This document shows positions 1 to 51,121 of a stretch of 51,121 bases of DNA, one piece after another. The notes under the pieces were generated by a model. It searched no databases. It saw only the letters and a list, made by a program, of their open reading frames with translations, and was not told where the DNA came from. This DNA comes from Dysgonamonadaceae bacterium (GTDB taxonomy: Bacteria; Bacteroidota; Bacteroidia; Bacteroidales; Azobacteroidaceae): positions 1 through 51,121 of the forward strand of contig JAISUN010000040.1 in NCBI GenBank assembly GCA_031272085.1. Direction: 5' to 3'. Each line of letters begins with the position of its first letter. Position 1 is the stretch's first letter. The position numbers and the translations under genes are program-made.

Positions 1-228
1 GCCAAAGCCTTTATGACCGGCAAATCGGCATTTGCGAATATCGGCTCGTGCAGCGGGTTTCTTGCGATTGCGGCGGTAATTTTAGTCGGGCAGTGGCTGA
101 TTGTTACCCTTGGCGGCGAAATGTTTAATGTGGTGCCGCTGAAATTGGCGGATTGGGGAATAATTATCGGCGTTACCTCGCTTGTGATGTGGGGTGGGGA
201 GATTTTGCGATTGATATTCCGCAGGTAA
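1..228 (+). CDS. C-terminal fragment of a cation (calcium-type) translocating P-type ATPase, truncated by window start
   Basis: Open frame into the window start; hydrophobic C-terminal TM segments ...VTLGGEMFNVVPLKLADWGIIIGVTSLVMWGGEILRLIFRR resemble the C-terminus of bacterial Ca2+ P-type ATPases. Confidence 0.6.
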   Translation, partial: AKAFMTGKSAFANIGSCSGFLAIAAVILVGQWLIVTLGGEMFNVVPLKLADWGIIIGVTSLVMWGGEILRLIFRR

Positions 229-350
229 AAATACATAGATATTCGTATTAGCCCCCAAATGGGTGATATTTTCTTGAAATTTCCAGTATTTCTAAGAAAT
301 TTTAAGAAAAAATTGTATTTTTGTGCCGAATCTTGAAGAAATCTCGTCGT

Positions 351-2081
351 ATGAAAAGCATTGGTCAATATTGTTTTCTCTTTCAGTGTATTTTGTTGAT
401 TTGCTTCTATTCCTGCAAACAGTCAGACGAAAGTAGTAGCAAAAAAGTCAGTGATTTGCTTATTCGCGGTATTGATTTCAACGATGCGGAAAAATACGAC
501 TCGGCGCGGATATGTTTTTCGGAAGCCTTGAAAATCAAAGGCGGGCGGGAACATTCCAGCGGAAGGGTGCTTGTCAATATCGGTAATTCGTATTATTTTG
601 AGGAACGCTACGACGAGGCGCTGAAATATTATTTGGAGGCGCTGGGGATAGCGGAAAAAGCGGGCGAACCTGTTGGAATTGTGCGTGTTGCAGGTAATAT
701 GTCGGAATGTTATTATATGCTCGGCAACGCAACGCAGGCGCTGCATTATGCCGATTATTCCGAAAAAATTATTATGCAAACCGACACGTTTATTTACCTC
801 CGTCCGCAGGTTTTGTATATCAGAGGCTCTGTTTTGCTCGAAAGGAACGAACTCGACGAGGCGGAAACGATGATGCATAAAGTTATTCGCGTTGCCGACA
901 CTTGCTATCATAGAAGCGTTGCTGCCGGCTATTCAAGCGGCGAGGGGAGTCTTTGGTACATCGCTTACGGGCAGGAAGGGCTGTCGAAAATTGCGCTTGC
1001 GAGAAATGATTTCGACAAAGCGGTAGATTTTGCGCAGCAAAGCATCGCAACTGCCGAGCGCGGCGATTTTCCGGCAGTTAAGGCAAAATGCCTGACCAAT
1101 CTTTCAAGCGTTTATTTGAAGATGAAAGATTACAAAAAATGCCTTTCGATAGCCGGCGAAGCGCTTGCAGCAAGCCCGTATATAATTAAAAAAGAGCCTG
1201 TTTTGGCCCATAATATTGCTGTTGCAAATATATTTTTGGGAAATAACGAAGCGGCGGTGCGGTATGCCGACATTTATTCTTCGCAAATGAGAAAAAATAC
1301 GGCAAAAAATTTCCGCGAAACGCTGGCAAGTATGGCTACCCAGTATGAAACCGAGAAAAAACAACAGCATATACAGGTTCTGGAACAGCGGCAATATCTT
1401 CTGCTTGCGCTTATTATTGCCGGCGTTACCCTGACGATTGCCGTCTGGATAATTCTGCATCAAAAAATTATGCACGAGAAACGGGAAAAGCAACTTGTCG
1501 CCGTCAATGCCGTTCTCGACGGTGAAAAATGCGAGCGCGAACGGCTGGCGCGGGACCTGCACGACGGGCTTGGCGGCCAGTTGTCGGCTTTGAGGCTGGA
1601 AATTGCGCCCTATAAGAATAAATCAGCCTTGCGACAATTGGACGACTGCATTACTTCGATGCGGAATATTTCTCGCGGGCTGTATCCCGTTTCGCTTTCC
1701 AAACTCGGCCTGAAAGCCGCTTTGGAAGATTTTTGCAAAAGTTTGCCAAATGCCCGCTTGCACTTTTTCGGCAAAGAAAGGAAATTCGATGAACGGGCTG
1801 AACTTATGATTTACTATTGCGCTTACGAACTGATAAACAATTCGTTGAAACATTCCGGCGCAAAAAATATCGATGTTCAGTTAATTCAAAGCGGAAACAA
1901 TATTTCCCTGACTGTGCAGGACGACGGTTGCGGATTCGACTTAACATCCGTAAAAATGGGCTTGGGCCTCAAAAATTTGAACGACAGGGTTGCGTCGTTA
2001 GAAGGGAAAATATTGGTCGATAGCAATGAGAAAGGCACAGAAACAACTATTGAATTTAAAATAAAAAATGGAAGAAGATAA
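351..2081 (+). CDS. TPR-repeat lipoprotein-like sensor histidine kinase (HisKA_3/HATPase_c)
   Basis: TPR repeats (YDEALKYYLEALGIAEKAG), one TM segment, DHp motif ERERLARDLHDGLGGQLSALRLEI, HATPase motif DDGCGFD...GLGLKNLNDRV; start chosen at MKSIGQYCF (ORF opens at 321). Confidence 0.9.
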   Translation: MKSIGQYCFLFQCILLICFYSCKQSDESSSKKVSDLLIRGIDFNDAEKYDSARICFSEALKIKGGREHSSGRVLVNIGNSYYFEERYDEALKYYLEALGIAEKAGEPVGIVRVAGNMSECYYMLGNATQALHYADYSEKIIMQTDTFIYLRPQVLYIRGSVLLERNELDEAETMMHKVIRVADTCYHRSVAAGYSSGEGSLWYIAYGQEGLSKIALARNDFDKAVDFAQQSIATAERGDFPAVKAKCLTNLSSVYLKMKDYKKCLSIAGEALAASPYIIKKEPVLAHNIAVANIFLGNNEAAVRYADIYSSQMRKNTAKNFRETLASMATQYETEKKQQHIQVLEQRQYLLLALIIAGVTLTIAVWIILHQKIMHEKREKQLVAVNAVLDGEKCERERLARDLHDGLGGQLSALRLEIAPYKNKSALRQLDDCITSMRNISRGLYPVSLSKLGLKAALEDFCKSLPNARLHFFGKERKFDERAELMIYYCAYELINNSLKHSGAKNIDVQLIQSGNNISLTVQDDGCGFDLTSVKMGLGLKNLNDRVASLEGKILVDSNEKGTETTIEFKIKNGRR

Positions 2082-2511
2082 TCATTATTCCTTTCGGACA
2101 GTAAACTCTCCAGCCGACCTGCAAAAGGTTTTTGCCGTGCGGGCAATTGTTTTCATAGAAGAACAAGGCGTATCATACGAGGAAGAAATTGACGGCTGCG
2201 ACTATTCTTCCGTTCATTTTTTGGCAACAATGGGCAATGAACCCATCGGAGTGGCGCGTTTGCTCTTGTTTAAAGATTATGTAAAAATAGGGCGGTTGGC
2301 GGTTCGGAAAGCATATCGCGGACAGGGCGTCGGCAAAAGGCTGTTTTCATTTGTGCTTGATTATGTTGCGCAAATTGAATATCAAAAAATCACGCTGCAC
2401 GCACAGGCATATTTAGTGAAATTTTACGAAGATTTTGGCTTTGTGAGGCAGGGCGAAATGTTTTTGGAAGCAGGTATTGAACATTATTATATGGAAAAAC
2501 AATCCGGGTAG
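2068..2511 (+). CDS. GNAT family N-acetyltransferase
   Basis: IGRLAVRKAYRGQGVGKRLFSFVLDYV acetyl-CoA binding motif; ElaA-like N-terminus; overlaps the upstream kinase by 14 nt. Confidence 0.88.
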   Translation: MEEDNHYSFRTVNSPADLQKVFAVRAIVFIEEQGVSYEEEIDGCDYSSVHFLATMGNEPIGVARLLLFKDYVKIGRLAVRKAYRGQGVGKRLFSFVLDYVAQIEYQKITLHAQAYLVKFYEDFGFVRQGEMFLEAGIEHYYMEKQSG

Positions 2512-2531
2512 GCTGTTTTTCCATATAATAA
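2484..2531. terminator. Perfect 18-bp inverted repeat between convergent genes, putative bidirectional terminator
   Basis: TTATTATATGGAAAAACA (2484-2501) / TGTTTTTCCATATAATAA (2514-2531), 12-nt loop. Confidence 0.7.
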
Positions 2532-2545
2532 ACGTCGAATGTTCT

Positions 2546-3274
2546 TTAATGCAAGGCTATCCCAACTCCGAAGGGATGAAGTTCAGGCCCTTTGCCGCTT
2601 GCAAACATTGAGATGGGCTGGTAGTAGCAGAAAAAACTGACATTGTCGAAGCCGGTGCGGAAAACAACCCGGAAATTGACCGGCAAAATATTCAGGTCTC
2701 TGTAATATTCTTCCTTAATTGCGTTGTCAATGCGGACTTCCGCCTCCGATTTGGAGTAAAGTTTCAACAATCCTTCAACTCCGCCCTGCATAAAAAAGCG
2801 GGTTTTGTTCTTTATTTTCTTCTGATATTCAAGCACTAAGGGGAAGGTTGCGTAGTAAACCAACAGTTTGCTGTCGCGGAACGGACGGGTATCCGCAAAA
2901 AACTCCGTAATTCCGGCCGAATTGTCCTTTAAAGCCACGTCGCCCTTGAAATGATAGCGCGTCCAGTCGAATCCGAAGCCTGTACCGAAAACAAAATGGC
3001 TCGAAAGCGGCAGGCTGAAATTGCTGACGTTCAGCGTAAAAGAATAGGAACGCCCCATTTTTGAGATAACATCGTAATTATCAAGCCCTTCGAGGCCGGC
3101 AAAAGAGAAACTCGCTCCCGACCAGTGGACGCCCTTCGGCTTATGCTGCCAGTTGAACGCAAAACTGTAAAATTTCCCGTCGATGAGAACCGAACTTTTT
3201 TCGCTTTCTTCCTGTGCGCAAACCGGCATTGCAAGCATTATTGCGCAAATAAAGGATAAAAATATTTTTTTCAT
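2546..3274 (-). CDS. Outer-membrane beta-barrel protein (PorT-like fold)
   Basis: Signal peptide MKKIFLSFICAIMLAMPVCAQ, alternating beta-strand pattern, C-terminal GVGIALH. Confidence 0.65.
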   Translation of the reverse strand: MKKIFLSFICAIMLAMPVCAQEESEKSSVLIDGKFYSFAFNWQHKPKGVHWSGASFSFAGLEGLDNYDVISKMGRSYSFTLNVSNFSLPLSSHFVFGTGFGFDWTRYHFKGDVALKDNSAGITEFFADTRPFRDSKLLVYYATFPLVLEYQKKIKNKTRFFMQGGVEGLLKLYSKSEAEVRIDNAIKEEYYRDLNILPVNFRVVFRTGFDNVSFFCYYQPISMFASGKGPELHPFGVGIALH

Positions 3275-3275
3275 T

Positions 3276-3755
3276 TTATTTTAATTTAATTGTTTTGTTA
3301 TTTACTTTGATAAAAAGGTTTTTCAGGTTGTCCAACTCATCTTCCAACTCGTCGGGAGGGATTTTCCCGCGCAGGTAAATCAGGGTTAATTTGCCGGATT
3401 TCAGGCTGAAAAGCAGATATTCGTTTTCCCCTTTTTCCTTGTTTTTCCGGCAATAGGAGCGCGTTTCGAGCCGTCCGTTATTCCTCGATTCCATAAGAGA
3501 GTAACCGTTTTCGACTTCATTTTCTAAAGTTTGCTGAACGTGCGCAAGGGTAGTGGAGTCGGTATTTGCAATCAGGCTCCGGTAGCGGGTTATGCGGGTG
3601 CGCTCGCCCAGCACGTCTTTCGCCAACTCTATCATAATCGAGCCATTTTGTTTGCCGACGGTTTGGAAAACCGTTTCGACGCCGGCCTTGTCCTGCGCCT
3701 GCGCAAACCCGCACAGAAAGAGCGGAATCAGCAATATGAATATTTTTTTAATCAT
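3276..3755 (-). CDS. Secreted/periplasmic protein of unknown function (DUF6108-like, tentative) in a sigma-factor operon
   Basis: Signal peptide MIKKIFILLIPLFLCGFAQAQ; start adjusted from the ORF at 3848. Confidence 0.5.
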   Translation of the reverse strand: MIKKIFILLIPLFLCGFAQAQDKAGVETVFQTVGKQNGSIMIELAKDVLGERTRITRYRSLIANTDSTTLAHVQQTLENEVENGYSLMESRNNGRLETRSYCRKNKEKGENEYLLFSLKSGKLTLIYLRGKIPPDELEDELDNLKNLFIKVNNKTIKLK

Positions 3756-3771
3756 AATATTTTTTATTTTT

Positions 3772-4206
3772 CTAATCGTTTGTAAATGCTTCCAAAGCCT
3801 CAATTTGAGCGGAACGAAATTCATCGCCGGCGTCCGAAATATCTTCAAGGCTCCTGAGCGTTTCGAGGCTTATCAGATTAATATCGGTATATTTTTTGCC
3901 ATTGATGTAAGCGGCTGATTTATCGGAAATTATATTTCCGCCGTTCAGGAAAACACGCAGGCAAAACAGCGTGAGCAGGCAGGCGGCGGCGAGGCTTGTC
4001 CTGCGGATTGCGAGGCTGATTTTACGCGGTTTGGCCGCTTTTTCCAAATTCCGAATTTCCTCTGTAAAGTATTGAAATACAGGCTTATATTTCAATAATT
4101 CGGCAGGAATGTCGTCTTTCCGGAAATAATCCCGCAGGATTTTTTCTTCTTTCAAGGAAGTTTGCCCCTCGAAATACTTGTCTAACAGCAAATTAATGTT
4201 TCCCAT
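3772..4206 (-). CDS. Putative anti-sigma factor / single-TM membrane protein
   Basis: Short cytosolic N-terminus (INLLLDKYFEGQTSLKEEKILRDYFRKD), one TM (TSLAAACLLTLFCLRVFL), overlaps the ECF sigma gene by 14 nt. Confidence 0.6.
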   Translation of the reverse strand: MGNINLLLDKYFEGQTSLKEEKILRDYFRKDDIPAELLKYKPVFQYFTEEIRNLEKAAKPRKISLAIRRTSLAAACLLTLFCLRVFLNGGNIISDKSAAYINGKKYTDINLISLETLRSLEDISDAGDEFRSAQIEALEAFTND

Positions 4207-4711
4207 ATTTTAATTTTTCATTCTCAATTATTAATTGTTCCCTGACTTTTTTCCGCGCCCGCGAAAGGTTCATCGTTGCCGCGCTGAGGCTTGTTCCCGT
4301 AATGTCGGCAATTTCCTGCATTTCGCAGCCTTCCACGTCGCGCATTCTGATAATGAGCCTTTGCAGCGGAGGCAGTTGTTCGATAATTCGCCTCACGAAA
4401 TCGGCCAAATCCCGCCTTTCTGCCTCTGTGTGAGGATTTTCAGGGCTTGCTTCGAGCGGAAAATTATCAATTTCGACGCACTCTTTTTCGGCTTTCAGGC
4501 GGTCGAGGCAGATATTTTTCAAAGTCTGTACGGCAAAACCTTGCAGATTGGCGACAACCTCTGTTCTATCGCGAATTTGCCACAGGCGGAGCAGGGTTTC
4601 CTGCACTGCATCTTCGGCGTCGTCTGTATTTTGCAGATACTTTTTCGCCGTCAGAAGCAGGTTTTGCCTGATTGGGATAATTTCCGTCTTGAACCGTTCC
4701 GATTGCTTCAT
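4193..4711 (-). CDS. ECF RNA polymerase sigma factor (sigma-70 family)
   Basis: Region 2 (DDAEDAVQETLLRLWQIRDR) and region 4 (LPPLQRLIIRMRDVEGCEMQEIADITGTSLSAATMNLSRARKKVREQL); start at MKQSERF, not the 4939 ORF start. Confidence 0.93.
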   Translation of the reverse strand: MKQSERFKTEIIPIRQNLLLTAKKYLQNTDDAEDAVQETLLRLWQIRDRTEVVANLQGFAVQTLKNICLDRLKAEKECVEIDNFPLEASPENPHTEAERRDLADFVRRIIEQLPPLQRLIIRMRDVEGCEMQEIADITGTSLSAATMNLSRARKKVREQLIIENEKLKYGKH

Positions 4712-4764
4712 ATACTTTAATGACGAATTAGAGCGGAAAACATAACATTGCAGATTAAATTTTT

Positions 4765-6261
4765 TTATTTTTTCCGCAGAACCAGCAGCCCGACGAACGT
4801 AAACGCTGCGTTCATCAACAAGAGTTCGTAACTGAACTGGTAGCCGCCGAACCATGCCCTTGAATTGAGGTCGAGGACAAGGCACAGTGCAGGCGAAAGC
4901 AGGGCTACGAGCGGGACCCAGCGGTCGCGAACCTGCCATTTGGCGAAAATTCCGAAGGCAAACATCCCCAAAATCGGGCCGTAAGTGTAACTCGCTAAAA
5001 TGTAAACCGCGTCGATAACCGAAGTATTGTTCAGCGCCTTGATGACGAGTATCACAATGCCCATCACGACCGACATCCAGATGTGAACTGCCTTGCGGCG
5101 GCGGGTGGTTTCGGTTTCAGTGTCTTTTTTGGAACTTTCGAGAATATCGACTGTAAATGAAGTAGTTAAGGCTGTCAGCGCCGAGCCTGCCGCAGCGTAA
5201 GCGGCTGATATAAAGCCAAGTATGAATAAAATCCCGACTATTGCAGGGAAATAGCCTCCGGTAGCGAGTTTGGGGAATAAATCGTCGCCTTTCGCGGCAA
5301 TTCCTTCTTTCGCGGCAAACATATAAAGCAGAACGCCCAGTACAAGGAAGAGGAAAATTACAACTGCTTGAAGCAGAGCGGTTATCACGATGTTTTTCTT
5401 TGCGTCGGCCGGATTTTTGCAACTCATATTTTTCTGCATCATATCCTGGTCGAGGCCGGTCATAGCAATCAGCGTGAAAACGCCTGCCAAAAACTGTTTC
5501 ACAAAATGCCGCTTGTCGTTTATGTCGTCGAAAAAGAAAATTTGCGAATAATCGTGAGCCGCAACAGCCGAAACCAATCCGCCCAAATTAAAGCCTAAAC
5601 TCTTGGCTATGAAATAGATACTTAAAATTACCGAAACTACGAGGCAAAGCGTCTTAAACGAATCTGTCCAAATCAGGGTTTTTACTCCGCCGCGGTTGGT
5701 GTAGAGCCATACCAAAGCCATTGATACAACTACATTTACAATAAAAAACAGGATGCTGAACGCTTGCCGGTTTTCGGCAAATACGGCGTATTTTTCAGCC
5801 ATTCCCGACAGAAAAGGCTCAATAACAAGCAGTTGCATTACTGCGCAAACAAGATACAGGCGGACGGCGGCTCCCAACATCTTGGAAATGAAGAAAAACC
5901 ACGCTCCGGTCTTGTAGGACGACATTCCGAAGCGGTTTTCGAGATATTCGTAAATCGAGGTCAGATTCATCTTGTAGAAAAGCGGAATCAGCACGAAAGC
6001 GATGATTAACTGCCCGACTGTGAAGCCTATAACCATTTCCATATACGAAAAGCCTTTTGCGGCCACCATGCCCGGAACCGACACGAAAGTTACGCCCGAA
6101 ATGGCGGCGCCAATCATCGCAAAAGTTACCATTACCCACGACGATTTACGGTTGCCGGTAAAAAAACTCTGATTGTCGGCTTTTCGGCCTGTAATCCGGG
6201 AAATTACGAAAATCGAAATAAAATATGCCGCTACTACGGCGAGAATCAACAATGGACTCAT
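4765..6261 (-). CDS. Sodium:solute symporter (SSS) family transporter
   Basis: Multi-TM; ISGVTFVSVPG, GLDQDMMQKNMSCKNPADAKKN, GFISAAYAAAGSALTALTTSFTVDI motifs. Confidence 0.92.
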   Translation of the reverse strand: MSPLLILAVVAAYFISIFVISRITGRKADNQSFFTGNRKSSWVMVTFAMIGAAISGVTFVSVPGMVAAKGFSYMEMVIGFTVGQLIIAFVLIPLFYKMNLTSIYEYLENRFGMSSYKTGAWFFFISKMLGAAVRLYLVCAVMQLLVIEPFLSGMAEKYAVFAENRQAFSILFFIVNVVVSMALVWLYTNRGGVKTLIWTDSFKTLCLVVSVILSIYFIAKSLGFNLGGLVSAVAAHDYSQIFFFDDINDKRHFVKQFLAGVFTLIAMTGLDQDMMQKNMSCKNPADAKKNIVITALLQAVVIFLFLVLGVLLYMFAAKEGIAAKGDDLFPKLATGGYFPAIVGILFILGFISAAYAAAGSALTALTTSFTVDILESSKKDTETETTRRRKAVHIWMSVVMGIVILVIKALNNTSVIDAVYILASYTYGPILGMFAFGIFAKWQVRDRWVPLVALLSPALCLVLDLNSRAWFGGYQFSYELLLMNAAFTFVGLLVLRKK

Positions 6262-6280
6262 TCTGTTATGTATTAATTAG

Positions 6281-8326
6281 TTACGAATTCAGCAAACGAT
6301 AAATATCTCTTTGAGCGTGAACAATTTTATCCTCATATTTCCGAGAATCGGAAACGAAGATATTTTGCAGGTTTTCGTCTATCTGACAGGCTTTTACATT
6401 ATCATTCAACTGAATATCGAGAATTTGTATAATTGTTTTTTTAATGTTCTTGTTCATTACCGGAAACGCCGTTTCGATGCGCCGGTAAAGGTTGCGCTTC
6501 ATCCAGTCGGCCGAGGCGAGGAAAAGGTCTTCCTTGCCGTTGTTGTAGAAATACCAGATACGCGAATGTTCGAGAAACATATCGACAATCCGGCGGATGC
6601 GGATGTTGCGGCTGTAAGGCCGGCCGGGTTGCAGGCAGCATATTCCCCTCACTATCAGGTCAATATGCACTCCGGCTTCGGAGGCGCGGTAAAGTTCATT
6701 TATCATTGCGTTGTCCTGTAAGGCGTTCATTTTAAGGATGATATGCGCTTTTTTGCCCGCTTTTGCATTTTCTATTTCGCGGTTAATCATTTTTTTCAGT
6801 TCGGGAACCATATTGAACTGTGAAACGAGCAAGTGCTTGAAACTCACGCTGTTGTCCTGATTTTCCAGCACGCCGAAAAGCCGCTCTATTTCGCGGGTAA
6901 GTTCCTTTTTCGAGGTCAAAATCGACATATCGGAATACAGGCCGGCTGTTTTTTCGTTGAAATTTCCGGTGCTTAAATAGGCGTAGGCCTGACGTTTTCC
7001 GGGCGAGCCTTTTTCGGCTACCAAAGCCACTTTCGCATGAACTTTCAGGCCGGGAATGCTGTAAATGATTTTTATTCCGGCGTTGGCCATAATTTCCGAA
7101 GTAACAAGGTTGTTTTCCTCGTCGAAACGGGCTTTCAGTTCCACAAAAACCGTAACTTTTTTCCCGTTTTTCACAGCGTTTATCAGAGTGTTGATAATTT
7201 CAGAATCCTGCGCCACGCGGTATTGCGTAAGCATTATCTCTTCCACGTTAGGATTGGTCGAGGCCTCCATCAGAAAGCGGGTAAAATAGTCGAAAGTATG
7301 ATACGGATAATGCAGGAAAATATCTTTTTTCCGGATAAGGGGGAACAGCCAGTCAGCCCTGTCCAATTCAGAGATTCGGATGGCCTGACGAGCGTGAGTT
7401 TCCAACTCCCGGCCAAGCGGATTTGGCAGTTTTATCAGGTCTTCCATATTGAGGTGGGCGTTGTCGGGAATCAGGTCTTCGCGGTCGATATTGAAAGTTT
7501 CGCAAAGATAGTTCAGGCAGTCTTCGGGCATACGTTTGTCGTAGGCAAAACGGCTTAAATCGCCTATTTTCCGCTGTTTAACTTTCTTTTTGATAGTTGC
7601 CACAAGGTCGTCGTTCATCCCATAGTCGTCGATGAAAATATCGGCGTCGCGCGAAATTTTGATATTATAACTACCCGTAACCTCGTATCCGATAAAGATT
7701 TCGGACAGGTTGGCCGAAATAACGTCTTCGGCAAACATATAATAATACGTGTCGCCAATCTTCGGAAGTTCGATGAAACGCGGGATTTTGGCGTATGGAA
7801 TCTTGTTGATTGCGTAAAACGTTTCGCCGGTGTTTTTCTTTTTCAGGCAAGCCACCTGGTAAAGCCGGTTGTCGCGGATAAAAACGCGGACGTCTTCTTT
7901 CATAAGCATTACCGGTTGCAGGAAAGGGAAAATCTCCTTCATAAAATAGTCGCGCACAAAATCGGCGTGTTCAGGACGCGGATGCTCGTCCATACAGAGG
8001 ACAATTTTTTTTGCGGCTAATTCGGGCAAAATTTTTTCGTGGAAAATCCTGTAAAATTCCTGCTGCTGGCGCGTAACTTCCTCCTTTATGCGGTCGAGAA
8101 TCAGTACCGCTTCGGCGGGGTCTTCTTCGGAATGAATTTTCCGCATTATCACGCTCTGATGTTCGGCAACGCGGATTTTATAAAACTCTTCGAGGTTGGA
8201 GGCGTGGATGGCGAGGAATTTAATGCGTTCATATACGGGCAAATCCTCACATTCCGATTCCAAAAGAACCCGATAGTTAAAGGATAACCAACTAATATCC
8301 CGATTGAAATATGAATATTCCTGCAT
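6281..8326 (-). CDS. ppk1: Polyphosphate kinase 1
   Basis: YFNRDISWLSFNYRVLLE N-terminus; FVELKARFDEENN; GLKVHAKVALV...YAYLSTGNFNEKTAGLYSDMSILT; start adjusted to MQEYSYFN. Confidence 0.96.
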   Translation of the reverse strand: MQEYSYFNRDISWLSFNYRVLLESECEDLPVYERIKFLAIHASNLEEFYKIRVAEHQSVIMRKIHSEEDPAEAVLILDRIKEEVTRQQQEFYRIFHEKILPELAAKKIVLCMDEHPRPEHADFVRDYFMKEIFPFLQPVMLMKEDVRVFIRDNRLYQVACLKKKNTGETFYAINKIPYAKIPRFIELPKIGDTYYYMFAEDVISANLSEIFIGYEVTGSYNIKISRDADIFIDDYGMNDDLVATIKKKVKQRKIGDLSRFAYDKRMPEDCLNYLCETFNIDREDLIPDNAHLNMEDLIKLPNPLGRELETHARQAIRISELDRADWLFPLIRKKDIFLHYPYHTFDYFTRFLMEASTNPNVEEIMLTQYRVAQDSEIINTLINAVKNGKKVTVFVELKARFDEENNLVTSEIMANAGIKIIYSIPGLKVHAKVALVAEKGSPGKRQAYAYLSTGNFNEKTAGLYSDMSILTSKKELTREIERLFGVLENQDNSVSFKHLLVSQFNMVPELKKMINREIENAKAGKKAHIILKMNALQDNAMINELYRASEAGVHIDLIVRGICCLQPGRPYSRNIRIRRIVDMFLEHSRIWYFYNNGKEDLFLASADWMKRNLYRRIETAFPVMNKNIKKTIIQILDIQLNDNVKACQIDENLQNIFVSDSRKYEDKIVHAQRDIYRLLNS

Positions 8327-8332
8327 CATTGT

Positions 8333-8363
8333 TTTGTTAGCGACGGTAAAATTATTAAATTTG
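8333..8363 (+). promoter_or_regulatory. Bacteroidetes-type promoter for the metallophosphoesterase
   Basis: TTTG (8333-8336) - 19 nt - TAAATTTG (8356-8363). Confidence 0.7.
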
Positions 8364-8383
8364 CGCCAAAAAAACAACAAATT

Positions 8384-8875
8384 ATGCGAAAAATCGGATT
8401 ATTGTCGGATACTCACAGCCTTTGGGACGAAAAATTCGCCCAATATTTCGCTTCTTGCGATGAAATTTGGCACGCCGGCGACATCGGCAGCGAAGAAGTT
8501 TTAAACAATCTGGAAGAGTTGAAACCCGTCCGGGCGGTGCGCGGAAATACCGACGGCTACAACATTTGCCTGCGCTGTCCGACAACTCTTCGCTTCAAGG
8601 TGGAGGACGTCGATGTTCTGCTGACGCATATCGGCGGTTATCCGGGCAATTACGACCCGCGAATACGCGCCGAACTTGCCGCAAATCCGCCCCGCCTGTT
8701 TGTTTGCGGACATTCGCATATCCTGAAAGTGATTTACGACAAAAAACTCGGCCTGCTGGCGGTAAATCCGGGCGCGGCCGGACTTTCGGGCTTCCACACC
8801 GTAAGAACCCTGCTCCGTTTTGTAATCGACGGGGCGGAAATAAAAGATATGGAAGTTATTGAGATGGATAAATGA
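8384..8875 (+). CDS. YfcE/MJ0936-family metallophosphoesterase
   Basis: GLLSDTHS, DEIWHAGDIGS, AVRGNTD, LLTHIGGYPGNY, LFVCGHSHILKV, NPGAAG metal-binding motifs. Confidence 0.94.
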   Translation: MRKIGLLSDTHSLWDEKFAQYFASCDEIWHAGDIGSEEVLNNLEELKPVRAVRGNTDGYNICLRCPTTLRFKVEDVDVLLTHIGGYPGNYDPRIRAELAANPPRLFVCGHSHILKVIYDKKLGLLAVNPGAAGLSGFHTVRTLLRFVIDGAEIKDMEVIEMDK

Positions 8876-8912
8876 TAAATTTTTATTATTTTTGTCCCCA
8901 AATTATTAGATT

Positions 8913-10433
8913 ATGAAACGATTTATTTTTTCCATTGCTTTTCTGTTTTTTTCTGTTGCCTTTTTTGCGCTTCCCCCCTCAAAACGGGAATTTCGCGGCG
9001 CGTGGGTGCAGGTTATCGGACAAAATCAATATGCCGGAATGACGCCGCAGCAGATGCGCCGTTACTTCGCAACAATGCTTGACAGCCTCGAAACGCTGAA
9101 TATCAATGCGCTGATTTTTCAGGTTCGCCCCTCGGCCGACGCATTTTATCCTTCGCAATTAGAGCCTTGGAGCCGCTATCTGACCGGAGTTCAGGGCAAA
9201 GCGCCCGACGACGGATTCGACCCTTTGGCCTTTCTCGTTGCCGAAGCGCACAAGCGGAATATGGAGTTTCACGCGTGGCTGAATCCTTACCGGGTTACTG
9301 CTTCGGAATCGGAAACGCTGACAAAAACGCACATTTATTACCGTTATCCCGAACGTTTTGTCAAATACGGCAAGCAGATTTTTTTCAATCCCGGACTGCC
9401 CGAAAACCGGCAATTTATCTGCGACGTAGTCCGCGATATTGTGAGCCGCTACGATATCGACGCCATTCATTTAGACGATTATTTTTATCCATATCCCATT
9501 GCCGGCGAAAAGTTCGACGATGCGGCAAGTTTCCGGAAATACGCTCCAATTCAGGGATTTGAAAAATCGCCCATAGAATTTTGGCGGCGGAACAATGTTA
9601 ATTTACTTATAGAACAGATAAAAAATACAATTATCCTGACCAAGCCCTGGGTGCGCTTCGGAGTAAGTCCTTTCGGCATTTACCGCAACAAAACCAGCAC
9701 CGTGGACGGTTCGGGAAGCAACACCGGCGGACTTCAAAACTACGACGACCTCTATGCCGACATCCTGCTCTGGATGCAGAAAGGCTGGATTGATTACTGC
9801 GTCCCGCAACTTTACTGGCAAATAGGACATCCAAAAGCCGACTACGAAACTCTGGTAAGATGGTGGGGGCAAAACACTTACGGTTGCCATACCTACATCG
9901 GCCAAGATGCGGCAAACGCTGTGCAAACGCAGGATTTGCAAAACTCCTGCGCCAACCAGTTGCCCGCCAAAATGCAGTTGGAGCGCGAAACGCAGCCTCT
10001 GGAAGGGAATTGCTGGTGGTCAGCCTACACTCTGCTGAATAATACCGGCGGAATAGCCGACAGCCTGCGGAATAATTATCAGCGCTATCAGGCTCTGATT
10101 CCGGCATTTACCAACCTTCACAACAAGCGGCCGAAAGATGTTAAATCGCTGAAAGTCGGCCCTTTTGAATCGGGCTATCTGCTGTATTGGAAGCGCAACG
10201 GCGACCCCGCCAATCCCGAAAAGGCGCAGTATTACGTGATTTACTGCTTCCGCGAAAATGAAAAAACTAACCTCGACAACCCTGCAAGGATAGTTGCAAT
10301 CACCAGAAATACAACATTTTACATACATCCTGTGCTTGGCCCCGGAAAGTACAAATTTGTTGTAACTTCGGTTGACCGCTTTCATAATGAATCAAAAAAA
10401 GGAAAAACAAAGAAAATAAAAATGAATTTTTGA
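8913..10433 (+). CDS. Secreted family 10-like glycosyl hydrolase (GHL10 / DUF187 type)
   Basis: Signal peptide; KREFRGAWVQVIGQNQYAGM, NALIFQVRPSADAFYPSQLEPWSRYLTG, HAWLNPYR, DAIHLDDYFYPYPI, FGVSPFGIYRN. Confidence 0.92.
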   Translation: MKRFIFSIAFLFFSVAFFALPPSKREFRGAWVQVIGQNQYAGMTPQQMRRYFATMLDSLETLNINALIFQVRPSADAFYPSQLEPWSRYLTGVQGKAPDDGFDPLAFLVAEAHKRNMEFHAWLNPYRVTASESETLTKTHIYYRYPERFVKYGKQIFFNPGLPENRQFICDVVRDIVSRYDIDAIHLDDYFYPYPIAGEKFDDAASFRKYAPIQGFEKSPIEFWRRNNVNLLIEQIKNTIILTKPWVRFGVSPFGIYRNKTSTVDGSGSNTGGLQNYDDLYADILLWMQKGWIDYCVPQLYWQIGHPKADYETLVRWWGQNTYGCHTYIGQDAANAVQTQDLQNSCANQLPAKMQLERETQPLEGNCWWSAYTLLNNTGGIADSLRNNYQRYQALIPAFTNLHNKRPKDVKSLKVGPFESGYLLYWKRNGDPANPEKAQYYVIYCFRENEKTNLDNPARIVAITRNTTFYIHPVLGPGKYKFVVTSVDRFHNESKKGKTKKIKMNF

Positions 10434-10453
10434 AATATTTTTTTCAAAAAAAC

Positions 10454-10484
10454 TTGCATATTAATTTTAAAGACACTATTTTTG
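10454..10484 (+). promoter_or_regulatory. Bacteroidetes-type promoter for the ATP-grasp operon
   Basis: TTG (10454-10456) - 20 nt - TATTTTTG (10477-10484). Confidence 0.6.
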
Positions 10485-10514
10485 CAGCATAATATTACTA
10501 AAAACAGGATTACT

Positions 10515-11831
10515 ATGACAACATTGATTGAGCAAAGAGACGCGGTGAACAAGTGGCTGGAACGCTACGGGGTAAGATTTGGCGTCTATAAGGGCGGCGT
10601 TTTTCACGAGCAACTTTTCCCGTTTGACCCGATTCCACGCGTTATTAAGCGTAGCGAATGGAATCATATCGAAAAGGGTCTGATTCAGCGAGTCAAGGCC
10701 TTAAACCTCTTTCTTTCAGATATTTATTCGGGAAAACAAATTGTTGCCGACGGCGTAATCCCCGAAGAATTTATCTATTCGTCGAAAGGCTATCTGCCTC
10801 AATGTGAAAACATTACGCCCTCGAAAGGGATTTATACCCACATTTGCGGAATCGACCTCGTGCAGGCTCGCGACGGTTCCTGGATTATTTTAGAAGACAA
10901 TCTGCGAATCCCTTCCGGCGCCTCGTATCCCATTATCGCAAGGACAATTACGCGCAAAGTGTCGCCTCATACTTTCGAGCATAATCATATTGAAGAAAAC
11001 CGCGGTTACATCGACCTGCTGCGCAAAACGATGGATTATGCAAACGTCAATGGCGGACTGGCGGTTATCCTCACCCCGGGTCGTTACAATTCGGCATTTT
11101 TTGAACATTCGTTCCTTGCCGAAAAAACCGGAGCGACACTTGTTTTTCCGGGCGATTTGACGGTCGAAAATGAGAAAGTCTATTACAATGGGCTGTTCAA
11201 TACCCGGCAAAAAGTCGGCGTGATTTACCGCCGCGTGTCCGACGAATTTCTCGACCCGATGGCTTTCGACAAGTCTTCATTGCTGGGAATCCCAAACGTG
11301 ATGCAGGCTTACGCAAAAGGCAACGTGGCGCTGATGAATGCTCCCGGAAACGGCATTGCCGACGACAAGGGACTTTGCTATTTCGTTCCGAAAATGATAG
11401 AATATTATCTGCACGAAACTCCGCTCCTGCAAAACGCTCCAACGTATTTGCCCTATTATCCCGACGACAGGAAATACGTGCTGGAAAACATCCGCAAGTT
11501 GGTTATCAAAGACGTTTCCGAAGCGGGCGGATACGGCGTAATGTTCGGCCGCGATATGGACGAAGAACATTTAGCGAATATCAAACATCTGATTGAAACC
11601 GAGCCGCGCCGCTGGATTGCGCAGGAAGTTATAGATTTTATCGACCTCGAAGTTTTGGAAGGCAGCGGAACTGTCCTCCGCAAGGCCGACCTCCGCGCTT
11701 TCGTGCTTTGCGCCGACGAAATCAGGGTTTGGCACAGCGGACTTACACGTTTTGCCCGCGAGCCCGATTCGTTTGTGGTCAATTCGTCACAGGGCGGCGG
11801 ATTTAAAGATACTTGGGTTGAGAAGAATTGA
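10515..11831 (+). CDS. Circularly permuted type 2 ATP-grasp protein (COG2308-like)
   Basis: RSEWNHIEKGLIQRVKALNLFLSDIYSGKQIVADGVIPEEFIYSSKGYLPQC, GIDLVQARDGSWIILEDNLRIPSGASY, EAGGYGVMFG; start MTTLIEQRD. Confidence 0.93.
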   Translation: MTTLIEQRDAVNKWLERYGVRFGVYKGGVFHEQLFPFDPIPRVIKRSEWNHIEKGLIQRVKALNLFLSDIYSGKQIVADGVIPEEFIYSSKGYLPQCENITPSKGIYTHICGIDLVQARDGSWIILEDNLRIPSGASYPIIARTITRKVSPHTFEHNHIEENRGYIDLLRKTMDYANVNGGLAVILTPGRYNSAFFEHSFLAEKTGATLVFPGDLTVENEKVYYNGLFNTRQKVGVIYRRVSDEFLDPMAFDKSSLLGIPNVMQAYAKGNVALMNAPGNGIADDKGLCYFVPKMIEYYLHETPLLQNAPTYLPYYPDDRKYVLENIRKLVIKDVSEAGGYGVMFGRDMDEEHLANIKHLIETEPRRWIAQEVIDFIDLEVLEGSGTVLRKADLRAFVLCADEIRVWHSGLTRFAREPDSFVVNSSQGGGFKDTWVEKN

Positions 11832-11864
11832 GAATTGAGAATGAAAAATTAATAATAGTGTATT

Positions 11865-12539
11865 ATGGGGGAATTAATTTCAAATACGAAAGCCGAAAAC
11901 CTGTTCTGGCTGGGGCGTTATGTACAGCGGGTTTACATTGTTCTGCACCTGCTGCGGAAATATCGCGACGTGATGATTGACGAAAACGAAGGCGCCTATC
12001 ATTCGTTCTGCGAAAAACTCGGAATAACAGACAATTATGCGTCGAGCGACGAGTTTTTGCACAATTACGTTTACGACAAGGAAAATCCCGATTCGCTGAT
12101 TTCGATGCTGACTTATGCAAGCAATAACGCAACTTTGCTCCGCGAAGAGATAAAAAGCGAAACATTTTCTTATATCTTGCTGTCTATCAGCCATATAGAA
12201 AATTGCGCAAAAGATGCCGACATTGACGCTCTGCAAACTGTAAGCGACTATCTGTTAGCGTTTTGGGGGTCTGTCGATGAGCGTATGTTCAAGCGTGAAC
12301 CTCGGAATATGGTCAAAGCAGGAAAATACCTCGAAGACCTTGATTTGCACGTGCGTTTCGACTATCCGCACGAAAGAATCCTTTATCTCGTGGACAGGCT
12401 CGAAAAGCACGCCGAAAAAGAGAAAGTAATTTTTAACCAGATTCTGCTGTATCAGTTGAAAAGCGAAACTTTGCAGCCCGATTGCGATAAATTGAAAGTT
12501 CTGGATATTTTGAAACACTTATTTGTAGTAAATGGATAA
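11865..12539 (+). CDS. Alpha-E domain-containing protein (COG2307-like)
   Basis: LISNTKAENLFWLGRYVQRVYIVLHLLRKYRDVM; ...NATLLREEIKSETFSYILLSISHIE; position directly after the ATP-grasp gene. Confidence 0.9.
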   Translation: MGELISNTKAENLFWLGRYVQRVYIVLHLLRKYRDVMIDENEGAYHSFCEKLGITDNYASSDEFLHNYVYDKENPDSLISMLTYASNNATLLREEIKSETFSYILLSISHIENCAKDADIDALQTVSDYLLAFWGSVDERMFKREPRNMVKAGKYLEDLDLHVRFDYPHERILYLVDRLEKHAEKEKVIFNQILLYQLKSETLQPDCDKLKVLDILKHLFVVNG

Positions 12540-13338
12540 ACTCGTTGAATACCATTATCTTACAAAAGTTGTTTTTTCGGAAAAGGTACATTCCCACTCG
12601 TTTTTGCTGCGCTGTACGCCTTCGGAAAACGAGTATCAGAAAATAGAAAGCGTCAGCAGCCGTATTGCGCCTGCCGGCGAAGTATTCCGGGCATCCGACT
12701 GCTTCGGAAATACGGTTTATTACGGGATGGCGGGCGAACCTCACGACAGTTTTGAGTTCGGAAGTTCGGGAACAGTCCGCCTGTCGGGTTTATATGCCCT
12801 GAAAGAACCTTTAGCGGGGATTTTCCTGTATCCGTCGGCATTTACTGCGCCCGACAGCGGGATTGCTGCCTTGTTGTCGTCTGTCCGCTTTTCCGCTTCG
12901 GAAACGGTTTCAGAAAAGGTTCTCAAACTTTGCTCCGCCCTGTTTTCCCGAATGGAATATGCGCCCAACTCCACAACCATCGAAACTACCGCAGCCGAGG
13001 CTCTGCGAGCCGGACGCGGGGTTTGCCAGGACTATTCGCACGCGCTCATTTCGCTTTGCCGCCTGTCCGGCATTGCCGCCCGTTATGTTGCTGGATTCAT
13101 TGAGGGCGAAGGCTGCACCCACGCCTGGGTTGAGTATTACGACAAAGACTGCTGGCGGGCTGCCGACCCCACTCACAACCGCTTGATTGAAACGGGTTAT
13201 ATAAAACTTTCGCACGGCCGCGATTTCGACGACTGTTCCATTGAACGCGGAGTATTTTCAGGGGCGGCAAAACAGAGGCTCGAAATAAGCCTGCAAGTTC
13301 AGGAAAAATCTGCCGGCGTCAGCCTGCAAAAGAGTTAA
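12532..13338 (+). CDS. Transglutaminase-like domain protein
   Basis: Catalytic Cys/His/Asp contexts GRGVCQDYSHALISLCRLSGIAARYVAGF, HAWVEYYDKDCWRAADPTHN; overlaps the alpha-E gene by 8 nt. Confidence 0.93.
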   Translation: MDKLVEYHYLTKVVFSEKVHSHSFLLRCTPSENEYQKIESVSSRIAPAGEVFRASDCFGNTVYYGMAGEPHDSFEFGSSGTVRLSGLYALKEPLAGIFLYPSAFTAPDSGIAALLSSVRFSASETVSEKVLKLCSALFSRMEYAPNSTTIETTAAEALRAGRGVCQDYSHALISLCRLSGIAARYVAGFIEGEGCTHAWVEYYDKDCWRAADPTHNRLIETGYIKLSHGRDFDDCSIERGVFSGAAKQRLEISLQVQEKSAGVSLQKS

Positions 13339-13407
13339 ATTAACATTTTTTCGTTTAAAAATGTCAAATTTGGCTGTTTTTTAATAACATTTATCCTTTG
13401 AAAGTGA

Positions 13408-13479
13408 TTTTTTTAACAATTTTAATTGAATGTTAAAAAAAAAATTCGTTCCTTTGTTATCGAATTTGAATGTTAAAAA
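13408..13479. promoter_or_regulatory. Candidate operator region upstream of rprX-like kinase (inverted repeat plus 40-bp-offset direct repeat)
   Basis: TTTTTTTAACA(13408-13418)/TGTTAAAAAAA(13431-13441) inverted repeat; TTGAATGTTAAAAA at 13426-13439 and 13466-13479. Confidence 0.4.
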
Positions 13480-13486
13480 TTAGGAA

Positions 13487-14998
13487 ATGAAAAAGGCCTC
13501 GATTTGGGTACTCGCTTCGATAATGGTTACGGCGTTTCTTGGGCTGCTGATTTTGCAGGCCAACTACGTTCATATTATTATGAATAACCAGAACGAGCAG
13601 TTTAAAGACGCCGTAAAACGCAGTCTGCAACAGGCTTCGCGCGACGTCGAGGACGAAGAAGCATCCAAATTGGTGGGAAAAATCCTGTTCAGCCGGAAAA
13701 CCCGCAAACGCAGCAACATCCCTTCGACTATTCCAAGCCGGACGGTCGAATCCATAGACCCTGTCGATACCGGCAGCGAGTGGCTTTCCACCTCGCCCTC
13801 GAGATTTCCGGGCAGCGATATTACATCGACTTCCCGCTCGCTGCTCGAAACGCTTCTGAATCAGTATCTTTACCACGAAAATTTAGCCTACGATGTGCTT
13901 ATCGCACAGGAAAAAGCGGTTGATTCGCCTATCGACGAGCGGATTGATTTCCGCAAACTCGGACGCTACATCCAGTCGGCCTTGCAGAGCAACGACCTCG
14001 CGCTTTCGTTTTATTATGCGATAACAAACGGTTCAGGCACAATAATTTATAAAAGTCCGGGCTACGATGAAAATACTAAAAAAGAAATTTTTTCGAGGGT
14101 AATTTTCCCGAAAGACCCGCCCGACAAACTCTATCAGATGAAAGTATATTTTCCTGATAAAGAGCAGTTTGTGCTTGGAAACATCAAATATATCGTGCCT
14201 TCGTTCATTTTTACCGGAATTTTGCTGATAGTTTTCATAACCACGCTTTATATCATCCTGAAACAGAAGCGCATATCGGAAATGAAACGCGACTTTATCA
14301 GCAATATGACGCACGAACTGAAAACTCCGGTCGCAAGCATCTCAATCGCAGGCCAAATGCTGAACGACGACAGTATGATAAAAATGCTCGAACAGGCCGA
14401 TTCGCTGCGCAGTTCGCCTTCGTTCAACCGAATAACGAAAACTATCACCGACGAATCGAAACGCCTCACTTTCTTGATTGACAAGGTTTTGCAGATGTCG
14501 CTGATGGACGACAGCAAAATGGCGCTGAAAATCCGCGAACTCGACGCTAACGACCTGCTGATGAAGGTTGCGCAAATTTTCGACATTCAGATAGAGAAAT
14601 GCAAGGGCAAACTCGAACTCGAACTTGACGCAACCGACGCCGGAATTTACGTCGATGAAATGCACTTTACAAACGTGCTTTTCAACCTGATGGAAAACGC
14701 CGTAAAATACCGCCGCCCCGACGTACCGCTGATTCTGACGGCAAGAACCGAAAATGTCGGCGACAACATCCTAATCAGCATCGGCGACAACGGAAGCGGC
14801 ATAAAAAAAGAAAATTTGAAGCAGATTTTCGACCGTTTCTACCGCGTTCATACCGGCAACGTACACAACGTCAAGGGTTTCGGACTTGGCTTGGCCTACG
14901 TCAAGCGGATAATCGACGAACTGAACGGCACAATCCGCGCAGAAAGCGAACCGGGTAAAGGCACTAAATTCACAATTTCCCTGCCTTATGCCCGTTAA
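13487..14998 (+). CDS. rprX: Sensor histidine kinase, RprX-like
   Basis: Two TM segments, HisKA FISNMTHELKTPVASISIAGQML, HATPase GDNGSGIKKENLKQIFDRFYRV...GFGLGLAYVKRI; partner of an RprY-like regulator. Confidence 0.85.
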   Translation: MKKASIWVLASIMVTAFLGLLILQANYVHIIMNNQNEQFKDAVKRSLQQASRDVEDEEASKLVGKILFSRKTRKRSNIPSTIPSRTVESIDPVDTGSEWLSTSPSRFPGSDITSTSRSLLETLLNQYLYHENLAYDVLIAQEKAVDSPIDERIDFRKLGRYIQSALQSNDLALSFYYAITNGSGTIIYKSPGYDENTKKEIFSRVIFPKDPPDKLYQMKVYFPDKEQFVLGNIKYIVPSFIFTGILLIVFITTLYIILKQKRISEMKRDFISNMTHELKTPVASISIAGQMLNDDSMIKMLEQADSLRSSPSFNRITKTITDESKRLTFLIDKVLQMSLMDDSKMALKIRELDANDLLMKVAQIFDIQIEKCKGKLELELDATDAGIYVDEMHFTNVLFNLMENAVKYRRPDVPLILTARTENVGDNILISIGDNGSGIKKENLKQIFDRFYRVHTGNVHNVKGFGLGLAYVKRIIDELNGTIRAESEPGKGTKFTISLPYAR

Positions 14999-15044
14999 TA
15001 AATTATGAAACAGCATATTATATTATAATTAAAAACGACTTATT

Positions 15045-15755
15045 ATGGACGAAAAAGTAAAAATCCTGTTATGCGAAGATGACGAAAGCCTCGGAGGTTT
15101 GCTCCAAGAATTTCTTCAAGCAAAGGGTTACGACGTCGATTTGGCAGCCGATGGCGAAGCAGGCGCAAAAGCGTTTGCCAGCCGGTTTTACGACCTCTGC
15201 CTGCTCGACGTTATGATGCCCAAAAAAGACGGGTTTGAATTGGCAAAAGACATCCGAAAAGTGAACGAGGAAATTCCAATTATCTTCTTGACAGCCAAGG
15301 CGATGAAAGAAGACGTGCTGGAAGGATTCAAAGTCGGAGCCGACGATTACCAGACAAAACCGTTCAGTATGGAAGAACTGCTCCTCCGCATAGAAGCAAT
15401 TCTGCGCCGTATAAACGGCAAAAAAAGCAAGGAAGCGGTTGTCTATAAAATAGGCAAATTCGTTTTCGACACCCAGAAACAGGTGCTTTCCGACGGCAAG
15501 ACGGATACCAAACTTACCACCAAGGAAAACGACCTGCTGGCCTCGCTTTGCACAAATATGAACGGCGTTCTCGACCGCGAATATGCCGTTAATATGATTT
15601 GGAAACCGCATCCCGACTTCTACCAGTTCGCCGCTCGAAGCATGGACGTTTACATCACAAAACTCCGCAAACTGCTTCAAGACGACATTCGCGTCGAGAT
15701 TCTCAACATCCACGGCAAAGGATACAAACTGATTGCGCCCACCGATGAAGATTAG
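15045..15755 (+). CDS. rprY: OmpR-family response regulator, RprY-like
   Basis: MDEKVKILLCEDDESLGGLLQEFLQAKGYDVDLAADGEAG...LLDVMMPKKDGFELAKDIRK...FLTAKAMKEDVLEGFKVGADDYQTKPFSMEELLLRIEAILRR; winged-helix RSMDVYITKLRKLL...NIHGKGYKL. Confidence 0.9.
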   Translation: MDEKVKILLCEDDESLGGLLQEFLQAKGYDVDLAADGEAGAKAFASRFYDLCLLDVMMPKKDGFELAKDIRKVNEEIPIIFLTAKAMKEDVLEGFKVGADDYQTKPFSMEELLLRIEAILRRINGKKSKEAVVYKIGKFVFDTQKQVLSDGKTDTKLTTKENDLLASLCTNMNGVLDREYAVNMIWKPHPDFYQFAARSMDVYITKLRKLLQDDIRVEILNIHGKGYKLIAPTDED

Positions 15756-16560
15756 CGCCGCCGTCTGTCTGTTCCTAATCCTTTCGGTTCCTGCATTCGG
15801 CCAATCGCCGCGGGTGCAGGAACTCTTGGATTCGTCGTTTGTTTACCTCGACCGCAATCAACTCGATTCTGCCGAACTGTATCTGAAAAAAACGCTTCGG
15901 GCCGAGCCTGACAGCCCCATTAATCCGTTCTTGATGAACAATTTAGGCACAATCCAGCGCCGCCTCGGCAAAAAAGACGAGGCCTTGCAGGCTTATACCG
16001 CCGCTCTTGCGCAATATCCCAAAAATCCGACCTTTTTGGAATCGCGTGCCTCGCTATTCGCCGAAATCGGGCAGCCCGGAAATGCAATAATCGACTACAC
16101 AACCTTGCTTGACGAGCGTCCCGACGATGCAGAAGCCCTGTATCAGAGGGGATTACTCTATCTGCAAATGAAAAATTCGGATTTGGCCGAAGCGGATTTC
16201 AACCGTATGCTGACGCTCAATCCCGACGGCTACTACGCCCGTCTGGGGTTTGCTTCGCTTTATAAAATCCGCGGCGATTACGCAGAATCGGAAAAAATTT
16301 ACAATTATCTGATTGACAAAGAGCCGATGCGTCCCGAAACATACGCCGGACGCGCCGAACTGTATCTGCTGCTCGACAAGCCCGGCAAAGCCTCGGCCGA
16401 CGCCACAAACGCAATACGTTTAGCCGGAAGCGGCAACACAAATCCGTATTACTACGTAATCCGCTATCGCGCCAAACTCCTGCTGCACGAAGAAAAATCG
16501 GCTATGCAGGACTTGGAAAAGGCGCGTGGGATGGGGTATACACTTTATTTCCCCTTGTAA
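15745..16560 (+). CDS. Secreted TPR-repeat protein in the rprXY operon
   Basis: Signal peptide MKISAAVCLFLILSVPAFGQ; multiple TPRs; start overlaps rprY stop by 11 nt. Confidence 0.82.
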   Translation: MKISAAVCLFLILSVPAFGQSPRVQELLDSSFVYLDRNQLDSAELYLKKTLRAEPDSPINPFLMNNLGTIQRRLGKKDEALQAYTAALAQYPKNPTFLESRASLFAEIGQPGNAIIDYTTLLDERPDDAEALYQRGLLYLQMKNSDLAEADFNRMLTLNPDGYYARLGFASLYKIRGDYAESEKIYNYLIDKEPMRPETYAGRAELYLLLDKPGKASADATNAIRLAGSGNTNPYYYVIRYRAKLLLHEEKSAMQDLEKARGMGYTLYFPL

Positions 16561-18326
16561 AAATCCTGCAAGACGTAAAATGCTTGCTTCTTGATTCCGT
16601 TGTTGGAAATCAAGCCTTTGCGGTTGAAAAAATCCTGGATGCCGTTCAGTTGGCGGCGGGGCGAATAAAAATCCACCAGAATCCAGGGGCTGCATCCCGA
16701 AAATGCGTCAATCCGGCTGTACATCGCCAAAGTGCGGCGGTATAGTTCGGCCTGGTATTCTTCCGTCCATAGTTCGTTGGACGCTCCGTGCCGTCCCTGC
16801 AATGCTCCTGCCCCAAACTCGCTGATAAACACAGGTTTATCGTAATTTATTTCCCATTGGCGGGTGTTGATGTCGTCGAGCGTGCCGCCGTACCAGCCTA
16901 AATAATTATTGAAACTGATAATATCGACATATTGGCTCATATAATCGTCCACGCGGCTGATATTGTTTCTCGAACCGGTAACTTCCATCGCCATGCTGAT
17001 TAGGCGCGAAGGGTCTTTGGCGCGGGCGAAAGCGGCAAGATTGGCTAAAAAGCGGTCGCGGGCGTCGCTGTGCGGAGTTTCGTTGGCAACCGACCAGATG
17101 ATGATATTGCAGCGGTTTTTGTCGCGTGCAATCATATCGCCGAGTTGCCGTTCGGCATTGGCGTAAGTGCCGGGATTTTCCCAGTGGATAGTCCAGTAAA
17201 CCGGAACTTCCGACCAGACCATAAGTCCCAGCCGTTCGGCTTCGCGCACCATATTTTCGTTGTGCGGATAATGCGCTAAACGCACGAAATTGCAGCCGAG
17301 TTCCTTTGCCCAGCCGAGCAGGATTTTTGCGTCGTCGGGCGACCAGGCCCTGCCCTGTCGGAATGGCGCTTCTTCGTGAATCGAAATGCCTTTCAGGAAA
17401 ATTTTGGATCCGTTGAGCCGGATTTCCTTGCCTGCGGTTTCGATTTGGCGGAAGCCTATTTTATCTTTAATTGCTTTGTTGTCAAGCGAAAGCGTGATGT
17501 CGTAAAGTTTGGGATTTTCTGGCGACCAGAGCGCGGGTTTGGCTTTCAGGCTGATTTCTGCGCGTCCGTCGGAGCCGGTAACGAGCGGCTGTTTCAGTTT
17601 CAATTCGGGAATTTCTATCGTAACAGTCTGTCCTGCAACCGATTTATTCAGTTTTATCCAGCCGGTAATACGGTCGTAGCGGCCTTTTTCCAACTGCAAG
17701 GCATAATCGTCTATAAAAAGTTCCGGGACATCGACCAACAGCACGTCGCGAGTGATTCCGCCATAGTTCCACCAGTCGGCATTGACGGTCGGCACGCCTT
17801 CGGGATGGCGCTCGTTATTAACCCGCACCACGACAAAGTTTGAACCCTCTTTCAGTTTGTCCGTAACATCGAAATTGAAAGGGGTGAAGCCGCCAATATG
17901 AGTTCCTATTTTTTCGCCGTTCAGATAGACGATAGCCTCGTAATTGGCTGCGCCGAAGTAGAGGAAAGTGCGGTTTCCGGGCTTCCGGGCAAACGTGAAA
18001 TCCTTTTTGAACCAGAGCGTCCCTTCGTAGAAGAAAAGTTGGGGATTTCGGGTGTTCCAGTCCGACGGAATCTGCATCAGCGGCGCCGTATCGAAGTTGT
18101 ATTCAACCAAATCCTGCTTGTTTCTCGCCTTCTGATTGCGGAAAAAACCGTTGGGATTTTCTTTCAGGCGGTAGTCGTAAAACCCGTTGTCGAAGGGGTC
18201 GATAATATAATTCCAACTGCCGTTAAGCGACAGATAATCGCGAGCATAGACATTTTGAAGCGTCTGTTCCTGCGCTCCTGCCGCGAGGGGGAGCAATGCG
18301 ATGAGTAAAATCAATGTGTTTTTCAT
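16545..18326 (-). CDS. Glycoside hydrolase family 2 enzyme (beta-glucuronidase-like)
   Basis: Signal peptide; LYFGAANYEAIVYLNGEKIGTHIGGFTPFNFDVT; FLKGISIHEEAPFRQGRAWSPDDAKILLGWAKELGCNFVRLAHYPH; acid/base IIWSVANETP; nucleophile region FISEFGAGA. Confidence 0.93.
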   Translation of the reverse strand: MKNTLILLIALLPLAAGAQEQTLQNVYARDYLSLNGSWNYIIDPFDNGFYDYRLKENPNGFFRNQKARNKQDLVEYNFDTAPLMQIPSDWNTRNPQLFFYEGTLWFKKDFTFARKPGNRTFLYFGAANYEAIVYLNGEKIGTHIGGFTPFNFDVTDKLKEGSNFVVVRVNNERHPEGVPTVNADWWNYGGITRDVLLVDVPELFIDDYALQLEKGRYDRITGWIKLNKSVAGQTVTIEIPELKLKQPLVTGSDGRAEISLKAKPALWSPENPKLYDITLSLDNKAIKDKIGFRQIETAGKEIRLNGSKIFLKGISIHEEAPFRQGRAWSPDDAKILLGWAKELGCNFVRLAHYPHNENMVREAERLGLMVWSEVPVYWTIHWENPGTYANAERQLGDMIARDKNRCNIIIWSVANETPHSDARDRFLANLAAFARAKDPSRLISMAMEVTGSRNNISRVDDYMSQYVDIISFNNYLGWYGGTLDDINTRQWEINYDKPVFISEFGAGALQGRHGASNELWTEEYQAELYRRTLAMYSRIDAFSGCSPWILVDFYSPRRQLNGIQDFFNRKGLISNNGIKKQAFYVLQDFYKGK

Positions 18327-18407
18327 ATCTCAATAACCTTTGTTTACAAGCCTCAAAAGTACAATAATTTTCTTTATTTTCAGTTTAAATGTATGAATAT
18401 TTTAACA

Positions 18408-20372
18408 ATGAAGCGACAAAAATATCTTATTTTGATGTTTTTTCTCTTTTTATTTGCCTGCAAATCAGCCAAATTGAGCGAAGCGGTGGAAAAAGAAGAG
18501 AAAGGGGAATATTATGCCGCTTCGCAAATTTACAGGAAAGTTTATTCCAAAACCTCGTCGAAAAAGAAATATTTGCGCGGAAGCATCGCTTTTCATTTGG
18601 CCGAATGTTACGAAAAAACCGGAAATGCGCAACAGGCTCTGGGAGCGTATTCCAATGCAATCCGCTACGAATATGCCGACAGTTCGTCGGTTTTCAAATC
18701 GGCAGTCCTGCTGCAAAAACTCGGCCGCTACGCCGATGCAAAAAAACGCTACGAAGAATTTTTGAAAATCGTCCCCAATCATCCGCTGTCGCTGAACGGC
18801 ATTTCCGGCTGCGATTCGGCCCTTGCGTGGAAAAACAGTCCGACAAGATATATTGTTAAAAAACAGGATAAATTCAACTCCCGCTACGGCGAATTTTGCC
18901 CAATCCTGCTTGGCGACAAGTACGACCAGATTGTTTTCACGTCTTCGCGCAAAGATACTGCCGGATACGTAAAAAGTACAGTTACCGGATTCCGGAATAA
19001 CGATTTTTACCTGTCCAAAAAAGACGAAAAAGGCCAGTGGCAAAAACCGGAAAAGATTGACAGCGAGATAAATACGGAATTTGACGAAGGCGCAGGTTCG
19101 CTGACTGCCGACGGCTCTGCAATTTACTACACCTATTGCGCCGAAGAAGACGAAATCCCCAGAACAGCAGATATTTACAAGTCGCCGCGCTCCGACGCCA
19201 AGTGGGGAGCCGGGCAACGCGAGGCTATTTTCCGCGATACTCTCACAATGGCCGCTCATCCGGCTGTGGGACCCGACGGCTACCTCTATTTTGTTTCCGA
19301 TGTTAAGGGCGGTTACGGCGGGAAAGATATTTGGCGAGTTCCGCTCGACGGAATCGGAATATCGGCTCCCGAAAACCTTGGGCCGCAGATAAATACGGCA
19401 GGCGACGAGATGTTTCCCGTTATGCGCTCCGACAGCGTCCTTTATTTTTCGTCAAACGGACATATCGGAATGGGCGGATTGGACATTTTCAGGGCGACAT
19501 ACAGCGATAGCGCCGGATGGAAAGTAGAAAATATGAAATCGCCCATCAACAGCGCATCCGACGACTTCGGAATGACTTTCGAGGGCAAGGCCGAGCGCGG
19601 ATTTTTCAGCAGTAACCGAGGCGACGCCCGCGGAGCAGACCATATCTATTCGTTTGAGTACCCGGCAGTTTACGTTTATATCGAAGGTTGGGTTCTCGAC
19701 CGCGACGAGGAAGTTATTCCCAACGCCTACGTCAAAATGGTGGGAAAAGACGGCAGCAATCAGCGTTTCATTGCCCGCGCCGACGGAACTTACACCGCAG
19801 AACTCGCCCGCGGAATGGATTACGTGCTGATGGGCAGCGCCCCCGGCTATCTGAATCAAAAACAGACGCTTTCGGTGCCATGGGACGAAAAAAGCGAGAT
19901 TTTTTACGTCGATTTTTATCTGCCTTCAATATCCAAGCCTGTTTTGGTGGAAAATATTTTTTACGATTTCGACAAAGCAACGCTCCGCCCCGAATCAAAA
20001 GAAGCCTTGGACGGATTGGTGGAACTGCTGAACGACAATCCCAACGTAACTATCGAATTATCAGCGCATACCGACCGCGTCGGCTCCGAAGAATACAATA
20101 TCGGGCTGTCGCAGCGCCGCGCCCAGTCGGTGGTTGATTATCTTATAGCCTCCGGCATTGATAAAGAGCGGCTTACGGCAGTCGGATACGGCAAAACACA
20201 GCCAAAATCCGTGGCAAAATATATTGCCGACCATTTCGATTTTTTACCCGAAGGCCAAGTCCTTGACGAAGCCTTTATCTCGACGCTGAAACCCGCGCAG
20301 CAAGCCGTTGCCGACCAGATAAACCGCCGCACCGAATTTACGGTTTTGCGGACTGACTATGGGTTGAGGTAA
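18408..20372 (+). CDS. porE: TPR - PD40/WD40-like propeller - carboxypeptidase-regulatory - OmpA-family lipoprotein, PorE-like (type IX secretion)
   Basis: Lipobox LFLFACKSAK; TPR repeats; PD40 repeats (IVFTSSRKD, LYFVSDVKGGYGGKDIWRVPLDG, LYFSSNGHIGMGGLDIFRA); CRD-like domain; OmpA domain NIFYDFDKATLRPESKEALDGL...LSAHTDRVGSEEYNIGLSQRRAQSVVDYL. Alternative start 18393. Confidence 0.78.
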   Translation: MKRQKYLILMFFLFLFACKSAKLSEAVEKEEKGEYYAASQIYRKVYSKTSSKKKYLRGSIAFHLAECYEKTGNAQQALGAYSNAIRYEYADSSSVFKSAVLLQKLGRYADAKKRYEEFLKIVPNHPLSLNGISGCDSALAWKNSPTRYIVKKQDKFNSRYGEFCPILLGDKYDQIVFTSSRKDTAGYVKSTVTGFRNNDFYLSKKDEKGQWQKPEKIDSEINTEFDEGAGSLTADGSAIYYTYCAEEDEIPRTADIYKSPRSDAKWGAGQREAIFRDTLTMAAHPAVGPDGYLYFVSDVKGGYGGKDIWRVPLDGIGISAPENLGPQINTAGDEMFPVMRSDSVLYFSSNGHIGMGGLDIFRATYSDSAGWKVENMKSPINSASDDFGMTFEGKAERGFFSSNRGDARGADHIYSFEYPAVYVYIEGWVLDRDEEVIPNAYVKMVGKDGSNQRFIARADGTYTAELARGMDYVLMGSAPGYLNQKQTLSVPWDEKSEIFYVDFYLPSISKPVLVENIFYDFDKATLRPESKEALDGLVELLNDNPNVTIELSAHTDRVGSEEYNIGLSQRRAQSVVDYLIASGIDKERLTAVGYGKTQPKSVAKYIADHFDFLPEGQVLDEAFISTLKPAQQAVADQINRRTEFTVLRTDYGLR

Positions 20373-20436
20373 AAATTTTTTCAAAAATTTTAACAAAAGT
20401 TTTAGGGATTTCACATTTTCAGTTGTCTTATTATTA

Positions 20437-21453
20437 ATGGATGATAAGATTTTACAACGTTATATAGAAGGCTCCGCAACGCCGGAAGAAATCCTGAAAG
20501 TGGCCGAATGGCTCGAAGCCGGCGAGGCTAACATCCGGGAAATGACGGCTTTGCATAAACTGCACGACATCGCCGTCTGGAACGAGCCTTCGACCGAAGA
20601 AGAAGCGGAACAGCGCACGAACAGTCGCCCGCTCCTCCGCCGAATTGCCGTCGAAATGCTGAAAGTGGCGGCCGTAGTTGCCGCAGTCTGGCTCGGATTC
20701 CGGTTTTTCGGCGGTACGACAGACGCCGCAACCGGCTTCCAAACGCTGATTGTCCCCGCCGGACAGCGGGCGCAACTGATTTTGCCCGACAGTTCAAAAG
20801 TCTGGCTAAATTCAAAGAGCAAAATTGTATATCCCGTTGCGTTCAACAAGAATAACCGCAGCGTGGAACTCGACGGCGAGGCGTATTTCGACATTACTCC
20901 CGACAAAAATCATCCGTTTTTGGTAAAAACCCCAAAAATGGACATCCGCGTCCTCGGCACCGAATTTAACGTGATAGCCTATTCCTGCGGGCCGTCGTCG
21001 GAAGTGTCGCTGCTCCGCGGTTGCGTGGAACTCACTCCGGCAGGCTCCGGACAGATTTACACGATGAAGGAAAACGAGCGAATTCTGCTTCAAAACGAGC
21101 GGATTGTCTCGCAAAACAAGAGCGCAAAACCGGCCGAAAAGAAAAAACCAATAGAATTGGAAAAAATCCAGCCCGACAAGATAACAGTTTCAACCATAAA
21201 GAATTACGACTATTTTGAGTGGCGTAACGGAATTATCTGCTTCGACGACGAAACCCTCGAAGATATGCTCCGGAAATTGGAAATTTATTACGACGTGAAA
21301 ATCTCTGCCCCCAACGCCCAATTTATGAAACGCAAATTTACCGGCAAATTCCGCTCCGGAAACGGGATAGAACACGTCTTGAAAGTTATCCGGCTGAACG
21401 AAAAATTTGATTACACTTTCGACGAAGAAAAAGATTCAATAACAATTAAATAA
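20437..21453 (+). CDS. FecR-family anti-sigma factor / regulator
   Basis: Single TM; FQTLIVPAGQRAQLILPDSSKVWLNSKSKIVYPVAF...VELDGEAYFDITPDKNHPFLVKTPKMDIRVLGTEFNV; C-terminal DUF4974-like. Confidence 0.95.
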   Translation: MDDKILQRYIEGSATPEEILKVAEWLEAGEANIREMTALHKLHDIAVWNEPSTEEEAEQRTNSRPLLRRIAVEMLKVAAVVAAVWLGFRFFGGTTDAATGFQTLIVPAGQRAQLILPDSSKVWLNSKSKIVYPVAFNKNNRSVELDGEAYFDITPDKNHPFLVKTPKMDIRVLGTEFNVIAYSCGPSSEVSLLRGCVELTPAGSGQIYTMKENERILLQNERIVSQNKSAKPAEKKKPIELEKIQPDKITVSTIKNYDYFEWRNGIICFDDETLEDMLRKLEIYYDVKISAPNAQFMKRKFTGKFRSGNGIEHVLKVIRLNEKFDYTFDEEKDSITIK

Positions 21454-21503
21454 CAAAAAAACAAAATGCCTATGGATAAAACACAAAAACAAGAAAACAA
21501 AAA

Positions 21504-21533
21504 GCCGGATTGATGTTCCAGCATCAATCCGGC
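21504..21533. promoter_or_regulatory. Perfect 12-bp hairpin in the FecR-SusC leader (possible attenuator/processing element)
   Basis: GCCGGATTGATG (21504-21515) - TTCCAG - CATCAATCCGGC (21522-21533). Confidence 0.7.
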
Positions 21534-21603
21534 CGGATGAAAAGGTCAATACCGACTTTGAGAACAAAAAACACCAGTATTAACAAATTCAATATGTAAA
21601 AGT

Positions 21604-24600
21604 ATGAAAAATATTTGGAAAGAGAACAAACTTTCCCTAAAAAAAACAATTAAACAATTTTTGTTGATTATGAGACTTACTTTTTTGATGGTAATTCTTT
21701 GCGCAACCGGACTGTTTGCAGGCGATATGGCGTCGCAAATTACAAGAGTGTCTATTTCGGCAAACAACGTCCCGTTAAGAGGAGTAATATCCGAAATTGA
21801 AAAACAAACCGACTATCTTTTCGTTTACGACCAGAGCGAAGTCAATGTGAAACAGCAGGTTTCTGTTGAGGCCCGCGAAAAGACAGTTGCCGAAGTTCTT
21901 ACCAACGTCCTGAAAAACACCGACATTATCTACGCTATGGAAGGCGAAAATATTATGCTGATGCGCAGGACTATCGACAATTCCGCTAACCAGCAACCCG
22001 TCCGCAAAATAAGCGGCACGGTGCTTGACGCTTCCGGCGAACCGCTTGTAGGCGCAAGCGTGGTTGAAAAAGGCACGAAAAACGGAACCTCGACCGATAT
22101 TGACGGAAATTTTACGCTCACCGTAAATGACAATTCGGTTTTAGAAGTTTCTTACCTTGGATTTCTTACGAGCGAAATCGCAGTGGGAAACAAAAATTCG
22201 CTTCAAATAACATTGAGCGAAGACACGCAGGCTTTGGGCGAAGTTGTAGTAACCGCCCTCGGCATCAAGCGCGAAAAGAAAGCCCTCGGTTATGCCATCC
22301 AGGATGTTAAAGGCGACCGGCTGACCGAAAGCCGCGACGCAAACGTAGCAAACGCCCTTGCAGGTAAAATAGCAGGCGTACAAATCAGACAAAACGGCAC
22401 CGGCATCGGCGGCTCAACCCGCATTACAATCCGTGGAAACAATACGATTGCCGGCAACAATCAGCCGCTTATTGTGGTGGACGGAGTGCCTATCGACAAT
22501 TTTGCAAGTTCGCCCGACGATTACTGGGGAAACAGCCAGATTGACAAAGGCTCCGGACTTGGCGATATTGCTCCCGATAATATTGAAAGCATTTCAGTAT
22601 TGAAAGGCCCTGCCGCTTCCGCTCTTTACGGTAGCCGCGCTGCCAACGGCGTATTTCTTGTAACAACCAAAAACGGTTCAGGAGCAAAAGGCAAAGGCGT
22701 AGGAATTTCTTTAAGTTCAAACCTTACGGTTGAAAACCCGATGCAGGTTCCCGAATTTCAGAATGAATACGGACAGGGAACCGGCGGCGTGTTCAACAAC
22801 AATGTAACAGGCAGTTGGGGGCCGAAAATGGACGGCTCAGTTAAAGAAATGGCTTTGGGTTCATTCCCCTATTCAGCCCGCGACAACGATATTTACAAAG
22901 ATTTCTTGCAAACAGGCTCAACCTGGACAAACAGCCTCGAACTGGCGAAAGCCACCGAAGATATGACTTTCAGGGCGGGAGTTACGCGCCTTGACAATCA
23001 ATCCGTTGTTCCAAACAGTGGCCTCGACAGGACTTCCATCGACCTTCGCGCTACGGCAAAAATGGCGAAATGGCTGTCGGTTGACGTGAAAATAAACTAT
23101 ATCAATCAAAACACCAAAAACCGCATTTCCATTGCCCGCGACCCGAACAATATTTTTATGGACAACCTGTACCGCCCCCGCAGCGTCGCATTCTCGGATT
23201 ATGCCGCTTATGAAGCGACTGACTGGAAACGCGCCGACGGCAAACCGGCCGCTTATGTATTAGACCACAATGCTGCTCCCGACAACGTTTTCTGGTCGGT
23301 TTACCGCAACCGGAACAGCGACAAACGCGACCGCTATATCGGAATGGCCGCACTCGATTTTACTTTGACAGACTGGTTAAGCCTTAAATTGCGTTCAGGT
23401 ATGGATAACTATACTTTCCTCTACGATATGACCCGCGCAACCGGCAATCCGTATTGGGAATCGGAAGGTTCTTACCGCTTATACACAGAGCGTTTCAAAG
23501 AAATCAACTCCGACTTTTTGTTTACTGCCAAAAAAGACTGGGGACAATTCGGCGCTATCGCTACATTCGGAGGAAATATCAGAAAAGTGTCCAATACTTT
23601 GAGCAACGATTTTTCGGGAGCATTGGAAGTCCCTGATTTTTATTCTATCTCGGCAGGTAGAGAGCATTATGCGCAATTTAGCAGTTCGGAAAAACAGGTA
23701 AATTCTTTATACGGAACGCTTTCTCTGTCTTATGAAGGACAATATTATTTGGACTTGACAGGACGCAATGACTGGTCGTCAACTCTTTCAAAAGAAAACA
23801 ACTCGTATTTCTATCCTTCGGTAGGAGCAAGTTGGGTATTTTCCGAAACTTTGAAGCGTGCAGGTATTGGAGCAGGCCCCCTGTCGTTCGGAAAACTCCG
23901 CGCTTCCTGGGCAAGAGTAGGAAACGATACCGACCCTTATCGGCTTATAAATACATATTCCTTGAATTACAATGTCAAGGAAGGAACGATGCAGGTTACG
24001 CGCGACGACTGGCGGGCAAATCCCAATCTGAAAAACGAAACCGTGCAGTCTATCGAAGCCGGTCTGGAAGTCCGCGCCTGGGACGACCGCGTAGGTCTTG
24101 ACCTGTCGTGGTACAAGATGAACGCTTTCGACCAGATTTTGAAAGTCGCTTTGCCGCCTGCAACCGGCTACAAATACGATTTGATTAATGCCGGAAATAT
24201 CCAGAATACCGGTTGGGAAGCGGCTTTGAACGCTACTCCGGTAAAAACCCGTAATTTAACTTGGGAAACCACCTTAAACTGGTCAACCAATAAAAACAAG
24301 GTTATTGAGTTGCGGGAAGGCTTGACAAGCCAGGATTTGAGCCTCGGAGCGCTGCCAATCTCTATTGTCGCCGAAGTGGGCGGTTCGTATGGCGATATTT
24401 ACGGTACAGCCTATCTGCGCGACGATAATGGAAATAAAATCATCGACGCAAACGGCATCCCTGTAATGGCAACTGAAAGGAAAAAACTCGGCAACGCAAT
24501 GCCCGACGGTATGCTTGGCTGGTCTAACACTTTCAATTACAAGAATATGTATTTGAGTTTCCTTATAGACCTGAATTACGGTGGAAGCATCTTTATGGGT

Positions 24601-25020
24601 TCAATAAATATGGGTACAAATGCCGGAACATTAGCAATGACCGCCGACCACCGCGACGGCGGCCTGATAGTGGAAGGCGTAAACCAGAGCGACGGGAAAC
24701 CGAATACGACGGCTATTACCGCTCAACAGTATTGGACGGGAATAAACGGCATCAACGAAGAATTTCTGTACGATGCAACCAATGCGCGTTTCCGTGAATT
24801 GACCTTTGGTTACAACCTGCCCGCATCGCTGTTGAAGAACACTCCGTTTGCAGCAGTTAAGGCAAGTTTGGTAGCCCGCAATCTGTTTATGATTTACAGC
24901 AAAACCAAAGGTTTCGACCCCGAAGCAGGGTACAGCAGCGCAAGCAGCGCCCTTGGTGCGGAATATTGCTCAATGCCGACTATGCGCAGCATAGGTTTCA
25001 ACATTAAAGTTACGTTCTAA
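21604..25020 (+). CDS. SusC/RagA-family TonB-linked outer-membrane transporter with STN signaling domain
   Basis: STN domain (VSISANNVPLRGVISEIEKQTDYLFVYD), CarboxypepD_reg (ISGTVLDASGEPLVGASVVEKGTKNGTSTDIDGNFTL), plug GTGIGGSTRITIRGNNTIAGNNQPLIVVDGVPIDN, SVLKGPAASALYGSRAANGVFLVTTKNG. Confidence 0.97.
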   Translation: MKNIWKENKLSLKKTIKQFLLIMRLTFLMVILCATGLFAGDMASQITRVSISANNVPLRGVISEIEKQTDYLFVYDQSEVNVKQQVSVEAREKTVAEVLTNVLKNTDIIYAMEGENIMLMRRTIDNSANQQPVRKISGTVLDASGEPLVGASVVEKGTKNGTSTDIDGNFTLTVNDNSVLEVSYLGFLTSEIAVGNKNSLQITLSEDTQALGEVVVTALGIKREKKALGYAIQDVKGDRLTESRDANVANALAGKIAGVQIRQNGTGIGGSTRITIRGNNTIAGNNQPLIVVDGVPIDNFASSPDDYWGNSQIDKGSGLGDIAPDNIESISVLKGPAASALYGSRAANGVFLVTTKNGSGAKGKGVGISLSSNLTVENPMQVPEFQNEYGQGTGGVFNNNVTGSWGPKMDGSVKEMALGSFPYSARDNDIYKDFLQTGSTWTNSLELAKATEDMTFRAGVTRLDNQSVVPNSGLDRTSIDLRATAKMAKWLSVDVKINYINQNTKNRISIARDPNNIFMDNLYRPRSVAFSDYAAYEATDWKRADGKPAAYVLDHNAAPDNVFWSVYRNRNSDKRDRYIGMAALDFTLTDWLSLKLRSGMDNYTFLYDMTRATGNPYWESEGSYRLYTERFKEINSDFLFTAKKDWGQFGAIATFGGNIRKVSNTLSNDFSGALEVPDFYSISAGREHYAQFSSSEKQVNSLYGTLSLSYEGQYYLDLTGRNDWSSTLSKENNSYFYPSVGASWVFSETLKRAGIGAGPLSFGKLRASWARVGNDTDPYRLINTYSLNYNVKEGTMQVTRDDWRANPNLKNETVQSIEAGLEVRAWDDRVGLDLSWYKMNAFDQILKVALPPATGYKYDLINAGNIQNTGWEAALNATPVKTRNLTWETTLNWSTNKNKVIELREGLTSQDLSLGALPISIVAEVGGSYGDIYGTAYLRDDNGNKIIDANGIPVMATERKKLGNAMPDGMLGWSNTFNYKNMYLSFLIDLNYGGSIFMGSINMGTNAGTLAMTADHRDGGLIVEGVNQSDGKPNTTAITAQQYWTGINGINEEFLYDATNARFRELTFGYNLPASLLKNTPFAAVKASLVARNLFMIYSKTKGFDPEAGYSSASSALGAEYCSMPTMRSIGFNIKVTF

Positions 25021-25042
25021 CCATTTAAAAAGTAGATAAAAT

Positions 25043-26743
25043 ATGAAAAATATAAAATTTTTAGCAATCTGTTTCTTCCTGTCCGGCGTTTTCTGTGCCT
25101 GTGGCGATTTTGGGGATATAAACGTAAACCCGAATTCCCCTGACAGCAGCGTCGATTATAACTTTCAGGAAGCGGCATTAGGCTCGATTTTCAGGACAAG
25201 CGTTCCGGCAATCGAGGGCGACGACGAGCAGCGCGTAAAATCGCTTATGGTAGATTTTTACGCCCAGATGTTGGACGGCGGCAATTTCGACACCCGTTAT
25301 TATATTATGAACGACGACTGGAATGCGCGTATGTTCCGCCGCGTCCAGAACGGCATATCGAATATGAACCTCGTTTTGCGCGGTCTGGCCGAGCAGGAAG
25401 AATCGAAAATAGCATACTCGAAAGCGGTTGCCATTATCTGGCGCGTATGGACTGCTTCGGTGGGCGTGGACTGGTTCGGCCCGATTCCGTTTGCCAACTA
25501 CGAAGGCGAAGTCGTGGAAAATCCTCCCTATCTATCTGTTCAAGAAATTTATACTCAATTCTTTACAGAACTTGATAAGGCAAACGCATTGCTGTTGTCC
25601 GAAAGCCCGAATCCTGTTTTCAACAATGAAAAATACGATATTATTTTCGGCAACGACAAGGAAAAATGGCGTAAATTCGGCAACTCGATTCATCTGCGTT
25701 TAGCCCTTCGCTTGTCGGAAGTTGATGCAGGAACCTGCAAAACCGAGGCTGCCAAAGCATTAGCAGCCGGCGTAATGGAAAGCGCGGCCGACAATGCAAA
25801 ACTGCCTCCGAAAGCCGACGGCGGCTGGGGCGCAGACTACAACTACACGATGTTCCAGATTACCTGGGGCGGCCCTCTGAATATGACCACCTCGATGGAA
25901 AAACTGCTGACCGGAATCGGCGGAATGGATTTCCCGACAACTCTGACGAACAAACGCGGCGGAACTCCACTGTCGGCTGTTCATCCGGCAAAAGTTGACC
26001 CGCGCGGGCCTGTTATGTTCGACCCCGCTTTCGGCTCCAAGGAAAACGGCGTTTATTTGGCCGGCAGCGGCGACTGGAAAGGCCGTCCCGACGGATTGAA
26101 CATTTCCAATCATGCCGAATTGAATCCTATCGAATATCAATCAACCAATTTCGCCGAACTTGGAATATTGTACAGCGGCAGTTCGCCTTACAAGAGCCGT
26201 CCTTACGATTTGTTCCTCTACGAGGAAATCTGCTTCCTGAAAGCGGAAGCGGCATTGAGAGGCTTCATTTCGGGCGACGCAAAAAGCCTGTATGAAGAAG
26301 GAGTGCGAGCCTCGTTTGCAACTTGGGGCGTATCATCGCAGGCCGACAATTATCTTTCTTCAACAGAAAAGAACCTTGCCGGGACAAGCGCGAAATACGA
26401 CGACAATACGGGCGCGGGCAATACTCAACTCGAAAAAATCATAACCCAGAAGTATCTTGCCCTCTTCCCCGATATGTCGCAAGAAGCGTGGAACGACAAA
26501 CGCCGTTTGAACCTTCCCCGCACCGATGTGGCATTAGACCGCTATACGGCTGTATGGCCGACGCAAAGTACCGACGTGAAGAATGTAGCCAACTACATCA
26601 AGCGCGTTCAGTATCCTAACAGCGAAATTCAGGGCAACGACGCCGAATACAAAAAAGGCTTGCAACTGCTTGGCGGAGCCGACCGCGTAGATACGAAAAT
26701 CTGGTGGGATAAAGGCGTAAATTACTGCACCTCTGCAAATTAG
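25043..26743 (+). CDS. SusD/RagB-family nutrient-binding lipoprotein (SusD-like_2 type)
   Basis: Lipobox GVFCACGDFGDINVNPNSPD; YAKAVAIIWRVWTAS-like region; RGGTPLSAVHPAKVDPRGPVMFD; YEEICFLKAEAALRG. Confidence 0.94.
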   Translation: MKNIKFLAICFFLSGVFCACGDFGDINVNPNSPDSSVDYNFQEAALGSIFRTSVPAIEGDDEQRVKSLMVDFYAQMLDGGNFDTRYYIMNDDWNARMFRRVQNGISNMNLVLRGLAEQEESKIAYSKAVAIIWRVWTASVGVDWFGPIPFANYEGEVVENPPYLSVQEIYTQFFTELDKANALLLSESPNPVFNNEKYDIIFGNDKEKWRKFGNSIHLRLALRLSEVDAGTCKTEAAKALAAGVMESAADNAKLPPKADGGWGADYNYTMFQITWGGPLNMTTSMEKLLTGIGGMDFPTTLTNKRGGTPLSAVHPAKVDPRGPVMFDPAFGSKENGVYLAGSGDWKGRPDGLNISNHAELNPIEYQSTNFAELGILYSGSSPYKSRPYDLFLYEEICFLKAEAALRGFISGDAKSLYEEGVRASFATWGVSSQADNYLSSTEKNLAGTSAKYDDNTGAGNTQLEKIITQKYLALFPDMSQEAWNDKRRLNLPRTDVALDRYTAVWPTQSTDVKNVANYIKRVQYPNSEIQGNDAEYKKGLQLLGGADRVDTKIWWDKGVNYCTSAN

Positions 26744-26759
26744 AATATTTAAAAGCGTG

Positions 26760-26810
26760 AGCAAGGCGTTGCTTTAAGGAAAGAATTTTTTGCGGCGCCT
26801 TGCTTTTTTT
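26760..26810 (+). terminator. Rho-independent terminator after susCD
   Basis: AGCAAGGCG (26760-26768) ... CGCCTTGCT (26796-26804) followed by TTTTTT. Confidence 0.75.
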
Positions 26811-26900
26811 GTGTTAAAAAATTCAGGATTTGCTTGTTTTTTCAAAAAATTATGTAATTTTGCCGTTGATAAAAAAGATAAAAATTAAAAATTTTAGAGT

Positions 26901-27899
26901 ATGAAACAAATTTTTACATTGCTATTTTTTGTTGCGGGCAGCGTTTCAATGCTGTTTTCGCAAGTCAGGATGACGAAGGAAACTCACGGATTTGTATCCG
27001 GAATGAGCCATAATTGCGTAATGGTCGATTACCAGCAGCCCGGACAGGCCGGCAAAGGCCAAACATGGGATTTCAGCGCGGTAAAGGTTCAGGAAGACGT
27101 TGAACAGCAAAGTTTTTCGGAACTGAAAACCGATTTCGACGCAGGCAATATCAAGGCCGAGCGCAACGACGGATTCTCGTTCTACTTTCTCAATAACGAA
27201 AACGTAAATGAATATTGGGGATTCGACAACGGCTCCGTTTCGCTCCGATTGACGCAACCAATAGTGAAAACCCGCTATCCGCAAGAGTTTGGGACAAATT
27301 TCAACGGCAATTTTGCGGGCGTTGTAACTTATTCAAATGCTACGACAAGAGAGTTTTCCGGAAAATATTCGACCGAAGTTGACGGCGCAGGAACCCTGAT
27401 TCTTCCGGGCAGCATCTCGTTGCAAACAATCCGCGTGAAAACTACCGTGGAATACGGCAACCTTTACGAAGTAAAATACCTCTGGTATTCGCAGAACGAA
27501 AGACTGCCGCTGTTCGTAACTTTCGAGGAATATACAGTCGGCGCCGACGGCACGAAAACGCCGGTGTTTACGCAGTCGAATATGAACGTAAATATCGACC
27601 GCAACCCGGGCAACGTTACCGGAATCGCAAATCTTGGCGGCAACTCTTACAAGATTTTGGAAAATCCGTTCAAGAGCGAAATCAGCCTCACGTACAGCCT
27701 TGCAGAACCGCAAAGCGTTACAATAGAACTGCTTTCGGCTTCGGGAGCAAAAATTGCTACTTTGGTATCCGACCCGCAGCAAAGCGGCAGCCACACGGTA
27801 TCGAAAAACGTTTCAGCCCTCGCTCCGGCCGGAGTTTATCTGCTGAAACTGAAATTCGGCGACCGCACTTATACCGAAAAAGTAGTTAAAACTTATTGA
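26901..27899 (+). CDS. Secreted protein with T9SS type A C-terminal sorting domain
   Basis: Signal peptide; C-terminal NPFKSEISLTYSLAEPQSVTIELLSASGAKIATLVSDPQQSGSHTVSKNVSALAPAGVYLLKLKFGDRTYTEKVVKTY. Confidence 0.88.
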   Translation: MKQIFTLLFFVAGSVSMLFSQVRMTKETHGFVSGMSHNCVMVDYQQPGQAGKGQTWDFSAVKVQEDVEQQSFSELKTDFDAGNIKAERNDGFSFYFLNNENVNEYWGFDNGSVSLRLTQPIVKTRYPQEFGTNFNGNFAGVVTYSNATTREFSGKYSTEVDGAGTLILPGSISLQTIRVKTTVEYGNLYEVKYLWYSQNERLPLFVTFEEYTVGADGTKTPVFTQSNMNVNIDRNPGNVTGIANLGGNSYKILENPFKSEISLTYSLAEPQSVTIELLSASGAKIATLVSDPQQSGSHTVSKNVSALAPAGVYLLKLKFGDRTYTEKVVKTY

Positions 27900-29113
27900 T
27901 AAACAAGCATAAACAGCCGGTTTTCATCAAAAAACTCGTTGGCTGTTTCGAGCAAAATGTCTGCCGTTAGCGCATCGATTTTTCGATAAACTTCCGGCAG
28001 ACTTTCGTATTTCCCAAAGCGGAGAAAACTCTTGCCGAGCCGCAAAGCCAGATTTTCGTTGTTGTCGTTCGACACGCCCAACTGCCCTTTCCACTGCTTT
28101 ATTGCGGCGTTGAACTGCATAGTCGTCAGGCGGTTGTCGCGGATTCGCTTTAATTCTTTATTAGTCAGGCTAATGCACCTGTTTTTCGATTCCTCGTCGC
28201 AGCCGAAATAGATGCTGAAAACTCCGGTATCGGTGAAGGTCGTCAGGCCGGATTCTACATTGTAAACAAGCCCGTTTTTCTCGCGCAGGCGGACGTTCAG
28301 GCGGCTGTTCATCCCCGGCCCGCCCAGAATATTGGTCAGCAGCGCCAGAGCGGTGCGTTTTTCGTCGAAAGCGGAGCAGGCCTCGCAGCCGATTATTACG
28401 TGCGTCTGATGAAGATTTTTTGTTACTATTGTCCGGCTTGCCTTTGCTATTGCGGGTTTTCGGCGGACTACGGGTTTCCCCGGCTTTCCGATTCCGGACA
28501 TATACCGCTTCGCCATTCGCTCGATTTTTTCAAACGGGACATTTCCCAGCGAGAAAAAAATCATATTTTCGGGATAATAGTAATTATCCACAAAACTGCG
28601 GCAGACAGCGGAATTGAAGGTTTCGAGGCTCTTTGGAGTTCCCAAAATGGAATGGCCGAGGCCATTGCCTGCGAAAAGGACGTCCTCAAACTCGTCGAAA
28701 ATCAGTTCCGAAGGCGTATCGAGGTAAGAATTTATTTCGTCGGCCACTACTTCGCGCTCTTTATCGAGTTCATTTTCAGGAAATTGTGAATTAAAAACAA
28801 GGTCGGACAAAAGTTCCATTGCCCGCTCGGCATTTTCGCAAAGCGCGATGGAATAGATGAAAGTTTCCTCTTTCGAGGTGTAAGCGTTCAGTTCGCCGCC
28901 CACATTTTCCATACGGTTGAGGATGTGCCAGGCCTTTCGTTTTTTAGTTCCCTTAAACAGAGTGTGTTCGACGAAATGCGCCAGACCTTCGCGGTTTTCG
29001 GCCTCGTCGCGCGTTCCGGCATTGACTGCAAAGCCGCAGTAGAAAACAGAAGACAGGGTTGGTAAATGGATGATTTTTAGCCCGTTATCTAATTCGGATG
29101 TTAAATATTGCAT
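27893..29113 (-). CDS. M16-family (insulinase/processing peptidase-like) zinc metalloprotease
   Basis: HxxEH motif GLAHFVEHTLFKGTKKRKAWHILNRMENVGGELNAYTSKEETFIYS; start MQYLTSELDNG. Confidence 0.95.
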   Translation of the reverse strand: MQYLTSELDNGLKIIHLPTLSSVFYCGFAVNAGTRDEAENREGLAHFVEHTLFKGTKKRKAWHILNRMENVGGELNAYTSKEETFIYSIALCENAERAMELLSDLVFNSQFPENELDKEREVVADEINSYLDTPSELIFDEFEDVLFAGNGLGHSILGTPKSLETFNSAVCRSFVDNYYYPENMIFFSLGNVPFEKIERMAKRYMSGIGKPGKPVVRRKPAIAKASRTIVTKNLHQTHVIIGCEACSAFDEKRTALALLTNILGGPGMNSRLNVRLREKNGLVYNVESGLTTFTDTGVFSIYFGCDEESKNRCISLTNKELKRIRDNRLTTMQFNAAIKQWKGQLGVSNDNNENLALRLGKSFLRFGKYESLPEVYRKIDALTADILLETANEFFDENRLFMLVYQ

Positions 29114-29129
29114 AAATTTTTGCGTTTTA

Positions 29130-29162
29130 TTTGCGTACAAAAGTATAAAAAATGTATCTTTG
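29130..29162 (+). promoter_or_regulatory. Bacteroidetes-type promoter for the SIS/PfkB operon
   Basis: TTTG (29130-29133) - 21 nt - TATCTTTG (29155-29162). Confidence 0.72.
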
Positions 29163-29182
29163 TAGGACTAAAAAACGCACAA

Positions 29183-29797
29183 ATGATTGAAAATTTGAAA
29201 GAAATTATAGAGAAGGAAATACTTGCAATCCGCAATATTCCGCTGACCGGGGCTTACGAAAAAGCCGTAGAATTGATAATCGAGCATGTTCATAACCGCG
29301 GCGGGACGCTGGTGTGCAGCGGGATGGGCAAAGCCGGACAAATTGCGTCGAATATTTCCACAACTTTTTGTTCTACCGGAACGCCCGCCTGCTTCCTTCA
29401 TCCGAGCGAAGCGCAGCACGGCGATTTGGGCATTCTGCGCGAAAACGACCTGATGTTGCTGATTTCCAATTCCGGCAAAACCCGCGAAATTGTGGAGTTG
29501 ATAACTCTGGCGCGGAATATGTACAGCGGCATCCGATTTATCGTGATTACCAGCAACGGCGGCAGCGAATTGGCCGCCGGCGCCGATGTTTGCCTGCTGA
29601 CCGGGAATCCGCCCGAAGTCTGTCCCCTGGGCCTCACGCCCACCACTTCCACTACGGTAATGACCGTTATCGGCGACCTTTTGGTAGTAGAAACAATGAA
29701 AAGAATCAATTTTTCGGCCGCCGACTACGCAAAACGGCATCACGGCGGCTATCTCGGCGCCGTTTCTCGAAAACAGTGCGGAAAGTTGCAGGCATAG
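29183..29797 (+). CDS. Single-SIS-domain sugar-phosphate isomerase (KdsD/KpsF-like, no CBS domains)
   Basis: GTLVCSGMGKAGQIASNISTTFCSTGTPACFLHPSEAQHGDLGILRENDLMLLISNSGKTREIVELI; protein ends without CBS pair. Confidence 0.88.
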   Translation: MIENLKEIIEKEILAIRNIPLTGAYEKAVELIIEHVHNRGGTLVCSGMGKAGQIASNISTTFCSTGTPACFLHPSEAQHGDLGILRENDLMLLISNSGKTREIVELITLARNMYSGIRFIVITSNGGSELAAGADVCLLTGNPPEVCPLGLTPTTSTTVMTVIGDLLVVETMKRINFSAADYAKRHHGGYLGAVSRKQCGKLQA

Positions 29798-30645
29798 GGG
29801 AAAGCATTCTCGACGTCATTTTTCGGGACGGGCAACCGCAAAAAGCCGTTGTCGGAGGCTCTGTGCTTAATTGTATGATTTCGTTGAGCCGGAGCGGGAT
29901 TCCGGCAATTTTCATTTCCGAACTCGGAAACGACCGCGTCGGTCGGCTGATGAAAAACTTTATGCAGGAAAACCGGCTGAATACCGACTATATCTATGTT
30001 TTCGACGAGGGCGCTTCGCCTGTATCGTTGGCATTTCTTGACAAAGACGGAAATGCCGAATATCAGTTTTTTACCGATTATCCCGAAAAACGTTTGCAAA
30101 CAAAATTTCCTGTATTGGAAAGAGATTCTGTGCTGGTTCTCGGCTCATATTTTGCAGTTAATCCGAAATTGAGGCCGAGAGTCCGCGAACTACTTTTGCA
30201 AGCGCGTGAAAATAAGGCTATTATCTATTATGACATTAACTTCCGCAAGGCTCACGCGGCGGAAGCCGAAGCGCTTGCGCCCGTTTTCGCCGAAAACTTT
30301 GAGTTTGCCGATATAGTGCGCTGTTCCGACGAGGACTTGGCAATTATTGAAAAATACCTCAAACCGAACTGCAAAAATTTTATCCTTACCTGCGGGAAAA
30401 ATCCAATTTCGTTGTGGACTCCGCATATAACGAAGGAATACGCAGTCGAGCCGGTTGAGCCGGTCAGCACAATCGGCGCCGGCGACAACTTCAATGCCGG
30501 AATCGTTTACGGCATTTTCAGGGAAAATATCGGCCGCGAGGCGCTTGACAACTTGCCCGAACCGCTCTGGGACAAACTGATAGAGTATGGAAAACGCTTT
30601 GCAACAGCAGTTTGCCTGTCAGAAGAAAATTATATTTCTTATTAA
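29776..30645 (+). CDS. PfkB-family carbohydrate kinase (GTG start inside the SIS gene)
   Basis: VRKVAGIGESILDVIF...VGGSVLNCMISLSRSGIPAIFISELGNDRVGRLM; PfkB signature VSTIGAGDNFNAGIVYGI; GTG at 29776 in frame, overlapping the SIS stop by 22 nt. Confidence 0.88.
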   Translation: MRKVAGIGESILDVIFRDGQPQKAVVGGSVLNCMISLSRSGIPAIFISELGNDRVGRLMKNFMQENRLNTDYIYVFDEGASPVSLAFLDKDGNAEYQFFTDYPEKRLQTKFPVLERDSVLVLGSYFAVNPKLRPRVRELLLQARENKAIIYYDINFRKAHAAEAEALAPVFAENFEFADIVRCSDEDLAIIEKYLKPNCKNFILTCGKNPISLWTPHITKEYAVEPVEPVSTIGAGDNFNAGIVYGIFRENIGREALDNLPEPLWDKLIEYGKRFATAVCLSEENYISY

Positions 30646-30872
30646 TCCTCTTTTTTTTCTACATCATCATTTTTTGAGGTCGTTTTGTTTTGCATTTTGA
30701 CGCTTTCAAAAATTAATGTCGTCAAATCGGGAAAGAAATTTTGACAAAATACGCCAAATGACAAATTTAAGTCAAAAAATGATTTTTAAGATTAATTATT
30801 ATGCGTAGATTTGCAAAATTTATTTTGAGCATTATAATTGATAACTAATTAACATCATTAAACAACAATCTG

Positions 30873-32063
30873 ATGGAATATAAACATTTTTTATTAGGCG
30901 CCTTTATTTTCTTTTCCATTTCGCAGTCAGACTTTGCCCAAGTAATGATTGGAAGAAATTCATCGCCTGACCCTGCGGCTATTCTCGAACTTTCTTCGAC
31001 GGATAGAGGACTGCTCCTGCCGCGAATTCATCTTACCGATTTGCACGCCGATTTGGACGGCAATGCCAACACCCCGCAGCCTGCCGGCTTGGTAATTTAC
31101 AATACAGGCCCGACTTATACATCCGGCCTGTATATCTGGAACGGCGAAGAATGGCGGGTTTTTGAAGAGGCGACGGCAGTGAATGCCGAAATCGAGAGTC
31201 TAATGCCCGGTTCGGCAATTCTCGAACCCTCCCGCTTTGTTATGGGCGAGGAATTTCACGGCATTATGCGTTTGCCTTACCAGGGCGGCAACGGCGGTAT
31301 TTATCTCGGCGGGCAAACTTTTCAATCGTCAAACAATACCGGACTTACCGCCAAACTGAAAAGCGGCAAACTCGAATACGGCACCGGCTATCTCTCGTTT
31401 GAAGTTGACGGAACGCCTTCGGCAACATCGCCTGTCAGCGCAACTTTCAATATTTCGGCGCTTGGAAAAACCGCAGAGGTAACTGTCGGCGACCAGGAAA
31501 GCGCAAGCATCATTACCACCTCTACGGTCGGGCCGGTGCATACTACTAACGATAATGGAGCAACAGGCTTTCACAGAACGCTGAAAACGCCCGACGGACG
31601 GTTTTCTGTCCGCCTATTTGTTCCTGACTTCAATACATATAGCGACGGCGACTGTTACTACGAAAATGCAGATGTTCAAATAAGAACTCATATTCAAGGA
31701 GGAACAACTATCAGTTATTCGTGTATGATAGGATATACCGGCGGCGCTACCGGCTCTTCTGCCTGTACGTTCAACATTCCTACTGCGAATGACTGGTACG
31801 GCACTTCCGGCGCATCGGGAAACTCTGTTTCTTCCGTAAAAGTGTCGTCATCCAACAAAAATGCCGCTTGGGGCGACCGAAATGTTTTCTATCTCTATAT
31901 GCCGGAATTGCGCAGATACACTTGGACTACAACCGACAATGACGATAAAACAATGTATGTACTTGATTTCACGATGAAGGCCCCTACCGGGACCGCCCGC
32001 GCAGATAATATCAATCAGACGATGATTTATCTTCAAATCCAGCAAATTGAGGCTAATAATTGA
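30873..32063 (+). CDS. Secreted/surface protein of unknown function with Bacteroidetes 'NSSPDPAAILELSSTDRGLLLPR' N-terminal module
   Basis: Signal peptide; MIGRNSSPDPAAILELSSTDRGLLLPRIHLTD, SGLYIWNGEEWRVF; no recognisable catalytic domain. Confidence 0.65.
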   Translation: MEYKHFLLGAFIFFSISQSDFAQVMIGRNSSPDPAAILELSSTDRGLLLPRIHLTDLHADLDGNANTPQPAGLVIYNTGPTYTSGLYIWNGEEWRVFEEATAVNAEIESLMPGSAILEPSRFVMGEEFHGIMRLPYQGGNGGIYLGGQTFQSSNNTGLTAKLKSGKLEYGTGYLSFEVDGTPSATSPVSATFNISALGKTAEVTVGDQESASIITTSTVGPVHTTNDNGATGFHRTLKTPDGRFSVRLFVPDFNTYSDGDCYYENADVQIRTHIQGGTTISYSCMIGYTGGATGSSACTFNIPTANDWYGTSGASGNSVSSVKVSSSNKNAAWGDRNVFYLYMPELRRYTWTTTDNDDKTMYVLDFTMKAPTGTARADNINQTMIYLQIQQIEANN

Positions 32064-32081
32064 GTTGGCATTGACTGATAT

Positions 32082-32120
32082 AAAGCGTAGGGGCGTATTG
32101 AAATACGCCCCTACGCTTTT
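32082..32120. terminator. 17-bp perfect palindromic hairpin with T-run
   Basis: AAAGCGTAGGGGCGTAT (32082-32098) - TGAA - ATACGCCCCTACGCTTT (32103-32119) followed by TTT. Confidence 0.85.
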
Positions 32121-32242
32121 TTATTTCCTATCAATCAGCCGATTAAGTTTTTTTAACACTATTTTCACTCAAAAAACTTTTTTTGTTTAAAAAGTTTTCA
32201 TTTACTTTGCACCCTCAAAATAAAATATTTTAAAACATCATT

Positions 32243-32260
32243 TGTCTTTATATAAAGACA
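32243..32260. promoter_or_regulatory. Perfect 18-bp palindrome upstream of tetR gene, putative TetR operator
   Basis: TGTCTTTAT|ATAAAGACA immediately 5' of the TetR start at 32275. Confidence 0.6.
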
Positions 32261-32274
32261 GAGAACAAATTTTA

Positions 32275-32898
32275 ATGGAATTAAGAGATAGAATAATCGA
32301 AAACGCATCTGCGCTGTTCTTCCGAAACGGAATAAAGAGTATGACTATGTCGGATATAGCCGCCGAAACGGGCATATCGAAACGCACGCTGTACGAAATC
32401 TTCCGCGACAAGGACGAACTGCTCGAAGCCTGCATCAAGAATCACATCTGCAAAAACGACTGCGAAATAGCGAAAATCATCGAAAAAGACGAGGACGTTA
32501 TCGTTACCCTGATGCGCTTCCACTCGATACAACTTTCGACGAGGTGGTCGGTAGGCCGCTCGATAATCAACGACCTGCGCCGCTACCACCGCGACTTGTA
32601 TAACACGATTGAAGCCCGGCAAAACGAGAAAATTCTGACTTTTATTCCGTTATTTGAAAAGGGCGTCGAACAGGGGCTTATCCGCGACGATACGCCGTTT
32701 GAAATCCTTTTGTGGCTGCTCAACAGGCAGTTGCGGACGCTGATGGACGACGAGAAAATCCCCAGCCATCGCTATTCGCTTACCGACTGTCTGGGCGCGA
32801 TGACGCTCAATTTCATCCGCGGGATGGCCACTCCGCTCGGCGTAAAACGAATTGACGAATTAATTGAAAAGGAAAAGGAAATAACAAAAAATAAATAA
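32275..32898 (+). CDS. TetR/AcrR-family transcriptional regulator
   Basis: RDRIIENASALFFRNGIKSMTMSDIAAETGISKRTLYEIFRDKDELLEACI helix-turn-helix; start MELRDR. Confidence 0.95.
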   Translation: MELRDRIIENASALFFRNGIKSMTMSDIAAETGISKRTLYEIFRDKDELLEACIKNHICKNDCEIAKIIEKDEDVIVTLMRFHSIQLSTRWSVGRSIINDLRRYHRDLYNTIEARQNEKILTFIPLFEKGVEQGLIRDDTPFEILLWLLNRQLRTLMDDEKIPSHRYSLTDCLGAMTLNFIRGMATPLGVKRIDELIEKEKEITKNK

Positions 32899-32909
32899 AT
32901 TAAGGTAAT

Positions 32910-34280
32910 ATGAGATTGTTTTCAAAATTGAAAGCAGGCATTGCAACTGCGGCAATACTGATTTCTATTAGCGTAATGGCGCAGGATGGCGCTCAACCGG
33001 TACGCATCACGCTCGACGATGCGCTGCGTATCGCGCTGAACGAAAATCCAACCATAAAAATTGCCGATATGGAACTACAACGCGTGGACTATTCCCAAAA
33101 AAGCGCGTGGTATGCCTTGATTCCCAACGTGGAAGGGTCGGCGCAGTATTCTAAATATCTGAAACCGGCTACTATGGCTCTGGCAGGAATGGTTATCGAA
33201 TTGCCGACCGACTTCAACGCTACGGCTTCGTTAAACGCTTCGCTGCCGCTGTTCGCCCCGGCGCTGTGGCACTCGATAAAGATGACAACGCTGGATATGC
33301 AGAGCGCGGTAGAAAAAGCAAAAGCCTCGAAAATCGACTTGTGCAACGAGGTTACGAAAGCCTATTACAACGTACTTGTAGCGCAGGATTCGTACAAAAC
33401 CCTGCAAGACGGCTACGATTTGGCAAAAAAGAATCAGGAAACGGCGAAAAAAGGCTACGATGTGGGAGTTGTGGCCGCCTACGACCATCTTTCGGCCGAA
33501 GTGCAGGTAAAAAATTTGGAGCCGACGCTTTTGCAGGCCGAAAACGGAATTGAGCAGGCAAAAATGTACCTGAAAGTGCTTGTCGGAATCGACGCCGCAC
33601 AGCCGATAGAGGTTACAAACACGCTTGCCGACTTTGAATCGGGCATTGTGGAAGTTGCGACGCTCGACGACCTCGCGCTCGAAAACAATACCGACCTCCG
33701 CCAACTCGATATTCAAAAACAGCAACTCGACCGTTCGCTGCTACTGCAACGCTCGCAACGGATGCCGACTTTGGCCGCTTTCGCGCAGTATTCTTATGCC
33801 GGAACGGGCAACAAAGCGGGAATGAGTTTCTTTACGCAGCAATATCAACCCGCTTCAACAGAATGGTTTAGCCAGGGCTTGATAGGCGGACTTCAATTAA
33901 GCGTGCCGATTACCTCCATTTTCACGCTTTCGGCAAAAGAAAAGCAGTTGAAAATCCAGAGCAACGAATTGCTTTTGCAACGCAGTTACGCCAAAGACGG
34001 ACTGCGCGTGCAGGCGGTTTCGGCGCTCAACAATATGAACAAAGCCGTCCGGCAGGTCAGCGCCGCCAAACAGAGCGTAGAACTGTCGGATACCGCATAT
34101 TTCATCGCCTCGAAACGCTACGAAAACGGCACCGGAACTATTCTGGAACTGCAAAATTCCTCGCTCGCCCTTACGCAGGCTCATCTGTCGTATCATCAGG
34201 CAATAGCCGACTATCTGAACGCAAAGGCCGATTTGGACAAGATTCTTGGCGTAGAGCCGAAAGATTTTTATAATAAGTGA
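32910..34280 (+). CDS. TolC-family outer-membrane efflux protein
   Basis: VRITLDDALRIALNENPTIKIADMELQ; long helical OEP repeats; NAKADLDKILG. Confidence 0.94.
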   Translation: MRLFSKLKAGIATAAILISISVMAQDGAQPVRITLDDALRIALNENPTIKIADMELQRVDYSQKSAWYALIPNVEGSAQYSKYLKPATMALAGMVIELPTDFNATASLNASLPLFAPALWHSIKMTTLDMQSAVEKAKASKIDLCNEVTKAYYNVLVAQDSYKTLQDGYDLAKKNQETAKKGYDVGVVAAYDHLSAEVQVKNLEPTLLQAENGIEQAKMYLKVLVGIDAAQPIEVTNTLADFESGIVEVATLDDLALENNTDLRQLDIQKQQLDRSLLLQRSQRMPTLAAFAQYSYAGTGNKAGMSFFTQQYQPASTEWFSQGLIGGLQLSVPITSIFTLSAKEKQLKIQSNELLLQRSYAKDGLRVQAVSALNNMNKAVRQVSAAKQSVELSDTAYFIASKRYENGTGTILELQNSSLALTQAHLSYHQAIADYLNAKADLDKILGVEPKDFYNK

Positions 34281-34323
34281 TTTTTACAACAATTTCGATA
34301 AATAACAAAAACAAACATAGATT

Positions 34324-35337
34324 ATGAAACAAAACATCGTATTCAGATTTTTGCCTCTCGTGTGTATGGCAGCCCTGCTTTCCTGCAAGAAGGAAGCGGA
34401 TACTGCCGCTGAAACAAAAGTCGGCGTGAAAACGACCGTCGCCACGCTGCAAACGGTCGATAACACCGCAACTTACACGGCCAACATCAAGGCCGACGTG
34501 ATAAACCAGATTACGCCCGCAGTGCCGGGACGCATAGTGAAAATTTACGTCGAAGTAGGCGACCGCGTGAGCCGCGGACAGTTGCTCGTTCAGATGGAAA
34601 CCTCTTCCCTGCAACAGCAAACAACCCAGTTGGCCAATTTGGAAAAAGATTATGCGCGTTACAGCGAACTTTTGGCCGTTGGCGGAATTGCCCAACAGCA
34701 GGTTGACCAGGTAAAAACGCAAATCGACGTTCTGAAAGCGGCAATCAAAAACTTGCAGGACAATACCCAACTCCGCAGCCCCATTTCGGGCGTGGTTACG
34801 GCAAGGAATTACGATAACGGCGATGTTTTCGGCCAGCAGCCGATAGTTACCATTCAGCAGTTAAGCCCGCTGAAAGCGCTGATTAACGTGTCGGAATCGC
34901 TGTTTTCAAAAATAAAAACCGGACTGCCGGTGGATATCGACCTCGACGTTTATCCCGACGAAAAATTTACCGGAACCGTTTCGCTGATTTATCCGACTAT
35001 CGACGCAAATACTCATACTTTCGGCGTGGAAGTCGCTGTAAATAACCGCGATATGAAAGTCCGTCCCGGAATGTTCGGCCGCGTAACCCTCAATCTCGGA
35101 ACCCGCGAAAGCATTCTGGTTCCCGACATTGCAGTACAGAAACAGGCCGGCTCCAACGACAAATACGTATATACCGTTGTGGACGACAGCATTGCCAAAT
35201 ACAACAAGGTAGAACTTGGCGCCCGCCTCGGCGATTTGTACGAAATCACGTCGGGAATCAGCGCAGGCGACATTGTCGTTACCGCAGGCCAAACCCGTTT
35301 GATTGACGGAAGCAAGGTTGAAACAGTAAAAGAATAA
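34324..35337 (+). CDS. RND efflux periplasmic adaptor (membrane fusion) lipoprotein
   Basis: Lipobox LLSCKKEADT; VPGRIVKIYVEVGDRVSRGQLLVQME biotinyl-lipoyl domain; LRSPISGVVTARNYDNGDVF. Confidence 0.94.
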   Translation: MKQNIVFRFLPLVCMAALLSCKKEADTAAETKVGVKTTVATLQTVDNTATYTANIKADVINQITPAVPGRIVKIYVEVGDRVSRGQLLVQMETSSLQQQTTQLANLEKDYARYSELLAVGGIAQQQVDQVKTQIDVLKAAIKNLQDNTQLRSPISGVVTARNYDNGDVFGQQPIVTIQQLSPLKALINVSESLFSKIKTGLPVDIDLDVYPDEKFTGTVSLIYPTIDANTHTFGVEVAVNNRDMKVRPGMFGRVTLNLGTRESILVPDIAVQKQAGSNDKYVYTVVDDSIAKYNKVELGARLGDLYEITSGISAGDIVVTAGQTRLIDGSKVETVKE

Positions 35338-35359
35338 AGAATAATAGAAAAATAGAAAT

Positions 35360-38300
35360 ATGACTATTTATGAAACCGCGGTAAAAAGGCCGGTTATGAC
35401 GGCTCTGATATTCGTAGCAGTAGCCATTATCGGGTTATATTCGCTTACGAGGCTGCCTATCGACCTTTTCCCGAAAATAGAAACAAACCAGATTTCCGTA
35501 ATCACAGCATACGCGGGCGCTAACGCCGACGACATCGAAACCAACGTTACCCGCCCTATGGAAGACGCTCTGAACTCGGTGGAAAATCTGAAAAAAATAA
35601 CTTCCCAGTCGCGGGACAATATGTCGATAGTAGTTCTGGAATTTGAATACGGAACCGACATAAACCAGGCGACAAACGACGTGCGCGACAAGATTGATAT
35701 GGTCAAATCGTCGCTGCCCGACGAGGTCAGCAACCCGATTATATTCAAATTCAGTATGGATATGATTCCGGTTGTGATTTATTCGGCAACCGCTACCGAA
35801 AGCGTAAATGCGCTTTACAAAATCCTCGACGACAAGGTTGCCAACCCCCTGAACCGCATCGAAGGCGTGGGCGCGGTATCCATTTCGGGCGCTCCGCAAC
35901 GGCAGGTGCTTGTGAATGTAACTCCGCAGAAATTAGAGGCTTATAACCTTACTGTCGAACAGATTTCATCGGCCATTCAGAGCGAGAACCTGAACGTTCC
36001 GGCCGGAACGTTCGACGTTGGAACTTCAACTTACGCTCTGCGCGTGGAAGGCGAATTTAAGGCCAGCGAACAGTTGAACAAAATCATTGTAGGCAGTTAT
36101 CAGGGACGGAATATCTATCTGAAAGACGTTGCCTTTGTCAATGATACAATTCAGACCCGGGTTCAGGAATCGTACACCAACGAAAAGAAGGGCGCAATGA
36201 TTGTCGTCCAGAAGCAGTCGGGTTCAAATACGGTTCAGATTGCCGAAAAAGTGAACAAATTGATGCCGGAATTGCAGAAAACCCTGCCTCCCGACATCAA
36301 AATGTCGATGATTATGGACTCGTCCGACTTTATCCAGAAATCTATCGACTCGCTTACCGAAACCATTCTGTTGGCAGGCGTTTTCGTGATTCTCGTCGTG
36401 ATGTTTTTCCTCGGACGCTGGCGGGCTACGGTCATCATCATTTTAGCAATCCCGATTTCGCTTATCGCCTCGTTTATCTACCTTATGGCGACGGGCAGCA
36501 CGCTGAACATCATTTCGCTTTCGTCGCTGACCATCGCAATCGGGCTGGTGGTGGACGACGCTATTGTGGTGCTTGAAAATATTACAAAACATATCGAGCG
36601 TGGCGCTACGCCGAAAGAAGCGGCCGTTTATGCTACCAACGAGGTGGGCGTGGCGGTTATCGCATCGACGCTGACAATTCTCGCCGTTTTCTTCCCGCTC
36701 ACGATGACTACCGGATTGGAAGGCGTGATGTTCGGCGAACTCGGCTGGATGGTAACTATAATGGTAACAGTTTCGCTGATAGTGGCTCTTTCGCTTACGC
36801 CTATGCTCTGTTCGCAAATGTTGCGGCTGACTAATACGCAGGGCAAGTTTTTCGACCGTCTGCACGCTCCGATTCGCCGTTTCCTCGACAAATTGGATAA
36901 TTTCTATTCGGGACTTGTGAACCTTTGCGTCCGCAACCGCTGGAAAACGCTGTTAGCCTGCTTTACGCTGTTCGCCGTGATAATAATTCCTTCGATATTT
37001 TTTGTAAAGTTCGACTTTATGTCGTCTTCGGACAACAGTATGATTACCGCTTCGGTTTATCTGCCGGCCGGCACCAGAATGGAAGTTGCCCGCGCAACGG
37101 CTTTTGAAATCGACAGCATCGTGAAAGCAAAATATCCCGAAGTCAAAACACGCGCATTTTCCGTAGGACAAGCCGACGAAAACAACACTTTCGCCGCCCT
37201 GCAAAGCAACGGAACAAACCTGATTTCCTACCGCTTCCGCTGCGTCGAACCCGAAGAACGCAAACGCACTATCTACGATATTGCCGACGAAATACGCAAG
37301 GACCTTAACGCTATGCCGGAAATTTACAAGTTTACCGTAGTCCCCGGCGGTAGCGGCGGTATGATGGGAACCGGCGCAAGTACGGTTGATGTGGAAATTT
37401 ACGGTTACGACCTCGCTCTGACCGACCGAATCGCCGCCCAGTTGAAGGAAAAATTAGCCTCCGTAAAAGGCTTGCGCGACCTGACAATAACACGTCAGGA
37501 TTACCGAACCGAATATCAGGTTGAGTTCGACCGCGAAAAACTCGCCGAAAACGGCTTGACATTAGCCACCGCTGCAACTTTTGTCCGTAACCGCATCAGC
37601 GGCGCCTATACCTCGAAATACCGCGAAGACGGCGATGAATACGACATCATTGTCCGCTACGACGAGGCGAACCGCAGTTCGATAGAAGATATTGAAAATA
37701 TTACGGTTTACAATTCTGCGGGCGCTGCCGTAAAAATCAAGGAACTGGGCAAGGTTGTGGAAAAAACTTCGCTGCCGCAAATCGACCGCCAGAACCGCGA
37801 ACGCATCAATACCGTCAGCGGCTCGCTGTACAAGGCCTCGTTGAGCGACGTTGTTGCGGGCGTCAACAAGGTAATAGCCGAAATGCGGGCCGACGGCAGT
37901 ATCCCTTCCGAAATAGGCATCCAACTGGGCGGAACGGTTGAAGACCAGGAAGATACCAATAGCGGAATGGGGCTGTTGATGCTGCTTTGCGTACTCTTGG
38001 TTTATATCGTAATGGCCGCCCAGTTCGAATCGCTAACCTATCCGTTTATCATCGTGCTTTCGCTGACCTTCGGCATAGCGGGCGTTTTCCTAGCCCTGAT
38101 GCTGACCGGCACTTCCGTCAGCCTGATGGTGCTTGTCGGTATGGTAATGCTAATCGGTATTGTGGTTAAAAACGGAATCGTGTTCATCGACTACGCCAAC
38201 CTGAACCGAGAGCGCGGAATGTCGATTGACAAGGCGGTTATCGCGGCCGGGAAATCCCGTTTGCGCCCGATTCTGATGACCACCGCAACCACGGTTTTGG

Positions 38301-38497
38301 GTATGATACCTATGGCTATTCCCCGCGGTTCGGGTTCCGAACTCTGGCAGCCGCTCGGCATCTCGGTTGTAGGCGGATTGACGCTTTCCACCATTCTTAC
38401 CCTGCTCTACGTGCCGGCTCTCTACTCGATTTTCGGCGCCAACGGCGTGAGAAGGGCAAGAAAAACGCATAAAAACCAATTAAATAAAACAAAATGA
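35360..38497 (+). CDS. RND-family efflux permease (AcrB/HAE1-like)
   Basis: 1045 aa; MTIYETAVKRPVMTALIFVAVAIIGLYSLTRLPIDLFPKIETN; GLVVDDAIVVLENITKHIERG; GIVVKNGIVFIDYAN. Confidence 0.97.
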   Translation: MTIYETAVKRPVMTALIFVAVAIIGLYSLTRLPIDLFPKIETNQISVITAYAGANADDIETNVTRPMEDALNSVENLKKITSQSRDNMSIVVLEFEYGTDINQATNDVRDKIDMVKSSLPDEVSNPIIFKFSMDMIPVVIYSATATESVNALYKILDDKVANPLNRIEGVGAVSISGAPQRQVLVNVTPQKLEAYNLTVEQISSAIQSENLNVPAGTFDVGTSTYALRVEGEFKASEQLNKIIVGSYQGRNIYLKDVAFVNDTIQTRVQESYTNEKKGAMIVVQKQSGSNTVQIAEKVNKLMPELQKTLPPDIKMSMIMDSSDFIQKSIDSLTETILLAGVFVILVVMFFLGRWRATVIIILAIPISLIASFIYLMATGSTLNIISLSSLTIAIGLVVDDAIVVLENITKHIERGATPKEAAVYATNEVGVAVIASTLTILAVFFPLTMTTGLEGVMFGELGWMVTIMVTVSLIVALSLTPMLCSQMLRLTNTQGKFFDRLHAPIRRFLDKLDNFYSGLVNLCVRNRWKTLLACFTLFAVIIIPSIFFVKFDFMSSSDNSMITASVYLPAGTRMEVARATAFEIDSIVKAKYPEVKTRAFSVGQADENNTFAALQSNGTNLISYRFRCVEPEERKRTIYDIADEIRKDLNAMPEIYKFTVVPGGSGGMMGTGASTVDVEIYGYDLALTDRIAAQLKEKLASVKGLRDLTITRQDYRTEYQVEFDREKLAENGLTLATAATFVRNRISGAYTSKYREDGDEYDIIVRYDEANRSSIEDIENITVYNSAGAAVKIKELGKVVEKTSLPQIDRQNRERINTVSGSLYKASLSDVVAGVNKVIAEMRADGSIPSEIGIQLGGTVEDQEDTNSGMGLLMLLCVLLVYIVMAAQFESLTYPFIIVLSLTFGIAGVFLALMLTGTSVSLMVLVGMVMLIGIVVKNGIVFIDYANLNRERGMSIDKAVIAAGKSRLRPILMTTATTVLGMIPMAIPRGSGSELWQPLGISVVGGLTLSTILTLLYVPALYSIFGANGVRRARKTHKNQLNKTK

Positions 38498-38787
38498 AAG
38501 CAGTATTTATTCCCTATAATCAGGCCTTTAAAGACCGTTTGATTGAGATGTTCGACAAAATGAGTTTCCGCGGATTCACGCTCTGGGAGCAGGTTCAGGG
38601 TCGCGGCGGCAAAACTGGCGAACCGCATTACGGCAACCACGCATGGCCGACGATGAACTCGGCTTTCTTCCTCGCCGTCCCCGACGACAAGGTTGAGGGC
38701 CTGCTTCAACGGCTTCGCGAACTCGACGAAGCGCACGAACAACAAGGCCTCCACGCTTTTGTGTGGAATATCGAAACTTCGATTTAA
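38494..38787 (+). CDS. PG0541-family transporter-associated protein (PII-like small protein)
   Basis: 97 aa, FRGFTLWEQVQGRGGKTGEPHYGNHAWPTMNSAFFLAVPDDKVEGLLQRLRELDE...GLHAFVWNIE; ATGA stop/start overlap with the RND permease. Confidence 0.75.
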   Translation: MKAVFIPYNQAFKDRLIEMFDKMSFRGFTLWEQVQGRGGKTGEPHYGNHAWPTMNSAFFLAVPDDKVEGLLQRLRELDEAHEQQGLHAFVWNIETSI

Positions 38788-38803
38788 AACACCGTTTCGA
38801 CGT

Positions 38804-38843
38804 AAAATCTGCCCGATGGTAATGCTTGTCGGGCAGATTTTTG
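38804..38843 (+). terminator. Rho-independent terminator of the RND operon
   Basis: AAAATCTGCCCGA (38804-38816) / TCGGGCAGATTTT (38829-38841), 12-nt loop, T-rich tail. Confidence 0.85.
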
Positions 38844-38890
38844 TTTTAATTTTTTATAATTTTTATAAACGTTTTTATTCATGTTTTTAG

Positions 38891-38930
38891 GGGGACTGCT
38901 CCGGTTTCGGGGCGGTCCTCTGTGTTTTTT
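38891..38930 (+). terminator. Second GU-containing 12-bp hairpin followed by T6, 48 nt after the RND terminator; terminator of an unannotated transcript or tandem terminator
   Basis: GGGGACTGCTCC (38891-38902) - GGTTTC - GGGGCGGTCCTC (38909-38920), then TGTG TTTTTT; wobble pairs make it stable on + strand RNA. Confidence 0.5.
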
Positions 38931-39123
38931 GCGGCATACTAAAGAAAAGCCTTTGCGCCGGGATAACGTTTATAGCATTATAAATCAGCCATTTGGCCAT
39001 ATTTTCTTAAAATTTGTCATTGCTAAAAAAGCAAAAAAAATCAAAAAAAAGCCAAATCTTTGCCGTTTTCTCAATCGGAATGATTAATTTTGTGGCTGAA
39101 ACCGAAAAAATATATCTGATTTT

Positions 39124-39759
39124 ATGAAAACATTAGAACAAATACTTGCAAAAAAACTGCTAAAAATTCACGCAGTAAAGTTACAGCCGGCAAACCCGTT
39201 TATCTGGGCTTCGGGATGGAAATCCCCAATCTACTGCGACAACAGGAAAACTCTGTCGTATCCGTCGATACGCAACTTCATAAAACTGCAATTAGCCCGC
39301 ACAATAGTTGAGCGCTACGAAAACGCGACAGCCGTTGCAGGCGTTGCAACCGGAGCAATAGCCCAGGGCGCATTGGTGGCCGAAGAACTGAATTTGCCCT
39401 TCGTCTATGTCCGCTCCGAGCCGAAAGACCACGGATTGGAAAACCTCATCGAGGGCGACCTGAAACCCGGCTCGAAAGTTGTGGTAATCGAAGACCTGAT
39501 TTCGACCGGCAGCAGCAGCCTGAAAGCGGTGGAGGCCATCCGCAATGCCGGATGTGACGTGGCAGGAATGATAGCCATTTTCACCTACGGATTTCCCGTT
39601 GCAACAGAGCGTTTTAAGGAAGCCAAAGTGAAACTGACCACGCTCTGCGACTACGATTCCATCCTCGACGAGGCTCTGAAAACCGATTATATTGACGAAT
39701 CGGAAATAAAAACGCTTCAAGAATGGAGGAAAAATCCCGATAAATGGTCGCCAAAATAA
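39124..39759 (+). CDS. pyrE: Orotate phosphoribosyltransferase
   Basis: NPFIWASGWKSPIYCDNRKTLSYPSIRNFI; PRPP loop VVVIEDLISTGSSSLKAVEAI. Confidence 0.96.
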   Translation: MKTLEQILAKKLLKIHAVKLQPANPFIWASGWKSPIYCDNRKTLSYPSIRNFIKLQLARTIVERYENATAVAGVATGAIAQGALVAEELNLPFVYVRSEPKDHGLENLIEGDLKPGSKVVVIEDLISTGSSSLKAVEAIRNAGCDVAGMIAIFTYGFPVATERFKEAKVKLTTLCDYDSILDEALKTDYIDESEIKTLQEWRKNPDKWSPK

Positions 39760-39775
39760 ACTTAAAACCAATAAA

Positions 39776-40198
39776 ATGACAGAATTTACCAGCGACATAA
39801 AAACAGTGCCTTACAGTCAGGAAAAAGTGTTTGCCACGCTTTCCGACCTCAATAACCTCGAAAAATTCAGGGCGCAAATCCCCGCAGACAAGATTTCCGA
39901 TTTTGAATTTGACAGCGATTACTGCTCGTTTACAGTAAATCCGGTCGGCAAGATAGGATTTCGCGTCGTGGAGCGCGAACCCTCAAAAACCATAAAATTT
40001 GCGGGCGAAAAACTGCCTGTAAACCTGAATATGTGGATACAACTGAAAGAAGCCGCCCCCAACGATACGCGGATGAAACTCACTGTCCGCGCCGAACTCA
40101 ATCCTTTTATCAAAGGAATGGTTTCAAAACCCTTGCAGGAGGGCGTCAACAAGATTGCCGACGTGCTGGCGGCGATTCCTTACGGGGAGGCATTATGA
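39776..40198 (+). CDS. SRPBCC (START-like) family protein
   Basis: FTSDIKTVPYSQEKVFATLSDLNNLEKFRAQIP; located between pyrE and argH. Confidence 0.82.
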   Translation: MTEFTSDIKTVPYSQEKVFATLSDLNNLEKFRAQIPADKISDFEFDSDYCSFTVNPVGKIGFRVVEREPSKTIKFAGEKLPVNLNMWIQLKEAAPNDTRMKLTVRAELNPFIKGMVSKPLQEGVNKIADVLAAIPYGEAL

Positions 40199-41532
40199 AA
40201 CTCTGGCAAAAAAACATAAACGTAGATGCCGACGTAGAACGCTTTACCGTCGGCCGCGACCGCGAAATGGATTTGTACCTCGCGCCTTACGACGTGCTTG
40301 GCTCGATGGCTCACATCACAATGCTCGAAAGCGTAGGGCTGCTTGCAAAAGACGAACTCGAAGCCCTGTTGCGGGAATTGAGGGAAATCTATAAAACGGC
40401 AATCGAAGGAAAATTTGTGATTGAAGAAGGCGTGGAAGACGTCCACTCGCAGGTGGAAATGATTCTCACACAGCGGCTTGGCGATGTGGGCAAAAAAATC
40501 CACAGCGGACGCTCGCGCAACGACCAGGTACTGCTCGACCTAAAACTTTTTACCCGCGCCGAAATACGGCTGTTAGCCGAAGAAGTATCGGCTTTGGCCG
40601 ACATACTCCTCGCCCAGAGCGAACGTTACAAATCGGTTTTGATGCCGGGATACACGCACCTGCAAATAGCGATGCCGTCCTCGTTCGGCCTCTGGTTCGG
40701 CGCTTATGCCGAAAGCCTGACCGACGACCTGCAACTGCTGCTCGCAGCCTACCGCGTCGCCAACCGGAACCCGCTCGGCTCGGCTGCCGGCTACGGTTCG
40801 TCCTTCCCGCTGAACCGGCAGATGACTACCGACCTTCTCGGCTTCGATTCAATGAATTACAATGTCGTTTATGCCCAGATGTGCCGCGGAAAATTGGAGC
40901 GTACCGCAGGTTTTGCCCTCGCCGGAATAGCCGCCACGCTCTCGAAACTCGCTTTCGACGCTTGCCTGTTCAACAGCCAGAACTTCGGATTTATCACGCT
41001 TCCGCCGGAATTTACCACCGGTTCGAGCATTATGCCCCACAAGAAAAACCCCGATGTTTTTGAATTGACGCGGGCAAAATGCAACCTCATCCAGAGTATT
41101 CCGCAACAGATAACTCTGATAACCAACAATTTACCGTCGGGATATTTCCGCGACCTGCAAATTACAAAAGAAATTTTCCTGCCATCATTCGAACAGTTGC
41201 GCGACTGCCTGCGGATGACCGGCCTGATGCTGCGTTCGGTTAAGGTAAACGAGGCGATTCTCGACGACCCTAAATATTCGCCGATTTTCAGCGTCGAGAG
41301 AGTTAATGAACTTGTCATCCAGGGCGTTCCTTTCCGCGACGCTTACCGGCAGGTCGGCCTCGAAATTGAAGATGGAACGTTTACGGCCGATAAAACGGTC
41401 AATCACACGCACGAAGGCAGCATCGGAAACCTCTGCAACGACCGCATTTCAGCCTTGCGCGGCGAAATTTTAGCCGCTTTCAATTTCAACAAGGTTTTGG
41501 ACGCCGAAAAACGATTGCTCGGCGAAGCATAA
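40195..41532 (+). CDS. argH: Argininosuccinate lyase
   Basis: HSGRSRNDQVLLDLKLF; MPGYTHLQIAMPSSFGLW; signature TGSSIMPHKKNPDVFELTR; ATGA overlap with the SRPBCC gene. Confidence 0.96.
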   Translation: MKLWQKNINVDADVERFTVGRDREMDLYLAPYDVLGSMAHITMLESVGLLAKDELEALLRELREIYKTAIEGKFVIEEGVEDVHSQVEMILTQRLGDVGKKIHSGRSRNDQVLLDLKLFTRAEIRLLAEEVSALADILLAQSERYKSVLMPGYTHLQIAMPSSFGLWFGAYAESLTDDLQLLLAAYRVANRNPLGSAAGYGSSFPLNRQMTTDLLGFDSMNYNVVYAQMCRGKLERTAGFALAGIAATLSKLAFDACLFNSQNFGFITLPPEFTTGSSIMPHKKNPDVFELTRAKCNLIQSIPQQITLITNNLPSGYFRDLQITKEIFLPSFEQLRDCLRMTGLMLRSVKVNEAILDDPKYSPIFSVERVNELVIQGVPFRDAYRQVGLEIEDGTFTADKTVNHTHEGSIGNLCNDRISALRGEILAAFNFNKVLDAEKRLLGEA

Positions 41533-41543
41533 TCTTCCGTAAT

Positions 41544-42710
41544 ATGAAGATAATAAGCATTTTATTAATCTTTATAGGGCTGCTTACCGTACAAATTCCG
41601 GCCTCGGCGCAGGTAAAAGTCGGCGCGGAATCGACAGAAGAATATTTTCCCCTGCTGAAAGGAAAACGGATAGGCGTATTCTCAAATCAGACAGGCATTG
41701 TAAACGGCGTTCACACAGTCGATTTGCTTAAAATGGCGGGCTTCGATATTACCATAATTTTCTCGCCTGAACACGGTTTTCGGGGCGAGGCCGACGCAGG
41801 CGAATTGGTCGGCGACGAAATCGACGCTCGCGCCAAAATTCCCGTTTTTTCGCTCTACAAGGCCAAAGGCGGCGAGCCTGACAGCGCAACTCTCGCGAAG
41901 ATTGACGTTTTAGTTATTGATATTCAGGATGTTGGCCTGCGGTTTTATACTTATTATATTTCGATGTTCAAATTGATGAATGTCTGCGCTGCGGCGGATA
42001 TTCCGGTGGTTTTGCTCGACCGTCCGAACCCCAACGGTTTTTATGTTGACGGCCCGATTTTGGATATGAAATACAAGTCGGGAGTGGGTTATTTGCCGAT
42101 TCCGGCCGTTCACGGAATGACTTTGGGCGAACTTGCGCTGATGATTAACGGCGAACGCTGGCTGCCTCGAAAGCGCGTCTGCAAATTAACGGTAATTAAG
42201 TGTAAAAATTACACTCATTCGGCATTTTACGATTTGCCGGTACCGCCTTCGCCCAATTTGCCGAATATGAAATCGGTTTATCTTTATCCTTCGACCTGCC
42301 TTTTTGAAGGCACTGTCGTTAGCCTCGGACGCGGTACTGATGCGCCTTTTCAGGTTTACGGACATCCTAAAATGAGCGATTGCAATTTTTCGTTTATCCC
42401 CCGAAGCCTGCCGGGAGCCAAAAATCCGCCATTGCTGAATCAGCGTTGTTATGGCGTTGATTTGCGCGAAGTTGCGAACGAAAAAATTCGCCGCGACGGC
42501 TTGAATTTGGAATATCTGATTGACGCTTACCGCCGCCTGAAAATGGGCGATAAATTTTTTACGCCGTTTTTTGAGAAATTAATCGGGGTTGATTACGTGC
42601 GGAAAATGATTGAAGAAGACCGTTCGGCAGCCGAAATCCGCGCAATGTGGAAAGACGATGTTGCGAAATTCAAATCTCAACGAAAACCTTACTTGCTTTA
42701 TGAAGATTAG
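41544..42710 (+). CDS. namZ: DUF1343 protein, exo-beta-N-acetylmuramidase NamZ-like
   Basis: YFPLLKGKRIGVFSNQTGIVNGVHTVDLL, FSPEHGFRGEADAGE, VLVIDIQDVGLRFYTYYISM, VLLDRPNPNG. Confidence 0.88.
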   Translation: MKIISILLIFIGLLTVQIPASAQVKVGAESTEEYFPLLKGKRIGVFSNQTGIVNGVHTVDLLKMAGFDITIIFSPEHGFRGEADAGELVGDEIDARAKIPVFSLYKAKGGEPDSATLAKIDVLVIDIQDVGLRFYTYYISMFKLMNVCAAADIPVVLLDRPNPNGFYVDGPILDMKYKSGVGYLPIPAVHGMTLGELALMINGERWLPRKRVCKLTVIKCKNYTHSAFYDLPVPPSPNLPNMKSVYLYPSTCLFEGTVVSLGRGTDAPFQVYGHPKMSDCNFSFIPRSLPGAKNPPLLNQRCYGVDLREVANEKIRRDGLNLEYLIDAYRRLKMGDKFFTPFFEKLIGVDYVRKMIEEDRSAAEIRAMWKDDVAKFKSQRKPYLLYED

Positions 42711-43884
42711 ACTTCCGCAAGCCTTTATTGAGCGCACGCGCCCTTTGCTCGGCGATGATTTTCCCGCTTTTGAAGCGGCTTTGGAGCAGGAAAGTCCGGT
42801 CAGCATCCGCCTTAATCCGCGAAAATTTGCTCCTTCGGAAATTCTTGGTTCTCAATTTCCGATTCCCGATTTGGAGCCGGTTTTGTGGGCGAGTGATGCG
42901 TTTTATCTGCCGTCGCGGCCGGTTTTTACGCTCGACCCGCTGTTTCACGCCGGCTGTTATTACGTTCAGGAAGCCTCGTCGATGTTTTTGGAACATTTTG
43001 TAAATCAATATATTACAGAGCCGGTAACAGCGCTTGACCTTTGCGCCGCTCCGGGCGGGAAAGCCTCTCAACTCTCGTCGCTGTTGCCCGAAGGCAGCCT
43101 GCTTGTCGCGAATGAAGTTATCCGTTCCAGAGCGCCGATTTTGGCCGAAAACCTGATAAAATGGGGCAATCCGAATACCGTTGTTACAAATTGCGACCCT
43201 GCTCAAATTGGCAAAAACCGCGACCTTTTCGACATGATTGTCTGCGATTTGCCCTGTTCGGGCGAAGGCCTGTTCCGGAAAGACCCGAAAGCGGTAAACG
43301 AGTGGTCGGTTGATAACGTCAAACTCTGTGCTGAACGGCAATTCCGCATTGTTGCCGACATTTTTCCCGCCCTGAAAGCGGGCGGAATTTTGATTTACAG
43401 CACCTGCACCTACAACCGCGAAGAAAATGAAGAAAACGTAGCCCGGATTTGCGGCGAACTTGGAGCGGAAATGCTCGAAAATCCCCGGCGTTTCTGGCCT
43501 CACAAAACAAAAGGAGAAGGATTTTTTATTGCCGGAATACGGAAAAACGGCGAAGAAAATTCCGCTGTCCGCCCGAATTTTAAGAATTTAAAAGTGATTT
43601 TCGACGGCAGGGAAATTCTGAAAAATCAGGGAAAAGAAATTCAGCCGAACCACGCTCTGGCAATGTCGGTCGAATTGCCTGAAAATGCTTTCCCACGCTG
43701 GGATTTAGACCTTCCGACAGCCCTTAATTATCTGCGCCGAGAAGCCTTGCGCGACATTCCACAATCACTTCCAAAGGGCTATATTATAGTTACTTACAAA
43801 AATCGACCTTTAGGATTTGTGAAAAATATCGGCAGCCGCGCCAACAATTTGTATCCTCAGGAATGGAAAATCAGGATGAGGTAA
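42700..43884 (+). CDS. NOL1/NOP2/Sun-family RNA (cytosine-5) methyltransferase, RsmF-like
   Basis: ALDLCAAPGGKASQLSSLL; DLPCSGEGLFRKDP; YSTCTYNREENEENVA; start MKIRLPQAF overlaps namZ end by 11 nt. Confidence 0.93.
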   Translation: MKIRLPQAFIERTRPLLGDDFPAFEAALEQESPVSIRLNPRKFAPSEILGSQFPIPDLEPVLWASDAFYLPSRPVFTLDPLFHAGCYYVQEASSMFLEHFVNQYITEPVTALDLCAAPGGKASQLSSLLPEGSLLVANEVIRSRAPILAENLIKWGNPNTVVTNCDPAQIGKNRDLFDMIVCDLPCSGEGLFRKDPKAVNEWSVDNVKLCAERQFRIVADIFPALKAGGILIYSTCTYNREENEENVARICGELGAEMLENPRRFWPHKTKGEGFFIAGIRKNGEENSAVRPNFKNLKVIFDGREILKNQGKEIQPNHALAMSVELPENAFPRWDLDLPTALNYLRREALRDIPQSLPKGYIIVTYKNRPLGFVKNIGSRANNLYPQEWKIRMR

Positions 43885-43905
43885 TCATTTTCATTTGCCG
43901 TTTTG

Positions 43906-43977
43906 TCCGTTTTATCCGCCTCTTTATCCATTTTAACCGCAAAATATAAGCATTTTTTATTTTTTATAGTATTTTTG
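43906..43977 (+). promoter_or_regulatory. Putative LytTR operator and promoter of the lytS-like operon
   Basis: TCCGTTTTATCCGC (43906-43919) and TCCATTTTAACCGC (43927-43940), 21-bp offset, 12/14 identical; -7 box TATTTTTG 43970-43977. Confidence 0.55.
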
Positions 43978-44000
43978 CAAAAAAAGTTTAATTTTGCAAA

Positions 44001-45050
44001 ATGACAAATAAAGCGCAAAATACATTGTTGAGTGTAAAGACGGCATTTCTACTGGCTGTGAGCATAAGTTTGCTGATGAACCTGCTGTTCCTGACAATGC
44101 ACTTCTACGGACGGCCGCCGATTCGTGAAGACAGCCCGATGGGACACGTTTTCAGACTCAACTTCACGCTGATACGCATTTTTACTACTTTTTTGATTGC
44201 ATTCCTGCTCTACATCCTTAATTTCAGCCTTATAAAAAGCAAATTATCTTCGCAAAAGTGGGGAAAAGTCTGGTTTATCCTTATCCTGATTGCTGCTACG
44301 ACGGTGTTAAGCGTGGGCTGTTCGATGTTTCAGCAGCCTTTCGACCGCTTTGCCAAAGATTCACACGCCTTCATTTTCGGCGGATTTATGCGCGACTTCA
44401 CGATTAGCGCTATGGTTACGCTGTCTGCTCTGCTGATGTCTATTTCCGAAAAACAGCAAAAAATGGTGCTGGAAAACGAAATCCTGAAAGCCGAAAATAT
44501 GAAAACCCGCTTTATGGCGCTGAAAAACCAGGTGGACCCGCATTTCCTGTTCAATTCGCTGAATACGCTCGGTTCGCTTATAAACACCGACACCGCAAAG
44601 GCCAACCAGTATTTGCAGCAACTGTCGTTTGTGTTTCGCTATACGCTTCAAAATAAGGAAGTTCTGACGCTCGAAGAAGAAATGAAATACACGATGGCCT
44701 ATTCTCATCTGATGCAGATTCGCTATGGCGACAACCTGAAATTTGTGGATGAGGTTGACAGGAAATATTATCCTTATTCCATAATCTCGATAAGCCTGCA
44801 AACGCTGGTCGAGAACGCGATTAAGCACAATGTGGTAAGCAGTCGCCAGCCGATGACGATAGTTTTCACGACCACCGAAAATGCGACAATCAAGGTGTCG
44901 AATCCCATTCAGCCCAAAAAAGAGCCTGAAATCGGCGAAAGCATCGGCCTCGCCAACCTTGCCGAGCGTTACCGCCTGCTGTGGAACCGCGAAATCTCAA
45001 TCCGCAACGCAAACGGCATTTTTGAAGTAGAAATTCCATTAATCGAATGA
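44001..45050 (+). CDS. LytS/YehU-type sensor histidine kinase (His_kinase, PF06580 type)
   Basis: 4 TM segments; LKNQVDPHFLFNSLNTLGSLI; SLQTLVENAIKHNVV; GLANLAERYRLLW. Confidence 0.95.
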   Translation: MTNKAQNTLLSVKTAFLLAVSISLLMNLLFLTMHFYGRPPIREDSPMGHVFRLNFTLIRIFTTFLIAFLLYILNFSLIKSKLSSQKWGKVWFILILIAATTVLSVGCSMFQQPFDRFAKDSHAFIFGGFMRDFTISAMVTLSALLMSISEKQQKMVLENEILKAENMKTRFMALKNQVDPHFLFNSLNTLGSLINTDTAKANQYLQQLSFVFRYTLQNKEVLTLEEEMKYTMAYSHLMQIRYGDNLKFVDEVDRKYYPYSIISISLQTLVENAIKHNVVSSRQPMTIVFTTTENATIKVSNPIQPKKEPEIGESIGLANLAERYRLLWNREISIRNANGIFEVEIPLIE

Positions 45051-45808
45051 AAGCAATAATCATAGAAGACGAAATTGTGGCGGCGCAGGCTTTGCAGACG
45101 CTGATTGCGGAAGTCGCTCCGGATATGGAAATTATAGCCGTTTTGCAGTCGATAGACGAGAGCGTGGAATGGTTTCAATCCGGCTCCCAGCCCGACCTTG
45201 CGTTTTTAGATATTCATTTGGCCGACGGCTCGGCTTTCACGATTTTTGAGAAAGTTACGGTAAACTGCCCGATAATTTTCACTACCGCCTACGACGAATA
45301 TGCGCTTAAAGCATTTGAAATCAACAGCATAGACTACCTTCTAAAACCGATTGACCGGAAAGCTCTCGAACGGGCAATAAAAAAATTCCGCAATTTTTCG
45401 TTCCAGCAGGATAATTATAACGAGTTGATGAACAAATTGTTAGCGAGCGTCCGCCAGTCGCCGGTTGCCTATAAATCCTATTTTTTGGTTCCGGTAAAGG
45501 ACAAACTTATTCCGCTGCCGGTAGAGCAAATTGCCTGTATTTACATTGATTCACAGCACGTTAAGGCTCTTACTTCCGGAGGTCAGGTTTATTTTCTCGA
45601 CCGCGTTTTAGACGATTTGATGCTGCAACTCGACCCTTCGCAGTTTTACCGCGCCAATCGGCAGTACATTATCGCCCGTCGCGCCGTGAAAGACGTTTCC
45701 CTCTGGTTTGGTGGCAAACTCTCTGCTAATCTTACAGTTACAACTCCCGAGCGGATAATTGTCAGCAAGGCGCGTGCCGGAGAATTTAAGAAGTGGTTGG
45801 CCGGGTAA
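45047..45808 (+). CDS. LytTR-family response regulator
   Basis: Receiver domain (IIEDEIVAAQALQTLI, LAFLDIHLADGSAFTIFEKV, IIFTTAYDEYALKAFEINSIDYLLKPID) plus LytTR domain; ATGA overlap with the kinase. Confidence 0.96.
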   Translation: MKAIIIEDEIVAAQALQTLIAEVAPDMEIIAVLQSIDESVEWFQSGSQPDLAFLDIHLADGSAFTIFEKVTVNCPIIFTTAYDEYALKAFEINSIDYLLKPIDRKALERAIKKFRNFSFQQDNYNELMNKLLASVRQSPVAYKSYFLVPVKDKLIPLPVEQIACIYIDSQHVKALTSGGQVYFLDRVLDDLMLQLDPSQFYRANRQYIIARRAVKDVSLWFGGKLSANLTVTTPERIIVSKARAGEFKKWLAG

Positions 45809-45880
45809 AATTGGATAAATATCATGTTACAGATTACTATTTGCAACAAATAGATTAGAGGGCTTCCTGCCAAAATCCGC

Positions 45881-45952
45881 CCGCCTCACCCGCAATTTTT
45901 ACCGTTTCAGCGTTTTTCCTTTATCCGGAAAAGCCATTATGCCCTAACTTTG
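45881..45952 (+). promoter_or_regulatory. Putative LytTR operator and promoter of the TonB receptor gene
   Basis: CCGCCTCA (45881-45888) and CCGTTTCA (45902-45909), 21-bp offset; -7 box TAACTTTG 45945-45952; no evident -33 TTTG. Confidence 0.55.
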
Positions 45953-45975
45953 GCCGAAAATAACTGAACGAAATA

Positions 45976-48675
45976 ATGTCAAAAACAAAACGAACTTTAT
46001 TGGTATTTCTCTTTTTTGCCGGATTCACCGCCTTCGGCGCGATGGCTCAAACCGGCGACACGACCTTAGTCAGGGAAAAATATTTCGGCCGTCCGCTGCC
46101 AAAAGTGCTTGACGACTTTCAAACAAAGTACGGCTTGCCGCTGAAATACGATTCAGCCCTCGTAGCCAACTATACCTTCGACTGGGTTTATTTGGGAACG
46201 CCTCCAAAACTCGCTTTTGAAGCCATTTTCAGGGTAATAGACGACCTCGCCTATTACACCGACGACAACGGGTATTACTGCATCGTCCTGAAAAAAAACC
46301 TTCCCAAAAACCGCACCAACCTCGAAAACCGGCATTACGCAGGCGAGGCTTCGCGTCAAAACCTGACCGTTACAGGCAGGATAAAAGACCAGACAAACGG
46401 CGAACCTTTGCCTTTCGCCAATGTCTATGTCGATGGACAAAATATTGCTGCACAGACAAATACCGACGGTTATTTCACGCTTTACAACGTGCCTTCGGAT
46501 ACGGTTACTCTCATTTTCAAGTATTTAGGTTACGAAACGCAATATTTTTATCTGTCGCCCGAAGTGAACGTCAATAATCTGTTTGTCGAGTTGCAGCCTG
46601 CGGTCAATACCCTCGACGAGGTTGTCATTGTCCGCAACCGCGAGGACGTGCTGAAAATCCCGGAAATGTCGATAGGAATTATCCAGACTACGGCTGCCAA
46701 AATCGCCGATTTGCCAGCTTTGGGCGAGAAAGACCTGTTCCGCACCTTCCAGTTGATGCCGGGGATTTCGGCGAGCAATGAATCGTCGGCCGGAATGTAC
46801 GTCCGCGGCGGCACTCCCGACCAGAATTTAGTGCTTTACGACGGTTTCACTATCTATCATCAGGAGCATCTGATGGGCGTTTTCAGCGCATTTAACACCA
46901 ACGCGGTAAAGGATGTGCAACTTCACAAGGGCGGATTCGACGCGAAATACGGCGGCCGCCTGTCGAGCGTCATGGAAATTGTAGGCAAAACGGGCGACGA
47001 CAAGGATTTCAACATCGGCGGCGACGTCGGTTTTTTGGGATTCAACGCTTTTGCGGAAGTTCCTTTCGGCGGCGAAAAAGGCTCGTTTTTTATTGCCGGA
47101 CGCCGCTCGTTCCAGAGTTTTATGTACGACAAATTTACAGACGTGTATTCCGAAAATCTTCAAACCGGAAGTTTTGGAGGTGGCCGCGGCGGATTCAATC
47201 AGCGGAATCAGGAAAAACCCGAATCGTATTTCTACGACCTGAACGCCAAACTGACATGGAATCCCAACAAGCGCGATATTATTTCATTGAGTTTTTTCAA
47301 TGGCGAGGATGTGCTTGATAACTCGCGCGACGGCTTCGGAAGCCAGTTTATGAGCGGCAGCATTACCGACAAAACCAACTGGGGAAACGTCGGGGCAAGC
47401 CTCAAATGGTCGCGCAACTGGGACAACCGCCTGTATTCCAACGTATTAGTTTCAGCCTCAAATTATTACAGCCTGCGCAACCGGCAAAACGAGCAAACTT
47501 CCACTTCCGGCTCCACGGCTGTGATGTTCGATATGAACACCAGCGAAAACAACGATTTATGGGATTATTCGCTGAAATTTGAAAACGAATATAAAATCAG
47601 CGGAACTCAAAAATTGGAGTTCGGCCTCAACTATTCGAACTACAATATTGATTACAGTTACGCGCAGAGCGACACCCTGTCGATTCTGAATTTGAAAAAC
47701 AAAGGTAATCTGGCGTCTGTCTATGTTCAGGATAAATTCACGGTCATTGACCGGCTGACCTTGCTTCCGGGGCTTCGATTCTCGTATTTCGACGTTACCT
47801 CAAAGCCATATTTCGAGCCTCGGTTGCAGGTCTTCTACAAACTGTCGCCAAAAGTCAGTTTCAAAGGCTCTGTCGGCCAGTATTACCAGTTTGTAAACCG
47901 CATTGTGCGCGAAGATATTTCGGCCGGAAGCCGCGACATCTGGCTGCTGTCGGACGATGTTGGAATACCGGTCAGCAGCGCGATTCACTACGTTGCAGGC
48001 GGAAGTTATGAAACTCACGATTTCCTGTTCGACGTGGAAGCGTATTACAAAAAACTGTCCAATTTGAGCGAATACACTTTACGCTTTACGCGCTCATTTA
48101 TAGACAATTCCGGCTATCAGGAATTTTTCTACAACGGCAAGGGCTATTCCCGCGGCGTAGATTTTCTTTTGCAGAAAAAATACGGCAAACTAACCGGATG
48201 GATGGCTTACACCTTGGGCGAAACGCGATACAATTTTCCGGTTTACGGCGACGGATATTTCCCTGCGCCACAAGATGTTACCCACGAATTTAAAATCGTG
48301 GCGACTTATAAGCCGATTCGCGACCTGACGCTTTCGGCTACATGGATTTATGCTACCGGAAAGCCTTTCACAGAGCCGATTGGAGCATATTCGCTCAATA
48401 CGCCTAACGGCGGAAATATGAATTTTATCGTGGTCGAGAAGAAAAACAATTCGCGCTACCCCGATTACCACCGTATGGACTTGTTGGCAAAATACGACCT
48501 CTCGTTCATCAAGAGTTTCAAATCGAGCGTAAGCCTCTCACTGTTCAATGTTTATGACCATGTAAACACTTGGTACCGCGAATATTCTTTCGACTATGCC
48601 GAGGGGATTACGGAAACCAACATCAACCTGCTCGGATTTACGCCCAACCTGACGTTGAGTATTCAGTTAAAATAA
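45976..48675 (+). CDS. TonB-dependent outer-membrane receptor (STN-like N-terminus + carboxypeptidase-like regulatory domain)
   Basis: LTVTGRIKDQTNGEPLPFANVYVDGQNIAAQTNTDGYFTLYNVP; plug SAGMYVRGGTPDQNLVLYDGFTIYHQEHLMGVFSAFNTNAVKDVQLHKGGFDAKYGGRLSSVMEI. Confidence 0.95.
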   Translation: MSKTKRTLLVFLFFAGFTAFGAMAQTGDTTLVREKYFGRPLPKVLDDFQTKYGLPLKYDSALVANYTFDWVYLGTPPKLAFEAIFRVIDDLAYYTDDNGYYCIVLKKNLPKNRTNLENRHYAGEASRQNLTVTGRIKDQTNGEPLPFANVYVDGQNIAAQTNTDGYFTLYNVPSDTVTLIFKYLGYETQYFYLSPEVNVNNLFVELQPAVNTLDEVVIVRNREDVLKIPEMSIGIIQTTAAKIADLPALGEKDLFRTFQLMPGISASNESSAGMYVRGGTPDQNLVLYDGFTIYHQEHLMGVFSAFNTNAVKDVQLHKGGFDAKYGGRLSSVMEIVGKTGDDKDFNIGGDVGFLGFNAFAEVPFGGEKGSFFIAGRRSFQSFMYDKFTDVYSENLQTGSFGGGRGGFNQRNQEKPESYFYDLNAKLTWNPNKRDIISLSFFNGEDVLDNSRDGFGSQFMSGSITDKTNWGNVGASLKWSRNWDNRLYSNVLVSASNYYSLRNRQNEQTSTSGSTAVMFDMNTSENNDLWDYSLKFENEYKISGTQKLEFGLNYSNYNIDYSYAQSDTLSILNLKNKGNLASVYVQDKFTVIDRLTLLPGLRFSYFDVTSKPYFEPRLQVFYKLSPKVSFKGSVGQYYQFVNRIVREDISAGSRDIWLLSDDVGIPVSSAIHYVAGGSYETHDFLFDVEAYYKKLSNLSEYTLRFTRSFIDNSGYQEFFYNGKGYSRGVDFLLQKKYGKLTGWMAYTLGETRYNFPVYGDGYFPAPQDVTHEFKIVATYKPIRDLTLSATWIYATGKPFTEPIGAYSLNTPNGGNMNFIVVEKKNNSRYPDYHRMDLLAKYDLSFIKSFKSSVSLSLFNVYDHVNTWYREYSFDYAEGITETNINLLGFTPNLTLSIQLK

Positions 48676-48692
48676 GATTTAAATATATGATT

Positions 48693-49481
48693 ATGAATAA
48701 GATACAAAATATGTTCCGCCGATTTTCAATCGTAACTTGCGCCTTGCTCGCCGGCTGTGGCCAGGAGTTGATGAATTACGATATTGATACCGAAACGCCT
48801 GTTGTGGAAAGTTATCTGCAAGAAGGCGCAACCTCGCTCACAGTGAAGGTTTACACCATGGAAGTCTATCTGAAAGACGGCATCGATGTTTCGGACGCCA
48901 TTGGCGGGCTGTCGATAAAAGTCAACGGCCGTGAACTGACGGAAACCGTCGAGGGGACTTATGTCCTTGATTTAGGGACAGATACGCTTCGGCAAGGCCA
49001 GGCTTTCGACCTTAATTTCGACTACGGCGGACGCGCCATAACAGCCTCAACTACTGTCCCGGAGCCGGTTCGCAACTTGCAAGCCGAGCCTACAAGCCTC
49101 GCCATTTCAAGTTCCTATTATTGGAGTACGGAAGATTCTACGGCAGTTACCGTAACATGGGACGACCCCGACGGCAGTTATTATCAGGTTTATATTTTAA
49201 GTCCGAACACAAGCGATATGCCCTCTATGGGCGTTTTTGGCCGGCGGATGATGCAGCCGTTCAAGGGAAATTCATATAAGGCTTCGGGGATGGAATTTCG
49301 CTCCACAGGCTGGCATACCATTTACGTTTACCGTGTGAATAAGGATTATGCCGAACTTTACGAGCAGGTCAGTTCGACCGATTTGGCCAATCCGATAAGT
49401 TTTATCGACAATGCTTTCGGCATTTTTACGGCAATGAGCGTTGCGCGGGTCGGGATTTATGTTTATGAGGAGGATGAATGA
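48693..49481 (+). CDS. DUF4249-family lipoprotein, partner of the TonB receptor
   Basis: Lipobox CALLAGCGQELMNYDIDTETPVVESYLQEGATSLTVKVYTME...; position directly after the TonB receptor; alternative start 48687. Confidence 0.85.
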   Translation: MNKIQNMFRRFSIVTCALLAGCGQELMNYDIDTETPVVESYLQEGATSLTVKVYTMEVYLKDGIDVSDAIGGLSIKVNGRELTETVEGTYVLDLGTDTLRQGQAFDLNFDYGGRAITASTTVPEPVRNLQAEPTSLAISSSYYWSTEDSTAVTVTWDDPDGSYYQVYILSPNTSDMPSMGVFGRRMMQPFKGNSYKASGMEFRSTGWHTIYVYRVNKDYAELYEQVSSTDLANPISFIDNAFGIFTAMSVARVGIYVYEEDE

Positions 49482-49484
49482 GTT

Positions 49485-50570
49485 TTATCTTCCGATATAC
49501 TTTTTCCAGAATCCGGGCGTAGCGGTAAAGTCAGATTCAAACAAAACACTGTCCCATTGTTTGATGCGTTTTTTCTTTGCCGATTTGTCTGTTGCAGCCG
49601 GCTCTACCGCATGGATGCTCGTGCAGGTTACAAGTTTTAGTTGATATGTCAGATTTTTCCAGTCGGTAAATTCTTCTAATTTATACGAGCCTTCTTCATC
49701 GCTGAATTTCACTTTAAAATATGCTTTACTTCCCCGCGTTCCCATTGATTGCTGAAAAATCCATTCAACCAAAGTCGTATCTTCCAGATTGACAGTGAAT
49801 AAATTATAGAGGTACCCGCCGGAAGGGTCGGCGTCTGATTTTTTAGGCGACGATTTTATTACAAGGAGGCCATCCTTATTTTCGTAACGTTTAAAAACAT
49901 TGGAATTATTAATCCCGATAAAATAGAAGCGCGAGGGAAAAATTAATCCATTGATTAAACGCCCCTTATCAGAATACATGCTACTGTCGATTTTGTTGCT
50001 GACAACGTCTAAACGAAGCAAATCAATATCTGATTTCATTTCCATTTTTTTAGGATTGACATTTAACGAAACGTCAATCAGGGCGTATGCTTCCATCCGT
50101 CCGTTTATTGAGGATTCCTTTTCGGAATGGAGCAAGTAAAAATTTTTCTGTTTCGAGGGCATACGGTTGTACAGATTTTGAAGCGCTTTGCTCAAAATTT
50201 CTTTTACAAAAAGCGGCTCGACAGTGATTTCTCCCAATTCCACAATGCGATAATCCAGATAGACATTCGGATTCATAATAAGCGAATCGAGCGGGATTTC
50301 CCTGTAATTGTACGCTAATTGCTGAAAATAAACCAATTCCGCCGGATTTGCCGAAATGGTGTAACGTCCGTCCTCATCGGTAACGACAAAACTTTTACCG
50401 TCATTTGTGCCGACAACTGCGTCGGGAACCGGTTTTCCCGTTTCGCTATCGAAAACCTGCCCTGATATTGTTGTTTGCGAAAAGGCGAACAATGGGCAGC
50501 AAAGCAATGCTGCAAAAATAAAAGTTGTTTTAGCCATAATTTGATATTTTTTGTTCATAATATTGTGCAA
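49485..50570 (-). CDS. Secreted protein with N-terminal carboxypeptidase-regulatory-like domain, unknown function
   Basis: Signal peptide; TTISGQVFDSETGKPVPDAVVGTNDGKSFVVTDEDGRYTISA. Confidence 0.75.
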   Translation of the reverse strand: MHNIMNKKYQIMAKTTFIFAALLCCPLFAFSQTTISGQVFDSETGKPVPDAVVGTNDGKSFVVTDEDGRYTISANPAELVYFQQLAYNYREIPLDSLIMNPNVYLDYRIVELGEITVEPLFVKEILSKALQNLYNRMPSKQKNFYLLHSEKESSINGRMEAYALIDVSLNVNPKKMEMKSDIDLLRLDVVSNKIDSSMYSDKGRLINGLIFPSRFYFIGINNSNVFKRYENKDGLLVIKSSPKKSDADPSGGYLYNLFTVNLEDTTLVEWIFQQSMGTRGSKAYFKVKFSDEEGSYKLEEFTDWKNLTYQLKLVTCTSIHAVEPAATDKSAKKKRIKQWDSVLFESDFTATPGFWKKYIGR

Positions 50571-50644
50571 AATAAGATTTTATCAAATGAAAAAACAAAT
50601 TTTTTGCGTTAATAATTGCAAAAAGGGAATATCTGCTTTTTGTG

Positions 50645-50736
50645 CGTTTCACCCCAATATTTATGCGTTTCAGGGGCAATAAATGCCGTTTCGCACGATT
50701 TTCCCGCCTTTTTGCTTCGTTTTTTGTCTAATTTTG
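50645..50736 (+). promoter_or_regulatory. Putative LytTR operator (three 21-bp-spaced repeats) and promoter of the tolC-like gene
   Basis: CGTTTCA 50645-50651, CGTTTCA 50666-50672, CGTTTCG 50687-50693; -7 box TAATTTTG 50729-50736. Confidence 0.6.
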
Positions 50737-50756
50737 TAAATAAATGAACAGAATTT

Positions 50757-51121
50757 ATGAAACAAATTTTAACAGGCATTTTGCTCTTTCTGTTTGCGGC
50801 GGGCGTTTCGGCTCAATCCGAAATCCACCGCTTTACCCTCGAAGACTGCCTCGACTATGCTTTCGGAAATAATTATAACCTGCAATCAATGCGGCTTTCG
50901 GAACGGTCGGCGGAAAGCGCTTACCAACAGTCGAAAATGGAACGGCTGCCATCTTTAAGCGCATCGGCAAGCGAATCGCTGTCCGACAGCAAAGGCGCAG
51001 ATGCTTCAATATCAGGAAGTTATGGAGTTAGCGCAAGTATGACGCTCTATCAGGGCGGAACGATTACAAACACTATCGAACAGAACAAATTGAAGTTAGA
51101 ACAGTCGGCGCTGCAAACTTC
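50757..51121 (+). CDS. TolC-family outer-membrane efflux protein, N-terminal part, truncated by window end
   Basis: Signal peptide MKQILTGILLFLFAAGVSAQ; HRFTLEDCLDYAFGNNYNLQSMRLSERSAESAYQQSKMERLPSLSASAS; frame remains open to 51121. Confidence 0.88.
   Translation, partial: MKQILTGILLFLFAAGVSAQSEIHRFTLEDCLDYAFGNNYNLQSMRLSERSAESAYQQSKMERLPSLSASASESLSDSKGADASISGSYGVSASMTLYQGGTITNTIEQNKLKLEQSALQT

Follow-up and report, generated by a model that had tools for sequence, protein, structure and literature searches.

A putative LytTR two-component regulon with efflux and outer-membrane receptor genes among its targets in Bacteroidales

Three promoters in the window, i.e., the whole stretch of 51,121 nucleotides analysed here, carry direct repeats with a 21-bp offset at a near-constant distance from the -7 box. 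The reading that we favor, with a probability of about 85%, is a LytTR two-component regulon in which the regulator activates its own operon, a TolC efflux operon and a TonB receptor/DUF4249 pair, together with a secreted, possibly CpxP-like protein and a small lipoprotein. The DNA itself shows where the sites lie, that their spacing is conserved, which genes form the target set, how the operons are linked and that the sites occur together with the regulator. The regulon is of an already known kind, represented by the LytTR direct-repeat promoters of AgrA, YpdB and BtsR, and its target set is new. The Bacteroidota are rich in LytTR two-component systems, and the window supplies a precise motif, a distance rule and a list of targets.

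Putative LytTR sites and target genes in the window

The sites and genes of the proposed regulon are located as follows.

43906-43940 (43906-43919 and 43927-43940), plus strand: two direct repeats of the kinase-regulator promoter (sequence check, motif scan)
43970-43977, plus strand: -7 box TATTTTTG of the kinase promoter (sequence check)
44001-45050, plus strand: histidine kinase (PF06580) with three to four predicted membrane segments
45047-45808, plus strand: response regulator with receiver and LytTR domains (domain search)
45881-45909, plus strand: two direct repeats (45881, 45902) of the TonB receptor promoter, the distal one degenerate
45945-45952, plus strand: -7 box TAACTTTG of the TonB receptor promoter (sequence check)
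45976-48675, plus strand: TonB-dependent receptor with a carboxypeptidase-regulatory-like domain (domain search)
48687-49481, plus strand: DUF4249-type lipoprotein, the receptor partner (its orthologue L257 passes PF14054)
50645-50693, plus strand: three direct repeats (50645, 50666, 50687) of the tolC promoter
50729-50736, plus strand: -7 box TAATTTTG of the tolC promoter (sequence check)
50757-51121, plus strand: 5' part of a tolC-like gene for an outer membrane efflux protein, truncated where the contig stops

The half-sites are TCCGTTTTATCCGC at 43906 and TCCATTTTAACCGC at 43927 in the kinase promoter, CCGCCTCA at 45881 and CCGTTTCA at 45902 in the TonB receptor promoter, and CGTTTCA at 50645, CGTTTCA at 50666 and CGTTTCG at 50687 in the tolC promoter. 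Their offset is 21 bp throughout, and the start of the proximal CC[GA]TTT lies 42, 43 and 43 bp before the start of the -7 box of the kinase, TonB receptor and tolC promoters, respectively. These repeats had been described in an earlier note on this DNA, whose coordinates proved exact to the base on recheck and whose offsets and distances were both reproduced. From the end of the TAnnTTTG box to the start codon there are 20-23 bp in each promoter, and a good -33 element is not visible at these promoters. A LytTR-type target promoter is defined by two direct repeats of 9-11 nt with a gap of 11-13 nt, located upstream of the core promoter (PMC4847170), and the sites agree with this definition: their period is 21 bp, CRTTTCA lies 41-42 bp ahead of the -7 box, and the arrangement is conserved. 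A carboxypeptidase-regulatory-like protein encoded at 49485-50558 on the minus strand was considered as a regulon member and dropped, since this strand has no motif at the right distance (a count on both strands finds only the three sites).

The identification of the adjacent protein as a LytTR regulator holds, as both of its domains were detected: the LytTR domain PF04397 (58.3 bits versus a cut-off of 22.6, residues 152-251) and the N-terminal receiver PF00072 (47.6 bits), with the phospho-acceptor aspartate D55 in FLDIHL. Its partner, previously called a lytS-like kinase, retains this description for the kinase core only: PF06580 is present, whereas the LytS-type 5TM-LYT domain (PF07694) was not found, and Pfam recognised no sensor domain in this protein. 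The DUF4249 label is likewise kept by orthology, as the 60%-identical L257 is over the cut-off, whereas the window protein itself misses the Pfam family. As for tolC, the window contig holds only its first 121 codons, and a search for the rest of the operon in the same genome returned only distant MacB paralogues (30% identity). The pump is of the MacAB type in relatives; the window contig ends inside tolC.

Statistical support and conservation in unseen loci

The window was searched with the pattern CRTTTCA-N14-CRTTTCA, allowing up to two mismatches, at 41/42 bp before TAnnTTTG. Three matches were obtained, and 300 dinucleotide shuffles of the window gave 0.0 on average, with a motif that was derived from these three sites themselves, and a motif-free test of 8-mer repeats in the window alone did not single out the offset of 21, which was tied with 9 and 11. 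For these reasons, the evidential weight was placed on unseen sequence, comprising the loci of 38 LytTR relatives from across Bacteroidales (616 kb, 44-73% identity), which were scanned regardless of position.

At two or fewer mismatches, the unseen loci contain 16 matches at offset 21 versus at most one at any other offset between 10 and 32, and 16 matches at the distance of 41/42 versus at most one at other distances below 60, counts that are not independent events, the compared genomes being related. A few matches at distances 61-64 are consistent with promoters carrying a third repeat. The expectation from shuffles of the 616 kb is 0.05. By position, 15 of the 16 matches precede a kinase-LytTR pair, an efflux operon containing such a pair, tolC or a TonB receptor; L063 was counted in this way because the ORF caller started its kinase early, so that LytTR was tabulated as the next gene. 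The proximal half-sites of 27 promoters have the consensus YCC[GA]TTTCA; of these, 26 retain the C next to the searched motif. The site pattern of the three promoters is real and far above chance, and conservation of the repeats upstream of orthologous genes, on which the earlier proposal depended, was found for all three target types.

Operon organization in related genomes

Sites with the same offset and distance were found upstream of tolC in G002, G011, G014, G016, G019, G020, G027, G034, G077 and L037, and upstream of the kinase in L035, L039-L044, L046, L063 and L068, while the TonB receptor orthologues with promoter repeats belong to G044 and L035. In G014, G016, G020, G027, G044, G077 and Tannerella (L037), the pump and the regulatory pair form a single operon, tolC-MFP-MacB ATPase-MacB permease-kinase-LytTR. 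The motif precedes tolC in this operon, and the regulator would be autoregulated there. Genes for OEP, MFP and the MacB ATPase/permease occur together in G014, G016, G019, G020, G027, G044 and G077. The TonB receptor, DUF4249, kinase and LytTR genes are consecutive in G011, where tolC-MFP-MacB is separate and the motif is again present. In L035, the receptor pair is divergent from kinase-LytTR and both promoters have three repeats. Rumen and other Bacteroidales (L039-L044) have the motif directly before the kinase. In Bacteroides fragilis L057, and similarly in L055, the site precedes a gene encoding an AcrB-family/TolC (OEP) fusion, followed by MFP, kinase and LytTR. The tolC promoter of G044 keeps its repeats and has a degenerate -7 box, and the more distant operons L038, L052 and L056 have tolC without the motif. 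The motif extends over much of Bacteroidales, and the operon structure in relatives supports two suggestions made earlier for the window, namely that the regulator controls itself and that it is linked to a TolC efflux operon.

Additional candidate members in the same genome

The genome of the window, a 2.63-Mb MAG of 139 contigs that is 82% complete, was searched with the same pattern. Up to three mismatches, there are 9 matches versus 1 for a reversed control pattern; up to two mismatches, the matches are the three window promoters and two others. Scattering of the motif over the genome, one of the refuting conditions named in the earlier note, was thereby addressed, as all five promoters are gene-proximal. 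A scan at up to three mismatches over 81 genomes was noisy in the other genomes, and hence only low-mismatch matches were interpreted.

The fourth site (C33) lies ahead of a gene for a 136-aa lipoprotein (L174, 4388-4798), and the fifth (C101) is ahead of a gene for a secreted protein of about 200 aa (L175). The latter promoter layout is also present in G009 and in G044 (C50), where the gene looks broken. The C101 protein is possibly CpxP-like: its best CpxP match reaches 26.5 bits versus a curated cut-off of 160 (NCBIfam, E 4.8e-6), and Metal_resist scores 20.4 versus 29.2 (Pfam), so that both values fall below the curated cut-offs for membership of the CpxP/Spy family. Its G009 orthologue lacks such a Pfam match, and a PDB search with the C101 protein returned chance-level coiled-coil matches alone. 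Because the resemblance to CpxP is weak, a role in envelope stress is a hint only.

Co-occurrence with the regulator and a second LytTR system

Under one fixed rule (up to three mismatches), the tolC site was found in 10 of 11 records that have the LytTR regulator of the window, the window included, and in none of five without it. The exact table probability is 11/8008 = 0.0014 by hand calculation, in which the genomes count as independent although they are related. The sole exception is G044, with both repeats and the degenerate -7 box. In G034 and G038, the tolC sites have 0 and 4 mismatches, respectively, and the contigs stop short of the kinase-LytTR genes expected there. Of 203 further upstream regions, a single one is within three mismatches, that of the TetR-TolC-MFP-AcrB operon of G027, a plausible regulon member. 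In G009, a site precedes the CpxP-like gene and no orthologue of the window regulator was detected; as this genome is 87% complete, the regulator may be missing from the assembly.

In a subset of sister genomes (G004, G006, G009, G014, G029 and G031), a different kinase-LytTR pair is found near the receptor, near a Cthe_2159-domain gene or near tolC; its regulators (LytTR-B) are about 26-34% identical to the window regulator (LytTR-A) and at least 58% identical among themselves. The nearby promoters have no CRTTTCA and contain other repeats, e.g., GTTCACC-like. Both systems are present in G019, with a CRTTTCA site at tolC and the other kind of repeat at the receptor. From gene neighborhoods, this looks like regulator exchange on a shared target module, and one receptor module is likely held by two different regulators.

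Proposed mechanism and alternative explanations

The LytTR regulator would bind the tandem repeats YCC[GA]TTTCA-N12-YCC[GA]TTTCA, which with their 21-bp period are on the same helix face, immediately ahead of the -33 region in promoters of the Bacteroidetes type. In its phosphorylated form, it would recruit RNA polymerase to promoters whose -7 box (TAnnTTTG) is good but which lack a good -33 element, and switch on its own kinase-regulator operon in positive feedback, the TolC efflux operon (TolC-MFP-MacB in relatives), the TonB receptor/DUF4249 pair, and the secreted, possibly CpxP-like protein along with the small lipoprotein. Activators that recruit RNA polymerase usually have sites of this kind, with repeats on one helix face that end immediately ahead of a promoter whose -33 element is poor. 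It is because of this layout, and of the similar geometry of described LytTR sites, that activation and positive feedback are proposed. Direct binding by the window regulator, activation rather than repression, and the signal are what we infer from sequence; the system probably responds to damage of the cell envelope or to toxic compounds expelled by the pump.

The nearest competitor, itself improbable, accepts the repeats as LytTR sites and assigns them, at least at the TonB receptor, mainly to another LytTR protein, either a LytTR-B orthologue in the unassembled 18% of the genome or a domain-only protein on C104. The incompleteness of the genome leaves room for such a protein, the receptor module does lie near LytTR-B in sister genomes, and G009 combines the site with LytTR-B and no detected LytTR-A. 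Nevertheless, the window's own genome has no LytTR-B match at E <= 1e-25, promoters adjacent to LytTR-B lack CRTTTCA, and CRTTTCA sites stand directly before LytTR-A operons across Bacteroidales. Slightly less probable still is repression by the window regulator at some or all of the promoters. The direction of control is not readable from sequence alone, but the sites are upstream of the -33 region and not over the core promoter, no good -33 is visible, and described LytTR sites of the same layout activate. A chance origin of the repeats within T-rich promoter DNA, an idea invited by a short, T-rich motif and the non-significant motif-free test of the window alone, is refuted by the 16 matches observed against 0.05 expected in unseen loci and by the sharp peaks at one offset and one distance.

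Within the activation model, an extension that we regard as rather doubtful concerns the signal. In relatives, the kinase is encoded directly after the MacB-type permease, and sensing through the pump is therefore possible as a hypothesis: a kinase without a recognised sensor domain may read the state of the MacB-type (in Bacteroides, AcrB-type) pump of the same operon, raise the pump via the LytTR repeats, and adjust the outer-membrane receptor and periplasmic proteins, the receptor module having been taken over in sister genomes by a second LytTR system that belongs to another branch and has a different site, i.e., by regulator replacement.

Comparison with known systems

AgrA/ComE-type regulators use direct repeats with a 12-bp gap and are positively autoregulated. 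They resemble the window regulator in combining a receiver with a LytTR domain, whereas the window system has envelope and efflux targets, and peptide signal genes were not seen. Systems of the BceRS-BceAB type are similar in that their kinase has no evident sensor domain and is coupled to a transporter; in relatives of the window, the kinase gene directly follows that of a MacB-type ABC permease. Bce systems have OmpR-type regulators and belong to Gram-positives; here the regulator is of LytTR type, and contact between kinase and pump is hypothetical.

Described LytTR sites consist of 9-11 nt repeats with 11-13 nt gaps, and the yhjX promoter of E. coli contains a direct repeat of GGCATTTCAT that is bound by YpdB (PMC4847170). 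The core of the YpdB site, CATTTCA, is the same as the window motif, and both YpdA/YpdB-yhjX and BtsS/BtsR-btsT unite a kinase, a LytTR regulator and a membrane transporter target. The window system differs from these in several respects: its kinase has no multi-pass sensor domain of the LytS type, its targets comprise an efflux operon, a TonB receptor and envelope proteins, a site stands before its own operon, and the promoter is of the Bacteroidetes -7/-33 type.

The site geometry of Bacteroides LRS-like operons is nearly identical, with bases partly shared with the window sites: repeats TCCGGTATTCA-11 bp-ACCGGAAATCA are located 11 bp before -33, followed by 19 bp to TATCTTTG, and autoregulation is presumed (PMC6193735). 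LRS operons pair a LytTR protein with a membrane protein and have no kinase or receiver, whereas the window encodes a true two-component system with several target operons; its regulator has a receiver and its partner is a histidine kinase, which places it outside the LRS group. Our literature searches, with few subscription journals within reach, found no paper on the window regulon and, for Bacteroidota, LytTR sites described only for LRS-like operons.

Less expected are the pairing of efflux with an outer-membrane receptor, a kinase with no recognised sensor domain beside a MacB-type pump, and the same receptor module held by a second LytTR system in sister genomes. The rule of motif and targets holds from uncultured Bacteroidales MAGs to Bacteroides fragilis and is therefore testable in genetically tractable gut species, the prediction being that one kinase-regulator pair controls efflux pumps in B. 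fragilis.

Further efflux operons with regulon-type sites

L181:6736-7568 (G027 contig C10), regulon-type site (paired CRTTTCA repeats before a -7 box) ahead of an efflux operon
L057:3651-10780 (Bacteroides fragilis S82), genes for an AcrB/OEP protein, MFP, a kinase and LytTR

The site in genome G027 lies upstream of a TetR-TolC-MFP-AcrB operon, which suggests a second pump under the same regulator. In the B. fragilis locus, the AcrB-family and OEP domains are combined in a single protein of 1439 aa, its gene is followed by those for MFP, the kinase and LytTR in that order, and 21-bp repeats are found at its promoter.

Candidate secreted and lipoprotein targets

L175:9562-10263 (G000 contig C101; also L179, L271 and L272), secreted protein of roughly 200 aa
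L178:4538-4950 (G044 contig C50), second copy of the secreted-protein gene
L174:4286-4798 (G000 contig C33), regulon-type site and lipoprotein gene

The secreted protein, found in only four of the 81 genomes searched, is weakly similar to CpxP/Metal_resist, and its gene has a regulon-type promoter in G000 (the genome holding the window) and G009. Its ends are Gly/Pro-rich and its core is charged and conserved. The second G044 copy retains an intact regulon-type promoter, yet its reading frame ends after ~60 codons; the homologue on G044 contig C64 is intact but lacks the motif. The lipoprotein (136 aa, Ser/Thr-rich, without a family match) is preceded at ~31 bp by a site with one mismatch.

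Other LytTR proteins

L190:5160-5537 (G000 contig C104), LytTR-domain-only protein of 125 aa
L257, L259, L260, L261, L262 and L275 (sister genomes), LytTR-B kinase-LytTR system

L190 is also encoded in G000, without a tie to the motif. Among the sister genomes, LytTR-B, a second system, lies near the same TonB receptor/Cthe_2159/tolC genes. The promoter repeats at the LytTR-B loci are different (GTTCACC-like). A possible scenario is regulator replacement, with LytTR-B taking the place of another regulator at these genes.
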